A stretch of DNA of 64,000 nt from Pseudomonadota bacterium (lineage in GTDB: Bacteria > Pseudomonadota > Gammaproteobacteria > Burkholderiales > Rhodocyclaceae), in contig JAGTRT010000002.1 of assembly GCA_018261895.1 (NCBI GenBank), positions 62,001 through 126,000 on the forward strand, written 5' to 3'. A program made the translations under genes and the position numbers. The notes under the pieces were generated by a model, which was not told the DNA's origin, searched no databases, and saw nothing but the letters and a program-made list of their open reading frames with translations. This document shows, one piece after another, positions 1 to 64,000 of this stretch. The first letter of the stretch is position 1. Each line of letters opens with the position of its first letter.

Positions 1-1
1 A

Positions 2-1792
2 TTCTTCCCGGAAAACGCGGTTGAATACTTCGTTTCCTATTACGACTATTACCAGCCAGAAGCCTATGTGCCATCGCGTGACCTGTTCATCGAAAAGGAC
101 AGCTCAATCAACGAACACATCGAGCAGATGCGCCTGTCTGCGACGAAGAGCCTGATCGAACGACGGGATGTCGTTATCGTCGCGACGGTTTCGTGCATCT
201 ATGGCATCGGCGATCGGGACGAATACCACAACATGATTCTGACCATGCGGGTCGGGGATCGGCTGGATCAACGGGCAATCGTCAAACGCCTGACGGACAT
301 GCAGTACGAACGCAACGAAATGGATTTTCATCGGGGAACATTTCGCGTCAGAGGGGACATCATCGATATTTTCCCGGCGGAGCATGCCGAGCACGCCATC
401 CGGGTCTCCTTGTTCGACGACGAGGTCGAAGGGCTGCAATTTTTTGATCCATTGACCGGCCACCTCCTGCACAAGGCGCTTCGTTTTACCGTATTTCCAG
501 CCTCTCATTACGTAACGCCGCGCGCTACCGTGATTAGAGCGATAGAAGCCATCAAGGAGGAGTTGCGCGAACGTACGGATTTCTTCACGAAGAACAGTAA
601 GCTGGTTGAGGCACAGCGTATCGAGCAGCGCACCCGATTTGATCTGGAAATGCTCGATCAGATCGGTTTTTGCAAGGGCATCGAAAACTATTCCCGGCAT
701 TTCTCCGGGCGCAAGGCTGGGGAGTCGCCTCCCACGCTGATTGATTATCTGCCCGCTGACGCACTGATGTTTATCGACGAGTCGCACGTTACGATTGGCC
801 AGGTTGGCGGCATGTACAAGGGAGATCGCTCGCGCAAGGAAAACCTGGTCGATTATGGATTTCGCTTGCCATCGGCGCTGGACAATCGTCCATTGCAATT
901 CGCCGAGTTCGAAGCGCACATGCGGCAAACGGTCTTTGTGTCGGCCACACCTGCCGACTACGAGCAGCAGCGTTCCGGTCAGGTTGTTGAACAGCTTGTT
1001 CGCCCCACCGGCCTGATTGATCCGGAGGTGATCGTCCGGCCGGCCTCGACACAAGTGGACGATCTACTGGCCGAAATTGGCAAAAGGATCGCAGTTGGCG
1101 AACGTGTACTGGTGACCACGCTGACAAAGCGCATGGCCGAAGACCTGACTGATTTTCTGGCAGATAACGGGATCAAGGTACGTTATCTCCATTCGGATAT
1201 TGACACCGTCGAGCGGGTGGAAATCATTCGCGACCTGCGTCTCGGTGAATTCGATGTGCTCGTCGGCATCAATCTTCTGCGCGAAGGTCTGGATATTCCC
1301 GAGGTTTCGCTGGTCGCCATTCTGGATGCCGACAAGGAAGGTTTTTTGCGCTCGGAACGTTCCCTGATTCAGACAATCGGCCGCGCTGCACGCCATATCA
1401 ATGGCACAGCGATCCTGTATGCTGATACGATTACAAGGTCCATGCAGCAGGCGATGGCCGAAACAGGGCGGCGGCGCGAGAAACAAATCAGCTTCAATCT
1501 GGAGCGCGGCATTACCCCGCGCGGGGTGTCCAAAAAGATCAAGGACATCATTGATGGGGTTTATGATGCGGAAACGGCTCAGACTGAACTGAAGGCTGCC
1601 CAGCGGTTGGCAAGTTACGATGCCATGGATGAAAAGACAGTGGCCAGGAAAATAAAGCAGCTCGAAAAAACGATGCTGGAGTGTGCAAGAAACCTGGAAT
1701 TCGAAAAAGCGGCGGCGGCCCGCGACGAACTTTTCCGACTCAAGGAGCGGATATTTGGCGTTGCGCGGCACGACCCTGACGGAGAGACATAA
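2..1792 (+). CDS. uvrB: Excinuclease ABC subunit B, 5' end outside window
   Basis: UvrB is the damage-verifying helicase-like subunit of nucleotide excision repair, working with UvrA and UvrC. The reading frame is open from base 2, so the gene enters from the left edge; the N-terminal part with the Walker A motif is missing, probably fewer than 100 codons. Visible are the [12 protein letters not shown] segment, the superfamily 2 helicase motifs of the C-terminal RecA-like domain ([35 protein letters not shown]) and a terminal UVR domain ([25 protein letters not shown]) that contacts UvrC. The stop overlaps the start of the next gene (TAATG), suggesting translational coupling. uvrC lies about 29 kb away. 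Identification is secure. Confidence 0.97.
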
Positions 1793-2274
1793 TGACCTAT
1801 CGCGTGCTAATGGTCTGCATGGGCAATATCTGCAGATCACCAACAGCCGAGGGCGTTTTTAGATATTTTATAAAAATCAACAACCTTGGTGGGCAAGTTG
1901 AAGTAGATTCTGCGGGAACGCACGGCTATCACGTCGGTGAGGCGCCGGATACCCGGACGCAACGTGCCGCATCCGTACGCGGATACAATCTCTCGCAATT
2001 GAGAGCGCGCAAGGTGGCTAGACAGGATCTTGATTACTTTGATCTCATCCTAGCCATGGATAAAAGCAATCTGGACAACCTGCGAAGGATGGCAACGCCC
2101 GAACAGCAAAAGCGCATTGGGTTGTTCATGGATTACGCGCAAAACTTCGAGGATGACGAAGTTCCCGATCCCTACTATGGCCTGGGTCATGGCTTTGACC
2201 TCGTACTCGACATGGTCGAGGATGCATCGCTGGGATTGGTTGAAGAGATAAAGAAAAAACTGGGAAAATCCTGA
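1792..2274 (+). CDS. Low-molecular-weight protein tyrosine phosphatase
   Basis: A cytoplasmic phosphatase of the arsenate-reductase-like LMW-PTP family, 160 residues, the normal length. The P-loop CMGNICRSP lies at residues 9-17, with nucleophile Cys9 and phosphate-binding Arg15. The general-acid aspartate is in the DPYYG motif (Asp126). It starts inside the uvrB stop codon and ends just before a strong bidirectional terminator, so it is probably cotranscribed with uvrB. No tyrosine kinase or exopolysaccharide genes are adjacent, so a Wzb/Wzc-type pairing cannot be claimed; the substrate is unknown. Confidence 0.93.
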   Translation: MTYRVLMVCMGNICRSPTAEGVFRYFIKINNLGGQVEVDSAGTHGYHVGEAPDTRTQRAASVRGYNLSQLRARKVARQDLDYFDLILAMDKSNLDNLRRMATPEQQKRIGLFMDYAQNFEDDEVPDPYYGLGHGFDLVLDMVEDASLGLVEEIKKKLGKS

Positions 2275-2290
2275 TCCATATCCCCAAATA

Positions 2291-2318
2291 AAAAGGGCTC
2301 CCGCGGGAGCCCTTTTTT
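2291..2318. terminator. Bidirectional rho-independent terminator
   Basis: A 12-bp perfect stem (AAAAGGGCTCCC with its complement) is flanked by A and T runs on both sides. It can therefore stop transcription of the phosphatase gene from the left and of rne from the right. Confidence 0.9.
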
Positions 2319-2332
2319 GATGATGCCAAGGA

Positions 2333-4975
2333 TTATTTTCCAGTCTCGACCATGACCAGTGGTTCGCTTTCAGCAGAATCCACCGCAGCCCGTGCCTTGC
2401 GTGGGCGGCCCAGTTTGACGGGGGGCTCGGCAGGCGCAACGGCAACCGCCGCTGCCGTAGTTTGGACCATGACCAGACCACTATCAGCCAAGGCAGTGGT
2501 GATATCGACCGGGGCAGGGGCTGGCGTAGCCGGTGCAGGTGCAGCAGCCACAACGATTTCCTCTGTTTCAGCGGCGACGACAGGAGCGATCTCTGCGAGC
2601 GGAGCGGGTTCCGCAACCACTTCTGCCGGGATTGAAGTCGCCACAGGGGCGGCCGGCGTGGCTTCCGTTACTTGCGGTGAAGACTCAAGGGCTGGCGTTG
2701 GTTCAGGAGAAGCAGCGGGAATGACCACGACGACCGGTTCCTGGCTAATCAGTTCTTGTGGCGCCTGAGCTATTGCCGAATTTTCGGTAGCCTCAGATAC
2801 CGCAACCTGGTTTTCTCCTTCATTCCGTCGTTCACCACGACCGCGACCGCCGCGACGACCGCGACGACGATTGCCTTGATCCTCTGCATTGCCAGCCTCT
2901 TGCCCATCGTTGCCGGCAAGCGGGGAAACGGAAGCCGAAATTTCGTCAGCCACCGGTTGCTGTGCTTGCTTGCTGGTTGCAGCCTCACCGCCTTGTTGAC
3001 GCTCTCCGCGGCTCTTGCGTTCGCCACGAGGACGGCGTTCCTGACGATCACCATTGGCAGCATTTTGCTCCTCGACGGGCGCCTTTTCCTGGTTGCGCTC
3101 GTTGCGATTGCCACGTTCCTTGTTGCGTTCGCCACGCTCTTCATCGCGCTTGTTGCCATTGTTGCGACCACCGCGACGGCCATCGCGATCGCGACGGCCT
3201 TCGCCGCGACCTTCACGCGCCTTCTTGGGAGGTTCCGCGGCAACGACCGGTTCGGCTGGTTTAGGGGTAGAGCGGAACCAGGAGAAAATCTTGGAGAACA
3301 GACCGGCTTCCTGCTGTACGGGCGCAGCTGCCTGCACTTCAACCTTTTCCGGGAGGAGCGGGGCCGGCTGGTCGGGCGAAATACCCTTGATGGCGGCTTC
3401 CTGACGCGGCTTTACGGCTTCCTGCTGCGTCGCTTGCTTGATGGCTTCCTCGATGGGGGTGTCTACCATGCGGTACGACGGCTCGCGGAGGTCATCGTGA
3501 TTCAGGTCGTCGTGGCGCAGGCGGGTAATCGTATGGGCCGGCGTTTCGAGATGAATGTTCGGGATGAGCAGGATGGTGACCTTGTGGCGCAACTCGATCG
3601 CCTGGATATCCGGACGTTTCTCGTTGAGCAGGAAGGTGGCAACATCCACTGGAACCTGAACATGGACCGCGCCGGTGTTTTCCTTCATCGACTCCTCTTC
3701 CAGAATGCGCAGGATATGGAGTGCGGCGGACTCGGTGGAGCGAATGTGGCCGGTGCCGGTACAGCGCGGGCAGGGGATGTAACTGGTTTCAGCCAGGGCA
3801 GGGCGCAGACGCTGACGGGACAGTTCCATCAGGCCAAAGCGGCTGATCTTGCCCATCTGGACGCGAGCACGGTCGAAACGAAGACCATCGCGCAGACGGT
3901 TCTCGACATCACGCTGGTTCTTCTGGCTTTCCATGTCGATGAAGTCGATGACGATCAGGCCACCGAGGTCGCGCAAGCGCAATTGGCGTGCGATTTCGTC
4001 AGCCGCTTCCTGATTGGTCTTGAGCGCCGTTTCTTCGATGTCAGAGCCCTTGGTGGCGCGACCGGAGTTGACGTCCACGGCGACCAGGGCTTCCGTGTGG
4101 TCGATCACGATGGCGCCGCCGGAGGGCAGATTGACCTGGCGGGCAAAGGCTGTCTCGATCTGGTGTTCGATCTGGAAGCGAGAGAACAGTGGGACATCGT
4201 CACGATAACGTTTGACGCGATTGACGTTGCCCGGCATGACCGTGCCCATGAAGGCGCGGGCCTGTTCGTAAACTTCGTCGGTGTCGATCAGGATTTCGCC
4301 GATATCGGGCTGGAAATAATCGCGGATGGCACGGATGACCAGGCTTCCTTCCAGATAGATCAGGAAAGCGCCGCTTTGCTGCTGGGCTGCGCCATCGATG
4401 GCCGTCCACAACTGCAGGAGGTAATTGAGGTCCCACTGGAGTTCTTCGGCCTGGCGACCGATAGCGGCCGTACGGGCGATCAGGCTCATGCCGTTGGGCA
4501 CTTCGAGCTGGTCCATGATCTCGCGCAGTTCGGCGCGCTCATCGCCGTCGACGCGACGGGATACACCACCGCCGCGCGGATTGTTCGGCATCAGAACAAG
4601 GTAGCGACCAGCCAGCGAAACGTAGGTGGTCAGGGCGGCGCCCTTGTTGCCGCGCTCGTCCTTGTCGACCTGGACGATGAGTTCCTGGCCTTCTTTCAGC
4701 GCCTCATTGATCTTGGCGCGGCCAACTTCACTTCCGGGTTGGAAATAGGCGCGGGAGACTTCCTTGAATGGCAGAAAGCCGTGGCGATCAGCACCGTAAT
4801 CGACGAAGCAGGCTTCGAGTGACGGTTCGATCCGGGTGATGACACCCTTGTAGATGTTGCTTTTACGTTGTTCCTTGGCGGCGGATTCAATGTCGAGATC
4901 AATGAGTTTCTGACCATCAACAATGGCGACACGGAGTTCTTCCGCCTGTGTCGCATTGAAAAGCATGCGTTTCAT
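2333..4975 (-). CDS. rne: Ribonuclease E
   Basis: Endoribonuclease E starts mRNA decay and processes rRNA and tRNA precursors at the inner membrane. The ATG at 4975 ([10 protein letters not shown]) matches the family N-terminus; an open frame extends 12 codons further upstream but is not needed. In order: an S1 RNA-binding domain ([21 protein letters not shown]), the RNase H-like and DNase I-like catalytic parts with the metal-binding aspartates in VAVDVNSG and LIVIDFIDM, the Zn-link CPRCTGTG near residue 400, then a long low-complexity tail. The tail has Arg/Gly/Asn-rich RNA-binding repeats followed by an Ala/Pro/Val-rich acidic segment, and should be the disordered degradosome scaffold. About 880 residues; transcribed away from rluC. 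Confidence 0.96.
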
Positions 4976-5375
4976 TATTTTCGGGCTCCAGCGCACAGAT
5001 GCACGCTGCAACGAAACGCCCGGGCAGGCAGCGACAGTTTCAGTTATCGGGTTGCGTCATAAAAGATGGTTGGCAAAGGCGATGGTGAATGTGCTGATCA
5101 ACAAATGGTCACGTGCTTTTTATTGAAATGCGTGACCTGAAAATTCCTGCAACGGGCAATCCGTGCGTGCTTACAGTGGGCTTATCCATTAACATCACTA
5201 CTTTTGGTGAGTGAACTTAACCAGTCGTTTTACGTTGGTCTGGCCTGGGCAGTTGGCACAGGTGAGATAACGAGCCTGCCGCCTGGCGGTCGCGCATGGC
5301 GCGAGGGCACAAACGGTCTGACGGTTCGGCATCTCTTGCAAACCGAGACGTAGAACGTGGGCAGTATATTAGAAA
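4976..5375. promoter_or_regulatory. Divergent intergenic region with the rne leader
   Basis: This 400-bp stretch lies between the divergent rne and rluC starts and is the only gap above 300 bp. In enterobacteria rne has a long 5' untranslated leader through which RNase E controls its own mRNA. The length here would allow the same, but that is inference; no conserved hairpin was recognised and no good rne promoter could be fixed by eye. Open frames in it are out-of-frame extensions of neighbouring sequence and not convincing genes. Confidence 0.5.
5365..5370 (+). promoter_or_regulatory. Possible -10 box directly before rluC
   Basis: TATATT ends 5 bases before the rluC ATG at 5376. If used, transcription would start at or next to the start codon. 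No convincing -35 box is found at the normal distance. Confidence 0.35.
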
Positions 5376-6380
5376 ATGACCGGGGTTGGTAACAAATCCG
5401 TTACGCATGTCATCATCAGTGACGAAGAGGCTGGGCAACGACTGGACAACTACCTGATCCGGTGCTGCAAGGGGGTTCCCAAGAGCCATATATACCGGAT
5501 TTTGCGTAGCGGTGAGGTACGGGTAAATCGCGGCCGCGTGGATGCGACTTATCGACTGTGTGTCGGCGACGATGTGCGTATTCCGCCCATGCGCATCGCT
5601 GAACGACCGCAGAACGAGGTCGATGAGGCCGCCAAGACCCGTGTCGATCTTCCGGTTATCTATGAAGACGAGGCAATGCTCGTCATCGACAAGCCGGAGG
5701 GCATTGCCGTCCATGGTGGCAGCGGCGTCAGTTTTGGCGTGATCGAGGCCTTGCGCCGACAACGACCACAAGCCAAGTTCCTCGAATTGGCCCACCGACT
5801 GGATCGGGAAACATCGGGCGTGTTGCTGGTGGGCAAGAAGCGCCTGGCGTTGACCGCATTGCACGACATGTTCCGGGAGCACGGAGCGGGCGCCGACAAG
5901 CGCTATCTGGTGCTGGTCCAAGGCCGCTGGATGAACAACACCCAGCACGTCAAATTGCCTTTGCACAAATACTTGACGGAAAGCGGCGAGCGGCGTGTGT
6001 CGGTCAGTCCCGACGGCAAGGCATCGCATACCGTATTCAGATTGCTCGCCCGCTGGTCAGACGTGAGCTTGCTGGAAGCTCAATTGAAAACAGGTCGAAC
6101 CCACCAGATTCGCGTGCATCTGGCGCATCTCGGATTTCCCATTCTGGGCGACGAGAAATATGGCGATTTCGCGCTGAACAAATCACTCAAGCGTGAAGGC
6201 TTCAAACGCATGGCGCTGCATGCCTGGCGGATCGCATTTCGTCATCCACTGACTGCCGCACCGCTGGAATGCATCGCCCCGCTGCCGGACAGCATCGAAA
6301 GCTACATTGTTACGGTCAACCGGAAAAAAGACCCAGAATTCAAATCGGAAAATCTGGAAGAAATATTGAGCAGAAAATGA
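5376..6380 (+). CDS. rluC: 23S rRNA pseudouridine synthase, RluC type
   Basis: Makes pseudouridine in 23S rRNA (positions 955/2504/2580 in E. coli for RluC). Residues about 17-75 are an S4 RNA-binding domain (GQRLDNYLIR, YRILRSGEVRVNRGR). The RluA-type catalytic core contains HRLDRETSG with catalytic Asp143, and the conserved KTGRTHQIRVHLAHLGFPILGD block follows. It lies beside rne as in other Proteobacteria, which supports RluC over RluD/RluA. 334 residues. The C-terminal tail is atypical: codons 313-324 (TVNRKKDPEFKS) come from a copy of the dispersed 34-bp repeat. The TGA overlaps the next ATG by 4 nt. There is no clear ribosome binding site at the start. Confidence 0.92.
   Translation: MTGVGNKSVTHVIISDEEAGQRLDNYLIRCCKGVPKSHIYRILRSGEVRVNRGRVDATYRLCVGDDVRIPPMRIAERPQNEVDEAAKTRVDLPVIYEDEAMLVIDKPEGIAVHGGSGVSFGVIEALRRQRPQAKFLELAHRLDRETSGVLLVGKKRLALTALHDMFREHGAGADKRYLVLVQGRWMNNTQHVKLPLHKYLTESGERRVSVSPDGKASHTVFRLLARWSDVSLLEAQLKTGRTHQIRVHLAHLGFPILGDEKYGDFALNKSLKREGFKRMALHAWRIAFRHPLTAAPLECIAPLPDSIESYIVTVNRKKDPEFKSENLEEILSRK
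6312..6346 (+). repeat. Dispersed 34-bp repeat, copy 1 (in rluC)
   Basis: Begins with ACGGTCAACCGGAAA, identical in five copies in this window, followed by an A-rich, then CCCAGAATTCAAAT-like second half. It supplies in-frame codons for the rluC C-terminal tail (TVNRKK). The upstream context CATTGTT resembles that of copy 2. Confidence 0.85.
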
Positions 6381-7027
6381 AATACGAACTGGTTGTCTTT
6401 GATTGGGATGGAACGCTTCTTGACTCGGCCGGCGCGATCGTTCAGGCGATCCAGTCTGCCTGCAGCGATCTTGGTTTGCCTGTTCCCGAGGAGGCCCGCG
6501 CCCGGCATGTCATCGGACTCGGTCTGGCCGACGCCATGCGCCACGCCGTACCGGATTTGCCCTCCGATCGCTATCAGGCCATGGTTGAGCGCTACCGCCA
6601 TCACTACCTCGCGGGAGACCACCGCCTGACGCTTTTTCCAGGTGTGCCGGAACTGCTCCAGCGCCTTCAGTTGGCTGGCCACATTCTGGCCGTGGCCACA
6701 GGCAAGAGCCGGCTCGGTCTTGAGCGAGCCCTCGATCATTCCGGTTTGCGCAGCTATTTTCAGGCGTCGCGCTGTGCCGATGAGTGTCACTCCAAGCCGC
6801 ATCCTCAAATGCTGGAGGAACTCATGGCGGAATTTGGTATTGCTGCCGAATCGACCATCATGATCGGCGACACCTCGCACGACTTGCTGATGGCTACCAA
6901 TGCTGGCGTCGACGGCCTGGCCGTCACTTATGGCGCGCATCCGCATGAGCATTTGCTTGAGCACAAGCCTGTCGCCTGCTTGCATACCGTTGAGGAACTT
7001 GATCGGTGGCTGAAGCAATTCGCCTGA
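6377..7027 (+). CDS. HAD-family phosphatase, phosphoglycolate phosphatase-like
   Basis: A 216-residue haloacid dehalogenase superfamily hydrolase. The start at 6377 is chosen because it places the DWDGTLLDS motif at the N-terminus (nucleophile Asp9, acid/base Asp11) and overlaps the rluC stop as ATGA; the frame is open further upstream. Motif II is ATGKSRLGLE, and the Mg-binding motif IV is IMIGDTSHDLLMA. The alpha-helical cap lies between residues about 15 and 80, as in subfamily IA. The substrate could be 2-phosphoglycolate or another small phosphate ester; sequence alone does not decide. Its end overlaps the Rieske gene by 22 nt. Confidence 0.88.
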   Translation: MKYELVVFDWDGTLLDSAGAIVQAIQSACSDLGLPVPEEARARHVIGLGLADAMRHAVPDLPSDRYQAMVERYRHHYLAGDHRLTLFPGVPELLQRLQLAGHILAVATGKSRLGLERALDHSGLRSYFQASRCADECHSKPHPQMLEELMAEFGIAAESTIMIGDTSHDLLMATNAGVDGLAVTYGAHPHEHLLEHKPVACLHTVEELDRWLKQFA

Positions 7028-7365
7028 TTTGCCCGAGCGATGAACTGGAAAATTCAGGGCGCGGATTTCGCTTTACAGTGAGTCGCTACGGTCGCGAAAT
7101 ACCTGCATTTGTCATACGTTTTGACGGCAGGATATATGGCTACCTGAACGAATGCGGCCATGTTCCCGCTGAACTGGACTGGATGCCCGGCGAATTCTTT
7201 GATGATTCCAAGCTATACTTGATCTGCTCAATTCACGGCGCGCTATATGCTCCCGAATCCGGTCGATGCCTCGGTGGTCGGTGTCAGGGAAAAGGATTGA
7301 AGCCCCTTAAGATGCAAGAAATCGATCGACAGATTTACTTAGTGCAAGAAGATAACGATGGATAA
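7006..7365 (+). CDS. Rieske [2Fe-2S] protein
   Basis: A 119-residue stand-alone Rieske domain. Ligands are Cys50-Gly-His52 and Cys74-x2-His77 (CSIHG); the 21-residue spacing is slightly longer than the common 15-17. It starts with GTG at 7006, inside the HAD gene, and overlaps sppA by 8 nt, so all three are probably translated from one mRNA. It resembles small ferredoxin-like Rieske proteins that feed electrons to oxygenases or act in redox sensing; no oxygenase is nearby and the partner is unknown. Confidence 0.85.
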   Translation: MAEAIRLICPSDELENSGRGFRFTVSRYGREIPAFVIRFDGRIYGYLNECGHVPAELDWMPGEFFDDSKLYLICSIHGALYAPESGRCLGGRCQGKGLKPLKMQEIDRQIYLVQEDNDG

Positions 7366-8320
7366 CCCCCAAACGCCCAACAACGACACCGCCTGGGAAC
7401 GGAAAACCCTCGAAAAGCTGGTTTTTGCTGCGCTTGACGAACAGCGCACCCGGCGCCGCTGGGGAATCGCCTTCAAGGCCCTTGGCTTTGTATACCTCCT
7501 GGTCATTCTGGTCGCAGTGGTGGACTGGGGGGCCGGGGCGGAGCATCAGGAGAGACACACTGCACTCGTCAATCTCATCGGCACCATTGAGTCAAAGGGC
7601 GAAGGCAATGCGGAGAACCTTGTCGCGTCGTTGAACAGCGCTTTTGAGGAAAAAAATGTAGCCGGGGTCATTCTGCGCATCAACAGCCCGGGCGGCAGCC
7701 CTGTCCAAGCGGGGATCGTCAATGATGAAATTCGGCGTTTGCGCGCGAAATACCCTGACAAACTTCTTTATGCGGTCGTAGAAGACATGTGTGCATCCGG
7801 CGGTTACTACGTTGCAGCCGCGGCGGATGAAATCTATGTCAACAAGGCAAGCATCGTGGGCTCCATCGGCGTCCTGATGGATGGCTTCGGCTTTACCGGC
7901 ACGATGGACAAAGCTGGTGTTGAGCGACGCCTGCTGACCGCTGGCGAAAACAAGGGTTTTCTCGACCCATTTTCGCCTCAGGCGCCACAGCACAAGGCTC
8001 ATGCGCAGACCTTGCTCAACGATATTCACCAGCAATTCATCGATGTCGTCAAGGCGGGGCGAGGCAAGCGCCTCAAGGAGACGCCGGACATGTTCTCAGG
8101 GCTGATGTGGACCGGTGCGCAAAGCATTCAGCTAGGCCTGGCCGATGGTTTTGGCAGCGTAGACTCGGTTGCCCGCGACATCATCAAGGCGGAGAAAGTC
8201 CTCGACTATTCGGTGAAAGACAACATTGCCGAACGCTTTGCAAAGCGATTGGGGGCAAGCACGTTCGCCGGATTCTGGAAGGGCTTTTCGGAAAGCGCCC
8301 TCGGCGTCAGTCTCCGCTAA
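7358..8320 (+). CDS. sppA: Signal peptide peptidase SppA, 36-kDa type (family S49)
   Basis: A membrane-anchored serine/lysine protease that degrades leftover signal peptides. 320 residues, the short form. One transmembrane helix lies at about residues 37-55, with the catalytic domain outside. The nucleophile is Ser147 in CASGGYY and the general base is probably Lys199 (GENKGF); these match the Ser147/Lys199 dyad known for the Bacillus SppA. NSPGGS around residue 110 forms the oxyanion region. It overlaps the Rieske gene and ends 3 bp from the convergent methyltransferase gene. Confidence 0.9.
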   Translation: MDNPQTPNNDTAWERKTLEKLVFAALDEQRTRRRWGIAFKALGFVYLLVILVAVVDWGAGAEHQERHTALVNLIGTIESKGEGNAENLVASLNSAFEEKNVAGVILRINSPGGSPVQAGIVNDEIRRLRAKYPDKLLYAVVEDMCASGGYYVAAAADEIYVNKASIVGSIGVLMDGFGFTGTMDKAGVERRLLTAGENKGFLDPFSPQAPQHKAHAQTLLNDIHQQFIDVVKAGRGKRLKETPDMFSGLMWTGAQSIQLGLADGFGSVDSVARDIIKAEKVLDYSVKDNIAERFAKRLGASTFAGFWKGFSESALGVSLR

Positions 8321-8323
8321 AGC

Positions 8324-9031
8324 TCAGGCCAGCAACAGAAATACGGTCGGACGCCGCTCCATATCGGGCGGCGTTTGCTTTTTCCAGTTCAGCACTGTCC
8401 GGGTAGTCACGGATTCGCTCGGCAAGGTCAGATCAGTTGCTACAGTGAATCTTGTGTTGGGCTGACAGGTCTGCAGAATGGCATCGAACATGGCTCTATT
8501 GCGATAGGGCGTCTCGATAAAAATTTGCGTCTGCTGCCGTTTTTTCGACTCACTCTCAAGTTCGCGCAAGGCTTTGGCCCGATCCAACTCCTTTGCCGGC
8601 AAATAGCCCTGAAAAGCAAAACGTTGCCCATTCAGGCCAGAGGCCATCAAAGCGAGAAGGAGCGAGGAGGGGCCAATCAGCGGTACCACCCGAATGTTTT
8701 CAAGTTGCGCCAATGCAACCAGATTGGCTCCCGGATCAGCGACAGCCGGGCAACCTGCCTCGGAGAGCAGCCCCATATCGTGTCCGGCTCTTATTGGTAC
8801 CAACAGGCGATCGAGCTCGCTTGCCTTGGTATGCTCATTCAGTTCGCTGAGTTGAAGGGATTGAAGCGGAAGCCTGGTGCCCACCGCTTTCAAAAAGGCG
8901 CGGGCAGTTTTGGCCTGTTCGACCACGAAATGACCCAGCGGGCGAATCGTCTCGAGAACATTGGCAGGCAGGGATTCATCCGGCGCGGTTGGGCCAAGCG
9001 GAACAGGAATCAGATAGAGTGTACCTGCCAT
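8324..9031 (-). CDS. SAM-dependent methyltransferase, RsmI-like tetrapyrrole methylase fold
   Basis: A 235-residue protein of the tetrapyrrole methylase superfamily, related to RsmI (16S rRNA C1402 2'-O-methyltransferase). Characteristic pieces are LYLIPVPLG at the N-terminus, SEAGCPAVADPG in the SAM-binding region, VPLIGPSSLLLALMASG and the FIETPYRN motif. This short form is common beside yceF in Betaproteobacteria and lacks the extra C-terminal domain of RsmI, so the exact substrate is uncertain. The start codon overlaps the yceF stop by one base (operon). Confidence 0.85.
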   Translation of the reverse strand: MAGTLYLIPVPLGPTAPDESLPANVLETIRPLGHFVVEQAKTARAFLKAVGTRLPLQSLQLSELNEHTKASELDRLLVPIRAGHDMGLLSEAGCPAVADPGANLVALAQLENIRVVPLIGPSSLLLALMASGLNGQRFAFQGYLPAKELDRAKALRELESESKKRQQTQIFIETPYRNRAMFDAILQTCQPNTRFTVATDLTLPSESVTTRTVLNWKKQTPPDMERRPTVFLLLA

Positions 9032-9612
9032 TAGAGAACCGCCACACCCTGGTTACGCAACATTTCGCACAGTGCGATCAACGGCAATCCCACCAATGCA
9101 TTCGGATCTTCGCCCCGCATGCCAGTCAATAGAGCGATGCCCAGACCTTCAGATTTTGCGGAGCCTGCACAGTTGTAGGCTGGCTCACGGCGCAGATAGT
9201 TTTCAATTTCCGAGTCACTCAATTGCCTGAAGGTGACCAAGGTAGGAACGCCCTTAAGCTGGGCCTCGCCGGTAGCCGTATTCAATAAACACAATCCCGT
9301 AAAGAAATTGACGGTTTTGCCTGAAAGCTCACGTAACTGGGCCACGGCACGATCGTGGGTTCCCGGTTTTCCATAGATTTTGCCGTCGACCGTTGCAACC
9401 TGATCGCTACCGATAATCAGTGCTTCCGGAAACTGCGAGGCGACAGCCCTGGCCTTCGCCTCGGATAGTCTAAGCGCCATATCTTCGGGCTGTTCGCCAG
9501 GAAGCGGGCTTTCATCTGTTTGGGGGTTGGCAATATCAAAGGGAAGACCCAGGCGGCCTAGTAACTCCCTGCGGAATGGCGATGTTGAAGCAAGAACCAG
9601 TTTCTGTTGCAT
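9031..9612 (-). CDS. yceF: Maf-family nucleoside triphosphate pyrophosphatase, YceF type
   Basis: Hydrolyses modified or excess nucleotides (m7GTP for E. coli YceF) to the monophosphate. The start at 9612 gives [18 protein letters not shown], the canonical Maf N-terminus; a frame open 28 codons further upstream is AT-rich and not family-like. The catalytic aspartate is in GSDQVA, and IYGKPG and [13 protein letters not shown] are conserved. 193 residues. Divergent from yceD-rpmF-plsX, the classical order next to the fatty-acid genes. Confidence 0.93.
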
Positions 9613-9667
9613 GAAAAATCCGTTACAACAAAGCGTTGCGATGAATACTTGAAGCAACACTTTGTTT

Positions 9668-9696
9668 TTGACTTGGAAAGCTAAAAATAATATCAT
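9668..9696 (+). promoter_or_regulatory. Sigma-70 promoter for yceD-rpmF-plsX-fab
   Basis: TTGACT (9668-9673), 17-bp spacer, TATCAT (9691-9696). The predicted transcription start is near 9703, between this box and the yceD start chosen at 9725. Confidence 0.7.
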
Positions 9697-9724
9697 TCAA
9701 TGTTTAAGTCGCAACAGCTCAAGA

Positions 9725-10213
9725 TTGAAAAGGATTTCGGACGCTTTCGCATTTGCCAGAGATGGTCGTGTTCTCGAGGGAACGCTGGCCGTTTCGGACC
9801 TTGAACGCCTGCATGATCTGCTGGCGGACATAGAGGGAGAGATTGCTTTCTCACTTAGTGGGCAAAAAGGTGAAAATGGAGAGCCCATGTTGCACGTGGC
9901 AGTTTCGGGAACGATTTCCCTGGCCTGTCAACGTTGCCTTGGATCCGTACCTTACGATCTGGAAGTCGACAACCTGCTGGAACTGGTTCCAGAGGGAGGA
10001 GAGCTTTCGCAGGATGAGCTGGAAGACGACACCCGGGATTTCCTGCCCGTGGCGCGCGAACTGATTGTGGCTGATTTGGTCGAGGATGAAATCCTCTTGT
10101 CACTACCAGTTGCGCCAAGGCACGAAAAATGTGGTTTGCCTGGTTTGGCCAATGCCGGCGAGCGGATTAATCCGTTTGCGGTCCTGTCCGAGCTTAAAGG
10201 CAAGCCGAACTGA
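9725..10213 (+). CDS. yceD: YceD family protein (DUF177), 23S rRNA accumulation factor
   Basis: YceD proteins are needed for normal 23S rRNA levels and are coupled to rpmF. Conserved features include the CQRCLG motif and the later CGLPGLAN/RINPFAVLSELK segment, plus an acidic middle. The start is uncertain: the only near start codon in frame is TTG at 9725 (MKRISDAFAFARDGR), which lies just after the predicted transcription start. The ATG at 9700 is in another frame, and the in-frame ATG at 9662 lies upstream of the promoter. About 162 residues. Confidence 0.85.
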   Translation: MKRISDAFAFARDGRVLEGTLAVSDLERLHDLLADIEGEIAFSLSGQKGENGEPMLHVAVSGTISLACQRCLGSVPYDLEVDNLLELVPEGGELSQDELEDDTRDFLPVARELIVADLVEDEILLSLPVAPRHEKCGLPGLANAGERINPFAVLSELKGKPN

Positions 10214-10231
10214 TTTTATTGGAGTATCAAC

Positions 10232-10411
10232 ATGGCCGTTCAACAAAACAAGAAGTCCCCGTCCAAGCGTGGCATGCATCGCGCTCACGATTTTCTGACC
10301 GCTCCGGCTCTGGCCGTTGAGCCGACTACCGGTGAAGCCCATCTGCGTCACCATATTTCCCCGACCGGTTTTTACCGCGGCAAGAAAGTCCTCAAGGCCA
10401 AGGGCGAGTAA
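10232..10411 (+). CDS. rpmF: 50S ribosomal protein L32
   Basis: A 59-residue ribosomal protein: [20 protein letters not shown], the typical basic N-terminus, and a C-terminus [17 protein letters not shown] lies 8 bases before the ATG. It lies 18 bp after yceD and is followed by a terminator hairpin before plsX. The zinc-binding cysteines found in some L32 proteins are absent, so this is the zinc-independent form usual in Proteobacteria. Confidence 0.96.
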
Positions 10412-10421
10412 TCGTTCTTTG

Positions 10422-10457
10422 AAAGGCAGGCGGTTCTTTGTGAGCTGCCTGCCTTTT
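10422..10457 (+). terminator. Terminator or attenuator after rpmF
   Basis: AAAGGCAGGC pairs with GCCTGCCTTT across a 15-base loop and is followed by TTTT. It lies 9 bp before the plsX start, so it may set the ratio of ribosomal protein to lipid-synthesis mRNA. Confidence 0.7.
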
Positions 10458-10465
10458 ATTTTGCC

Positions 10466-11494
10466 ATGACAACCCGCATAGCCATCGATTGCATGGGGGG
10501 TGACCACGGTCCGTCTGTGACGGTTCCGGCGGCCATTCAGTTTCTTGCGGAGCATCCGTCTGCGAATCTTATCCTGGTTGGCCAGGAGGATGCGCTGCGA
10601 CCGTTGCTCGGCACCCATGCCAGTGACGCCCGCATTCGAATCATCCATGCCTCCGAAATTGTTGGCATGGACGAATCGCCGGCGCTCGCCTTGCGCAACA
10701 AAAAAGATTCATCGATGCGCGTGGCAATCAATCAGGTCAAGGCGGGCGAAGCCGATGCCTGTGTTTCCGCTGGAAATACCGGTGCATTGATGGCCATTTC
10801 CCGGTTCGTTCTCAAAATGCTGCCCGGTATCGATCGTCCGGCACTTTGCGGTCCCCTGCCTACGGTGAAGGGGCACACCCATATGCTCGATTTGGGCGCC
10901 AATGTGGATTGTGGCCCCGAGCATCTGCTGCAGTTTGGCATCATGGCCGCCATGCTGGTTGCTGCCACCGAACACAAGGAACGCCCCTCGGTTGGTATCC
11001 TCAACATTGGTGAAGAGGACATCAAAGGCAACGAGGTCGTGAAGGCGGCTGCCGCGTTGTTGCGTCAATCCGATCTCAACTTCATTGGCAATGTTGAAGG
11101 TGATGGCATCTACCGAGGCGAAGCCGATGTCGTCGTCTGCGATGGCTTTGTCGGCAATGTTGCCCTGAAGACATCCGAAGGCCTTGCGCAGATGCTTGCA
11201 TCGTCGTTACGCGAAGAATTCAAGCGGAATTGGCTCACCAAACTGGCTGCACTCATTGCCATTTCCGTTCTCAACAATTTCAAAAAGCGCTTTGACCACC
11301 GTCGGTACAATGGCGCAGTCCTTCTGGGACTCAAGGGAATTTCGGTGAAAAGCCATGGCTCTGCAGATCGCCTGGCTTTTGGCAACGCGATTTCCAGAGC
11401 TTACGATGCGGCCGAAAATCGCGTTCTTGAACGGATCACAACTCGCATGGCACAAACGACAAAAGCTTCACCTGCCATTCTGGAGAATGCTTGA
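10466..11494 (+). CDS. plsX: Phosphate acyltransferase PlsX
   Basis: Converts acyl-ACP to acyl phosphate, the acyl donor for PlsY in phospholipid synthesis; a peripheral membrane enzyme. 342 residues, normal length. Family blocks include [12 protein letters not shown] at residues 4-15, [18 protein letters not shown] and VVCDGFVGN. It sits directly after the rpmF terminator hairpin and its TGA abuts the fabH ATG without a gap. Confidence 0.97.
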
Positions 11495-12454
11495 ATGTAC
11501 GCACGTCTGATTGGTACTGGCAGTTGCCTCCCCGGTAACCCGGTTAGCAATGACGATCTGGCGGCTCGCGGCATCGAAACAAACGATGAATGGATCGTGT
11601 CTCGTACAGGCATCCGTACCCGACATCTTGCAGCTCCCGGGATGACTTCCAGTGAACTCGGCCTTGTCGCGGCCCAACGGGCACTTGAAATGGCTGGGCT
11701 GGCACCAAGCGACCTTGATCTGATTATCGTTGCGACATCAACACCGGATTTTATTTTCCCAAGTACGGCATGCCTGATCCAGGGCAAGTTAGGTAACAAG
11801 GGGGCCGCGGCCTTCGATGTGCAGGCCGTTTGCAGCGGCTTCACCTATGCGCTTGGAATTGCGGAAAAATTTATCAAGTCCGGCAGCCATAAAAAGGCGT
11901 TGGTCATTGGTGCTGAGGTCTTTTCCCGCATCCTAGACTGGAATGACCGCGGAACATGTGTGTTGTTCGGCGATGGGGCAGGCGCTGTCGTTCTGGAGGC
12001 CTCAGATAAGCCGGGAATTTTGGCGACAGCCATGCACGCCGATGGCAGCCAAAATGGCATTCTCAATGTTCCTGGGCAAGTCTGCGGCGGGCAGGTCACC
12101 GGCGACCCATTCCTTCGAATGGATGGTCAGGCTGTTTTCAAGTTTGCTGTACGTGTGCTGGCTGATATTGCTGAAGAGGTTTGCGAAACGGCCGGTCTGA
12201 AAACAGCCGATGTGGACTGGTTGATACCCCATCAGGCCAACATCCGAATTATCGAAGCTACAGGCAAGAAGCTTGGTATCGATCGAGAAAAGGTCATTGT
12301 GACCGTTGATCGCCACGGGAATACCTCGGCAGCATCGGTGCCACTCGCTCTGGATGAGGCGGTGAGGGATGGCCGTATCAAGAAAGGGCAACGAGTGCTG
12401 GTTGAGGGCGTGGGTGGCGGCTTTACCTGGGGCGCAGCCCTGTTCGAATTCTGA
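11495..12454 (+). CDS. fabH: 3-oxoacyl-ACP synthase III
   Basis: Condenses acetyl-CoA with malonyl-ACP to start fatty-acid synthesis. The catalytic triad is visible: Cys113 (AVCSGF), His246 (IPHQANIRI) and Asn276 (GNTSAAS). 319 residues. Neighbours plsX and fabD fix its place in the fab cluster. Confidence 0.97.
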
Positions 12455-12471
12455 ATCCGGAGACGTTGACG

Positions 12472-13398
12472 ATGTCTTTTGCTTTTGTATTTCCAGGCCA
12501 GGGCTCACAGAGCGTTGGCATGATGGCGGCCTATGGCGATGCTGCAATCGTTCGCTCAACCTTCGACGAAGCCTCCTCGGCTCTAGGGGAGGACCTTTGG
12601 TCCATGGTTGCAGATGGTCCCGCTGAAGCCTTGACCCAAACAGTCAACACGCAACCAGTCATGCTGACCGCAGGGATTGCCGCGTGGCGCCTTTGGCAGG
12701 AAAAGGGTGGGAAAACGCCTGCTGTTGTCGCCGGGCACAGTCTTGGTGAATACACTGCACTCGTGGCGGCTGGTGTTATCGATTTTAAGGATGCTGTTCC
12801 ACTGGTACGTCTGCGTGCTGCAGCCATGCAGGAAGCTGTTCCGCTGGGAACCGGTGCGATGGCCGCCATTCTGGGCCTGGACAATGCAGGCATCCTTGCC
12901 GCTTGTGCTGAAGCTGCGCAGGGGGAGGTTGTTGAACCCGTCAATTTCAATGCCAATGGTCAGACCGTGATTGCCGGGCACAAAGCCGCGGTTGAGCGCG
13001 CCATGGATGCATGCAAGTCCCGCGGAGCCAAAATGGCCAAGGCGCTACCTGTCTCCGCACCGTTTCACTCTTCATTGATTCGACCGGCAGCGGACAAACT
13101 GGCTGCACGCCTATCCCAATTGAATCTCAACGCGCCCTCCATCCCGGTCATCAACAACGTTGATGTGGCCATTGAAAATGACCCCGTTCATATCAAGGAT
13201 GCGCTGGTGCGCCAGGCATTCAATCCGGTTCGCTGGGTCGAGACGATTCAAAAAATGGCTGCGATCGGGGTCACAACGGTAGCAGAGTGCGGGCCCGGGA
13301 AGGTTCTTGCCGGCCTGACGAAACGTTGTGCAGAAGGAGTTTCCGGGGTTGCATTGGCTGATGCGGCATCGATTGAAGCGAATCTGGGCCTGGAATAA
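12472..13398 (+). CDS. fabD: Malonyl-CoA:ACP transacylase
   Basis: Loads malonyl groups onto acyl carrier protein. The start at ATG 12472 (MSFAFVFPGQGSQ) follows a GGAGA site; a TTG two codons upstream is less likely. The nucleophile is Ser90 in GHSLGEY, GQGSQ is at the N-terminus, and the histidine is in VSAPFHSS near residue 200. 308 residues. It lies 3 bp before fabG. Confidence 0.96.
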   Translation: MSFAFVFPGQGSQSVGMMAAYGDAAIVRSTFDEASSALGEDLWSMVADGPAEALTQTVNTQPVMLTAGIAAWRLWQEKGGKTPAVVAGHSLGEYTALVAAGVIDFKDAVPLVRLRAAAMQEAVPLGTGAMAAILGLDNAGILAACAEAAQGEVVEPVNFNANGQTVIAGHKAAVERAMDACKSRGAKMAKALPVSAPFHSSLIRPAADKLAARLSQLNLNAPSIPVINNVDVAIENDPVHIKDALVRQAFNPVRWVETIQKMAAIGVTTVAECGPGKVLAGLTKRCAEGVSGVALADAASIEANLGLE

Positions 13399-13401
13399 CC
13401 T

Positions 13402-14142
13402 ATGTTGAACGACAAGATTGCTCTCGTAACGGGCGCCACCAGAGGTATTGGGCGTGCCATTGCAGTGGAACTCGGCAGACTGGGTGCCATCGTGATTGGT
13501 ACGGCTACGACAGAGGACGGCGCAAATAGTATTTCCAGTTATCTCGCCGAGGCCGGGATCAATGGCAAAGGTATTGCACTGAATGTTTGTGACGTGGCGC
13601 AGACAGACGCCATTCTGGCCGATCTGGGCAAAGAGTTCGGCGCAATAACCATCCTGGTCAACAATGCCGGCATTACACGTGACAATCTCGCCATGCGCAT
13701 GGGGGATGATGAGTGGGATGCGGTCATTGAAACCAATCTCAAAGCCGTATTCCGGCTTTCCCGCGGCGTTATGCGCGGCATGATGAAGGCCCGTTTTGGC
13801 CGCATCATCAATATCACTTCGGTTGTCGGTTACTCCGGCAATGCAGGGCAGGCCAATTACTGTGCGGCGAAAGCCGGTGTTGCTGGCATGAGCCGTTCGC
13901 TGGCCCGTGAATTGGGCAGCCGCAACATCACTGTTAATTGTGTCGCACCCGGCTTTATCGCCACGGACATGACGCATGCGTTGACCGAAGAGCAGAAGCA
14001 GGCCATGCTGGCGAGCATCCCGTTGGGTCGTGCCGGCACGCCAGAAGACATTGCCGGCACTGTCGGCTTCCTCGTATCCCCGGCTGCCGCCTATATTACG
14101 GGCACGACAGTGCATGTAAATGGCGGGATGTTCATGGATTGA
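13402..14142 (+). CDS. fabG: 3-oxoacyl-ACP reductase
   Basis: NADPH-dependent reduction of 3-oxoacyl-ACP in each elongation cycle. A short-chain dehydrogenase of 246 residues, with cofactor motif TGATRGIG (residues 10-17), NNAG, catalytic Ser near 140 (ITSVVG), Tyr153 and Lys157 (YCAAK). Second reductive step of the cluster, followed by a T-rich gap before acpP. Confidence 0.97.
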   Translation: MLNDKIALVTGATRGIGRAIAVELGRLGAIVIGTATTEDGANSISSYLAEAGINGKGIALNVCDVAQTDAILADLGKEFGAITILVNNAGITRDNLAMRMGDDEWDAVIETNLKAVFRLSRGVMRGMMKARFGRIINITSVVGYSGNAGQANYCAAKAGVAGMSRSLARELGSRNITVNCVAPGFIATDMTHALTEEQKQAMLASIPLGRAGTPEDIAGTVGFLVSPAAAYITGTTVHVNGGMFMD

Positions 14143-14215
14143 TTTCCTGAAGCCTCGGCTTTTGGTAGACTTGTAACGTTTTTTTTCGTACCCCTCAGGG
14201 GAAGGAGTTTTTCTA

Positions 14216-14452
14216 ATGGATAACATCGTAGAGCGCGTCAAAAAGATCGTCGCCGAACAACTGGGCGTGAACGAAGCGGACATCAAGAACGAGTCCTCTT
14301 TTGTGGACGATCTTGGCGCGGATTCGCTGGATACCGTTGAACTGGTTATGGCGCTGGAAGAAGAGTTCGAGACCGAAATTCCGGACGACCAAGCTGAAAA
14401 GATCACCACGGTTCAGCAGGCTGTCGATTTCATCCTCGCTAACAAGAAGTAA
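14216..14452 (+). CDS. acpP: Acyl carrier protein
   Basis: A small acidic carrier of fatty-acid intermediates, 78 residues. The phosphopantetheine site is Ser37 in GADSLDTVE; the prosthetic group would be added by AcpS, encoded about 12 kb downstream. A GGAAGGAG ribosome site precedes the ATG. The 73-bp gap from fabG and the hairpin after the gene suggest separate control of acpP abundance. Confidence 0.98.
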
Positions 14453-14472
14453 TCCAATTCTGGTTGAATCAG

Positions 14473-14501
14473 GCAAGGCCGGCCCCCATGGCCGGCCTTG
14501 C
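14473..14501 (+). terminator. Strong hairpin between acpP and fabF
   Basis: A 12-bp GC-rich stem (GCAAGGCCGGCC and its complement) with a 5-base loop, followed by a broken T-run (TACTTTTGCTTT). It probably terminates part of the transcription, giving more acpP than fabF mRNA. Confidence 0.7.
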
Positions 14502-14524
14502 TACTTTTGCTTTCGGAGTGCACC

Positions 14525-15760
14525 TTGGCACGTCGTAGAGTCGTAATTACTGGTCTGGGCATTGTTTGCCCAGTCGGAAACACCGTCGAAGAAGCTTGGC
14601 AAAACATTCTGGCTGGCAAGTCTGGTATTGCCGCCGTGACCAAGTTCGATACCACTGGCTTTCCGGTTCAATTTGCCGGAGAGGTCAAGAACTTTGACAT
14701 CTCGCAATACATTTCCGCCAAAGATGCCCGCCGCATGGACGACTTCATCCATTTTGGCCTGGCTGCCGGCATTCAGGCTGTCCGCGATGCGGGACTGGAT
14801 AAGGAAAATGTAGTTGATCTCGAGCGCGTTGGCGTTGCCATCGGTTCCGGGATCGGTGGCCTGCCGCTGATCGAAGCGACAAAAGACGAGTACAACGCAG
14901 GTGGCGTACGCAAAGTTTCGCCATTCTTCGTGCCGGGTTCGATCATCAACATGATCTCGGGCAATCTGTCGATCGAGTTTGGCTTCAAGGGTCCGAATAT
15001 CGCCCTGGTTTCTGCCTGCACGACCGGTACGCATTCGATTGGTGACGCAGCGCGCATCATCGAATATGGCGATGCCGATGTGATGATCGCGGGTGGCGCC
15101 GAATCGACGGTATCACCGCTGGGCATGGGCGGTTTCTGTGCGGCGCGTGCGCTATCGACGCGCAATGACGATCCGACCACGGCCAGCCGGCCATGGGATA
15201 AGGATCGCGATGGTTTCGTGCTGGGCGAGGGGGCCGGTGTCATGGTTCTCGAGGAGTACGAGCACGCCAAGGCACGCGGCGCAAAGATCTATGCCGAGGT
15301 GGCAGGTTACGGCATGAGCGCCGATGCCTATCACATCACTGCACCGAACATGGACGGCCCGCGTCGTTCCATGGTCAATGCAATGAAGAATGCCGGCATT
15401 GCACCAACCGACGTTCAGTACTTGAATGCCCACGGCACCTCTACGCCGCTCGGCGACAAGAATGAGTCGGACGCGGTCAAAGCGGCTTTCGGTGAGCATG
15501 CCTACAAGCTGGTGGTCAATTCGACGAAGTCGATGACGGGCCATTTGCTGGGCGGTGCAGGCGGTATTGAATCGGTGTTCACGGTTCTGGCGATCCATAA
15601 CCAGATTTCGCCACCGACCATCAATATCTTCAATCAGGATCCAGAATGCGATCTCGATTACTGCGCCAACGTGGCGCGGCCTATGGCCATCGAGTACGGC
15701 CTGAAGAATAACTTCGGCTTTGGTGGAACCAACGGCTCACTGGTCTTCAAGCGTATCTAA
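14525..15760 (+). CDS. fabF: 3-oxoacyl-ACP synthase II
   Basis: The main elongating condensing enzyme. The start is TTG at 14525 (MARRRVVITGLG): GGAG lies 5 bases upstream and 411 residues match the family. An in-frame ATG nine codons earlier lies partly in the hairpin region and adds no conserved sequence. Active site: Cys165 (SACTTGT), the histidines of NAHGTSTPLGD and KSMTGHLLGGAG, and the C-terminal NNFGFGGTN. Confidence 0.96.
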   Translation: MARRRVVITGLGIVCPVGNTVEEAWQNILAGKSGIAAVTKFDTTGFPVQFAGEVKNFDISQYISAKDARRMDDFIHFGLAAGIQAVRDAGLDKENVVDLERVGVAIGSGIGGLPLIEATKDEYNAGGVRKVSPFFVPGSIINMISGNLSIEFGFKGPNIALVSACTTGTHSIGDAARIIEYGDADVMIAGGAESTVSPLGMGGFCAARALSTRNDDPTTASRPWDKDRDGFVLGEGAGVMVLEEYEHAKARGAKIYAEVAGYGMSADAYHITAPNMDGPRRSMVNAMKNAGIAPTDVQYLNAHGTSTPLGDKNESDAVKAAFGEHAYKLVVNSTKSMTGHLLGGAGGIESVFTVLAIHNQISPPTINIFNQDPECDLDYCANVARPMAIEYGLKNNFGFGGTNGSLVFKRI

Positions 15761-15784
15761 GCAAAATTAGCAGGAATACGAACG

Positions 15785-16225
15785 GTGCAGTTTCCGATCA
15801 TCATCGGAGTGCACCGTTCGCGTTTTCTGGATGCCCTGCTGGTGTTGCTTGCATTGCTGGCGGTATCGGCAATCCTGGCTTTCCATTGTCCGCAGAGCAT
15901 TCGTGCCGGCTTGCTGATACTTGTCCTGCTGCTGACGAGTCTGGCATGGCGAGGACTGACGCCGACCCTCAGGTCAATCCGGCTGGAGCGTAGCGGGGAA
16001 ATTCTGGTTGCACGGATCATCGGAGAAACGGATTTCGTACCGGCGCTACCCAGGCCCGGGGCGACCATTCACCCCTGGTTGATGGTCATCACGCTGGACC
16101 TGGCCGATGGGCGACCGGCAACGCTCATTCTTACGGTCAACCGGAAAAATAGCCAAAATTTGAAATGCTTGCGCGTATTCATGCGCTGGCAGGCGAAATT
16201 TACCGAGTCTGGCGACGCCGCCTGA
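15785..16225 (+). CDS. Small membrane protein, YgfX/CptA-like
   Basis: A 146-residue protein with two adjacent hydrophobic helices (about residues 16-34 and 40-57), then a soluble domain ending in LRVFMRWQ. The layout and position resemble YgfX-type proteins, a cytoplasmic-membrane family of poorly defined role; assignment is moderate. Codons 117-128 ([12 protein letters not shown]) are a copy of the dispersed repeat, replacing what in relatives is usually a variable stretch before the RLRV-like motif. The last 26 bp overlap the convergent end of nadB. Confidence 0.6.
16133..16167 (+). repeat. Dispersed 34-bp repeat, copy 2
   Basis: ACGGTCAACCGGAAA followed by AATAGCCAAAATTTGAAAT. It lies in frame within the YgfX-like gene and encodes TVNRK, as copy 1 does. 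Confidence 0.85.
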
Positions 16226-17780
16226 GCACCGTATTCCTTGCCTTGTGGGCCATTTCCGGAAAATCGCGCGAGAAATGCAGGCCGCGGCTTTCCCTGCGTT
16301 GCATGGCGCAGCGAACGATCAGGTCCGCCGTTTCAACCAGATTGCGCAATTCGATCAGGTCGTGGCTGACCCGGAAGTTGGCATAAAACTCCTCGATTTC
16401 CCGGCGCAACAAGCCGATTCGATGCTTGGCCCGTTTCAGGCGCTTTGTCGTGCGGACAATGCCGACGTAGTCCCACATGAAGCGGCGCAACTCATCCCAG
16501 TTGTGGGAAATCACCACTTCTTCGTCGGCATCGGTCACCCGGCTTTCGTCCCACAGCGGCAAAACCGGACGCTCGGCAGGTCGGTTTGCCAAGATGTCCT
16601 TGACTGCCGCCTCGGCAAACACCAGACATTCGAGCAGGGAATTCGATGCCAGGCGATTGGCACCGTGCAGGCCAGTACAGGAGGCTTCGCCGGCGACGTA
16701 GAGGCCCGCCACATCAGTCCGGCCGTGCAAATCGCTGACAATGCCGCCGCAGGTGTAATGTGCTGCCGGCACCACGGGAATTGGCTCCTGCGCAATGTCG
16801 ATGCCCAGCTCCAGGCAACGGGCATGAATATTCGGGAAGTGATTGCGGATAAAGTCCTCACCCTTGTGGGAAATATCGAGGAAAACGCAATCCAGTCCGC
16901 GCTTTTTCATTTCGAAGTCGATGGCCCGCGCCACGATGTCGCGTGGTGCCAGCTCGGCACGATCGTCGTGTTCCGGCATGAAGCGAGTGCCATCCGGCAG
17001 GCGGAGCAGGCCGCCTTCACCCCGCACCGCTTCTGAAATCAAGAACGACTTGGCTTGCGGATGGTACAAACAGGTTGGATGAAATTGGATGAACTCCATG
17101 TTGGCCACGCGGCATCCTGCGCGATAGGCCATGGCAATGCCGTCGCCAGTAGAAGTATCGGGGTTGGTCGTGTAGAGATAGACTTTTCCCGCACCGCCCG
17201 TCGCCAGAAGCGTATTGGCGGCGCCGATGGTAACGATTTCGCCATTCCGGTTGTTCAATACATAGGCACCAAAACAACGCTTTTCGCCCGTGCCCAGCTT
17301 GTCCCCGGTGATCAGATCAATCGCGATGTGATCCTCCAGCACGGTGATATGGTCGTTTTCCCTGACTTTTTTCGTCAGTGTGTCCTGAACGGCCAAGCCC
17401 GTTGCATCGGCCACGTGAATCACGCGACGGGCACTGTGGCCGCCTTCGCGGGTCAGGTGGTAGCCGGATTCATCCTTGGTAAAGGGAACGCCTTGCTCAA
17501 TGAGCCATTCAATAGCGTGTCTTCCGTTTTCGACAACAAACCGGGTGGCCTTTTCGTCATTCAGCCAGGCACCTGCAACGAGTGTGTCGTGAATATGCGC
17601 TTCTATGGAATCGCGACTATCCAGAACGGCGGCAATTCCACCTTGTGCCCATCCGGAAGCTGAGTCTTCCAGGCTACGTTTGCTGACCAATGCAACATGG
17701 CATTTGGCGGAGGCCAGTCGAAGAGCCGCGGATTGTCCTGCCAGTCCGCTACCAATGATAAGGACATCAAATTTCAGCAC
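16200..17780 (-). CDS. nadB: L-aspartate oxidase
   Basis: A flavoenzyme oxidising L-aspartate to iminoaspartate, the first step of NAD synthesis. 526 residues. The FAD-binding motif is [18 protein letters not shown] at the N-terminus. Family features include [41 protein letters not shown] and the Arg-rich C-terminal helical domain. It converges on the YgfX-like gene with a 26-bp overlap and is divergent from rpoE. nadA and nadC are not in the window. Confidence 0.96.
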
Positions 17781-17949
17781 GCTGTTCTCTGTAAGAGTTG
17801 TTTGGCACCAAATATAGCATGCAGAAAACCAATCCTCCGGTTACAGATGGTCACAAATAGGGATAATTACCTATCTGCTTCGGAAAATAGGCTGCGCTAT
17901 ACTTCAGCCATAAAGAAAGCAAAGATCAACCCCCAGGGAATGAAAAACC

Positions 17950-18549
17950 ATGAGTGAGCGCGAGATCGATCAAGTACTGGTCGAGCGGGCGCAAGGTGGA
18001 GATAAACTCGCCTTCGACCAATTGGTGAGCAAATACCAGCGAAAGCTGGGGAGATTGCTTTCGCGCTTCATTCGCGATCCAGCCGAAGTGGAAGATGTGT
18101 CGCAGGAGGCCTTCATCAAGGCCTACCGTGCCCTGCCGTCCTTCCGAGGCGAAAGCGCCTTTTACACCTGGCTATATCGCATTGGCATCAATACTGCCAA
18201 AAATTATCTGGTTTCGCAGGGGCGGCGCGCACCCACCACCACCGAGTTTGATAACGACGAGGCAGAGAGCTTTGAGGACGCATCCCAGTTGCGCGATATC
18301 AATACCCCGGAAAGCCTCCTGTTGACCAAGCAAATTGGCCAGACAATCAACGCGGCAATGGATGCGCTGCCGGAGGAACTGCGAACGGCAATCGTTCTGC
18401 GCGAAATCGACGGGATGTCTTATGAAGAAATTGCAGGCATCATGGACTGTCCGATTGGAACGGTTCGCTCCCGGATTTTTCGTGCCCGTGAAGCAGTGGC
18501 GGGTAAGTTGCGCCCATTGTTGGATACCTCCCTGGATAAACGCTGGTAA
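17950..18549 (+). CDS. rpoE: RNA polymerase sigma-E factor (ECF)
   Basis: An extracytoplasmic-function sigma factor controlling envelope stress genes. 199 residues with region 2 (FDQLVSKYQRKL, DVSQEAFIKAYRAL, FYTWLYRIGINTAKN) and region 4 (ALPEELRTAIVLREIDGMSYEEIAGIMDCPIGTVRSRIFRAR). Downstream are an RseC-type gene and a DegP-type protease gene, so the assignment to the RpoE/AlgU group is firm. Unusually, no rseA (anti-sigma) or rseB gene follows it; only 2 bp separate it from the rseC-like gene. Confidence 0.95.
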   Translation: MSEREIDQVLVERAQGGDKLAFDQLVSKYQRKLGRLLSRFIRDPAEVEDVSQEAFIKAYRALPSFRGESAFYTWLYRIGINTAKNYLVSQGRRAPTTTEFDNDEAESFEDASQLRDINTPESLLLTKQIGQTINAAMDALPEELRTAIVLREIDGMSYEEIAGIMDCPIGTVRSRIFRAREAVAGKLRPLLDTSLDKRW

Positions 18550-18551
18550 GG

Positions 18552-18986
18552 ATGAATACTGAACAAACCACGGTTCGCGCGATCGTTCGAAGCCTGGAGG
18601 GCAGCAGTGCCCACGTTGAAGTCGAGCATGGTGGCTGCGGGCGCTGTCACGAAAAAGGGGGGTGTGGCGGACAACAACTGACGCAGATGTTTTGTGCCGG
18701 ACCAAAGACATTCCATGTAGAAAACGACATCGGTGCTGACGTTGGCGATCGAGTCGTGATCGCCATTGCCCCTGGTAGCGTTAGCCGGATTGCGAATTTT
18801 GCCTATATTTTCCCGTTGACCGTAACAATCGTCGGCGGTGTTCTGGGAGCCTCGTTCGGCGGGGATCTGAATGCAATGATCGGCGCCGGTATCGGTCTTT
18901 GCGCTTCATTCCTGTATGTGATCATCCGCTCTCACAGCAATATTGGAAATCTTTCCGAGCGTCCCCATATCATTTCCCGTTCCTGA
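18552..18986 (+). CDS. rseC: RseC/MucC-type positive regulator of sigma-E
   Basis: A 144-residue inner-membrane protein with an N-terminal cysteine cluster (Cys29, Cys32, Cys38, Cys48 in CGRCHEKGGCGG and FCAG) and two membrane helices at about residues 78-98 and 103-118. RseC homologues also take part in reducing SoxR, through an Rnf-like route. It follows rpoE by 2 bp and is probably cotranscribed with it. A diverged copy of the dispersed repeat lies on the opposite strand of the first membrane helix without disturbing it. Confidence 0.85.
   Translation: MNTEQTTVRAIVRSLEGSSAHVEVEHGGCGRCHEKGGCGGQQLTQMFCAGPKTFHVENDIGADVGDRVVIAIAPGSVSRIANFAYIFPLTVTIVGGVLGASFGGDLNAMIGAGIGLCASFLYVIIRSHSNIGNLSERPHIISRS
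18789..18823 (-). repeat. Dispersed repeat, diverged copy in rseC
   Basis: On the minus strand: ACGGTCAAC, one mismatch, GGAAAA, then CAAAATTCGCAAT. By hand count 28 of 34 positions agree with copy 4 when one base gap is allowed. The host gene reads FPLTV here, the same register as FRLTV in copies 3 and 5. Confidence 0.55.
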
Positions 18987-19010
18987 GCAAATTAGGAGGT
19001 TTTTTCGCTT

Positions 19011-20435
19011 ATGAAGCGCCTGATTGCCTTTATATTCATTTCATTTCTCAGCTCGCTTGCCATGGCGCAGAACCGTGGCCTGCCTGATTTTTCCGAGTTG
19101 GCCGAAAAACAGGGGCCGGCGGTGGTCAATATCAGTACGACCCATGTTGTTCGCGGTCACTCGCAGATGATGCCCTTCCCATTCGACGAAAATGACCCGG
19201 CGTTCGAGTTTTTTAAGCGCTTCGTACCAAGGAATCCCGGAGGGGCAGTTCCTCGCGATTTCGAAAACAAGTCCTTGGGTTCGGGATTTATCGTCAGCGG
19301 TGACGGTTACATCCTGACCAACGCGCATGTCGTTGATGGCGCCGACGAAGTCACGGTCCGCCTTACCGACAAACGGGAGTTCAAGGCGAAAACCATCGGC
19401 GCCGACAAACGAACCGACATCGCCTTGCTGAAGATCGAGGCGACCGGTCTTCCTGTCGTCAAACTGGGGGATCCCGCTCAACTTAAAGTCGGTGAATGGG
19501 TGATCGCAATCGGTTCACCGTTTGGCTTCGACAATTCCGTGACGGCCGGCATCGTATCCGCCAAGGGACGATCATTGCCCCAGGAAAATTATGTTCCGTT
19601 CATTCAAACCGATGTGGCGATCAACCCGGGTAACTCGGGAGGCCCTCTTTTCAACATGAAAGGGGAGGTGGTCGGCATCAATTCGCAGATTTATAGCCGC
19701 AGCGGCGGCTACATGGGCCTTTCCTTTGCCATTCCAATTGACGTGGCCATGGAAATTCAAAGCCAGTTGCGTGCATCTGGCAAGGTAAGTCGTGGGCGCT
19801 TGGGGGTTGTTATCCAGGAGGTCAGCAAGGAGCTGGCAGAGTCCCTCGGACTGGGCAAACCCATGGGAGCCGTTGTGAATTCTGTTGAAAAAGGCGGTCC
19901 TGCCGAGAAAGCGGGGATCGAACCCGGCGACGTCATCCTTCGCTTCGATGGAAAAACGATCAACAACTCGGCAGATTTGCCCCGTATGGTCGGAATAACC
20001 CGCCCTGGTACCCGTTCTACCGTACAGGTATGGCGCAAGGGTACAACCCGGGAAATCGGCGTGGTGATTGGTGAAATACCCGATGACAAGTCGGCGGCAG
20101 CCAAGCCCTTGCGTGGCAACAAACCAGCAGAGCAGGCGGCGAATCGTTTGGGCCTGGTTGTCAGCGAACTGACAGCAGACCAGAAGCGTGAGCTGAAAAT
20201 GAATTCAGGATTGCTGATCGAGGACGTTCGGGGTGCAGGTGCCAGATCAGACCTGCGCCCGGGCGACATCGTGATTGCGGTGATCAGCAAGGGGGCCACG
20301 ACCGAAGTCAAATCGGCTGACCAGTTCAACAAGCTACTGGCGCAGTTTGACAAGGGGAGCAACGTGACGCTGTTGATTCGGCGTGGCGAGATGCAAACCT
20401 TCGTCACCATCAAAGGCCTCAATGGTGGGAATTGA
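19011..20435 (+). CDS. Periplasmic serine protease/chaperone, DegP/MucD type
   Basis: A HtrA-family protease that degrades misfolded periplasmic proteins under sigma-E control. 474 residues: signal peptide (residues 1-20, cleavage after AMA), trypsin-like domain with His106 (NAHVVDG), Asp136 (RTDIALL) and Ser209 (GNSGGP), then two PDZ domains (SRGRLGVVIQEVS region and the RLGLVVSEL region). Closest in layout to MucD/DegQ of Pseudomonas and Betaproteobacteria. Downstream of rpoE-rseC with 24 bp between; its end overlaps the next gene by 14 nt. Confidence 0.94.
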   Translation: MKRLIAFIFISFLSSLAMAQNRGLPDFSELAEKQGPAVVNISTTHVVRGHSQMMPFPFDENDPAFEFFKRFVPRNPGGAVPRDFENKSLGSGFIVSGDGYILTNAHVVDGADEVTVRLTDKREFKAKTIGADKRTDIALLKIEATGLPVVKLGDPAQLKVGEWVIAIGSPFGFDNSVTAGIVSAKGRSLPQENYVPFIQTDVAINPGNSGGPLFNMKGEVVGINSQIYSRSGGYMGLSFAIPIDVAMEIQSQLRASGKVSRGRLGVVIQEVSKELAESLGLGKPMGAVVNSVEKGGPAEKAGIEPGDVILRFDGKTINNSADLPRMVGITRPGTRSTVQVWRKGTTREIGVVIGEIPDDKSAAAKPLRGNKPAEQAANRLGLVVSELTADQKRELKMNSGLLIEDVRGAGARSDLRPGDIVIAVISKGATTEVKSADQFNKLLAQFDKGSNVTLLIRRGEMQTFVTIKGLNGGN

Positions 20436-20670
20436 GCTCACCTTGATGAGTCGAGGCTACTGCCATCTCTGTCATGACATGGAAGTCGCGTTGCAGCCAT
20501 TGCTGGTCGAATTTGGTGTATCGCTCAAGGTGCTGGATGTTGACGAGGATCCGGTACTTGAGGCCAAGTATGACGAGTTGGTCCCTGTGCTGTTGCATGG
20601 CGATACCGAGCTATGCCATTACTTTCTGGACGAAGCCAAAACCCGTGAATATTTGGGCGGAATCCGCTAG
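20422..20670 (+). CDS. Glutaredoxin-like thiol protein (DUF836)
   Basis: An 82-residue thioredoxin-fold protein with the redox motif CHLC (Cys14, Cys17) near the N-terminus and a DVDEDP loop followed by VPVLLHG, the usual cis-Pro segment. The start at 20422 overlaps the protease gene; ATG at 20446 is an alternative that still keeps the CxxC. Glutaredoxin-like proteins of this type often lie between degP and lepA in Betaproteobacteria. The reductant and target are unknown. Confidence 0.85.
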   Translation: MVGIELTLMSRGYCHLCHDMEVALQPLLVEFGVSLKVLDVDEDPVLEAKYDELVPVLLHGDTELCHYFLDEAKTREYLGGIR

Positions 20671-20693
20671 AATTCAGGGTCTTCTGAACAGGG

Positions 20694-20720
20694 AAGGGCG
20701 CCGGAAAAGCGCCCTTTTTT
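20694..20720 (+). terminator. Rho-independent terminator before lepA
   Basis: AAGGGCGC pairs with GCGCCCTT around CGGAAAA, followed by six Ts. It ends the rpoE-rseC-degP-glutaredoxin unit; lepA starts 11 bp later. Confidence 0.88.
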
Positions 20721-20730
20721 ACTAGCATCA

Positions 20731-22521
20731 ATGGATCATATCCGTAATTTCTCCATCATCGCCCACATCGATCACGGCAAATCAACGCTTGCCGATCGGA
20801 TTATTCATCTTTGCGGAGGGCTTTCCGACCGCGAAATGGAAGCCCAGGTACTCGATTCGATGGATATCGAACGTGAGCGCGGAATCACGATCAAGGCTCA
20901 GACCGCAGCTCTGAGCTACAAGGCTCGCGACGGCAAGATCTACAACCTCAATTTGATCGACACGCCAGGACACGTCGACTTTTCCTACGAGGTATCGCGT
21001 TCACTGTCGGCTTGTGAAGGTGCTCTTCTGGTGGTTGATGCCTCGCAGGGTGTCGAAGCTCAAACCGTAGCGAACTGCTACACCGCCATCGAACTGGATG
21101 TCGAAGTCGTACCGGTTCTGAACAAGATTGATTTGCCGTCGGCTGATCCAGACAATGCCCGCCAGGAAATCGAGGACGTGATCGGCATTGATGCGACCGA
21201 AGCCGTTCTGGCATCGGCAAAGACAGGCCTGGGTGTCGAGGACATCCTGGAAGCGGTTGTGGCCAAGGTACCCCCTCCGAAAGGTGATCCAGATGCGCCC
21301 CTAAAGGCCTTGATCATCGATTCGTGGTTTGACAATTACGTCGGTGTCGTCATGCTGGTTCGCGTCGTCGATGGCGTGATGCGCCCAAAGGACAAACTGT
21401 TCTTCATGGCTACCGAGGCCACCCAGTTGTGCGAACAGGTGGGGGTGTTTTCGCCCAAGTCACTGCCGCGTAGTGAGCTGCGTGCCGGAGAAGTGGGATT
21501 CGTCATCTCAGGCATCAAGGAACTGAAGGCGGCGAAGGTCGGCGATACGATCACGACCGTTGATCGAAAAGCAGATGCCCCGCTGCCTGGCTTCAAGGAA
21601 ATCAAGCCGCAGGTATTTGCCGGCCTCTATCCGGTCGAATCCAACCAATATGATTCTCTTCGTGAATCACTGGAAAAGCTCAAGCTCAACGATGCATCGC
21701 TGCAGTATGAGCCCGAAGTGTCACAGGCCCTGGGTTTTGGGTTCCGCTGTGGTTTCCTGGGTTTGCTCCACATGGAAATCGTTCAGGAACGCCTTGAGCG
21801 GGAATTTGATCAGGATCTCATTACGACTGCGCCGACCGTGGTTTATGAGGTTGTCCAGCGCGATGGCACTGTGATACAGGTTGAAAATCCGGCCAAGCTT
21901 CCGGAAATTTCCAAGATTGAAGAAGTTCGCGAGCCCATCATTACGGCCACGATTTTCGTGCCGCAGGACTATCTTGGGAATGTGATCACGCTCTGCAATC
22001 AGAAACGAGGGAATCAGGTCGACATGCATTACCACGGGCGCCAGGTAAAGCTGGTCTACGAGATGCCCATGGCGGAGGTGGTAATGGATTTCTTCGACAA
22101 GTTGAAGTCCTGCTCCAAGGGTTATGCCTCGCTGGATTACGACTTCAAGGAATACCGAGCGGCCGATGTCGTCAAACTGGATATCCTGATCAATAGCGAA
22201 AAGGTGGATGCGCTTTCGCTGATCGTCCATCGGTCCAACTCGCAGTATCGCGGCCGCGAACTGGCGTCTAAGATGCGCGAATTGATTCCTCGCCAGATGT
22301 ACGACGTCGCCATTCAGGCAGCAATCGGCTCGCACATCATTGCCCGCGAGAACGTCAAGGCCATGCGCAAGGACGTGCTTGCCAAATGCTATGGCGGGGA
22401 CATCACCCGAAAGAAAAAACTGCTGGAAAAACAGAAGGCCGGCAAAAAGCGCATGAAACAAGTTGGTAGCGTAGAAATCCCGCAGGAAGCCTTTTTGGCG
22501 GTGTTGCGCGTCGATAACTGA
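20731..22521 (+). CDS. lepA: Elongation factor 4 (back-translocase)
   Basis: A ribosome-binding GTPase that helps stalled or misassembled translation complexes. 596 residues. GTPase motifs: AHIDHGKST (G1), RGITI (G2), DTPGH (G3), NKID (G4). The C-terminal EF4-specific domain is present ([40 protein letters not shown]). First gene of the block lepA-lepB-DUF4845-rnc, 8 bp from lepB. Confidence 0.98.
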
Positions 22522-22529
22522 GAATAGCG

Positions 22530-23318
22530 ATGAATTTTGCCCTGATTTTATTTTTACTCCTGGTCATTACTGGTGTGCTTTATGCGGTCGATGTTCTGAA
22601 ATTCCGCAAGCTTCGCGCGAAAAATGCGAAAGAGCCGCTGTGGGTGGAATGGGGCGCGAGTTTCTTCCCGGTTATCCTCATCGTTTTCGTGCTGCGTTCA
22701 TTTCTCTTCGAACCGTTCAAGATTCCTTCTGGTTCGATGATCCCGACCCTGCTGGTTGGTGATTTCATTCTGGTCAACAAGTTCACCTATGGCATTCGTC
22801 TGCCGGTGATCAACAAAAAAGTTATCGATATCAACTCGCCTCAACGAGGTGATGTCATGGTCTTCCGTTATCCGGAAGACCCGTCGCTTGATTACATCAA
22901 ACGCGTGGTCGGTCTGCCGGGTGATACGGTCGCTTACCAGAACAAACGATTGAGTATCAACGGCCAGCTGGTTTCTACCGAAAAAATCGCGGACTACCTC
23001 CACGCTGAGCGGCTTTACTATTCGAGCCAGTTCGTGGAGAAGCTGGGGGATGTTGAGCACAAAGCATTGAACGACGCGGATGCTCCCGCATTCATACCCG
23101 ATGCAGCCCGCTTTCCGCATCGCGAAAATTGCACTTACAATGCCGAAGGCGTAATTTGCAAGGTTCCCGCCGGTCACTACTTCATGATGGGTGACAATCG
23201 CGACAATAGCCGTGATAGTCGGGCATGGGGCTTCGTTCCCGAGGCAAATATCGTCGGCAAGGCGTTCTTTATCTGGTTGAATTTCAGCGATTTCAGCCGG
23301 ATCGGTTCATTCAGATAA
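22530..23318 (+). CDS. lepB: Signal peptidase I
   Basis: An inner-membrane protease that removes signal peptides from exported proteins. 262 residues with two N-terminal membrane segments (about 2-20 and 43-60). The catalytic serine is Ser69 (PSGSM) and the general base is Lys124 (YIKRVVGLPGD). The C-terminal box GDNRDNSRDSR is conserved. Placed between lepA and rnc as in many Proteobacteria. Confidence 0.97.
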   Translation: MNFALILFLLLVITGVLYAVDVLKFRKLRAKNAKEPLWVEWGASFFPVILIVFVLRSFLFEPFKIPSGSMIPTLLVGDFILVNKFTYGIRLPVINKKVIDINSPQRGDVMVFRYPEDPSLDYIKRVVGLPGDTVAYQNKRLSINGQLVSTEKIADYLHAERLYYSSQFVEKLGDVEHKALNDADAPAFIPDAARFPHRENCTYNAEGVICKVPAGHYFMMGDNRDNSRDSRAWGFVPEANIVGKAFFIWLNFSDFSRIGSFR

Positions 23319-23324
23319 GGGGAT

Positions 23325-23678
23325 ATGATGAAAAACCAACGTGGTATCGCACTGTCCGGGTTGTTGTTTTGGAGTATCGTTATTGTCTTGGTTGCCGTTC
23401 TCGGACTGAAGGTTGCACCAACCGTCATTGAGTATCAAAAGATCATGAAGGATGCCAAGGCGACAGCCGCAAAAGTTGGGCCTGACTCAACTGTTGGCGA
23501 TGTCCGGGCCGCCTTCGATAAATTCGCTGAAATCGACATGCTGGACTTCAAGGCTAGCCAGCTCGATATCTCCAAGGAGAACGGCAAGATCGTCATTTCC
23601 TTCGAGTATGAAAAACGCATTCCTCTGTTCTGGAACGTGAGTCTCGTCATCGATTACAAGGGGTCGACCGCAGGGTAA
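23325..23678 (+). CDS. DUF4845 membrane protein
   Basis: A 117-residue protein of the DUF4845 family, a regular neighbour of lepB and rnc in Betaproteobacteria and Gammaproteobacteria. It has one N-terminal hydrophobic helix (residues about 9-30) preceded by NQRGIALS, which resembles a type IV prepilin start; no pilin genes are nearby, so the likeness may be superficial. The rest is a small soluble domain facing the periplasm. Function unknown. Confidence 0.85.
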   Translation: MMKNQRGIALSGLLFWSIVIVLVAVLGLKVAPTVIEYQKIMKDAKATAAKVGPDSTVGDVRAAFDKFAEIDMLDFKASQLDISKENGKIVISFEYEKRIPLFWNVSLVIDYKGSTAG

Positions 23679-23681
23679 GGC

Positions 23682-24350
23682 ATGTCTGCGTCGTCTGTTG
23701 CCCGTCTATTAGGTCACTCTTTTTCCGATTCCTCTCTTCTTCGGACGGCGTTGACGCATCGTAGTTTTGGTATTCCGAACAATGAGCGACTTGAGTTTCT
23801 CGGTGATGGCATACTGGATTGCGCCATTGCTGCAGCGCTGTTTCATCGTTTTCCTTTGCTTCCCGAAGGCGATCTTTCGAGATTGCGCGCCAATTTGGTC
23901 AATCAGGATGCGTTGCACCAATTGGCGTCGAGCCTGAACATTGGCAGCGCCCTGCGCCTTGGCGAGGGTGAGTTGAAAAGTGGCGGAGCCCTGCGCCCCT
24001 CCATTCTGGCGGATGCCTTGGAAGCACTATTTGGCGCCATTTATCTCGATGCCGGCTTTGCGGCAGCGCAGGCTGTCATCGACAGGCTCTACGCGCCTAT
24101 GCTGGAAAAATTGAAGCCCGGCGAGTTTCAAAAAGATGCCAAGACGCGCTTGCAGGAATGGCTTCAGGCCCGCAAAAAACCGTTGCCGCGCTACCAGCTT
24201 CTGGAAACCACCGGTGCTGCCCACGAACAACGCTTCGAGGTGCTCTGTGACCTCGAAGCCCTCTCCTTGCAGACCATTGGCCATGGTTCAAGCCGGCGTA
24301 TCGCCGAGCAGGTTGCTGCCGACAAGGCACTGAAAGAACTCAACGCATGA
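23682..24350 (+). CDS. rnc: Ribonuclease III
   Basis: A double-strand-specific endoribonuclease processing rRNA precursors and regulatory RNAs. 222 residues. The signature [13 protein letters not shown] carries the metal-binding acidic residues, [16 protein letters not shown] follows, and a double-stranded RNA-binding domain ends the protein ([26 protein letters not shown]). Overlaps era by 4 nt, the usual arrangement. Confidence 0.97.
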
Positions 24351-25231
24351 AAAAAATCCGCTCCGGTTATATCGCCATTGTCGGCAGGCCCAATGTTGGC
24401 AAGTCGACGCTGCTCAACAAATTGATTGGCGAAAAAATCAGTATCGTTTCGCGCAAGGCGCAGACGACCCGTCATCGCATCACGGGCATTCTGACGCAGG
24501 ACGATGCTCAGTTCGTCTTCGTGGACACGCCGGGTTTTCAGACAAAGTTTTCCAATGCACTTAACCGTGCCATGAATCGTGGCGTGACGCAGACGCTCAG
24601 TGACGTCGATGTCGTGGTCTTCGTGGTTGAGGCCGGGCGCTATGACGCCAAGGACAAGGCCGTTGTCAGATTGCTTCCGAAAGACCGACCGGTCATTCTG
24701 GTCGTCAACAAAACCGATTTACTGAAGGATAGAACGACGCTCTTGCCTTTCCTCGCAGAGGTTTCCGCTGATCACGACTACGCTGCCGTCATCCCGGTCA
24801 GCGCAGCCAAGGGGCGGCAGACTGACGACCTGCTGAGCGAAGCGAAGAAACATCTGCCCAACGATGGTTTGATGTTCCCGGAAGACGATTTGACCGACAA
24901 GAGTGAGCGGTTTCTGGCTTCCGAATACATTCGCGAGAAGGTTTTCCGCCTGCTCGGGGACGAGTTGCCGTATGCCACGGCGGTAGAAATCGAGCGCTTC
25001 GAGGTGGAAGGCGATCTGCGCCGGATTTTCGCGGCGATTGTCGTCGATCGTGAGGGCCACAAGGCCATTGTGATCGGCAAGGGCGGTGAGCAACTCAAAC
25101 GCATCGCATCGGAAGCGCGCCAGGACATGGAGCGCCTGTTCGACGGCAAGGTCTATCTTGAGATCTGGGTCAAGGTAAAGTCCGGCTGGAACGACGATGA
25201 ACGCCTGCTGAAGAGCCTCGGCTACGAATGA
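24347..25231 (+). CDS. era: GTPase Era
   Basis: A GTPase needed for 30S subunit maturation; binds the 3' end of 16S rRNA. 294 residues with G1 GRPNVGKS (residues 13-20), the DTPG motif (VDTPGFQTK), NKTD, and a C-terminal KH domain ([21 protein letters not shown]). Overlaps rnc and recO by 4 nt each. Confidence 0.97.
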
Positions 25232-25956
25232 ACCTGCGCAGCAAAGTCGACGGCCAGCCGGCTTACGTTCTGCACAGTTATCCATTCCGGGAAACCAGCC
25301 TCATTGTTGAAGTCTTTTCCCGTGATTTCGGGCGCATGGCGCTTTTGGCGCGAGGTGCGCGGCGTCCGCGGTCGGCCATTCGCGGACTGTTGATGGCTTT
25401 CCAGCCCCTTGAAATTGGCTGGGCAGGGAAGGGCGAGGTGCTGACCCTGATGAAGGCCGAATGGCAGGGCGGTCAGCCCTTGCTGTCCGGCGAGGCCTTG
25501 TTCTGTGGATATTATCTCAACGAGTTGCTCATGAATCTTTTGCCGCGCGAGGATGCGCATGAGCACTTGTTCGCCTGCTATGGCGACATGCTGCGTCGAT
25601 TGGCGGAAGATCCAGCCGGCAAGGTGCGCGAGGCAGATTTGCGGCGCTTCGAGAAGGCATTGCTGCAGGAACTCGGATACGGCCTGACCTTGACGCAAGA
25701 TGGCGCCGGCAAGCCAATTTTGCCCGAGGCGTTTTACACTTATCGGATGGAACAGGGGCCGGTTCGTCTGGAACACGACGAAGCCGCGGCTCAGGTCGTC
25801 ATTGGCAAGACGCTGCTCGATCTGGAGGCTGAGGATTTCTCTGACCCGCGTTCGCGCCACGAGAGCAAGGCGCTGATGCGTACCTTGATGGCTTACTATC
25901 TGGCCGGCAAGGAACTGGAAACACGCAAGATATTCAAGGAGTTGCAAGAGCTATGA
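25228..25956 (+). CDS. recO: DNA repair protein RecO
   Basis: Helps load RecA onto single-stranded DNA in the RecFOR pathway. 242 residues: an N-terminal OB fold ([35 protein letters not shown]) and a helical C-terminal domain ([23 protein letters not shown]). Zinc cysteines present in some RecO proteins are absent. Four-base overlaps on both sides couple it to era and pdxJ. Confidence 0.94.
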
Positions 25957-26720
25957 TCGAACTTGGCGTCAATATCGACCACGTGGCCACCATACGCCAG
26001 GCCCGTCGGACTTATGAACCCGATCCAGTCTGGGGGGCTGTCGAAGCCCATCTGGGCGGCGCGGACGGTATCACGGTGCATCTGCGCGAAGATCGCCGGC
26101 ATATTCAGGATGCGGATGTCCGTCGCCTGCGTGAAAGCACCCAGATCAAGCTCAATCTTGAAATGGCAGCCACCGATGAAATGGTCGGTATCGCCTGCGC
26201 GCTGAAGCCGGAAATGGCCATGCTGGTCCCTGAGGGGCGGCACGAAGTCACGACGGAAGGCGGGCTCGACATCGTCGCGCAGGAAGCGCAATTGAAGGAA
26301 GTCATTGCCCGCCTCGCCGATGTCGGGATTGTGACCAGCGTGTTCATAGACGCCGACATCCCGCAAATCGAGGCCGCGGCGCGAATTGGTGCCCGTGTTT
26401 GTGAAATCCATACCGGTCCCTATGCCCATGCCTTCCATGACAAGGGCCGTGACGCCGAAGCGCCGGCTGTTCTCGCTGAAATTGCCAAGATTCGCCGGGC
26501 CGGCGAGGCCATCCGCAACCTTGGCATGCGTTTCAATGCGGGCCACGCGCTCAACTACTACAACGTGCAGCCGATTGCCCGATTGGCGGGTATTCGGGAA
26601 TTGCACATCGGTCATGCCATTGTCAGCCGAGCCATTTTCGTCGGGCTGCGCGAAGCGGTCAGGGAAATGAAGGCGCTGATGCGTGAAGCCGCGCAATCAC
26701 CGGAAATCGCCAGCGAATGA
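25953..26720 (+). CDS. pdxJ: Pyridoxine 5'-phosphate synthase
   Basis: Forms pyridoxine phosphate from 1-deoxyxylulose 5-phosphate and 3-amino-2-oxopropyl phosphate, the last ring-closing step of vitamin B6 synthesis. 255 residues, a TIM barrel. Signature parts: [42 protein letters not shown], and [11 protein letters not shown] near the end. Member of the coupled rnc-era-recO-pdxJ-acpS-nagZ chain. Confidence 0.97.
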
Positions 26721-27094
26721 TCTACGGAATCGGCACCGATATCGTTGCCGTGGCGCGTCTGCGCAGCATGTGGGAACGCCATGGTGACCGGGCACTCGAC
26801 CGCCTGCTGGCACCCTCGGAGAGGGCGGGTTTCGCCAGCGCCGCCGACAAAGGCCGTTTTCTGGCTAAGCGTTTCGCCGCCAAAGAGGCTTTCAGCAAGG
26901 CTTTGGGCACCGGCGTCCGTCCGCCCGCCACACTGTCCGCAATTGCCGTCGGCCACGACGAATTGGGCAAGCCCGAACTGCAATTTCACGGTCAACTGGA
27001 AAAAATGCTCAAAATCAAAAACCTTCGAGCGCATCTCTCGATCAGCGACGAAGCCGATTACGCCATCGCCTACGTCATCCTGGAGCAAGCATGA
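26717..27094 (+). CDS. acpS: Holo-ACP synthase
   Basis: Transfers 4'-phosphopantetheine from CoA to apo-ACP (the acpP product at 14.2 kb). 125 residues. Mg-binding motif [12 protein letters not shown] with Asp8, and the second site [20 protein letters not shown] diverged copy of the dispersed repeat runs through codons of the [12 protein letters not shown] stretch without breaking the frame. Four-base overlaps with pdxJ and nagZ. Confidence 0.95.
26988..27021 (+). repeat. Dispersed repeat, diverged copy in acpS
   Basis: ACGGTCAAC, one mismatch, GGAAAAAA, then TGCTCAAAATCAAAAA. By hand count 28 of 34 positions agree with copy 4. It is read in a different frame (HGQLEK) from copies 1 and 2. 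Confidence 0.5.
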
Positions 27095-28110
27095 CACACC
27101 TTCCGCTGGGGCCGTTGATGATCGACATCGCCGGTACCGAACTGACCGACCTGGATCGAGAGCGCCTCTGTCACCCGCTGGTTGGCGGGATCATTCTATT
27201 CTCGCGAAACTACGCCAATCCGGAACAGCTCTCCGCATTGACCACTGCGATCCACGCACTCCGAACGCCATCGCTGCTGATTGCCGTTGATCACGAAGGA
27301 GGGCGGGTACAACGCTTCCGCGAGGGATTTACCCGCTTGCCTGCCATGGCGGCGCTGGGCAAGCGCTGGAACGACAATCCGGATGCGGCCCTGAGCGCCG
27401 CACGACACGTCGGCTACGTTCTCGCTGCTGAATTGCGCGCGCGTGGCGTCGACTATTCATTTACCCCGGTGCTCGACCTCGATTACGGTCCATCGCGCGT
27501 CATCGGCGATCGCGCCTTCCATCGACAACCTGAAGCCGTCATCGCTCTGGCCGCCGCGCTGGGCGAAGGCTTGAAACAAGCAGGAATGGGCTGTTGCGGC
27601 AAACATTTCCCAGGTCACGGATACGTCATCCCCGACTCCCATGTTGAGTTGCCGGTCGATGAACGAGCCTTTGACGAAATGCAGGAAGACATCCTTCCCT
27701 ATCGTCGATTGGCGCTCGATGGTGTCATGGCAGCCCATGTGATTTATAACTGCATGGACTGCAATACTGCTGTATTTTCAAATAAATGGATCGATTATTT
27801 GAGAAATGACATTAAATACAATGGCGTGGTTTTTACCGACGATCTGTCGATGGCAGGCGCTGGCGTAGTCGGCAATATGCTCAATCGGGTTGAAACCGCC
27901 TACTCGGCAGGCTGCGATATGTTGCTCGTGTGCAACGCACCGGACGTGGTCGGCAACGTGCTGGAAAACTGGAAGCCCCATATCGATCCGGCGCGAGGGC
28001 AACGGGTCGAGGCGCTGATACCGACAAAACAGGCAATGAGCTGGACAGAACTGCTCTCCGACGAGACCTATCTGGCCGCCCAAAAGACCATTGCGGAAAT
28101 GATGGCCTGA
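27091..28110 (+). CDS. nagZ: Beta-N-acetylhexosaminidase NagZ
   Basis: A cytoplasmic glycosidase that removes N-acetylglucosamine from anhydro-muropeptides in cell-wall recycling. Family GH3, 339 residues. Motifs: AVDHEGGRVQRF, the catalytic His loop KHFPGHGYV, and the nucleophile Asp in FTDDLSMAG. Last gene of the coupled chain beginning at rnc. The coding section around 27750-27830 is locally AT-rich (long runs in NKWIDYLRNDIKYN) but conserved. Confidence 0.94.
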   Translation: MTHLPLGPLMIDIAGTELTDLDRERLCHPLVGGIILFSRNYANPEQLSALTTAIHALRTPSLLIAVDHEGGRVQRFREGFTRLPAMAALGKRWNDNPDAALSAARHVGYVLAAELRARGVDYSFTPVLDLDYGPSRVIGDRAFHRQPEAVIALAAALGEGLKQAGMGCCGKHFPGHGYVIPDSHVELPVDERAFDEMQEDILPYRRLALDGVMAAHVIYNCMDCNTAVFSNKWIDYLRNDIKYNGVVFTDDLSMAGAGVVGNMLNRVETAYSAGCDMLLVCNAPDVVGNVLENWKPHIDPARGQRVEALIPTKQAMSWTELLSDETYLAAQKTIAEMMA

Positions 28111-28116
28111 AATGCA

Positions 28117-28140
28117 TTCGGGCAGCCGAAGCTGCCCGAA
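28117..28140. terminator. Hairpin between convergent nagZ and efp
   Basis: TTCGGGCAGC pairs perfectly with GCTGCCCGAA around a CGAA tetraloop. There is no strong T-run on either strand, so it may act as an mRNA-end stabiliser or an imperfect terminator for both genes. Confidence 0.55.
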
Positions 28141-28162
28141 TCAAACCACAAACGAGAACCGA

Positions 28163-28720
28163 TTACTTGACGCGGTTCTTATATTCGTCGGTGCGGGTGT
28201 CGATTTCGATCTTGTCGCCAATGCTGACGAAAGCCGGAACCGGCAGTTCGAAACCAGTGGCCAGCTTGGCCGGCTTCATGACCTTGCCGGAGGTATCACC
28301 CTTGACGGCGGGCTCGGTGTAAACCACTTCGCGAACAACGCTGTTCGGCAGTTCGACCGAAATGGCCTTGCCGTTGTAGAACACGACTTCGCAAGCCAGG
28401 CCGTCTTCGAGATACTTCAGTGCGTCGACCATGTTTTCGGCTTCGACTTCATACTGCTCGTAGTCAGCGTCCATGAAGACATACATCGGGTCGGCAAAGT
28501 AGGAGTAGGTCACTTCCTTCTTGTCGAGGATGACCACTTCGAACTTGTCGTCAGCCTTGTAAACCGCTTCGGAAGCGGCGCCGGTCAACAGGTTCTTCAG
28601 CTTCATTTTGACAACAGCGGCATTACGGCCAGACTTGTTGTATTCGCTCTTCTGAACGACGAGCGGGTCGGCACCGACCATGATGACGTTGCCGGAGCGG
28701 AGTTCCATTGCGGTTTTCAT
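28163..28720 (-). CDS. efp: Elongation factor P, arginine type
   Basis: Relieves ribosome stalling at polyproline stretches. 185 residues, three OB-like domains. The modified position at the tip of domain I is Arg32 (SGRNA), not lysine, which in the known family is rhamnosylated by EarP; the earP gene lies directly upstream on the same strand. The polyproline substrates could include the rne tail or the 54-kb secreted protein (inference). Confidence 0.97.
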
Positions 28721-28758
28721 TCGGGATTCTCTTAGATCAGAAAAGGAAAAACGTAAAA

Positions 28759-29850
28759 TTATACCTTGGTCGCACAGAAGTTGACGAGAGCCGTGGTCAG
28801 GTCGGGCCTCGATGCCAGATGTTCCGCCCAGGCCCGATTGTGGCGGGCAATCGCTTCGCGATTTTCAAGAAAACCCTGCCAGGCCGACGCCATGTTTTCA
28901 CCGACATTCCATGCCACAAACATCCGGCGAATCGCAGTTTTAGCCGTCGTTTCCAAGCCATCACCGTAGGTTGTCAGAAAGGCTTCCAGCTTGCCCAAGT
29001 GGGCGCCATCATCCTGCGGATAAACATGCCAGATGAACGGTTTACCGGCCCACTGAGCTCGGACGAACGAGTCCTCACCCCGGATAAAATTGATATCGCA
29101 ACGCCAGAGCAAGCGATCAAAATCATCGATGGGCACGAAGGGAACCGGTTGAATATCCGCCATGCCAACCCGCCATGGGCCGTTTCCGCCCAAATGGGCA
29201 GCCACAGCCGCTAGCGGTTTTCCTGGCGGCACATGGCATACGGTCGGAATCGTTGTATCGCGCAAGGCATCCAGTAGTGCGCCAACGGGCGCGGAGTCAT
29301 AACAGAACAGACTAATCTCAAGTGGACGAAGATCAGATACCGACGAGACATAGCGCTCACGTTCGGCAAGCAGCCCCTCTTCACGCAGCAATCCACCGGT
29401 TCTGGCGGAAAAGCCCGGGAAGAAAAAATATTTGACCAAGGGCAGAGCAGGGTGGGGGGATGCCATTCCCTGGCAGTCCTCGGCCCACGATTCCGCCGTC
29501 AGGTACTCAAGATTGATCCAGCAGGGCTTGGTCGCCGATTGGCACATTGCAGCGAGGTAAGTTTCAGGAAGATCGCAAGCAAACGCCTCGATCACAACAT
29601 CGGCAACGCGGTCGACGGCGAAGTCCTCAGTCCAGAGGCAGATCTCCACGCCATGCGAAACCTGCGCTGATCTCGATGAATCGACCGATGGGCACAAGGG
29701 TGCGAGACTGGAAAGATCATCAACCCACAAACGTACCTTGCGGCCGTGCTCGGCAACCAATTGCCTGGCCAAGCGCCAGCAAACGCCGATGTCGCCGAAG
29801 TTATCGATAACCCGGCAAAAGATGTCCCAATGAAGCTGCATGGTCGCCAT
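28759..29850 (-). CDS. earP: EF-P arginine rhamnosyltransferase
   Basis: Attaches rhamnose to Arg32 of EF-P using dTDP-rhamnose, inverting GT-B fold (family GT104). 363 residues when started at ATG 29850; ATG at 29841 is an equal choice, while the frame open far upstream overlaps the divergent glycosylase gene. Recognisable family parts are [24 protein letters not shown]-like N-terminus (within 20-residue pieces), the catalytic-region DDLSSL, and [20 protein letters not shown]. 38 bp upstream of efp, forming a two-gene modification operon. Confidence 0.93.
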
Positions 29851-29865
29851 GCTAACATCCCGGCC

Positions 29866-30513
29866 ATGCCTACATTCCAAGATCCCACAAGCTGTAAAGC
29901 CTGTCCGCGACTGGCGGAGCACTTGGCCCACATTCGCCAACGCGATCCCGACTGGCACGCATTGCCTGTTCCTGCCTTCGGTTCGCTCGATGCGGAACTG
30001 CTCGTTGTCGGGCTTGGCCCGGGCGAAAAAGGCGCAAACAGGACTGGCCGGCCATTCACCGGCGACGTCGCGGGCGAATTGCTCTATCCAGCCTTGCACC
30101 GCTTCGGCTTTGCCAGCGCATCCGAGGCGCTCGGTGCCGATCAGTGGGCCAATCCGGAAATGAGCCTGATCAACTGTCGTATCACCAATGCCGTTCGCTG
30201 CCTGCCCCCAGCCAACAAACCTACAACAGCCGAAATCCGTCAATGCAATTTACACCTGAAGACTGAATTGGCCGCCATGCCAAACCTCAGGGTCATCGTG
30301 GCACTGGGTGCCATTGCCCATCAGGCCTTGCTTTGGGCTTACGGCCTCAAAACCAAGGACCTAACCTTCGGCCATAACGTCAGCCACACGCTGCCGGATG
30401 GGCGACGCCTCGTCGACAGCTACCATTGCAGCGGCTACAACTGGCGAACCGGCAGGCTTTCCCGGGAAAGTTTCGAGGCAGTATTCGCCGGTATCAAGGA
30501 ACATCTGGCCTGA
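29866..30513 (+). CDS. Uracil-DNA glycosylase, family 5 type
   Basis: Removes uracil, and in family 5 also hypoxanthine and damaged pyrimidines, from DNA. The start ATG 29866 (MPTFQDPTSC) is 15 bp from the divergent earP start. 215 residues. Features: Fe-S cysteines beginning SCKACPRL, the GLGPGEKGANRTGRPFTGD loop, NCRITNAVRC with further cysteine ligands, and the HCSGYN motif near the C-terminus. Placed directly before uvrC, so two repair genes adjoin. Confidence 0.88.
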   Translation: MPTFQDPTSCKACPRLAEHLAHIRQRDPDWHALPVPAFGSLDAELLVVGLGPGEKGANRTGRPFTGDVAGELLYPALHRFGFASASEALGADQWANPEMSLINCRITNAVRCLPPANKPTTAEIRQCNLHLKTELAAMPNLRVIVALGAIAHQALLWAYGLKTKDLTFGHNVSHTLPDGRRLVDSYHCSGYNWRTGRLSRESFEAVFAGIKEHLA

Positions 30514-30523
30514 AACCACGCCC

Positions 30524-32335
30524 ATGAGTTTTGATGCCAAGGCCTTTTTGGCTACTTTGACCGAACTACCCGGTGTTTACCGGATGCTGGACGCCAACCG
30601 TGCCGTCCTCTACGTCGGGAAGGCCAAAAATCTCAAGAAACGCGTTTCGTCGTACTTCCGGGAAAATCTTTCCAGCCCGCGCATTGCCCACATGGTCAGC
30701 CAGATCGCTGCGATCGAGACCACCGCGACGCGTACGGAGGCGGAAGCGCTCCTGCTTGAGAACAACCTCATCAAGTCACTATCGCCGCGCTACAACATCC
30801 TGTTTCGGGACGACAAATCCTACCCCTACATCGTCCTGACCAAAGGCCCCTATCCACGGCTTGGATTCTTCCGCGGCAACCCCGATAAAAAGGCCGAGTA
30901 CTTCGGTCCCTATCCCTCGAGCTGGGCCGTCCGGGAAACCATCCATCTGATGCAGAAGATGTTTCGGCTACGAACCTGTGAAGAATCCGTATTCTCGAAC
31001 CGCTCCAGGCCTTGCCTGCTTCATCAGATCAAGCGTTGCAGCGGACCCTGCGTCGGGCTCGTCACACCGGAAGATTACGCCACCGATGTTCAGCTTGCCT
31101 CGATGTTCCTGGTCGGAAAACAGCACGAAGTGTCGCGACGCTTAACCCAAGCCATGGAAGCTGCCGCTGAGCGTCTGGCTTTCGAGCAAGCGGCGGTCTA
31201 TCGGGATTTGATTCAATCCTTGCGTCAGGTTCAGGAGAAGCAGTTCGTTTCCAGCACAAAAGGCGAGGATATCGACATCCTCGTCGCCCGCAAGGAAGAA
31301 GGGCAGTTATGCGTCAATCTGGCCATGGTTCGCGGCGGCAGACATCTCGGTGACCGCCCCTTCTTCCCAATCAACGCCAGCGATTCCGAGCCGGCAGATG
31401 CCTGCGCCGCGTTCATTCGTCAGCACTACGCAGTTCACCCAGCACCTTCGCGCCTGCTGATTCATCCCTTCCCGGCGGAGGATGATCCAGGCGAAACCGA
31501 AGTGGCGCTGGCTGAATTGGCTGGACGCCCCGTTCCGCTGATTCAGGCCCGTAGTCTGTCGCACAAGGCCTGGGTGGAAATGGCTCTCCAAAACGCCAGG
31601 CTGGCCATCATGGCAAGAAACCAGGCCACTGCTCAGCAGGAAAAACGACTTTCCGCGCTGCAAGAGGCATTGCAACTGAACGAGCCCATCGTGCGCATCG
31701 AATGTTTCGATATCAGCCACACCATGGGCGAAGCGACTGTCGCCTCGTGCGTCGTCTATCACGAGAATCGCATGAAAAACAGCGATTACCGGCGCTTCAA
31801 CATTCGTGACATCCAGCCAGGAGACGATTACGCAGCCATGCGCCAGGCTGTGACGCGGCGTTACGACGGAATAGCTGCGGGAGAGGGGACAGCCCCCGAC
31901 CTGATCCTGATTGATGGCGGAAAAGGGCAGGTGGCCTCGGCATTCAGCGCACTGGCCGATCTCGGACTAACCCACTTGCCCATGATCGGCGTGGCGAAAG
32001 GCGAAGGACGCAAACCGGGACTGGAGTCGCTGGTGTTTCCCGATGGACGTGAGCCACTGCAACTCCCGGCAGAACATCCGGCGTTGCACCTCATTCAGGA
32101 AATTCGGGATGAGGCCCATCGTTTCGCCATTACCGGACATCGCGCCCGGCGCAGCAAGGCGCGAAAAACCTCCACGCTTGAAGGCTTGCCGGGAATCGGC
32201 CCCGCTCGACGGAAAGCATTGGTTGCCCGGTTCGGCGGACTGCCCGGCGTTCTGGCCGCGACGGCAGAACAGCTATCCGAAGTGCCCGGAATCAGCCGGG
32301 ATATGGCCGAGAAGATCTATTCCGCATTACACTGA
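30524..32335 (+). CDS. uvrC: Excinuclease ABC subunit C
   Basis: Makes both incisions in nucleotide excision repair. The start ATG 30524 (MSFDAKAFLATL) gives 603 residues. GIY-YIG nuclease domain at the N-terminus (PGVYRML, LYVGKAKNLKKR), UVR domain near residue 210 (AMEAAAERLAFEQAAVYRD), the RNase H-like endonuclease domain (ECFDISHTMGE, LILIDGGKGQ) and a C-terminal helix-hairpin-helix pair (LEGLPGIGPARRKAL, LSEVPGISRDMAEKI). It is 10 bp after the glycosylase gene. Confidence 0.97.
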   Translation: MSFDAKAFLATLTELPGVYRMLDANRAVLYVGKAKNLKKRVSSYFRENLSSPRIAHMVSQIAAIETTATRTEAEALLLENNLIKSLSPRYNILFRDDKSYPYIVLTKGPYPRLGFFRGNPDKKAEYFGPYPSSWAVRETIHLMQKMFRLRTCEESVFSNRSRPCLLHQIKRCSGPCVGLVTPEDYATDVQLASMFLVGKQHEVSRRLTQAMEAAAERLAFEQAAVYRDLIQSLRQVQEKQFVSSTKGEDIDILVARKEEGQLCVNLAMVRGGRHLGDRPFFPINASDSEPADACAAFIRQHYAVHPAPSRLLIHPFPAEDDPGETEVALAELAGRPVPLIQARSLSHKAWVEMALQNARLAIMARNQATAQQEKRLSALQEALQLNEPIVRIECFDISHTMGEATVASCVVYHENRMKNSDYRRFNIRDIQPGDDYAAMRQAVTRRYDGIAAGEGTAPDLILIDGGKGQVASAFSALADLGLTHLPMIGVAKGEGRKPGLESLVFPDGREPLQLPAEHPALHLIQEIRDEAHRFAITGHRARRSKARKTSTLEGLPGIGPARRKALVARFGGLPGVLAATAEQLSEVPGISRDMAEKIYSALH

Positions 32336-32338
32336 AGC

Positions 32339-32917
32339 ATGCCTTTCAATTTACCTATTCTGCTCACCTGGCTACGTATCGTCGCGATACCCCTATTGAT
32401 CGCTGTTTACTATCTGCCTGCAGATTGGGCAACGGCACATGAGCGGGACCTCGCTGCTACTAACATCTTCATTGCAGCGGCCCTGACCGACTGGGCGGAT
32501 GGCTATCTGGCCAGAAAGCTCAACCAGACATCCGCATTTGGCGCATTCCTTGATCCTGTGGCCGATAAGCTGATGGTCGCAGCAGCGCTGATCGTTCTCG
32601 TCCAGTTAGGGCGAACCGATGCCATTGTCGCCGCCATCATCATCGGCAGGGAAATCACCATTTCTGCCTTGCGCGAATGGATGGCCAAGATCGGCGCCGC
32701 AAAAAGTGTCGCTGTTTCGATGCTGGGCAAAGTCAAGACAGCGGCCCAGATGTTGGCCATACCGATCCTTCTGTATTTCCAGCCGCTGCACGGCCTCGAT
32801 ATGCGCCTTATCGGGAACTGGTTGATCTGGATAGCAGCCCTGCTGACACTCTGGTCGATGGGCTACTACCTGCGCATGGCATGGCCGGAGATTGCAAAAC
32901 GGACAGCAGAAAAGTAG
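32339..32917 (+). CDS. pgsA: CDP-diacylglycerol--glycerol-3-phosphate 3-phosphatidyltransferase
   Basis: Makes phosphatidylglycerophosphate, precursor of phosphatidylglycerol and cardiolipin. An integral membrane protein, 192 residues with several hydrophobic segments. The CDP-alcohol phosphotransferase motif DGYLARKLNQTSAFGAFLDP continuing to VADK fits DG-x2-AR-x8-G-x3-D-x3-D. Starts 3 bp after uvrC; uvrC-pgsA-tRNA is a common order in Proteobacteria. Confidence 0.95.
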   Translation: MPFNLPILLTWLRIVAIPLLIAVYYLPADWATAHERDLAATNIFIAAALTDWADGYLARKLNQTSAFGAFLDPVADKLMVAAALIVLVQLGRTDAIVAAIIIGREITISALREWMAKIGAAKSVAVSMLGKVKTAAQMLAIPILLYFQPLHGLDMRLIGNWLIWIAALLTLWSMGYYLRMAWPEIAKRTAEK

Positions 32918-32927
32918 GGGGCAAATG

Positions 32928-32955
32928 TTGACAATTCCCTTGTGTCGCCTATAAT
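32928..32955 (+). promoter_or_regulatory. Consensus sigma-70 promoter for the tRNA operon
   Basis: TTGACA (32928-32933), 16-bp spacer, TATAAT (32950-32955), followed by GC-rich GCGCGC, a discriminator typical of growth-rate-controlled stable RNA genes. Both hexamers match the consensus perfectly. Confidence 0.9.
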
Positions 32956-32971
32956 GCGCGCTCTGTTTCAC

Positions 32972-33047
32972 GCGGCAGTAGCTCAGTTGGTAGAGCGATA
33001 CCTTGCCAAGGTATAGGTCGAGAGTTCGAGACTCTTCTGCCGCTCCA
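32972..33047 (+). tRNA. tRNA-Gly(GCC), first copy
   Basis: A 76-nt cloverleaf with anticodon GCC in TTGCCAA, TTCGAGA T-loop, 7-bp acceptor stem and encoded CCA-type end. Identical to the copy at 33183. First gene of a Gly-Cys-Gly operon. Confidence 0.97.
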
Positions 33048-33100
33048 GATTTTCTGGAATTGGATTTTGGTCCGGTTCCAAAGTTGTAAAACAGAGGCAC

Positions 33101-33174
33101 GGCGCGATAGCAAAGCGGTTATGCACCGGATTGCAAATCCGTGTAGGTCGGTTCGACTCCGGCTCGCGCCTCCA
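33101..33174 (+). tRNA. tRNA-Cys(GCA)
   Basis: 74 nt, anticodon GCA in ATTGCAAAT, GTTCGAC T-loop, acceptor GGCGCGA/TCGCGCC and CCA end encoded. It lies between the two tRNA-Gly genes. Confidence 0.97.
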
Positions 33175-33182
33175 GGTTTTTT

Positions 33183-33258
33183 GCGGCAGTAGCTCAGTTG
33201 GTAGAGCGATACCTTGCCAAGGTATAGGTCGAGAGTTCGAGACTCTTCTGCCGCTCCA
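33183..33258 (+). tRNA. tRNA-Gly(GCC), second copy
   Basis: 76 nt, identical in sequence to the tRNA-Gly at 32972, with the same anticodon GCC. Only 8 bp after tRNA-Cys and directly before the operon terminator. Confidence 0.97.
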
Positions 33259-33261
33259 AAT

Positions 33262-33295
33262 AAAAGGGAAAGCGTTAGTCGCTTTCCCTTTTTTC
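33262..33295 (+). terminator. Terminator of the Gly-Cys-Gly tRNA operon
   Basis: AAAAGGGAAAGCG pairs with CGCTTTCCCTTTT around a 5-base loop and runs into six Ts. Confidence 0.92.
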
Positions 33296-33310
33296 ATATC
33301 GGGACACCGA

Positions 33311-33316
33311 TATAAT
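33311..33316 (+). promoter_or_regulatory. -10 box of the tRNA-Leu promoter
   Basis: A perfect TATAAT 10 bases before the tRNA-Leu gene. The -35 region overlaps the T-run of the preceding terminator and is poor, but the separate terminator supports independent transcription. Confidence 0.6.
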
Positions 33317-33326
33317 CGACCTCCCA

Positions 33327-33412
33327 GCCCGGGTGGTGAAATTGGTAGACACAAGAGACTTAAAATCTCTCGCTCTTTGAGTGTACGGGTTCGATTCCCG
33401 TCCCGGGCACCA
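33327..33412 (+). tRNA. tRNA-Leu(TAA)
   Basis: 86 nt with a long variable arm typical of leucine tRNAs, anticodon TAA in ACTTAAAAT, GTTCGATTC T-arm and encoded CCA end. The DUF1178 gene starts 11 bp downstream and may be read from the same promoter. Confidence 0.96.
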
Positions 33413-33423
33413 CGAAACAACAG

Positions 33424-33885
33424 ATGATCATTTACGACCTAAATTGCGATAACAACCATCGATTTGAAGGGTGGTTTCAGAACGCCAGCGCATTCGAGAC
33501 CCAGCTTCAGGAGGGTCTGATCTGCTGTCCGCAATGCGATAGCCACGATGTTCGGCGAGTTCCATCGGCTGTTGCGATATCAGGTCATCACGCGGCGCCG
33601 GTTGCTGACGAAAAAAATGTGCCGGTGAAGTCAGGCACAAGCACTGCATTGATGCCCGTAGGGACCCAGGCGCTTGCGCTGTATCGCCAGTTGGTGCAAA
33701 CCATCATCAGTCATAGCGAGGATGTGGGAAGCGCATTTGCAGATGAGGCGAGAAAGATACATTACAACGAAGCCCCGCAGCGCCCGATTCGGGGTCAGGC
33801 CAGCGAAGATGAATGTGAAGCACTGAGAGACGAGGGCATCCAGATTCTGAGCCTTCCCGCTGCAAAGGAAGAGGATCTGAACTGA
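33424..33885 (+). CDS. DUF1178 family protein
   Basis: A 153-residue protein with the DUF1178 N-terminus (MIIYDLNCDNNHRFEGWF) and a zinc-finger-like set of cysteines: Cys8 and the CCPQC motif around residues 34-38. The C-terminal part carries EARKIHYNEAPQRPIRGQAS, also characteristic of the family. Widespread in Proteobacteria; function unknown. Its stop codon lies inside the terminator hairpin that follows. Confidence 0.88.
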   Translation: MIIYDLNCDNNHRFEGWFQNASAFETQLQEGLICCPQCDSHDVRRVPSAVAISGHHAAPVADEKNVPVKSGTSTALMPVGTQALALYRQLVQTIISHSEDVGSAFADEARKIHYNEAPQRPIRGQASEDECEALRDEGIQILSLPAAKEEDLN

Positions 33886-33896
33886 TCCTCTTTTTT
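33869..33896 (+). terminator. Terminator overlapping the DUF1178 stop
   Basis: AAGAGGATC pairs with GATCCTCTT around TGAACT, followed by a run of Ts. The hairpin begins within the last codons of the gene. Confidence 0.88.
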
Positions 33897-33946
33897 GTTG
33901 CGCATGGTAGTTTACATAATACAAATTATGCGTTCATTGGACGCCT

Positions 33947-33973
33947 AAAAAAACCGGCCGTTTGTTCGGTTGA
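33947..33973 (-). terminator. Probable terminator for the DUF2789 gene
   Basis: On the minus strand, AACCG and CGGTT form a short stem around a 10-base loop followed by seven Ts. The stem is only 5 bp, so this is a moderate call. Next to it is the near-palindrome TTGATTCGATCAA (33970-33982). Confidence 0.5.
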
Positions 33974-33992
33974 TTCGATCAATATGCAATCA

Positions 33993-34232
33993 CTAGGCGG
34001 ATGCGTGCAGTTCGGAGTTAAGTGCCTCAACCACCTCTGCCCAGTCGGCATCGTCACTGATCGATTGCTTCAAGAAGGCTGCTTGCGACGGTGACCAGAA
34101 AATGGCGTCGTGCAGTTGCACGTCGCCGGCCAGTAGACGGTTAGCTTCGATGAATTGCAGTATGCCTTCTGAATCATGATTCTGGCCCAGTTGGCCAAAC
34201 AACTCTTTCATGCTGTGCACTCGCTGTTCCAT
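33993..34232 (-). CDS. DUF2789 family protein
   Basis: A 79-residue acidic protein from ATG 34232 (MEQRVHSMKELFGQLG); GGAG lies 11 bases upstream, and the frame can also be opened at TTG 34256. The segment DAIFWSPSQAAFLKQSISDDADWAEVV identifies DUF2789 (shown here in part only), small cytoplasmic proteins of unknown function. It follows the Lys-rich protein by 20 bp on the same strand. Confidence 0.8.
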   Translation of the reverse strand: MEQRVHSMKELFGQLGQNHDSEGILQFIEANRLLAGDVQLHDAIFWSPSQAAFLKQSISDDADWAEVVEALNSELHASA

Positions 34233-34252
34233 TTCAGGATCATCTCCAGAAA

Positions 34253-34384
34253 TCAACGAATGACGAGCGGCGGATGGGGGTGTGCTTTTTCCTCCTTCTT
34301 GTTTTTCTTGGCCACCTTTTTTTCCTTGGGGGTCAAAACAGCCTCTTTTTTGCCTTCCTTCGTTCCGTGTCGTTCCTTGCCCAT
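34253..34384 (-). CDS. Small lysine-rich protein
   Basis: A 43-residue, very basic peptide from ATG 34384 with a GGAG site 8 bases upstream. About one third of the residues are lysine (KEGKKE, PKEKKVAKKNKKEEK), ending in HPHPPLVIR. No family is recognised; such composition suggests nucleic-acid or ribosome binding, or a disordered stress peptide. Probable operon with the DUF2789 gene. The good ribosome site and AT/GC balance argue for a real gene. Confidence 0.55.
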   Translation of the reverse strand: MGKERHGTKEGKKEAVLTPKEKKVAKKNKKEEKAHPHPPLVIR

Positions 34385-34643
34385 GATCGTTCTCCTTCGG
34401 GTAATTGTTGAAGGAATTGAAACTAGATCAATATCGACGACCTGTATGTTGGCAAGCACACATATTGAATTTGCGTTACTTTGTATGATGAATTGCGGTC
34501 TGAAGTTTTCGGTTCAATAACCGACTACCGCTTTCCTGCGCCAGAAGAGCTAAACCCCTAAAGCGCCCCGACGGTGATCAGCATCAGGATCAACCGCCGT
34601 CCTATTCCGAGAATTTCCCTGCGGAACACTCAACGGAGGTTTA

Positions 34644-35927
34644 ATGCCATTGGAATCAACCTACAACCCGAAGCAAAACCGGATTCTTGGCTCACTGGAG
34701 ACCAATGACTACTCGCGTTTGCAAGACGACCTGGGACTAGTCGAATTGAAACTGGGCCAGGTTCTATATGAATCTGGCGATACGGTCGGCTACGTCTATT
34801 TCCCAATCACTTGCATCGTTTCGCTTATTTTCACCACGCAAAAAGGCGGCACCGCTGAATTGGCCATCACGGGAAACGACGGGCTGGTCGGCATTCCGAT
34901 GGTTCTGGGCGGTGACTCCACAACGCATCGCGTCGTCGTCCAAAGCGCCGGGGTCGCTTACCGGGCCAAGGTCGAAGTCATCCGTTGGGAACTGGATCAG
35001 GGCGGCGAATTGCAGCATCTTGCTCTGCGTTACACCCAGGCTCTAATGACCCAGATGGCGCAAAGCATCGTCTGCAATCGATTCCATACGGTTGACCAGC
35101 AGCTCTGTCGCTGGCTCCTGGGAAGCATGGACCTGCTCCCCGGCAATGAGCTGAACATGACGCAGGAGCTCATAGCCAACATGCTGGGCGTGCGCCGTGA
35201 GGCAGTCACCGAGGCCGCAGGCAAACTGCAGGCTGCAAATCTCATCGAATACAGCCGCGGCCATATTCAAATACTGGACCGATCCGGACTGGAATCCCGT
35301 GCATGCGAATGCTATGCCGCGGTCAAAGCCGAGTATGAGCGCATCTTTCACCTGCAATCCAGCATCCGGGGTGCCAGCCGCCCTCGCCCCAATCCGGCCA
35401 GCGTGCGTCATCGCGCCGAAGCCCGCTTGCAGCAATCCCCACACCCCGAACCCAAAACTGCCTGGGACAACGCACAACTGGTCCACGAGTTGCAGGTGCA
35501 CCAGATCGAACTGGAAATGAGCAACGAAGAGCTTCTTCATGCCTACGAAGAAGCCGACAGCCTGCGTGAACGCTACGCGGATATCTACGACTTTGCGCCG
35601 GTCGGCTATTTCACGCTGGATCCACTTGGCGTCATTATCGACATGAACCTGGCCGGGGCCGTATTGCTCGGCACCAAGGGTTCCCAGAAAAGCCGGCATC
35701 GCTTTGCCGCCTTTCTCAAACCCGACGAAGTCGACAAATTCAATGGCTTTGTCGGTGATGTTCTGCAAACCAAGAAGAAAGTGCGCTGTGAATCGGTGCT
35801 TGCAGCAAACGCGCATCGCCCCGAAGTCGCCATTCGCATCGAGGCTGCCCCAGATTCAGAGGGGCGCGAATGCCGAATGGTGGTTATCGAGGCGCTGGGT
35901 GGGCCAATGGCTCGCCCGGCACAATAG
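34644..35927 (+). CDS. Crp/Fnr-type regulator with C-terminal PAS domain
   Basis: A 427-residue transcription factor. Residues about 20-145 are a cyclic-nucleotide-type sensor barrel (KLGQVLYESGDTVGYVYFP), and residues about 150-220 a Crp-type winged helix (MTQELIANMLGVRREAVTEAAGKLQ). Then comes a linker with a coiled coil (LVHELQVHQIELEMSNEEL) and a PAS domain (DFAPVGYFTLDPLGVIIDMN). No Fnr-like cysteine cluster is seen. The coil and PAS start closely resemble the histidine kinase at 38.9 kb. AACGGAGG precedes the ATG. First gene of the signalling block. Confidence 0.85.
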   Translation: MPLESTYNPKQNRILGSLETNDYSRLQDDLGLVELKLGQVLYESGDTVGYVYFPITCIVSLIFTTQKGGTAELAITGNDGLVGIPMVLGGDSTTHRVVVQSAGVAYRAKVEVIRWELDQGGELQHLALRYTQALMTQMAQSIVCNRFHTVDQQLCRWLLGSMDLLPGNELNMTQELIANMLGVRREAVTEAAGKLQAANLIEYSRGHIQILDRSGLESRACECYAAVKAEYERIFHLQSSIRGASRPRPNPASVRHRAEARLQQSPHPEPKTAWDNAQLVHELQVHQIELEMSNEELLHAYEEADSLRERYADIYDFAPVGYFTLDPLGVIIDMNLAGAVLLGTKGSQKSRHRFAAFLKPDEVDKFNGFVGDVLQTKKKVRCESVLAANAHRPEVAIRIEAAPDSEGRECRMVVIEALGGPMARPAQ

Positions 35928-35968
35928 GCAGTTCTTCCCCCTGAAGTTTAGCCAGTGGAGTTATCGCC

Positions 35969-36283
35969 ATGCTTTTTACATTCAAATCAGCCGCCACGGC
36001 CAATCTGATCATGCACGAACAGAGCGGCAAGGAAATTCTAGCGCTGCTTGGAAAAAACCCGGACGACCAACGCGGGATCATTACCGTCGATCAAATGGCG
36101 GAAGCCGTTAATACATTGCAAGTCGCTGCCTTGGCCGACAAGGCGAGGCCACGGGAGACGAATGCCGACGAAAACGGCAACAACGACAGGCCAAAAGTCA
36201 GTTTGGCCCAACGCGCTGCCCCTTTTATCCAAATGCTTGAACAAGCGAAAAAAGGCGATGAGCCCGTAACCTGGGGCGTATGA
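35969..36283 (+). CDS. DUF1840 family protein
   Basis: A 104-residue cytoplasmic protein. The N-terminal half (MLFTFKSAATANLIM, ILALLGKNPDDQRGIITVDQM) and the C-terminal RAAPFIQMLEQAKK segment are typical of DUF1840, common in Betaproteobacteria and of unknown function. A polar, charged linker lies between. It sits 7 bp before the CheB-CheR gene, so it may be cotranscribed with the signalling genes. Confidence 0.85.
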   Translation: MLFTFKSAATANLIMHEQSGKEILALLGKNPDDQRGIITVDQMAEAVNTLQVAALADKARPRETNADENGNNDRPKVSLAQRAAPFIQMLEQAKKGDEPVTWGV

Positions 36284-36290
36284 TTTCAAT

Positions 36291-38894
36291 ATGAAAAGCG
36301 AAGGGAAGCACAAACGCGCCCAACCCCCCTCAACTGCGACCATTGAGCAACAAGCCTTTCCGATAATCGGCATAGGTGCGTCAGCAGGCGGATTGGAGGC
36401 TCTCGAGCTTTTTTTCGCCAACGTTCCCGTCAATAGCGGCATGGCCTTCGTGGTTGTTCAGCACCTCGACCCCAATCGGCATGGCATGCTGCCGGAGCTC
36501 CTGCAGCGCATCACCCCGATGGTGGTCAAGCAGGCGGCCAACCGGATGAAGATCGAGCCGGATTGCATCTATGTCATCCCGCCCAACAAGGACCTCGCCG
36601 TCCTCCATGACACCCTCTACTTGCTCGACCCCGTTGCACCGCGCGGGCTTCGCCTGCCGATTGACGCCTTTTTTTCCAGTCTGGCCAAGGATCGAGGCGA
36701 AAGGGCCATCGGCATCATCCTGTCAGGCATGGGTGCAGATGGCACGGCCGGCCTGCGCGCCATCAAGGAACACGGCGGGCTGGCTCTGGCACAGGCTCCG
36801 GATAGTGCGAAATTCGGCGCCATGCCGAGTAGCGCGATCGAGGCCGAACTGACCGATCTCGTCGCGCCACCGGGCGATCTGGCGCGACTGCTTCTCGCCA
36901 GACTCGCCCATCCGCATCAACCATCTACCACTGAAACGCCAAGCCAGTTGGAGAACAGCGAGAAGAAATCCGCGTTCGACAAAATCTGCATTTTGTTGCG
37001 GGCCCAGACCGGCCACGATTTCTCCCTTTACAAGAAAAGTACCGTCTATCGTCGGATCGAACGGCGGATGGGTATTCATCGGCTGAACGCCATTGCCGAA
37101 TACGTCCGCTTCCTCCAGACAAACCCGCAAGAAATCGATTTGCTGTTCAAGGAATTGTTGATCGGCGTCACCAACTTCTTCCGCGATCCCGCCGCCTGGG
37201 CCTATCTAGCGGAAAAGATACTGCCCGAGCTGATCCGCTCGAACCCGAACGGCAACCTCTTTCGTGCCTGGGTTGCCGGCTGTTCCAGCGGCGAGGAAGC
37301 CTACACGCTGGCCATGATCTTCAGGGAGGCAGTGGACCTGGTCAAACCGCCGGGGCGAGTTGAATTGCAGATATTTGCAACCGATCTCGACCCTGATGCC
37401 ATCGCCCGGGCAAGACAGGGAAACTATCCAGCCAGCATTGCCACCGACGTATCACCGGAACGCCTGTCGCGCTTCTTTCGCGAGGAGAACGGCAACTTCA
37501 GAATCTGCCAGGAAATTCGGCAGATGGTGGTATTTGCGCCCCACAACATCACGATGGACCCACCCTTCACTCGCCTGGACATCCTGACCTGTCGAAACCT
37601 GCTGATTTACCTTGGTGCCGACCTGCAAAGAAAGCTGCTGCCGCTTTTCCATTACAGCCTGAAACCCGGCGGCACGCTGTTCCTCGGCAGCGCGGAAAGC
37701 ATCGGCAACTTTGATGACCTGTTCATTCCAATTGAATCAAAAGCACGCATTTATCGACGGGAACAGGTAGAGTCCAAGTCGATGAATGTCGATTTCCCTA
37801 CTCGCCATTCCCTCGATTCCTTCACCCCTCTTCCGCCTCCGTTACCGAATATGTCGCCTCCCAATCTACAGCTTCTGGCCAACCAGTTACTCCTGCAGAA
37901 ATTCTCGCCAGCGTCGGTGCTGACCAATGCCGAAGGCGATGTGCTGTTCATCAACGGGCGGACCGGGAAATACCTGGAACCGGCCGCTGGCAAGGCCAAC
38001 TGGAATATCCATGCGATGGCCAGGGAAGGCCTGCGCCAGGAACTGATCCTCGCCCTCCCCAAGGCGCTGCGTACCGGCGAGACGGTGGTCATCCGGAATC
38101 TGTGCATCGGTGGCAATGACGAGGCGCAGGTCGTTGACCTGACCGTTTACCCCATCGTCGAGCCGCCGCAGTTGAAGGGCATGGTCATGATCGTTTTCCA
38201 TGAAGCAGCGCCCGTCAAGCCTGCACCAAGGCGTCGCACGGGCAAGCAGACAGACGATGCGCGGGTCCAGGACCTTGAAATGGCGCTGCAAAATGCGCGC
38301 GCTGAAATTCAATCCATCCGCGAGGAAATGCAGACGTCGCATGAAGAGCTCAAGTCGGCCAATGAAGAACTGCAATCCACCAACGAGGAACTGCAATCGA
38401 CCAATGAGGAACTGACCACCTCCAAGGAAGAGATGCAGTCGCTCAACGAGGAATTGCAGATGGTCAATGTCGAGCTGCAATCGAAGGTCGACGAGTTGTC
38501 GGCCACCAGCAACGACATGAAAAACCTGCTCAACAGCACCGATATCGCGACCGTCTTTCTCGATGACAAGCTGCATGTGCGCCGTTTCACCAGCCAGGCA
38601 ACGGCGATATTCAAGTTGATACCCGGCGATCTCGGGCGGCCGCTGACCGATATCGTTCATGAGCTCGACTACCCCGAGTTGAAGAACGATGCGGAACAAG
38701 TCCTCAAGACCCTGGTTTTTTCGGAAAAGCAGATCGCCAGCCGGGACAACCGCTGGTACGTCGTCAAAATCCTGCCCTACCGGACATTGGAAAACGTCAT
38801 CGACGGTGTGGTCATCACCTTCATCGATATCAGCGAAGCCAAGCACCTTGAGTCCGAACTGCGCAAAGTTCGTTCTGCCGGTTCGGGAGCTTAA
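36291..38894 (+). CDS. CheB-CheR fusion with coiled coil and PAS domain
   Basis: An 867-residue protein. Residues about 20-205 are a CheB methylesterase domain without a receiver: catalytic Ser in GASAGGLEAL, His in VQHLDP, Asp in GMGADG. Residues about 220-490 are a CheR methyltransferase with SAM motif AGCSSGEEAY. A PAS-like segment and a long coiled coil of near-perfect 7-residue NEELQST repeats (about 680-740) follow, then a second PAS domain ending at the C-terminus. Related proteins usually continue into a histidine kinase; here there is none, and a kinase gene follows 17 bp downstream. Likely a signalling scaffold and not part of flagellar chemotaxis (no che or fli genes nearby). Confidence 0.9.
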   Translation: MKSEGKHKRAQPPSTATIEQQAFPIIGIGASAGGLEALELFFANVPVNSGMAFVVVQHLDPNRHGMLPELLQRITPMVVKQAANRMKIEPDCIYVIPPNKDLAVLHDTLYLLDPVAPRGLRLPIDAFFSSLAKDRGERAIGIILSGMGADGTAGLRAIKEHGGLALAQAPDSAKFGAMPSSAIEAELTDLVAPPGDLARLLLARLAHPHQPSTTETPSQLENSEKKSAFDKICILLRAQTGHDFSLYKKSTVYRRIERRMGIHRLNAIAEYVRFLQTNPQEIDLLFKELLIGVTNFFRDPAAWAYLAEKILPELIRSNPNGNLFRAWVAGCSSGEEAYTLAMIFREAVDLVKPPGRVELQIFATDLDPDAIARARQGNYPASIATDVSPERLSRFFREENGNFRICQEIRQMVVFAPHNITMDPPFTRLDILTCRNLLIYLGADLQRKLLPLFHYSLKPGGTLFLGSAESIGNFDDLFIPIESKARIYRREQVESKSMNVDFPTRHSLDSFTPLPPPLPNMSPPNLQLLANQLLLQKFSPASVLTNAEGDVLFINGRTGKYLEPAAGKANWNIHAMAREGLRQELILALPKALRTGETVVIRNLCIGGNDEAQVVDLTVYPIVEPPQLKGMVMIVFHEAAPVKPAPRRRTGKQTDDARVQDLEMALQNARAEIQSIREEMQTSHEELKSANEELQSTNEELQSTNEELTTSKEEMQSLNEELQMVNVELQSKVDELSATSNDMKNLLNSTDIATVFLDDKLHVRRFTSQATAIFKLIPGDLGRPLTDIVHELDYPELKNDAEQVLKTLVFSEKQIASRDNRWYVVKILPYRTLENVIDGVVITFIDISEAKHLESELRKVRSAGSGA

Positions 38895-38911
38895 GGAAAA
38901 GGCCATCGAAT

Positions 38912-40687
38912 ATGCCTAGCCCGACGATCCTTTCAGCCGATGAACTACGCCGGCACGCCGAAGCGCATCTCGCCAACGCAGCAAGGGGCGCGCCTTTTGC
39001 CGCGAGCGATCTGGATGCGCAAAGGCTCGTCCATGAACTGCAGGTGCATCAGGTCGAGCTGGAAATGCAGAACCAGGCCTTGCTCGAAGCCCATGATCAA
39101 CTGGCAGACCTGTACAACCTGGCGCCCATTGCCTATTTGACGCTTGATCGAAAAGGCCGGGTCACCAACGCCAACGCCATGGCCAGAAAGCTGATCGGCA
39201 GTGCGTTTTCGGCCAATGATCGACAAGCGCTTTCCCGCTTTGTCCGGAAAGACTGCTTGCCTGCGTACCAGCATTTTCTGGAACGCCTGTTTTCCCAGGG
39301 GCATTTGGCGTCATGCAATCTGACAATTGAAACGGCGACCGATCACTCGCCGGTATACGTGCTGATGGAAGGGATGGCGGAAAAAAGTGGGCAAGCCTGC
39401 CGCCTCGTCATGACCGATCTGACGCGACAACATGTCATTGAAGATGCCTTGCTGGCTCGCGAGGCAGAAAGTCAGGAGCTGGCAGCCGCCAAGGAGGCCG
39501 CAGAAGCAGCAAGCCGGGCAAAGGCGACCTTTCTGGCCAACATGAGTCATGAAATCCGCACACCGATGAGCGCCATCGTCGGCATGGTGCATCTCATGCA
39601 GAAAACAGATCTGAACAGCGAGCAACAAACGCAGCTGGCGAAGATCGCCACTGCCGCGAGGAACCTGCTCGGCATTCTCAATGACATCCTCGATTTCTCG
39701 AAGATTGAAGCCAATCAGCTCGGCATCGAAGAAACGCCGTTTGCGCTGGCCGAATTGCTGAGCGAGCTGGGGGTTCTGGTAGAGGACAAGATCACCGCCA
39801 AACAACTGTGCCTGAAGATAGACCTGGCGCCGGGCCTGGCTGGCCAGAACCTGATCGGTGACCCGCTACGCCTGAAACAGGTGTTGCTGAACCTGTTGAG
39901 CAATGCCGTCAAATTCACGACCCATGGCGAGATCGGCATCGATGTCCGGATTGAATCTGAAACCATGGACGATGCGCTGCTCTCGTTCGCGGTAAGGGAT
40001 ACCGGTTGCGGCATTGCCCCCGAGGTACAGGACCGGATCTTCTCCCCGTTTGACCAGGCCGATGCCTCGACGACCCGCCAATACGGCGGGACCGGCCTGG
40101 GCCTGAGTATTTCGAAGCGTCTGGTCCAACTGATGGGCGGCGATATCTCGCTGGCCAGCACACCGGGCATCGGCAGCATTTTCAGTTTCGCCATCCGACT
40201 GAAAAAGGTGGCGCGCCAATTGCAGACTGAACTTGCGCCGCCGGTCGAGCGCAATCCGGAAGCCGAGTACAGGCTGAGAACGTTCCATCGCGGCAAACGC
40301 ATCCTGCTGGTTGAAGACGACGAAATCATTCAGGAAGTGATGCTGGCCATTCTTCGCGATGAAATCGGGCTGCACGTCGATCTGGCCGGTGATGGCGTTC
40401 AGGCGGTTGCCATTGCCACGAGCACGCCCTACGACCTCATCCTGATGGACATCCAGATGCCGAACATGGACGGCCTGGCGGCTACGCACGCCATCCGGCA
40501 GCTACGACGGCACGAAACGACACCCATCGTGGCCATGACCGCCAACGCCTTCGTTGAAGACCGCCAACATTGCCTCGATGCCGGCATGGACGACTTCATA
40601 TCGAAGCCTGTCGTGCCCGAGAATCTGTTCGCCATTCTCGTCAAATATCTGGATGCAGCCACGCAGCTCCCGCAAGGCGTGAACTAG
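38912..40687 (+). CDS. Hybrid histidine kinase (PAS-HisKA-HATPase-REC)
   Basis: A 591-residue kinase. Residues about 38-60 form a coil (LVHELQVHQVELEMQNQAL), then a PAS domain (LAPIAYLTLDRKGRVTNAN). HisKA with phospho-accepting His213 (MSHEIRTPMSAI), HATPase with N (LSNAVKFTT), G1 (DTGCGIAPE) and G2 (GGTGLGLSI) boxes, and a C-terminal receiver with Asp513 (LMDIQMPNMDG). No transmembrane segment, so it is a cytoplasmic sensor. Probably cotranscribed with the CheB-CheR protein; no output regulator is adjacent other than the Crp-PAS protein. Its TAG stop shares the palindrome CTAG with the end of the convergent glucan synthase gene. Confidence 0.92.
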   Translation: MPSPTILSADELRRHAEAHLANAARGAPFAASDLDAQRLVHELQVHQVELEMQNQALLEAHDQLADLYNLAPIAYLTLDRKGRVTNANAMARKLIGSAFSANDRQALSRFVRKDCLPAYQHFLERLFSQGHLASCNLTIETATDHSPVYVLMEGMAEKSGQACRLVMTDLTRQHVIEDALLAREAESQELAAAKEAAEAASRAKATFLANMSHEIRTPMSAIVGMVHLMQKTDLNSEQQTQLAKIATAARNLLGILNDILDFSKIEANQLGIEETPFALAELLSELGVLVEDKITAKQLCLKIDLAPGLAGQNLIGDPLRLKQVLLNLLSNAVKFTTHGEIGIDVRIESETMDDALLSFAVRDTGCGIAPEVQDRIFSPFDQADASTTRQYGGTGLGLSISKRLVQLMGGDISLASTPGIGSIFSFAIRLKKVARQLQTELAPPVERNPEAEYRLRTFHRGKRILLVEDDEIIQEVMLAILRDEIGLHVDLAGDGVQAVAIATSTPYDLILMDIQMPNMDGLAATHAIRQLRRHETTPIVAMTANAFVEDRQHCLDAGMDDFISKPVVPENLFAILVKYLDAATQLPQGVN

Positions 40688-43600
40688 CCGGTAAGCACGA
40701 CGACCTGATGCTCGCCGAGGTCATCGACGAGCGTGATGGCATCGCCCAATTGCTCAATATCATCGACGACTAGACTGTGCTGCCCGCCCGCAATACGGGA
40801 CACGGCGATCTGATAGACCGTGGCGCGATAACGGTAGCGCATCCGGAATCCGGGCCAATCTGCAGGCAGACAGGGTGAAAGATGGAGTTGGTCGCCTGCC
40901 AGACGCAGGCCGAGCAGGGATTCGACGAGCAGCCGGTACATCCAGCCCGCCGAGCCGGTATACCAGGTCCATCCACCGCGACCGGTATGCGGTGCCAGGG
41001 CGTAGATATCGGCGGCCATCACATAGGGCTCGGCCTTGTAGGTCTCGATGGCCGCGATGGCCGCGATGGCGCGCGTGTGGTTGATCGGGTTGATCATCGC
41101 CGCCAGTTCCCAGGCCCGTTCGTGGTCGTCGAGCGCAGCAAAGGCCATCGCCGCCCAGATCGCCCCGTGGGTGTATTGGCCGCCGTTTTCCCGCACGCCC
41201 GGCACATAGCCGCGGATATAGCCAGGATCGAGCCGGGATTTGTCGAAAGGCGGGTCGAGCAGCTGGATCAGGCCGGCCTGCCGCCGCACCGAGCGGCGTG
41301 CCGTCGTCGAAATAGGCGCGACGATACCAGGCGCCGTCCCAGCCCTCCTCCTCGATGTGCTGATGGAGGCGGGCGGCCTCGCCCAGACAGAATTCGGCAA
41401 AGGCCGGATCGCCATGATGGGTCGCCACGCCGCTGAACTGCCTGAGCACTTCATGCAGGAAGAAGCCGAGCCAGACGCTCTCGCCCTGCCCCGCGATTCC
41501 GACGCGGCTCAGGCCATCGTTCCAGTCGCCGGAGCCGATGAGCGGCAGGCCGTGCACACCGAAACGCAGGCCGTGGCGGATGGCCCGGATGCAATGCTCA
41601 TAGAGGCTGGCCACTTCGCCCGAGCGCACCGGCAGGTCGTAATAGGAGTCGTCTTCCGGATTGACCGGGCGGCCTTCAAGGAAATGCATGCTTTCGTCGA
41701 GCACGCCGGTATCGCCGGTGGTCTGCACGTAGCGGCAGACGGCCAGCGGCAGCCACAGGGCATCGTCCGAACAGCGGGTGCGAACGCCGCGACCTGAGGG
41801 CGGATGCCACCAGTGCTGGACATCGCCCTCGGCAAACTGGCGACCGGCGCAGAGCAGCAAATGGGCGCGGACCAGCGCCGGTTCGGTATGCACCAGCGCC
41901 ATCATGTCCTGCAACTGATCGCGGAAGCCGAAGGCGCCACCCGACTGGTAGTAGCCACTGCGCGCCCAGACCCGGCAGGCCAGCGTTTGATAGACCAGCC
42001 AGCCATTGGCCAGCACATCGAGCGCCGGATCAGGCGTCTCGACGTGCACGGCACCGAGCGTGTGCGCCCAGTACTGACCGACCGTTTCGAGCGCCATGTG
42101 CGCCGCCAGCGGGCCGCGGAAGCGCTGGACCAGATGTTCGGCATCTTCGGTATCGCGACCGACGCCGAGGCGGAAGATGATTTCGCGATCTTCGTCTTCA
42201 TCCAGATCGACGATGACCTGAATGGCACCGCAGGGGTCGAGGCCGGCGCCGACCTTGCCGGAAAGGCGAGCCCGCTTGAGCGCCGATGGTTCGCCCGGAG
42301 AACCGTTGCGGCCGATGAATTCGTTACGGTCACCGGTCACCGTACGGCTCGCTTCATCGACATCGAAGAAGACAACGCGTCCGGAAAACTCGGGACCATA
42401 GGGATTTCGCGCCAGTAGCGCGCCGCTGCCCGCCGCGACCTCGGTTGTCACGTGCATGGCCGTTTTGGCCCGCAAATCGCCGAGAACCCACTCAACATAG
42501 CCCGTCGCCGAGATCTTGCGCGGTCTACCGGAAATATTGGCCAATTTCAAAATCGAGAATTTGACCGATGCGTCGATGGCGACAAAGACCTTGAGCTCGG
42601 AACGGATGCCGCCGACAGCGGTTTCAAAGGTCGTGACGCCGAAGCCGTGGCGTACCGTGTAGGGCATGGCGCCGCGCACCGGCAAGGGCGTCGGCGACCA
42701 GACGTGGCCGGTTTCATCATCGCGCAGGTAGATCGCTTCGCCGCCACCATCGCTGACCGGGTCGTTGTGCCACGGCGTCAGGCGGAATTCGTGGGCGTTC
42801 TCGCTCCAGGTGTAGGCGCTGCCGCTTTCGGAAATCACCGTGCCGAAATTCGGGTTGGCCAGGACGTTGGCCCAAGGTGCCGGGGTGGTGTGGCCGGCGC
42901 CCAGCGTGATGACGTATTCCCGGCCATCTGCAGTAAAGCCGCCCAGGCCGTTGTAGAACTGCAGATCGACGCCGTTCACGGTCGCTGCCGGCGGTGCTTC
43001 GGGGCGATAGCGCCGACTGGCCACGAGGCGCGGCACGCGTGATTCGGGCGGGCTGCGCAGGTCGAGCTGCTCGGCCAGCGTGCCCCGGCAATCGGTGATC
43101 ACGGCACGCGCGACCGATTGCAGCAGGATGCGGTCTTCGCTCGAAATCTGTTCGGCCAGCCGCACGAAAATACCGCCCGGCCGGTCGATGACGCTGGCCT
43201 CGATGCCCGAGGCGATGAGTCCCATGATCTGATCCTGCAAGCGCTGGCGGTAGCCGGCGTGGTCCTCGTTCCAGATCACCAGATCGACGACCAGCCCTTT
43301 CAGGCGCCAGTAAGCGTGGGCCTGCACCAACTGGCGGACGAGATCGATATTGGCCGCATCGCCGATCTGTAAAAGCACGATGGGCAAGTCGCCGGAAATG
43401 GCATAGCCCCAAAGGCCGGACTGGCCGCGCTGGTTGCGGATGAGCACCGAGGCATCGGCACGCAGCGAGGCGTGGGCGTGGATGACCGAACCGGCCAGGC
43501 GGGCATAAAGCTGGGCGTCGGCCTCGGTGGCGTTGAGCTGGCGGAGGACGACCTGGCTGTGCGTCCAGGTCAGTTCGAAAACACGGTCGGCCAGGTGCCG

Positions 43601-46600
43601 GTCCTGGTATTTCTCGACCAGGCCGAGCGCCGTGGTGCGGGTTTCGGCAATGCCGGTCACCACATCGATGGTCACAGATTGCTCGGGTTCGAGCACGATG
43701 CGATGGCGAATGGCGACGATGGGATCGAGCACCGACCCGTCGGTATCAGACAGTTTGCCGGCTTCATCCATGGCCAGCGGCCGGGCTGCGCTGCGGGTAC
43801 GGCCAATGAAGCGGGCGCGGTCGGTTTCGCAGGAAACGGCACCTGACACGGCGTCATGAACCGCCATCAGGTGCAGCATCCATGGCGCCTGCTCGGTCAG
43901 CGACCGCGGTCGTCGGGTGCACAGCACGGCATTTCGCCCGTGCAGGATTTCACTCTGCACGAACAGCTTGCTGAAAGCCGGGTGCAGTTCGTCGGCGGCC
44001 GATGGCGCGATGACCACCTCGGCGTAACTCGTCACCTCGATTTCGCGGCGCTGGCGCGAGCGGTTGGTGATGCGGGTGCGGCGCAGTTCGATATCGTCCT
44101 CGGGCGAGACGACGATGTCGGTGTAGGTTTCGAACTCCCCTTCCCCGCCGTCGAGCGAATCGCGGCGGCGGAATTCGGCGCGCCCTTCGGAGAAGATCGC
44201 CTCGTAATGATCGGGGCGTTTGAGCGTCGGCTGGTAGGCGGTGGACCACACGGTACCGCTGGCCAGTTCGCGGATGTAGCAGAAGCTGCCCCAGTTGTCG
44301 CGGGTGCCGTCCTCGCGCCAGCGCGTCACGGCCAGATCGTTCCAGCGACTGTAGCCGCCGCCAGCATTGGTCACCATGACGTGGTAGCGGCCGTTCGACA
44401 GCAACTGGACTTCGGGCACCGGCGTATCCGGGGTGGTGAAGACGCGGATCGGCGTTTCGTCGACGGTCGAGGCCGAACGCGCGTCGGCCAGTTCGGCCGT
44501 GTGCGAGAACAGGGTCGTGGCCTTCGGGATACGTTCCTGCAGCAGCAACAGGATGGCCTGGAACAGCCGGTCGGCGACAAAACGCCGCTGCATGGGCTGA
44601 TTGAGCAGCAGGTAGTCGAGCGCCAGCAGGCTCATGCCCTGATGGTGGGCCATGAAGGAGCGGACGACGACATGCGACTGGCCGCGCCGCTGGCGGGCCG
44701 GTGTGTAATCGATGGACTCGAAGAAGCCGTATTTGCCGACGAAGCCTTCGTCGGCCATGCGCTGCAGGTTGAGGCAGGCCGCTTCCGGCGCCACCATGAG
44801 GGCCATTGCCGAGGCATAGGGCGCGATGACCAGATCTTCGGCCAGCCCGCGCTTGAGGCCCAGGCCCGGCACACCAAAGGCGCGGTACTGGTAGTTGAGA
44901 TGCAGATCGACCGTGTTGTAGCCCGATTCGGATACGCCCCACGGCACGCCGCGCTGCTTGCCGTACTCGATCTGCCGCGCCACGGCCGCCTTGCAGGTCT
45001 GGTCGAGCAAGGTGTTGTCGTAATTGGGCATGACCAGCATGGGCATCAGGTACTCGAACATCGAGCCGCTCCACGACAGCAGCGCCGGTTCGCCGCCGGT
45101 GCCGGTGAGCAGGCGGCCGAGCGAGAACCAGCTTTCCTGCGGTAGTTGCCCCTGGGCGATGGCGACGAAATTGCACAGCCGGGCTTCGGAGGCGAGCAGG
45201 TCGTAGTAACTGGTATCGACGCGGCGCTCGCCGACGTTGTAGCCGATGGTCAGCAGGTGGCGCGCCTTGTCGAACAGGAAGTCGTAATCCATCTGCGCCA
45301 GTTCGGCGGATTGCTCGGCCAGTGCGTCGATCAGGGCGATGCGCTGCGTGGCGACATGGCCGGCCTGCACGATCTGGTGAGATAGTTCGATCAGCCATTG
45401 GCGTTGCTCGGCGCTCAAGTCCATCGCCTGGTGTGCCTCGATATCCGGGCAGCGTTCGGTGGCCAGTCGGGCCAGGCCGCGCAGTGTCGGCATGGCCGCC
45501 TCGTTGGCGATCCGGGCGAATACTTCCAGACCGTCCGGCGCAGGCGGCATGCTCAACCAGGGGGCCAGATGTTCGAGTTCGGTCTGCGCTTCGGCCAGTT
45601 GTTGAACGAGCGCCCTGGCCCAATCGGCGGCCTCGTTTTCCGGCATGCTTTCATCGACCACGACTAGGCTGGCTTCAACCTCGCTCAGCAATTCTTCGGC
45701 AACCTGGCCCAATTGGCGAAGCAGCCGGGCCATGGCCGAAATGCTTGGCGGCGGAATCAGCATGGCCGTGTCGAGCAGCTTGCGCAAGGCGCCCAGCGTA
45801 CCGGCCACGGCCTCATCGGCGCTTTCATCGAGCAGGCCGAGCGTGTCGTTGAGGCCGGCCAGCAAGCGGGGCTGCAGGATCGGCGCATCGGCCAGTTCGA
45901 GCAGGCCACCGCGCAGGGTCAGCAGATGCCCGGCCAGGTTGCCGCTGTCGACTGTCGAGATGTAGAGCAGCGGCAGCGGTTGCAGGGTCTGCGTGTCGTA
46001 CCAGTTGTAGAAGTGGCCGCGGTAACGCTCCAGACCGACCATGGTGCGCAGGGTGTTGGCGGTGCGTTCGATCAGTTTTCCGGTCGGGATGTAGCCGAAA
46101 TCCCAGGCGCTCAGGTTGGCCAGCAAGGCCAGGCCCATATTGGTCGGCGAGGTACGGTGGGCGATGGCGGCGACCCGGTATTCCTGGTAATTGTCCGGCG
46201 CCAGCCAGTGGTCGTCCGGCCCGGCGAAATGGTCGAAAAAGGCCCAGGTACGGCGGGCGATGCGGCGCAGGAAAAAGCCCTGCTCGGCCGTCAGATGCGC
46301 CTTGTGGGCGGTCAGCGGACGGCTGAGCCACCAGGCCATGAGCGGCGAGGCCAGCCAGAGCAGGAGGACCGGCGCCGCGATGAACATTTGTTCCGGACCG
46401 GCGAACACCAGCCAGGCCCCCAGCGCCATGGCCAGCAGCGGGCCGATCCACATGCTGCGCAGGCAGGCGACCAGTTCGCCACGGCGTCGCCCGGCCATCT
46501 GCCGTTCGACTTCGCTCGACGGGTTCCATTCGAGCAGGCGGCGATGCGAGACGAGCAGGCGCCAGGCGGTACGGGCAATGGCATCGAGGCTGAAGAACGC

Positions 46601-49366
46601 TTCGTAGGGCAGACAGGCCAGCTCGAAACCGAGCTGCTTGAAATGGCGCCAGGCCGAGCCGGCTACGGCGGCCAGATGCTGGCGGAGCAGGATTTCATCG
46701 GGTTTGCGGCAGGCGTCGAGCAAGGCGGCGAAAATCGGCGGCACGATGAGGATGCCGAGGATAGAGGCGGTCCACCACGCCACCGGCGCGAGCACCGTCC
46801 AGCCAAGGATGAGCAGCAGGCTCAGGGCAGCCGGGACGAGGCTGCGCCGCAGGTTGTCGATGAGCTTCCATTGCGACAGCCTCGACAGCGGATTGATGTG
46901 CCGGCACATGCCCTCGCCCGGCACCTTGCCGAACAGCCAGCCGGCCAGTTGCCAGTCGCCGCGCAGCCAGCGGTGCCGGCGGATGACGTCGGCCCGGTAG
47001 CTGGCCGGGCAATCTTCGTAGAGCTGCACGTCGCTGAGCAGGCCGGCCCGGGCGTAGCAGCCTTCGAGCAGGTCGTGGCTGAGAATGCGGTTTTCCGGGA
47101 AACAGCCGCCGAGGGCGCGTTCGAAGGCGGCGACGTCGTAGATGCCCTTGCCGATGAAGGAGCCTTCGCCGAAGACATCCTGATAAACGTCCGAGACGGC
47201 GCGGGTGTAGGGGTCGATGCCGGGTTCGCCGCCGTAAAGCCGGGCGAGCAAGGACCGGTTGGTGCCCGGCAGGCTGACTGCGACGCGCGGCTGCAGGATG
47301 CCGTAGCCGCTGACGACGCGCTGCAGCGTGTCGTCGAAAGTCGGGCGGTTGAGCGGATGCGCCATGGTCCCAACGAACTGGCGCGCCGTATCGCGCGGCA
47401 ACTGGGTGTCGGTGTCGAGCGTGATGACATAGCGCGTGTCGGCCAGTGCCGTGGTGTCGCCGGCGATCAGCGAGAAGCCCTCGAGCGTGCCGTTCATGAG
47501 CAAGGCGTTGAGGTCAGCCAGCTTGCCGCGCTTGCGTTCGTAGCCCATCCACACGCGTTCCTGCGGATTCCAGCGGCGCGGGCGGTGGAACAGGAAAAAG
47601 ATGCTTCCCGCTGGCGGCTGGGCAGCGTCTCCCACGGTCAACCGGAAATTTTGCCCAAATTTGAAATTCAGTTCGTCGATCTTTTCGGCCGCCAGTTGCA
47701 TGAGGGCGGCGTCTTCGGGCTGTGTTTCCTGGCCGGCGTCGAGAAAATCGGTGAGCAACGCGAAGTGCAGGTTGGGGTCGCGATTGGCCAGGAAGCGGAC
47801 TTCCAGCGCCTCGATCAGGCTGTCGATGCCGGCCGTGCTGGTCAGCATGGTGGGCACGACGACCAGCGTTCGCGAATCGGGCGGGATGCCTTTGGAGAAA
47901 TCCAGCTTTGGCAGGGGATGCGGCGCAACGAGCAGGCTGGCCAGCCAGTTCACCAGCGAGACAGCCAACTGGCTGGTGGCCAGCAGCACGACGAGACCGA
48001 GCAGGATCATCGCCCACAGCGGCAGGCCGACGGGCAGCGCACGCATGAGCAGACTGGCCGCCAACAGGCCGGCGATGGCGGTGACGCCGCCGAGGTAGAG
48101 GGTCAGCGGCATACGGCTGGCCGCCCGGCGCACGCTCTCGGGGAAGGCGTGGCGAACGTCGACGACGCTTTCGAGCTGCGCCAGGCCGGGACCGATCAGG
48201 TAGAAGCCGACGTGGGCAGCCGGACCGCCCTCCCCGGCCAGCACGGCACTGCGCGCCAGTTCGACGACACGGGCAGCGAGCAGCCCTTCGGACAGGTCGC
48301 TCTTGCGGGCGATGGCTTCGGTGGCATGGCGATAGCGGTCGCGCGTTGCGAAATCCATCGCGCCATAGACGCCGCCCGGGTCGCCGAGCAGGGTCTGCTC
48401 GACGATGCTCTGCGTTTCGACAAAGGTCTGCCAGTCCATGGCGCCGATGACGCGCAGGCTGCCGATGCTGTTGCTGATCGACACCTGGTCGGCGGCCTGC
48501 AGCTGATTTTCGGTTTGGACCATCTGGCCGATGGTCAGGCCGGACTCGGCCAGGTGTTGCTCGATCCAGGTCAGCGGCAAGGCCAGGGCCGGACCACGGC
48601 CCTGCAGGCGGCGCACCAGTTCGGCGACGAAGGCGCTGACCATGGGTGGCTTGGAGCGTGCCATGTCGGCGATGACGAGAATCAGGCTTTTCGGATCGTG
48701 CTCGGCGGCGTCGATCATCCGGTCGGCCCAGACCTCGGCCAGAATGCGCTCGTCCCAGCCGGCGGCGACGCGCACGCCAACCCGACGGAGGTTTTCGATG
48801 ACGGCCAGACGCAGCATGATGGGGATCGCCCACAACTCGCCGAGACGCAGGTCGGTGACCGTCTGGTAGGCCGCGACGAAACGGCTCAGCGTTTCCGGAT
48901 CGACCCGTCCGTCACCGTGCGCCACCGTTTCCAGCGCAATGTCGTAGACGCGCGGATGCCCGGCCGAGGCACCGCTGGCCAGGCGCGGCAATTCGCGGCT
49001 GTAGCCTTTGGGCAGGTGGCGCTTGGCGGTACGGATCTGTTCCTCGATGAGGTAAAAATTGTCGAGCAGCCACTCGCCGGCCGGCGTGATCCGGCGCTTT
49101 TCCGTGGCGACGGCAGTCAGTCGGCGACAGACATCGACCAGCGACTTTTCGTTGGCGGCCAAGCGGCCGAGCAGGCGGTCGCTGACGGTGCCGGCAGCGA
49201 GCCGGTGCGCCGCCGCCAGCGCCTTGCCGTGCTGGGCCATCTGGTCGGCGCTGTACAGGGCAGCGCGCAACGGCGCTTCCTCAGTGGGCTGAACGCCCCA
49301 TTCGGTATCGCAACGATCGTTGACCTGCCGGCGCAGGAACGCCAGGAGCTGATTGCCGGGTATCAA
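40684..49366 (-). CDS. Cyclic beta-glucan synthase-like protein (NdvB type), frameshifted near the 3' end
   Basis: A giant membrane glycosyltransferase/glucan-processing protein, about 2,870 codons. In order: an N-terminal helical domain, membrane helices near residues 415-480, a GT84 transferase domain (DTDTQLPRD near 653, HRWLRGDWQ near 797), further membrane helices, a glycoamylase-like domain (SFMAHHQGMS near 1570) and GH94 phosphorylase-like domains. The frame from 49366 follows the family to about 41290 (RRAYFDDGTPLG). It then loses similarity and ends at 40760. The expected C-terminus (AGLIQLLDPPFDK, GYVPGVRENGGQYTHGAIW, GGWTWYTGSAGW) is in another frame, 41285-40684. Some 40 family residues between the two parts are missing. 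Either a deletion mutation or a sequence error; if real, the GH94 C-terminus is lost. Confidence 0.85.
42520..42553 (+). repeat. Dispersed repeat, diverged copy in the glucan synthase gene
   Basis: GCGGTCTACCGGAAAT followed by ATTGGCCAATTTCAAAA. By hand count 26 of 34 positions agree with copy 3. On the coding strand it is read as KLANISGRPR, a conserved GH94-region motif. Weakest member of the set. Confidence 0.35.
47634..47668 (+). repeat. Dispersed 34-bp repeat, copy 3 (in the glucan synthase gene)
   Basis: ACGGTCAACCGGAAA followed by TTTTGCCCAAATTTGAAAT. It lies antisense to the gene, which reads KFGQNFRLTVG, apparently in a variable loop before the FFLFHR motif. The preceding TCCC context is shared with copy 4. 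Confidence 0.85.
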
Positions 49367-49388
49367 ATTGAACAGCCTTTCCGGAAAT

Positions 49389-49423
49389 AAAAAAATCTCA
49401 CGATGCAGGGCGCATCGTGAGAT
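49389..49423 (-). terminator. Terminator between the BON lipoprotein and glucan synthase genes
   Basis: A perfect 12-bp stem (ATCTCACGATGC and complement) with a 5-base loop, followed on the minus strand by six or more Ts. It ends the BON lipoprotein transcript 68 bp after its stop. The giant gene starts 23 bp further on, so it needs its own promoter within or near this region; none was recognised. Confidence 0.9.
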
Positions 49424-49491
49424 CGACCATGTCTTGCCACCGCCCCGGCACGAAGCGCATCAACGCACCGGGAATGTGGCTTGAGGGCCAA

Positions 49492-49806
49492 TTACTTGAT
49501 ACGCATGTCGTTCTTGACCGAGCTGACACCCTTGACCGCCCGTGCGAGTTCGACTGCCTTGCTGGCTGAGGCCTGGCTGCTGACAAAGCCGCTCAGTTGA
49601 ACGATGCCCTTGTAGGTCTCGACATTGATTTCGGCCGACTTGAGGGTGGATTCACCGAGGATGGCGGCCTTGACCTTGCTCGTGATCACCGTGTCGTCGA
49701 CATATTCGCCGGTCCCTTCCTGCTTGGAAGTCGAGGCGCAACCGACTGCGGTTAGCAGTGTCATGGCCAGAAATGCGGCCGACAGGAATTTGCTGAATTG
49801 ATTCAT
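49492..49806 (-). CDS. BON-domain lipoprotein
   Basis: A 104-residue secreted lipoprotein. ATG 49806 has a GGAGAG site; an upstream frame extension is not needed. Signal peptide with lipobox TAVGC (cysteine near residue 23), then one BON domain (VDDTVITSKVKAAILG, INVETYKGIVQLSGFV, VELARAVKGVSSVKNDM). BON domains are thought to bind phospholipid; OsmY-like proteins protect the periplasm in stress. Followed by a terminator, so monocistronic. A second BON lipoprotein gene lies at 53.5 kb. Confidence 0.9.
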   Translation of the reverse strand: MNQFSKFLSAAFLAMTLLTAVGCASTSKQEGTGEYVDDTVITSKVKAAILGESTLKSAEINVETYKGIVQLSGFVSSQASASKAVELARAVKGVSSVKNDMRIK

Positions 49807-49942
49807 GATTTTCTCTCCGGATAGCGGGAAAGCGTATTTCCCGATCAAGCTTCAAGGCCTGAGCAGCAAAGCGTAGTCAGCCTGCATGGCTGCGTCCGTG
49901 TGCTGGAGCACATAGCCGCCTTGCCCGCTGAGGGCGAATCCC

Positions 49943-49977
49943 ACGGTCAACCGGAAAAAAGGCCCAAATTCGAAATA
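49943..49977 (+). repeat. Dispersed 34-bp repeat, copy 4 (intergenic)
   Basis: ACGGTCAACCGGAAA followed by AAAGGCCCAAATTCGAAAT; used here as the reference copy. It is the only copy outside an annotated gene, between the BON lipoprotein and the GGDEF-EAL protein. On the minus strand it lies in an open frame without start codon that reads FEFGPFFRLTVGFAL and ends at 49852. Confidence 0.88.
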
Positions 49978-49999
49978 TCGGCCGCCCTCTTCCTGCCCG

Positions 50000-52474
50000 C
50001 TATTCCGGAAATACACGACGCTTCTGCAGCAGCAAGGCGAACTCGTCGGCCGGCAAGGGATGGCCGAACAGGAAACCCTGGCCCTGATCGCAATTCAGCG
50101 CCCGCAGATGCCGGAGCTGCGCATCGGTCTCGACCCCTTCCGCAATGACCCGCTGCTTGAGGCTCTTGCCCATGCCGATCATGGCGCTGACGATGCTGGC
50201 ATCGTCGGAATCGATGGCGATATCCTGGACAAACGACTGGTCGATCTTCAGCGTGTTGATCGGAAAGCGCTTGAGATAGCTGAGACTCGAATAACCCGTC
50301 CCGAAATCGTCGATGGCCAGGTGCATGCCCATTTCCTTGAGCGTTTCCAGCACCGAGGCCGACGATTCCGCGTCGTGCATGAGGATGCTCTCCGTCAGTT
50401 CCAGCTCAAGGAAATCGGGCTGCATCCCGGTTTCCTTGAGGATCAGGGCCACGCCGTCCAGAAATTGTTTGTTGCGGAATTCCACCGCGGAAATATTGAC
50501 CGAGACCGGCACGGCTTCGAGCCCGGCATCCTGCCAGGCGCAAACCTGGCGGCAGGCTTCCCGCATGACCCAGCTGCCAATCGGCACGATGAGGCCACAC
50601 TCCTCGGCGATGGGCACGAACTGCTTCGGATTGACCACGCCATGTTCCGGATCCAGCCAGCGGATCAGGGCTTCGCTACCGATCATCAAGCCCGACGCCA
50701 GATCGATCTTGGGCTGGTAATAGAGCCTGAATTCGCCCTCGCGCAAGGCGCGGCGCAAATTGCCTTCGACAAATAGGCGGCGCACAGCGCGGGTATTCAT
50801 CTCCGGCGTGAAAAACTGGTAGTTGTTCCGCCCGTTGGCCTTGGCGTGGTACATCGCCGTATCGGCGTTCTTCATCACGCCGTTCGCGTCCGGCGAATCA
50901 TCCGGATAAATGCTGATGCCGATGCTCAAGGTCACGTGCAACTCGTTGCCGCCGATCAGGCAGGGCTCGGCGAAAGCCGCAATGAGTTTCTCGGCGACCG
51001 GCGCGGCATCCTTGGTCTGCTCGATCTCGGTGAGCAGGATGACGAACTCGTCCCCGCCCTGCCGGCAAACCGTGTCGGTGTCGCGGATGCACAGCTTCAG
51101 GCGCTCGGCGACCAATTGCAGCAACTGGTCGCCAATGGCGTGCCCGAGCGAATCGTTGATATGCTTGAAGTAGTCGAGGTCGATGAACATCAGCGCCACC
51201 CGCTTTTCATGGCGATGGGCCTGGCCGATGGCGCGCGACAGGCGCTCGGTGAGCAGGACGCGATTGGGCAGGCCGGTCAGGAAATCGTGTTGCGCCAGGT
51301 GCGCCATTTTGAGCGCCATGGCCCGCGACTCGGAGACATCGTGAAAAACGATGACGGCGCCGGCCACCTGACCATCCCGGTTATGAATAGGGGCAGCCGA
51401 ATCCTCGATGGGCGACTCGCGGCCATCGCGTCGGAGCAGCACGCTGTCGGCAGCCAGCCCGACCGTGCGATTTTCGCGGACAGCCAGTTGGGCCGGATTC
51501 GGCGCTTCCTGACGCGTCGCCCCATCGACGATCCGGAAAACCTCGGACAACGGCCGGCCGAGGGCGCTTTCCCGCGACCAGCCGGTCATCGTCTCGGCGA
51601 CCTGGTTGAGATAGGTCACATTGCCCGGCAGATTGGTCGTCAGCACCGCGTCGCCAATTGAATTGAGCGTCACCTGGGCGCGCTCCTTTTCCTCGAACAG
51701 CGCATCCTCAGCCGCCTTGCGTTCGCTGATGTCTTCCACGATCTGGACATGGCCGCGCGACTGTCGGCCATCGAGCATGGCCGCGGCATTCATGCGGGTC
51801 CAGACAATGCTGCCGTCGGGCCGCAGAAAACGCGCCTCGGACTTGAACCTGGCCTTGCCGAGGGCGGCATCCTGCCATTCGCCCAGAACCCGCTGGCGGT
51901 CGTCCGGATGGATCGCCGTGCTCCATTTCGTACCCAGCGTCTGCTCCAGAGTCAGGCCTGAGATCGTGTGATAGGCCTCGTTGGTATAAACACACTCGCC
52001 CGCCAGATCCGAAACGAAGATACCGAGGGGGGACGCATCGCTCATGGCGCGAAAGCGCGCTTCGCTCAGCGTCAATGCCAGGCGGGCCGCGTTGCGTTCC
52101 ATGAGGTAGTTCAGGGTACGCAACAGCCAGCGCGCGTCGGCCGGAGTCTTGATCAGATAATCGTCTGCCCCGTTCTGCACGGCCTGGCGGGCCGTTTCCT
52201 CATCGCTCTCGGCACAGAGGACCAGAATGAGCGCATTCGGCGCCGCCCGGGAAACCTGCTCGAACACCGTGAGACCCTGTGCATCCGGCAAGCCAAGGTC
52301 GAGCAGGATGATGTCGAAGCGGCCTTTGCCGAGCAGCGCCAAGGCATCGGCCAGGCAGACCGCCGGTTCGATGGCGAAGGTGTTGGCGCCCCCGTGGGAG
52401 AGCGCTCCTTCGATCAATCCAGCATCGTCCGGATTGTCTTCCACCAACAAGACATGAAGGACAGCATTTTTCAT
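50000..52474 (-). CDS. Response regulator with PAS, GGDEF and EAL domains
   Basis: An 824-residue cytoplasmic cyclic-di-GMP enzyme. Start ATG 52474 (MKNAVLHVLLVEDNPDD) with GGAGAG upstream. Receiver domain with phospho-Asp in ILLDLGLPD, two PAS domains (about 145-265 and 275-395), GGDEF domain with intact RQGGDEF and an I-site RDTD five residues before it, EAL domain with SEALIRW, NISAVEFRN, DDFGTGYSSL. Both cyclase and phosphodiesterase motifs are complete, so either or both activities are possible. No cognate kinase adjacent; the hybrid kinase 10 kb away is a candidate partner only. Confidence 0.93.
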   Translation of the reverse strand: MKNAVLHVLLVEDNPDDAGLIEGALSHGGANTFAIEPAVCLADALALLGKGRFDIILLDLGLPDAQGLTVFEQVSRAAPNALILVLCAESDEETARQAVQNGADDYLIKTPADARWLLRTLNYLMERNAARLALTLSEARFRAMSDASPLGIFVSDLAGECVYTNEAYHTISGLTLEQTLGTKWSTAIHPDDRQRVLGEWQDAALGKARFKSEARFLRPDGSIVWTRMNAAAMLDGRQSRGHVQIVEDISERKAAEDALFEEKERAQVTLNSIGDAVLTTNLPGNVTYLNQVAETMTGWSRESALGRPLSEVFRIVDGATRQEAPNPAQLAVRENRTVGLAADSVLLRRDGRESPIEDSAAPIHNRDGQVAGAVIVFHDVSESRAMALKMAHLAQHDFLTGLPNRVLLTERLSRAIGQAHRHEKRVALMFIDLDYFKHINDSLGHAIGDQLLQLVAERLKLCIRDTDTVCRQGGDEFVILLTEIEQTKDAAPVAEKLIAAFAEPCLIGGNELHVTLSIGISIYPDDSPDANGVMKNADTAMYHAKANGRNNYQFFTPEMNTRAVRRLFVEGNLRRALREGEFRLYYQPKIDLASGLMIGSEALIRWLDPEHGVVNPKQFVPIAEECGLIVPIGSWVMREACRQVCAWQDAGLEAVPVSVNISAVEFRNKQFLDGVALILKETGMQPDFLELELTESILMHDAESSASVLETLKEMGMHLAIDDFGTGYSSLSYLKRFPINTLKIDQSFVQDIAIDSDDASIVSAMIGMGKSLKQRVIAEGVETDAQLRHLRALNCDQGQGFLFGHPLPADEFALLLQKRRVFPE

Positions 52475-52512
52475 CACCCGCTCTCCTCGTGGGATCTTGT
52501 ATTGAACTCGGT

Positions 52513-52800
52513 TCAAGGATGCGCGATCGCATTTTCCGTAAAAAGGTATTCGCGCAACTGCCCGGAAAAGCGTTCGTCCTTGCGCTGAATCCACGCCAGA
52601 AGCATGGCGGCGTGCTCCTTCTCTTCATCGCGGTTGTGCTCGATGATGGCTTTCAGGTCCCTGTCCTGGCAGGCAGCGGCGCGCTGGTTGTACCAATCCA
52701 CCGCCTCCAGTTCCTCCATCAGCGAAACCAGCGCGCGGTGCATGTCGCGGGTTTCGGCGGGCAATTCATCGACGGGTTCGTGATAACCGAGGCTCGACAT
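52513..52800 (-). CDS. Ferritin-like protein of the encapsulated-ferritin (EncFtn) family
   Basis: A 95-residue two-helix protein. The start MSSLGYHEPV (52800) follows GGAG; a TTG eight codons earlier is possible. MHRALVSLMEELEAVDWYNQR and HNRDEEKEHAAMLLAW (each quoted to 21 residues or fewer in parts: VSLMEELEAVDWY, DEEKEHAAML) are the EncFtn metal-site helices; Glu30, Glu32, Glu60 and His63 match the ferroxidase ligands known from the Rhodospirillum protein (Glu32, Glu34, Glu62, His65). It ends at YLFTENAIAHP, without the C-terminal encapsulin-targeting peptide. No encapsulin shell gene is in the window. Likely a free decameric ferroxidase; iron storage without a shell is unproven. Confidence 0.8.
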   Translation of the reverse strand: MSSLGYHEPVDELPAETRDMHRALVSLMEELEAVDWYNQRAAACQDRDLKAIIEHNRDEEKEHAAMLLAWIQRKDERFSGQLREYLFTENAIAHP

Positions 52801-52837
52801 CGTTGGCTCCTGACTGTTGCTCAAGGGCCAAATTCAA

Positions 52838-53116
52838 TCAGCGACGGCTGATCAGCGCGCCAATGACCACGCCCAACGCAGCAGCCAGACCGACAAAGCG
52901 CCACGGGTTGCCGCGCACGTAGTCATGGGTGGCCGTGGCCGCGCTGCAGGCTTTTTCGGATATCGCCCGCCGCGTGGCCGACAGTTCGTCGACGGCGCCA
53001 TGCGCTGCATCCTTCAGCAAGTGGTCTGCCTTGCCCACCATGCCCTTGAAATCGGCGGTGAGGGTTTCCTTGGTGGTAGCGGTTGGGGCGGGTGTGGCAA
53101 TGATGTCTGTCGTCAT
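52838..53116 (-). CDS. DUF883 (ElaB/YqjD-like) membrane-anchored protein
   Basis: A 92-residue protein from ATG 53116, with GGAG upstream. A long amphipathic helix (ADFKGMVGKADHLLKDAAHG) leads to a C-terminal membrane anchor (GNPWRFVGLAAALGVVIGA) ending in RR. In E. coli, relatives ElaB/YqjD tether ribosomes to the membrane in stationary phase. It is adjacent to the ferritin-like gene on the same strand, 37 bp apart. Confidence 0.85.
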   Translation of the reverse strand: MTTDIIATPAPTATTKETLTADFKGMVGKADHLLKDAAHGAVDELSATRRAISEKACSAATATHDYVRGNPWRFVGLAAALGVVIGALISRR

Positions 53117-53317
53117 GATTTCTCCTGGGTGGTCAATGGGATAAAGGGAGAGATCAAGGAGCGGTCCGTCCCGGCGCCGTTCCATGCCTCTGACACCCAT
53201 CATTGCGACGGGCCGAGGACGGGTCTGTGCGCTGGCGAACAGACCCTCCCCGGGACCTCCTTAAGATGGGCGGCACGGCATGGGTCGTTGAAACACGGCA
53301 ATACTGAGGAGAAAAAG

Positions 53318-53476
53318 ATGTCCCTGGGCACCATTCTGTTGATCGTTCTTGTCTTGTTATTGGTCGGCGCCATCCCGACGTGGCCGCACAGTCGCGGCTG
53401 GGGTTACGCACCGAGCGGCGGCATAGGCATGCTGCTTCTGATCCTGCTCATCCTTGTCCTGCTGGGCAAGATCTAA
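53318..53476 (+). CDS. DUF3309 small membrane protein
   Basis: A 52-residue peptide: MSLGTILLIVLVLLLVGAIP, then TWPHSRGWGYAPSGGIG, then a second hydrophobic helix ending LLGKI. This two-helix hairpin with the PTWPHS motif defines DUF3309, often found among stress and desiccation genes. GAGGAG lies upstream of the ATG. Divergent from the DUF883 gene. Function unknown. Confidence 0.88.
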   Translation: MSLGTILLIVLVLLLVGAIPTWPHSRGWGYAPSGGIGMLLLILLILVLLGKI

Positions 53477-53505
53477 CCCTGAAAACCTCTCTGGAGAATC
53501 AATTC

Positions 53506-53925
53506 ATGACCCTAAGCAAAAACACACTGATCACCCTATCAATATTCGCCGCACTGGGACTGGCTGCCTGCGACAAACCCGGAACGGCCCAACAGGCCGG
53601 AAAAAAGCTGGATCAGGTAGCCAGCGATACGGAAAAGAAGATTGGCCAGACCGTCGACAAGGCCGAGAACAAGATCAGCGAACAAGGCACCAAGACAGCC
53701 CAGGCCTGGGACGACACTGAAATCACCGCCAAGGTCAAGACCGAGATCTTTCGGGAACCCGGCGTGAGTTCGATGCAGATCAGTGTCGACACCAAGAACG
53801 GTGTGGTCACGCTGACCGGCACCGTCGATACGAAAGCCAACAGCGACAAGGCGAAGATGAGCGCCATGGCCGTCAATGGCGTCAAGGACGTGATCAACCA
53901 GCTCGTGATCACCCCTCCCAAGTAA
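53506..53925 (+). CDS. BON-domain lipoprotein, OsmY-like
   Basis: A 139-residue lipoprotein with signal peptide and lipobox LAAC (cysteine near residue 22). A helical linker rich in Lys and Ala follows (TVDKAENKISEQGTK), then a BON domain (ITAKVKTEIFREPGVSSMQI, GVVTLTGTVD, VNGVKDVINQL). Likely protects the periplasm under osmotic stress by analogy with OsmY. 29 bp after the DUF3309 gene and 22 bp before the next, so a three-gene unit with a terminator at 54.25 kb. Confidence 0.9.
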   Translation: MTLSKNTLITLSIFAALGLAACDKPGTAQQAGKKLDQVASDTEKKIGQTVDKAENKISEQGTKTAQAWDDTEITAKVKTEIFREPGVSSMQISVDTKNGVVTLTGTVDTKANSDKAKMSAMAVNGVKDVINQLVITPPK

Positions 53926-53947
53926 AACCCCTACCGAGGAAAATGAC

Positions 53948-54235
53948 ATGGAACAGCACCACGCATACAAGGAAAGAATGGGCGCCCAACTCAAGGAGTG
54001 GAGTGCCCAGATCAACCTGCTGGAAACCCGGATGGATCACTTCACCGCTGAAATGAAAATCATGCGGGCCGAAGAGATTCAGGCCTTGCGCGCCAAACAG
54101 CACGCTGCCGCCGACAAGATGAAGGAACTCGGCAAGGCCAGCGGCGAGGCCTGGGATCAGGTCAGAATCACCGCCGACAAGATGTGGGATGACCTCAAGG
54201 CCGGAATGACCGACGCTCAGTCGAAATTCAAGTAA
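53948..54235 (+). CDS. Coiled-coil stress protein, sll1863-like
   Basis: A 95-residue, almost wholly helical protein (YKERMGAQLKEWSAQINLLE, RAKQHAAADKMKELGKASGE, AWDQVRITADKMWDDLKAG). The pattern resembles the sll1863-type stress-response proteins, amphipathic helices that may act like late-embryogenesis-abundant proteins. No catalytic motif. Last gene before a terminator; preceded by GAGGAAA. Confidence 0.7.
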   Translation: MEQHHAYKERMGAQLKEWSAQINLLETRMDHFTAEMKIMRAEEIQALRAKQHAAADKMKELGKASGEAWDQVRITADKMWDDLKAGMTDAQSKFK

Positions 54236-54246
54236 GCACGAAACAC

Positions 54247-54267
54247 GGCGCCTGCGGGCGCCTTTTT
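54247..54267 (+). terminator. Rho-independent terminator
   Basis: GGCGCC, a 4-base loop and GGCGCC, followed by five Ts. Ends the DUF3309-BON-coiled-coil unit. Confidence 0.85.
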
Positions 54268-54329
54268 ATCGTCCACAAGCCAGCAATGGACAAGCTTGCT
54301 GGCGCTCCCCATCGAAACGAGGGAAGACC

Positions 54330-55328
54330 ATGCGCAAACAACTGACTGTCCTCGGCATATTGCTCCACTTCGCGCTGCCGGCGCCGGCCCAGGTCAGCTT
54401 CGGCTTCGGGTTCCAGAGCGACAACATCAGCATCAGCCTGTCGAGCTATCCAAATCTGGTCCGCGTGCCGGGTTACCCCGTGTATTACGCAGCCGGACTG
54501 AACTCGAACTATTTCTTCTACGACGGCCTGTACTGGGTTTTCGAGACGGATCGCTGGTACTCGAGCTCGTGGTACAACGGACCGTGGATGATGGTCGATC
54601 CGGCCTTCATTCCGGTCTACCTCCTGCAGGTTCCGGTACGTTATTACCGCCGTCCGCCCTCCTTTTTCGTCGGCTGGCAAGCCAATTCATCCCCGCGCTG
54701 GAACGAGCACTGGGGCGACGACTGGGCCCGCCAGCGCAGCGGCTGGGATCGCCGGAACCGCCAGGCCATGCCTGCGCCAGCCCCGCTGCCGACGTATCAG
54801 CGCCAATATGCCGGGGATCGTTACCCGTCGGCAGAACGGCAGTCGGAACTGCAGAACCGGAACTATCGCCACGATGCGCGTGATCCGCTGGTACGCCGGC
54901 AATCACGGGAATCGCCGCGACAAAACCTGCAGCCCGACGCCCCTCGCCACGAGCCGGCGAAAGTTTCGCCCAGAGGCCACGCCGCCCCGGCTGCAGAGCG
55001 ACAACGTCCGGCCTCGCCTGCCTTGATCAAAGAGAAGGAGCCTACGATCACCCCGCAAGCGCCGAACCGGCAACGGGGACAGGATGGCAGGGAGGCAGAA
55101 CGCCAGCAGCAGGCGGCACCGCGAACCGAGGAACGCTCCGCTCCGCGGGCCATGCCGCAAGTTCAGCAGGATAGGCCCATGCGCCCGCAGCCGGAGTCGA
55201 ATCGGCAGCATGGTGGCACGCAGCCCAATGAGGAGCGCTCTGCGCCTCGCTCGGCGGACCCCGGACAGCGGGGGCCGCAACGTGATAACGCTGATGAGCG
55301 GGGACAGGGTCGGGGACGCAGGGAATAG
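54330..55328 (+). CDS. Secreted YXWGXW-like protein with disordered tail
   Basis: A 332-residue exported protein. Signal peptide at residues 1-20 (cleavage after APA). A compact aromatic-rich domain follows (VPGYPVYYAAGLNSNYFFYD, RWYSSSWYNGPWM, NEHWGDDWARQRSGWD), like YXWGXW-repeat proteins of Betaproteobacteria and Geobacter. From about residue 150 to the end it is low-complexity, rich in Pro, Gln, Arg and Glu, including APRTEERSAPR and PNEERSAPRS as an internal repeat. Function unknown; perhaps an envelope or matrix protein. Confidence 0.75.
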   Translation: MRKQLTVLGILLHFALPAPAQVSFGFGFQSDNISISLSSYPNLVRVPGYPVYYAAGLNSNYFFYDGLYWVFETDRWYSSSWYNGPWMMVDPAFIPVYLLQVPVRYYRRPPSFFVGWQANSSPRWNEHWGDDWARQRSGWDRRNRQAMPAPAPLPTYQRQYAGDRYPSAERQSELQNRNYRHDARDPLVRRQSRESPRQNLQPDAPRHEPAKVSPRGHAAPAAERQRPASPALIKEKEPTITPQAPNRQRGQDGREAERQQQAAPRTEERSAPRAMPQVQQDRPMRPQPESNRQHGGTQPNEERSAPRSADPGQRGPQRDNADERGQGRGRRE

Positions 55329-55350
55329 CCCCGCGACGTGCATCGGGCGC

Positions 55351-55367
55351 CTGGGTCGATGACCCAG
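55351..55367. terminator. Hairpin between convergent genes
   Basis: CTGGGTC, GAT, GACCCAG. There is no T-run, so termination is uncertain. It lies between the secreted-protein gene and the convergent small membrane-protein gene. Confidence 0.4.
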
Positions 55368-55390
55368 CGCGCACGATCACGAGAAAATGA

Positions 55391-55540
55391 TCAAAGCGGA
55401 CTGCGCCCCTGGATCACCCGCAACAGGATGACGACGAGGGCAATCACCAGAAGGACGTGAATAAAGCCACCGAGGGTATAGGACGTAACAAGCCCCAGAA
55501 GCCAGAGGATGACCAGTACAACTGCAACGGTATAGAGCAT
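55391..55540 (-). CDS. lmo0937-type small membrane protein
   Basis: A 49-residue peptide, MLYTVAVVLVILWLLGLV, a short TSYTLGGFIHV turn, then VLLVIALVVILLRVIQGRS. Two hydrophobic helices around a conserved small turn match the lmo0937 family, which is frequent in stress-gene clusters. GGGAGAATTCC precedes the ATG at 55540. Function unknown. Confidence 0.8.
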   Translation of the reverse strand: MLYTVAVVLVILWLLGLVTSYTLGGFIHVLLVIALVVILLRVIQGRSPL

Positions 55541-55654
55541 GGAATTCTCCCTTTATTCTCCGCGTGGAGCGTTTCACTCATGGCCACGACATGCGAGCCG
55601 CGTGGCCGCGAACTTCCCGGGCCGACCTGCCACCTGGGCAGGCCTGCCGGGCAA

Positions 55655-56218
55655 TCAGCGCTTGATGCGACTGATCTTGGTACCTTCGATGCTCAGGCTG
55701 GCCATCAGCCCCTGCTGGTCGAAGATGAAGGCGTAGGCGTCATCCTTGAGCGTCGATGTCGATAGATTCTTGGCGATGCCTTCATTGACGACGACCACGC
55801 TCGGGCCGACACCGAATTCCCAGCCCTTCGAGCTATCGAGGTATTTGACGGCCTTGTCGCTCATGAGGAAAACCACGTAGCCGTAGGATTCCGCGCCAGC
55901 CTGCCAACCCCAGGATGCGGATACGGAATTGAAATAGCCGGCCTGTTTGCCACCCCTGTTCAGTACGCCTTCACCGTAGCTGCCGCCAAAGACCAGCCCG
56001 GCCTTGAGGATCTTCGGAAAGACGAGGATCCCCTTGGCCTTCTTGGAAAGGTTTTCGGCAACCGGGTTGCTCTTGTACAAGGTCTGCAGTGCCTGGGCGG
56101 CGTCCTGGTCTAGGTCTTCCGCACTCGCGGCGATGGCCTGGCTGCTCAATGCACCCATTGAAAAGGCGGCTGCGGTGACGAGAAGCATGTTTTTCAAAAC
56201 GTGACGTCTGGTAGTCAT
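55655..56218 (-). CDS. Ysc84/SYLF-domain exported protein
   Basis: A 187-residue protein. The start ATG 56218 gives a twin-arginine-like signal (MTTRRHVLKNMLL) with cleavage after AIA. The SYLF domain covers the rest: KAKGILVFPKILKAGLVFGG, YFNSVSASWGWQAGAESYGY, VGPSVVVVNEG. SYLF domains bind phosphoinositides in eukaryotes; bacterial members are periplasmic lipid-binding candidates. It stands alone between two intergenic gaps. Confidence 0.87.
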   Translation of the reverse strand: MTTRRHVLKNMLLVTAAAFSMGALSSQAIAASAEDLDQDAAQALQTLYKSNPVAENLSKKAKGILVFPKILKAGLVFGGSYGEGVLNRGGKQAGYFNSVSASWGWQAGAESYGYVVFLMSDKAVKYLDSSKGWEFGVGPSVVVVNEGIAKNLSTSTLKDDAYAFIFDQQGLMASLSIEGTKISRIKR

Positions 56219-56338
56219 GGTCTTGTCCTGTCTCTGATAGATGTGAAAGAAGATTGCGTTCATCGACACCATGGCGAGCGCGACGATATTCTCTCGGGCG
56301 GGTCACTGGCATTGATGGCTCAGAATAGGAGCAAGACC

Positions 56339-56476
56339 ATGGTGAAACTGTTCGCTGGCACACATAGACTGGCCGTGCACCAGCCGGATCGGCGCTGGCC
56401 CACATATGCAAACGCCATTCATGGCTTTGCGGCATTTCAACGGATAGCAGCCAAGCGCTCCCGGGCTGCGAACTAG
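56339..56476 (+). CDS. Possible small basic protein
   Basis: A 45-codon frame (MVKLFAGTHRLAVHQP to KRSRAAN) with AGGAG 7 bases before the ATG. No family recognised; about a fifth of residues are Arg or Lys. It fills the gap between the Ysc84 and esterase genes, and its TAG stop shares the palindrome CTAG with the end of the convergent esterase gene. Could be chance. Confidence 0.3.
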   Translation: MVKLFAGTHRLAVHQPDRRWPTYANAIHGFAAFQRIAAKRSRAAN

Positions 56477-57504
56477 TCGGCCGTGCGGGCAAATTGCCTG
56501 GCGATGAAGGTCCAGATCATTCGTGACGCATCCGGGCCCCTGGGGTCACTGAACGGCTGCCCCGACGCCCCACCGCTCCAGGCGTGGCCAAGGCGTTCGA
56601 CCGCACAGAGCGTGGCGACCAGACGGCCGCTTTTTCGATAATCGGTGATGGTCGCTGCATATCGCGCGCCGCGCTGCACCCGACGCGGTTTGCCGGCGCT
56701 GGCGCCGACCCGTTCGCCCCAGCGCAGGGCGGCCTCGGCACCATTCCCCGGCGCCACGACGTGATCGGCCGCACCGTGTATGACCAGCAAGGCCGGCAGC
56801 CGGACATCGGCTGCAACGGCCGGGAGCGGCGAGGTCGTCACGCTTTGGCCGAACATCGCCTTGATGGCGCTGGCCGAGGAATGCGCGACACCCGGCGCAA
56901 TTCCCGAATGCATGGCAATGGCGCGAAAGCGTTCGGGATGATGCGTCGCCAGCAATACCGCCATCCCCGCCCCGGCCGAGATGCCCGCCAGGGCAACCCG
57001 GTTGCGGTCGACCGCTTGGGTCAGGCAAATCTGCTCGATGGCCGCGCTGATCGAATTGGCCTCGGCCTGCGCCCTGCCGGTGCGGGTGTCGTACCAGTTC
57101 CAGCAGCCCTGAACGTTCGACAGGCGGTCCTGCTCGGGGTAGAGGACAAAAAAGCGTTCACGCGCCGCAATCGTATTCATCCGGCTGCTGGCAGCCAGCG
57201 CTTCGGCATCCTGCCCGCAACCGTGCAACATGACGAGCAAAGGCAGCGCCTCGTTGCGCCGCATGCCGGGCGGTTTATAGAGCCAATAGCGGCGCGGACC
57301 GGCGGCACCGATGGCAATACCCTTCGTCCAGTTGGCCGACGGCGCCATTGCTTTCCTGGCTGGCTTGCTTTTGAGCGACAGCGGTGCGGCGCGCAAGCCG
57401 TCCTTGATCGCCTTGGTGCCGACACGCATGGCCGTTCGCGTCATGCTTTTCAGGGCGCTTTGAAAGGACCTGCTCCAGCCCGCATTTCGTCTTCGCCTTG
57501 CCAT
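56473..57504 (-). CDS. PHB depolymerase-like esterase (alpha/beta hydrolase)
   Basis: A 343-residue alpha/beta hydrolase of the extracellular PHB depolymerase/LpqC-like esterase family. The oxyanion region is LLVMLHGCGQDAEA, the nucleophile is Ser in GISAGAGM, and a WNWYD motif and HGAADHVVAPGN (acid) and LGHAWSGG (catalytic His) follow. The first 60 residues are basic and lack a clear signal peptide, so an intracellular role in polyester or oligomer turnover is possible. No pha genes nearby. Confidence 0.85.
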   Translation of the reverse strand: MARRRRNAGWSRSFQSALKSMTRTAMRVGTKAIKDGLRAAPLSLKSKPARKAMAPSANWTKGIAIGAAGPRRYWLYKPPGMRRNEALPLLVMLHGCGQDAEALAASSRMNTIAARERFFVLYPEQDRLSNVQGCWNWYDTRTGRAQAEANSISAAIEQICLTQAVDRNRVALAGISAGAGMAVLLATHHPERFRAIAMHSGIAPGVAHSSASAIKAMFGQSVTTSPLPAVAADVRLPALLVIHGAADHVVAPGNGAEAALRWGERVGASAGKPRRVQRGARYAATITDYRKSGRLVATLCAVERLGHAWSGGASGQPFSDPRGPDASRMIWTFIARQFARTAD

Positions 57505-57715
57505 TTCAACCCCCTGGGACCGCTGCGATCTGTCGCCCGATTATCCAGGCAAGGCAACGCATGACTCTGTCTGTTCGCGAACATTGTCCAGCCCCGTTCG
57601 TTATGCGTGCCAGCGTACCGATTGCCGGCGCCACCTTGCCTAATCTTCGCATCACGGATGCCGGATCGCAGTTCCGACCCCCGTCCCCCCATGTTTCAAC
57701 ACTCAGGAGAAAACC

Positions 57716-57901
57716 ATGAACAAAGATCAAGCCAAGGGTCGTATTGAAGAAGCCAAGGGCAAAGTCAAGGAAGTCGCCGGCAACCTTGTCGGCGACGATG
57801 AACTTGAACTCAAGGGCAAGCTTCAGAAGTCCGGCGGCAAGGCCCAGGCTGCCTATGGCGACCTGAAGGAAGACATCAAGGACGCCAGCAAGGGCAAGTA
57901 A
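57716..57901 (+). CDS. CsbD family stress protein
   Basis: A 61-residue hydrophilic protein: MNKDQAKGRIEEAKGKVKE, LVGDDELELKGKLQKSGGKA, ending DIKDASKGK. This is the CsbD pattern; Bacillus CsbD is a sigma-B general stress protein, and proteobacterial homologues respond to stress as well. AGGAG lies 6 bases before the start. 59 bp upstream of the PRC-barrel gene. Confidence 0.92.
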   Translation: MNKDQAKGRIEEAKGKVKEVAGNLVGDDELELKGKLQKSGGKAQAAYGDLKEDIKDASKGK

Positions 57902-57960
57902 GCAGGCCGCCACAGATTTTCCGCACGCAGCCAGTCCCCACCCAAATTCAGGAGTAGAAA

Positions 57961-58344
57961 ATGACCCAAATCATCCATTCGGAACTCACCACCACCGGCC
58001 AGCCCGCCTCCAGGTTGCTCAGCGCCAGTACGCTCGCAGCCGACGACGTCTACAACCCGAAAGGCGAAAAGCTCGGCAGCATCAAGGAGCTCATGCTCAA
58101 CATCAATAGCGGCAAGGTTTGTTATGCCGTCATGTCCTTCGGCGGCTTTCTCAGCCTGGGCGAAAAACTGTTTGCCGTACCGTGGGGCGCCCTGACCGTC
58201 GACACCGACAACCAGCGCTTTGTCATGGATACTGACGAAGAGCGCCTGAAGACTGCACCCGGGTTCGATGCCGACAAATGGCCCAACATGGCCGATTCGA
58301 CCTGGGAAAAGAACGTCAACACCTACTACGGCATGCCCCTCTGA
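57961..58344 (+). CDS. PRC-barrel domain protein
   Basis: A 127-residue protein with one PRC-barrel (RLLSASTLAADDVYNPKGEK, GSIKELMLNINSGKVCYAVM, FAVPWGALTVD) and a short C-terminal extension. PRC-barrels occur in ribosome maturation factor RimM and in photosynthetic reaction centre H subunits; stand-alone versions like this are common in bacterial stress clusters, with unknown role. Preceded by AGGAG. Confidence 0.87.
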   Translation: MTQIIHSELTTTGQPASRLLSASTLAADDVYNPKGEKLGSIKELMLNINSGKVCYAVMSFGGFLSLGEKLFAVPWGALTVDTDNQRFVMDTDEERLKTAPGFDADKWPNMADSTWEKNVNTYYGMPL

Positions 58345-58349
58345 ACCCG

Positions 58350-58405
58350 ATCCCGTCCGGCAGGCCGCCTGGCAAGCCTGATACAGAGGCCTTGCCGGGC
58401 GGGAT
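58350..58405. terminator. Long imperfect inverted repeat after the PRC-barrel gene
   Basis: ATCCCGTCCGGCAGGC (58350-58365) pairs with GCCTTGCCGGGCGGGAT (58389-58405) with one bulge and a G-T pair. There is no T-run; it may end the CsbD/PRC transcript or stabilise its 3' end. Confidence 0.45.
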
Positions 58406-58471
58406 GGTGGCGGTTAGGGCATCCCATGCCATGATCCGCCATTCCTTGCCACCCGCCGACCGACTCCACCC

Positions 58472-59200
58472 ATGATCGAACCGCTCCTGCTCACCGCCGC
58501 CCGCATCTCGACCTTCAACGACAAGATGCTGCTGACCAACGCCAGCGGCTTTTTCTTCGAACGCGGCGAACGGCTGTTCCTGGTCACCAGCCGCCACGTA
58601 CTGTTCGGCAAGACCTGCAAGCATTTCCCGACCCGGATCGAGATCGAGTTGCACACCAATGCAGCCAATATCGCCGAATCGACGGGTTTTTCCATTCCGC
58701 TCTACCGCGACGGCAAAAGCCTGTGGCGTCAGGGCATGGATGCCGCCGGTGAAATCGACGTCGGCGTCATCGAAATCGATCGCCATGCCCTGCCCAAGGC
58801 AGCGGTTTATCGGGCCTTCAGCCCGCAACATCTGCTGAGCAGCCTCGATCAGGTCGAGGTCGGCTCATCCCTCCTCATCGTCGGCTTTCCGCTTGGCTTC
58901 CATGACGCCCTGCACCACACACCGGTCGTGCGCCATGCCATCATCGCCTCGTCGTTCGGCCTGCGTTTTCAGGGCGAAGGCTTCTTCCTGACCGATGCCC
59001 GCACCCATCGCGGCAGCAGCGGTGCGCCGGTGGTCATGCGCATTGCCGAAAAGACGCCGGGGCATGGCGATCTGCCGTGGATGCTGCTCGGCATTCACTC
59101 GGCCCGCTTCGATGTCGGCGATCGCGACCTGAAGGAAGATGAAGCTCTGGGCCTGAATGGCGCCTGGTACGCCGACATCCTGCTCAAGCTGACGGAGTAA
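58472..59200 (+). CDS. Trypsin-like serine peptidase
   Basis: A 242-residue protein of the chymotrypsin fold. Catalytic His in TSRHVLFG, Asp in EIDVGVIEID and Ser in HRGSSGAPV; all three are present. There is no signal peptide and no PDZ domain, unlike HtrA proteases, so it should be cytoplasmic. Similar stand-alone peptidases are sparsely described. Its end overlaps the convergent transaldolase gene by 17 bp. Confidence 0.8.
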   Translation: MIEPLLLTAARISTFNDKMLLTNASGFFFERGERLFLVTSRHVLFGKTCKHFPTRIEIELHTNAANIAESTGFSIPLYRDGKSLWRQGMDAAGEIDVGVIEIDRHALPKAAVYRAFSPQHLLSSLDQVEVGSSLLIVGFPLGFHDALHHTPVVRHAIIASSFGLRFQGEGFFLTDARTHRGSSGAPVVMRIAEKTPGHGDLPWMLLGIHSARFDVGDRDLKEDEALGLNGAWYADILLKLTE

Positions 59201-60341
59201 GCCGGGCCCCGCCGGGATGCTCATGCAGAACGGGGTCTTCTGGCGCCGTCAGGCCCTGCAGGATATGGCGATAGGCCTCGGCAAACGAGCGGACGCCGTC
59301 GAGTTGCAGGCTTTCGCCCACCCGGTTGAGATCGATGCCCAGCGCCAGCAATGCCTGGATGTGGTGCCGGGCGTCTTCCAGCCCTTCCTGCAGGGTATCG
59401 GCGGCCAGCCCGTGGTTCCGGAATGCGGCCAGCGTGGTCTCGGGCATGGTGTTGATGCTGCCCAGACCGATCAGCGGCTCGACGTAAATCAGGTCGCTGT
59501 ACGCCGGGTTCTTGCTGCCGGTGCTCGCCCAGAGCGGCGTCTGCGGTCGAATGCCGGCCAGACGCAGGAGCGCGAAATCAGGCCCCTGGAAAACCTCCCG
59601 ATAGCGGCCATGGCAACATTTGGCCAGGGCGATTCCGGTTCGCCCGCAGAGACGGGCGGCATGCAGGGTACCCAGATCGGTCAGGAAGGTATCGACCGCG
59701 GTATCGACGCGGCTCAGGAAAATGCTGGCCACTGAGCGCAGGTGCCGCGCCTGGCCGCCGCTTTCGAGCCAGCGCATGGCGCCGAGCAGATAGCTCTGGA
59801 GTACGGCTTCGTATTGTTCGAGCGAAAAGATCAGGGTGACGTTCACGGAGATGCCTTCGACGGTCAACCGGAAAAAAGCCTCAATTCCGGAATCCGTGGC
59901 GGGCACCTTGATCAGGACATTGTCGCAACCGACCTGGCGATACAGCCGGCGAGCCGCGACGACGGTCGCGTCGGCATCGTTGGCCAGGGCCGGTGAGACT
60001 TCCAGGCTGACATAGCCAACCTCGCCCCGGCTTTCCCGGAAAGCCGGCAGCAACATGGCGCAGGCTGCCCGGATGTCGGCGATGACCAGCGATTCGTAGC
60101 AGGCCTCGGCATCCAGCCCGGCGCTGCGCAGCCGTTCCAGATCCTCGCGGTAGTAAGTGCCGTTGGCGATGGCTTTCTCGAAAATCGCCGGATTCGAGGT
60201 CACGCCATCGACGCCATCCTCGTTGATGAGGCGTTGCAGGCCGCCTTCACGCAGCAGCGTGCGCGACAGGTTGTCGAGCCAGATGTGCTGGCCGATGGCC
60301 TTGAGTGCGAGCAAGGGGTTGGTGCTGACGGACTTTTTCAT
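59184..60341 (-). CDS. tal: Transaldolase
   Basis: A pentose phosphate enzyme interconverting sedoheptulose-7-P/glyceraldehyde-3-P and erythrose-4-P/fructose-6-P. 385 residues, the long form. The Schiff-base Lys is in [11 protein letters not shown]. Conserved pieces: [51 protein letters not shown] copy of the dispersed repeat encodes FFRLTVEG, replacing residues of the usual IRRLIAEG-type helix without changing length. The start (60341) overlaps the phosphoketolase stop as ATGA. Confidence 0.93.
59860..59895 (+). repeat. Dispersed 34-bp repeat, copy 5 (in tal)
   Basis: ACGGTCAACCGGAAA followed by AAAGCCTCAATTCCGGAAT. Antisense to tal, which reads [11 protein letters not shown] through it. 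The first 15 bases are identical to copies 1-4; the second half is the most diverged of the strong copies. Confidence 0.82.
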
Positions 60342-62731
60342 GTTTTTGCCCCCGGCCATTGCCACTCGAGGATTTCCGGCATGTCTTCGCCGTACGCCAT
60401 GATGTATTGGGCGTGTTCGTTGAGCTTGTCGCGCATGGCCTGCTTGAGGTGAGCGGACTGGGCGTGCAGCTTCGGCACCCGGCTGGCGACATCCATGACG
60501 AGATGGAAGCGATCCAGGTTGTTGAGCACGACCATGTCGAAGGGCGTTGTCGTCGTCCCCTCCTCCTTGTATCCGCGCACGTGCAAGCGGGCGTGATTGC
60601 TCCGCCGGTAAGTCAGCCGGTGGATCAGCCAGGGGTAGCCGTGGTAGGCGAAGATGATCGGCTTGTCGGCCGTGAACAGCGAATCGAATTCGTCGCTGGA
60701 CAGGCCGTGCGGGTGTTCCTCCTGCGGTTGCAGGGTCATCAGGTCGACAACGTTGATGTAGCGGACTTTCAGCGTCGGCGCCAGGCGGCGCAGGATATCG
60801 ATGGCGGCGAGCATTTCGAGTGTCGGCACATCGCCGGCCGAGGCCAGCACGATGTCAGGTTCGCCCGGCTGGTCGTTGCAGGCCCATTCCCACAGGCCGA
60901 TGCCGGCGCTGGCGTGGTTGATCGCCGCTTCCATGTCGAGCCACTGCCAGTCCGGCTGCTTGCCGGCGACGATGACATTGACCAGGTTGCGGCTTTTCAG
61001 GCAGCGGTCGGTGACATAGAGCAGCGTGTTGGCGTCCGGCGGCAGATAGACACGGATGATGTCGGCCTTCTTGTTGACCACGTGGTCGATGAAACCCGGG
61101 TCCTGATGCGAAAAGCCATTGTGATCCTGGCGCCAGACGTGCGAGGTGAGCAGGATGTTGAGCGAAGCAATCGGCCGCCGCCAGGGGATCTCGCCGCACA
61201 TCTTGAGCCACTTGGCGTGCTGGTTGAACATCGAATCGACGATGTGGATGAAGGCTTCGTAGCAGGAAAACAGGCCATGCCGGCCGGTCAGCAGGTAGCC
61301 TTCGAGCCAGCCCTGGCAGGCATGTTCGGACAGCACTTCCATGACCCGGCCATCCGGCGCCAGATGGTCGTCGCCTTCGAAATGCTCGGCCATCCAGGTC
61401 CGGTTGGTCACTTCGAACAGCGCGCCGAGACGGTTGGAAGCCGTTTCGTCCGGCCCGAAAACGCGGAAGTTGTCGGGATTCTGGCGCATCACATCGCGCA
61501 GGAAGACGCCCATGGCGCGCGTTGCCTCGGCCACCGAACCGCCCGGCGTCGGCACGGCGACGGCGTAGTCGCGGAAATCGGGCAGGCGCAGGTCGCGCAG
61601 CAGGGCGCCGCCGTTGGCGTACAGGCTGGCGCCCATGCGCCGTTGGCCAACCGGCGCCAGCGCAGCAATCTCGGGCATCAGCCGGCCGCCCCTGTCGAAC
61701 AGTTCGGCCGGCTTGTAGGAGGCCATCCATTCGCCGAGCAATTGCACGTGTTCCGGCTTGTCCATGTCGCCGAACGGCACCTGGTGCGAACGCCACGAGC
61801 CTGCGCTCTGCTTGCCATCGACCATTTTCGGCCCGGTCCACCCTTTCGGCGAACGCAGGATGATCATCGGCCAGCGCGGCCGGCTTTCATCGCCGCCTTC
61901 GCGGGCCCGGCGCTGGATGGCGGCGATGCTGGCCATCGCCGTATCGACTGCCGACGCCATCAGCTGGTGCATGGTTTCCGGATCGTCGCCCTCGACGAAG
62001 ATCGGCAGGTACCCATAACCAACGAACAGGCATTCCAGTTCGGTGTGGCTGATCCGGGCCAGGATGGTCGGATTGGCGATCTTGTAGCCATTGAGGTGGA
62101 GGATGGGCAGCACGGCACCGTCGGTGCGCGGATTGAGGAATTTGTTGGAATGCCAGGAAGTCGCCAGCGGCCCGGTTTCCGCCTCGCCGTCGCCGACGAC
62201 GCAGCAGGCGACCAGGTGCGGGTTGTCGAACACGGCGCCGTAGGCGTGGAACAGGGCGTAACCGAGTTCGCCGCCTTCGTGGATCGATCCCGGCGTATCC
62301 GGCGAGGCGTGGCTGGGAATGCCTCCGGGGAACGAAAACTGCCTGAACAGCCGGCGCATGCCCTCCTCGTCCGGTGAAATGTCTTGATACAGCTCGCTGT
62401 AGCTGCCTTCCAGCCAGCTATTCGCGACGACAGCCGGGCCGCCGTGGCCGGGGCCAGCGATGAAGATCATGTTGAGGTCGTGGCGCCGGATCGCCCGGTT
62501 CATGTGTACGTAGATGAAGTTCAGCCCCGGTGTCGTGCCCCAGTGGCCGAGCAGGCGCGGCTTGATGTGCGCAAGGCTGAGTGGCATCTTGAGCAAGGGG
62601 TTGTCGAGCAGGTAGATCTGCCCGACCGACAGGTAATTCGCCGCCCGCCACCAGGCGTTCATGCGTTCAAGCTCTTCGGCGGCAAGCGGCGTGTGGTTGT
62701 TCAGCATGTCGTTATCCTTGATCGTGTTCAT
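60338..62731 (-). CDS. xfp: Phosphoketolase
   Basis: A thiamine-diphosphate enzyme cleaving xylulose-5-P (and often fructose-6-P) to acetyl phosphate plus an aldose phosphate. 797 residues. Motifs: [51 protein letters not shown], and the C-terminal [17 protein letters not shown] 62731 overlaps the cbpM stop; ATG 62707, preceded by AAGGA, is an alternative start. With tal downstream it forms a carbon-saving bypass of glycolysis. Confidence 0.95.
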
Positions 62732-63060
62732 TGGGTGCAGGCCTTACGCAGCCTGGCTTGCAGGGCTTCGAGTTCATCAAGCAGTTGCAGGGCCAGCGCG
62801 GCGCCAGCCGGATTGACGCCGAGATCGCGTTGCAGCCGGATGGCGACCGTGGCCCGCCGCAGATGGGTGCCGGTGAAACGCCAGCGATGCGGTTCGCGGC
62901 CGGTCGGATTGAGTACCCCCTCGTCGACCAGTTCAACGATTGTTTCAACCTGCACGGCGCACGCCTGGCAAACATCGCTGATGCTCAGGTCGGTCTGCTC
63001 TTCAAGAATGATCGCGCTCGGTTGCGGCAGCATTTTTTCGCTGTCCTTGTCCATGCTCAT
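62728..63060 (-). CDS. cbpM: Chaperone modulator CbpM
   Basis: A small MerR-like helix-turn-helix protein that binds and inhibits the co-chaperone CbpA. 110 residues; [20 protein letters not shown] is the recognition segment, followed by [19 protein letters not shown], and a coiled C-terminus ([16 protein letters not shown]). Overlaps both cbpA and xfp by 4 nt, so the modulator, its target and phosphoketolase are translationally coupled. Confidence 0.9.
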
Positions 63061-64000
63061 GCTCCCAGTCTGGAACGCGGTTTGAAGGAATTGAACTGCT
63101 CGGCCATGCCGGCGTAGAAGACCTTGTCGGCGTCGCTTTCAGCCGTTGGCAAAACCACCTGCAAGACCACGTAAAGATCGCCCGGCGTGTTACCCGGAAT
63201 GCCTTTGCCCTTGAGCCGCAGCTTGCCGCCGGATTTCGAATTTGGCGGAATTTTCAGGTTGACCGTGAGATTCGGCGTCGGCACGTCGAGCGTCGTGCCG
63301 AGGGCCGCCTCCCATGGCGCCAGCGGCAGGTCGAGAAAGACATCGCGCTGTTCGACCCGGAAATGGGCATGTGGATTGAACGCGACTTCCAGATAGAGAT
63401 CGCCGGCCTTGCCCTGACCGATTCCCGGCGCGCCCTGCCCGGCCAGACGGATGTGCTGCCCGGCACGAACCCCGCGCGGAATGGTGACGTTGAGCTGATG
63501 CGAGCGCATTTTCACGCGACCGTTGGCGTCCACCTCGGGCGTGCCAAGCGTGATGATCCGGGAGGCGCCGCTATAGGCGTCGGCCAGATCGATCATGACC
63601 TGCGCGTGCCGATCCTCGCCGCGCGAATGAAACGCCGCCTGTTCCCGGCCACCACCAGCGAAACCACGCCCATACAGGGACTCGAAAAAATCGCTGAAAT
63701 CTTCGGCCCCCTTGCCATTGGCCCCATTGCCGGAGAACTCGAATCCGGCGTTCCAGTCCGGTGGTGGCCGGAAATCCTGTCCGGCCTGCCAGTTGGCGCC
63801 GAGCCGGTCGTAAGCGGCGCGCTTTTCGATGTCCTTGAGCACCGCATTGGCCTCGCCCAGTTCCTTGAAGCGCGCCTCGGCCGCCGGATCCTTGCTGACA
63901 TCGGGATGGTATTTGCGCGCCAGCTGCCGATAGGCACGCTTGATCTCGTCCTGGGTCGCATCGCGTGCCACCCCCATGATCGTGTAGTAGTCCTTGAATT
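63057..64000 (-). CDS. cbpA: DnaJ-class co-chaperone CbpA, start just outside window
   Basis: A curved-DNA-binding J-domain co-chaperone working with DnaK in stationary phase. The frame is open to the edge and reads FKDYYTIMGVARDATQDEIK, so only the first one or two codons appear to be missing. J domain with HPD in ARKYHPDVSKD, a Gly/Phe-poor linker (FSDFFESLYGRGF), then two C-terminal beta domains (INVTI-type QLNVTIPRGVRAGQHIRL, DLYLEVAFNPH, LRLKGKGIPG). No zinc finger, as expected for CbpA. Upstream gene of the operon cbpA-cbpM-xfp-tal. Confidence 0.94.
   Translation of the reverse strand, partial: FKDYYTIMGVARDATQDEIKRAYRQLARKYHPDVSKDPAAEARFKELGEANAVLKDIEKRAAYDRLGANWQAGQDFRPPPDWNAGFEFSGNGANGKGAEDFSDFFESLYGRGFAGGGREQAAFHSRGEDRHAQVMIDLADAYSGASRIITLGTPEVDANGRVKMRSHQLNVTIPRGVRAGQHIRLAGQGAPGIGQGKAGDLYLEVAFNPHAHFRVEQRDVFLDLPLAPWEAALGTTLDVPTPNLTVNLKIPPNSKSGGKLRLKGKGIPGNTPGDLYVVLQVVLPTAESDADKVFYAGMAEQFNSFKPRSRLGA
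63233..63266 (-). repeat. Dispersed repeat, diverged copy in cbpA
   Basis: On the minus strand: ACGGTCAACC, one mismatch, GAAAA, five different bases, then CCAAATTCGAAAT. By hand count 28 of 34 positions agree with copy 4 without gaps. The gene reads TVNLKIPPNSKS, in the same frame as TVNRK in copies 1 and 2. Confidence 0.5.

Follow-up and report, generated by a model that had tools for sequence, protein, structure and literature searches.

The window, i.e. the whole stretch of 64 kb that was analysed, carries a dispersed repeat whose 15-base core, ACGGTCAACCGGAAA, occurs exactly and on the plus strand at 6312, 16133, 47634, 49943 and 59860, as the first-pass annotation had reported. The five strong copies counted there are the exact ones; with up to two mismatches to the 15-mer the window holds nine places (Table 1), where 100 dinucleotide shuffles gave 0.09 on average and never more than 2, and the uniform plus orientation holds for the exact copies but not for the one-mismatch copies at 18823 and 63266, which lie on the minus strand. 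Regarding the location of four of the five copies in genes, three are found in recognisable ones, encoding a transaldolase (59860), a pseudouridine synthase (6312) and a GH94-type protein (47634), and the copy at 16133 lies in an ORF without a Pfam match; the site at 49943 is in effect intergenic, its sole overlap being with a very short called ORF. The window also contains, at 40763-49366 on the minus strand, an ORF of 2868 amino acids with a TTG start and two motif copies inside, for which two GH94 supersandwich domains, one GH94 catalytic domain and one glucoamylase-type domain were identified, and which we take to be a cyclic-beta-glucan-synthase-like giant.

Table 1. Copies of the motif in the 64-kb window
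Feature	Position	Strand	Context	Score
Motif copy, core exact	6308..6345	+	pseudouridine synthase ORF, close to 3' end	51.4
Motif copy, core exact	16129..16166	+	ORF without Pfam match	58.4
Motif copy, 1 core mismatch	18790..18827	-	RseC/MucC-type gene	34.2
Motif copy, 1 core mismatch	26984..27021	+	holo-ACP-synthase-type (ACPS) gene	54.4
Motif copy, 2 core mismatches	42516..42553	+	GH94-type gene, opposite strand	40.0
Motif copy, core exact	47630..47667	+	GH94-type gene, opposite strand	62.6
Motif copy, core exact	49939..49976	+	in effect intergenic; the copy first described	64.1
Motif copy, core exact	59856..59893	+	transaldolase gene, opposite strand	44.3
Motif copy, 1 core mismatch	63233..63270	-	DnaJ-type gene	53.3

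The genome to which the window belongs (G000; an assembly of 3,299,370 bases in 93 contigs, 85% complete) contains 362 exact 15-mers, 171 forward and 191 reverse, and 510 copies with at most one mismatch, whereas the reversed-letter control gave none. Thus, the outcome that was to speak against the repeat, namely a 15-mer without genome-wide excess or restricted to the copies of the window, was not what the genome search returned. The repeat, described at first as of about 34 bp, proved to be a unit of approximately 38 bp, extending over positions -4 to +33 and composed of T-Y-Y-C, then ACGGTCAACCGGAAA, and then A/T tracts spaced about one helical turn apart. Its anatomy was derived from 441 kb (the window and 377 kb of further stretches of G000), in which 47 exact sites had enough flank, and their information reaches well past the 15 letters used for the selection: T at -4 in 47/47 (and in 96/97 exact copies of 819 kb), a pyrimidine at -3 in 43/47 and at -2 in 46/47, positions +15..+17 restricted to A or T, G-S-C-C prevailing at +19..+22, AAA(A/T)T at +23..+27 and GAAAT at +29..+33; in the outer flanks there is only a weak signal, at -7..-5 and at isolated positions. 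By the weight matrix, 74 places in the 441 kb score at least 5, the lowest of them not below 11, and the reversed sequence yields none; the unfiltered scan of the same 441 kb gave 18 sites with a single core mismatch, of which none falls on the core positions 0-5 (ACGGTC).

A larger scan of 819 kb, or 25% of the genome, gave 140 sites, 97 of them exact, a lower bound as CGGTC was demanded as a prefilter; for the same reason it is uninformative on mutations in CGGTC, a point that rests on the unfiltered 441-kb scan. Counted by the seeded 15-mer, the 819 kb hold 97 exact, 30 one-mismatch and 12 two-mismatch copies. The triplets at +15..+17 are AAA 64, TTT 20, ATT 5, AAT 5, TAA 2 and TTC 1, so that the TpA step is absent from 94 of the 96 A/T-only triplets, against 65% expected from the columns. 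The centres of the tracts at 12-17 and 23-27 are separated by 10.5 bp and a third tract, at 30-33, follows 6.5 bp further, a layout which appears to match the look of phased A-tracts; given this spacing of the first two and the avoidance of TpA, both would be expected to lie on the same helix face as A-tracts with a narrow groove. Inverted arms are absent from the aligned sites, the sole internal symmetry being CGGT..ACCG within the core, so the inverted-repeat architecture of REP/BIME elements is missing. The near-palindrome CGGTCGACCG, suggested at first as a possible binding feature, does not look constrained, as in the dialect of the relative G182 the bases that complete it vary. At positions -4..-1 the 97 exact sites most often read TTTG (23), TCTC (21), TCCC (17) and TTTC (11), with G at -1 mostly after TTT, and these forms look like linked sub-types.

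The sites are placed along the genome unevenly with respect to genes, and with respect to one another more evenly than by chance. According to the gene calls of a simple script of our own, not of a published gene finder, 56 of the 140 sites lie in called genes and 25 at their edges, the other 59 being intergenic (random places: 87%, 5% and 7%), so that 84/140 are outside genes or at edges compared with 12.5% for random places. The in-gene sites are divided equally between the orientations (28 and 28), each orientation having a preferred frame. The coefficient of variation of the spacing is 0.72, against 0.96 for uniform and 1.04 for coding-state-matched placement, with 0 of 500 as low in either; gaps below 1 kb make up 6.6%, compared with 17% and 23% in the two random placements, and the density is about one site per 5.8 kb. 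Close inverted pairs are represented by one case among the 140 sites. A non-random orientation, which had been looked for, was found neither in G000 as a whole nor on the one-contig chromosome of the relative G191, where the 59 sites in 20 stretches, taken every 175 kb, comprised 26 plus and 33 minus; both strands were represented in 13 stretches, a single strand in six and neither in one, and the two halves counted 13/18 and 13/15 (plus/minus), i.e. without the strand polarity along replichores of the KOPS or Chi type. A polar chromosome motif had been considered because 13 places of G191 among the matches listed were all plus, and was rejected after the chromosome sampling had found minus sites in the same region.

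Among the genomes sampled, high copy numbers are confined to a part of one genus. The exact 15-mer matched in 7/150 genomes of the family, with more than seven copies in G000 alone. When at most one mismatch was allowed, eight of 60 genomes of the genus held at least 193 copies (G151 563, G200 535, G199 522, G000 510, G203 462, G202 453, G191 372 and G152 193), four were intermediate with 34-99 (G182 99, G154 70, G165 48 and G185 34), and the others had 0-25. With at most three mismatches allowed, the 34-base pattern occurred in 11/297 family genomes, outside the genus just as single copies, and the looser pattern of core plus tracts in 22/297, of which the 11 from other genera have one or two copies apiece; in the order, 6/250 genomes had it, with no more than one copy outside the genus. 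Thus, more than two core-plus-tracts copies were found in one genus only, presumably Azonexus, among the 297 family and 250 order genomes sampled; the low-copy genomes under this pattern are G112, G157, G147, G179 and G062. Single full-length copies were noted in genomes of three other family genera at G012:C68:10142, G038:C15:6060 and G125:C130:44447; these may have been transferred from the motif-rich genus or lie on contigs that are contaminants. In the species-genome collection, which may omit records near the window's own genome, one strict 34-base form gave 67 stretches in ten assemblies, whose titles name Azonexus, Dechloromonas, Azonexaceae or Rhodocyclaceae, or give no more than Beta-, Gamma- or Proteobacteria bacterium. 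A phage origin was also considered; in the scan of the viral collection a single contig, L305 (IMGVR_UViG_3300029891_000082), carried the motif at 9386-9412. In the tree of rpoB DNA, which covers 27/30 genomes (no rpoB match in G152, G199 and G154), the six motif-rich genomes present form one clade (100/100), next to G112 with its 25 copies (93/94).

Relatives of G000 carry the dialects GCTGCGGTCRAC and AGCGGTCGAC, with similarly placed tracts. In 400 kb of G182 the words that rank highest for over-representation (the first two 9-mers and the first 11-mer) take the form of GCTGCGGTC(G/A)AC, although an unrelated GGGCTC repeat also ranks high, and in 200 kb of G187 they take that of (A)GCGGTCGAC, with weaker scores than in G182. 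The alignment of 48 G182 sites on CGGTC placed the A/T tracts at +11..+16, +22..+26 and +29..+32, just where G000 has them, and that of 30 G187 sites gave weaker tracts at about +13..+16 and +23..+27; clade-specific dialects with the conserved inner core CGGTC are therefore seen, with the weaker signal in G187. No motif signal was obtained from 200 kb of G195, only weakly over-represented words such as CGGTTCGCT. The genomes G147, G157, G179 and G062 have 15-30 copies each of such forms as CGGTCGACCGTAAAAA (G147) and CGGTCGACCGCAA(A/T)AA (G157), which are probably further dialects, incompletely seen since the search pattern was built for other ones.

Comparison of orthologous places bears on how the sites arise and change. 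The site at 59860 is present in G151, G199 and G200, and G195 has ordinary sequence there, ungapped; at 49943 the core and tracts are kept in the same three genomes (one core mismatch in G199) with flanks 68-73% identical, and degenerate versions of the site at 47634 stand at the same place in them. Of 27 orthologue alignments of G000 sites, 14 were scored as gapped without a site, although on inspection by eye the gaps of several (47634, 49943, two on C5, and C83) lie in the flanks of a site and two align poorly (C10:270 and C21:4727); eight more were scored as ungapped without a site, of which five are against G195 but represent three distinct sites, two of them weak, with CGGTCTAC, and two G182 rows and others are dialect forms. 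A gap of 17 bases falls within the site at C11:40342 when it is aligned with G195. For 41 G182 sites aligned to related sequence, 14 alignments passed. Against motif-bearing relatives, CGGTCRAC is kept in 11/12 of them, ten of these ungapped, the 12 representing nine distinct sites, some in genes where protein constraint may help; in seven of the 11 the upstream CTG is replaced by CCA or CTA, and in four it is kept. Against G195, CGGTCRAC is kept in 0/2. Orthologous sites would thus change their dialect mainly by substitution, as far as these few sites go. As sites are shared with G182, the motif family predates the G000 dialect, and a single gain of the motif in the G000 clade was discarded, only the dialect being clade-specific.

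Genes for natural transformation were identified. Among ten genomes tested, comEC and dprA were present in 10/10 and comEA exceeded the cut-off in 8/10. All three are encoded in G000, together with a minor-pilin operon for GspH/FimT-type, N-methyl, PilW, PilX and PilY1 proteins and a ComP_DUS-family pilin, and all three are present in G195 despite its lack of a motif signal, which may reflect uptake without sequence preference, or a loss. In the motif-rich G191, no ComEA was found over the cut-off, though comEC and dprA are there. The ComP_DUS pilin family was considered as a marker of motif-rich species and rejected, since it occurs in 20/20 genomes of the genus, motif-rich and motif-poor alike. 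The globular part of the G000 member is not basic (6 K+R, 6 D+E, pI 6.7), and by charge counts none of five pilus proteins stands out as the receptor.

Taken as a whole, the sequence evidence points to a candidate DNA uptake sequence, a reading to which we assign a probability of about four in five. Hallmarks of such sequences, as published, include the lack of polarity, even spacing, preference for non-coding DNA and an excess of perfect copies (PMC1626085). In G000 and its relatives, over-representation, perfect-copy excess (97 versus 30), no orientation bias, regular spacing, non-coding preference with many in-gene copies, dialects, and competence and type IV pilus genes are all found. What counts against this reading is the ComEA score of G191, the competence genes of G195 without a motif signal, a ComP_DUS pilin that does not stand out as the receptor, a density below that of the uptake signal sequences (USS) and DNA uptake sequences (DUS) described, the equal in-gene orientations, and the small number of sites, one with the 17-base gap, behind an origin by substitution, which is a further property of uptake sequences. 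The explanations listed in the first-pass annotation ranged from protein-binding sites with a role in the nucleoid, in segregation or in uptake to what is left of a mobile unit; of these, it is the uptake signal that is strongly, if indirectly, supported, the segregation signal and the mobile unit being disfavoured.

In the mechanism proposed, a surface DNA receptor, most likely a minor pilin of the type IV pilus, would bind the motif during natural transformation, contacting the asymmetric core (CGGTCRAC with the dialect bases on both sides) and the downstream A/T tracts, which could help to bend the DNA for entry; the reader of the motif would be one of the pilins of the G000 operon or another surface protein. 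DNA that is tagged would be taken up more often, and tagged alleles would replace untagged ones by homologous recombination, an uptake drive able to build hundreds of near-perfect, evenly spaced copies through point mutation. With a drift of the receptor specificity the sites would change in concert, giving rise to the dialects of species. Receptor binding, preferential uptake and the drive are the inferred parts of this mechanism.

The motif resembles the USS of Pasteurellaceae in form and the DUS of Neisseriaceae in dialects, and is a member of neither family as defined. The USS types are the Hin-type AAGTGCGGT and the Apl-type ACAAGCGGT(C) (PMC1626085), and the same paper describes a core followed 3' by two A/T segments about a helical turn apart with As before Ts, perfect-copy excess, regular spacing, non-coding preference and subclade-specific types, all as in the Azonexus motif. 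The Apl-type 10-mer ACAAGCGGTC (PMC1626085) shares AGCGGTC with the G187 dialect, seven letters that are oriented alike with respect to the tracts, and GCGGTC with that of G182. However, the Azonexus motif is longer (38 bp), with a longer core and a first tract that starts farther from CGGT, has an approximately sixfold lower density and belongs to a different bacterial order; in place of the 9-bp USS core ANNNGCGGT the G000 core is ACGGTCAACCGGAAA, and GCGGT(C) is shared in other dialects alone. USS and DUS occur about once per kb (PMC1626085), and in both families one orientation is commoner in reading frames (PMC2346458), unlike the equal numbers here. The dialects of Neisseriaceae DUS, whose receptor is ComP, follow the phylogeny with a conserved short inner core (PMC3630211), as the dialects here track the species tree and have an inner core common to all, in hosts with type IV pilus minor pilins, one of the ComP_DUS family. 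The Neisseria DUS, described in PMC1626085 as of 10-12 bp and without flanking motifs, differs from a 38-bp motif with A/T tracts, also in the inner core (CTG against CGGTC), without letter similarity being seen; inverted pairs are rare here, and the ComP-family pilin is not diagnostic. It is unlikely that the Azonexus motif and the USS use the same solution, an (A)GCGGTC-type core with downstream A-tracts, owing to a receptor inherited or transferred between the lineages or to convergence. The letters common to ACAAGCGGTC and the G187 dialect AGCGGTCGAC may be shared by chance, for which the rough estimate, based on matches of seven letters between cores of 10-11 letters and with several dialects allowed for, is about one in a hundred.

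Three other explanations were weighed against the uptake sequence. A binding site of an intracellular genome-organising protein (for nucleoid, segregation, replication or recombination; KOPS-, Chi-, matS- or SlmA-like), with a specificity drifting between species, is improbable: a long asymmetric motif with phased A-tracts would suit a DNA-bending protein, and the even spacing and non-coding preference would fit a chromosome-wide architectural role, but the lack of polarity in the G191 chromosome is contrary to KOPS or Chi and so disfavours a segregation signal, and the occurrence of sites in 19/20 of its stretches is contrary to a terminus-only mark. Perfect copies that outnumber the one-off ones are also untypical of the sites of regulatory proteins (PMC1626085), and a high copy number confined to some species of one genus, with a turnover of dialects, is unexpected for an essential function.

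We also consider it very improbable that the copies go back to a small mobile or REP-like element, multiplied perhaps via a transposase acting in trans; the variation tolerated in the tracts is of A for T without TpA. Such an element would account for hundreds of near-identical dispersed copies, many of them intergenic, and for the gaps in or next to the site in 14/27 orthologue alignments, several of which are flank gaps. Nevertheless, there are no inverted arms, no sequence is shared beyond the motif except the weak upstream signal, the copies are evenly spaced, and the dialects hold the positions of the tracts as the core letters change; most clean alignments between species have no gap in the site, as at 59860 against G195, where the differences are substitutions, and in 10 of the 11 core-keeping dialect alignments, although the cases are few and one has the 17-base gap. 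That the motif is a transcription terminator or another 3'-end regulatory element is scarcely credible, with 56/140 sites inside genes, half in each orientation, no hairpin formed by the single motif, and just one close inverted pair in the whole set, despite the 25/82 non-genic sites between convergent genes (18% of the intergenic bases) and the depletion of divergent, promoter-containing gaps (9/82 versus 25%).

The uptake sequence, if the preferred reading is true, would constitute a third system beside those of Pasteurellaceae and Neisseriaceae, probably independent of them, in an environmental genus, i.e. a replicate of the evolution of uptake specificity, and would suggest sequence-biased gene exchange in this genus. 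According to a 2025 paper, which also reports protein-DNA models for PpdA/ComN, these two families are the only ones known to discriminate their own from foreign DNA at uptake (PMC12616744). In the open-access literature without preprints, no report of uptake sequences in this group or of the core strings was found among the matches listed, which is not a proof of absence. The dialects, the low-copy genomes and G195, with competence genes and without a motif signal, make the origin, change and loss of uptake sequences addressable, and the same comparison could show which features a receptor needs. Within the G000 sample, the longest stretch devoid of sites is the first 31 kb of contig C11, which starts with rpoB and presumably continues with rpoC, elongation factors and ribosomal proteins; since it covers the rpoB region, the motif may avoid very constrained operons.
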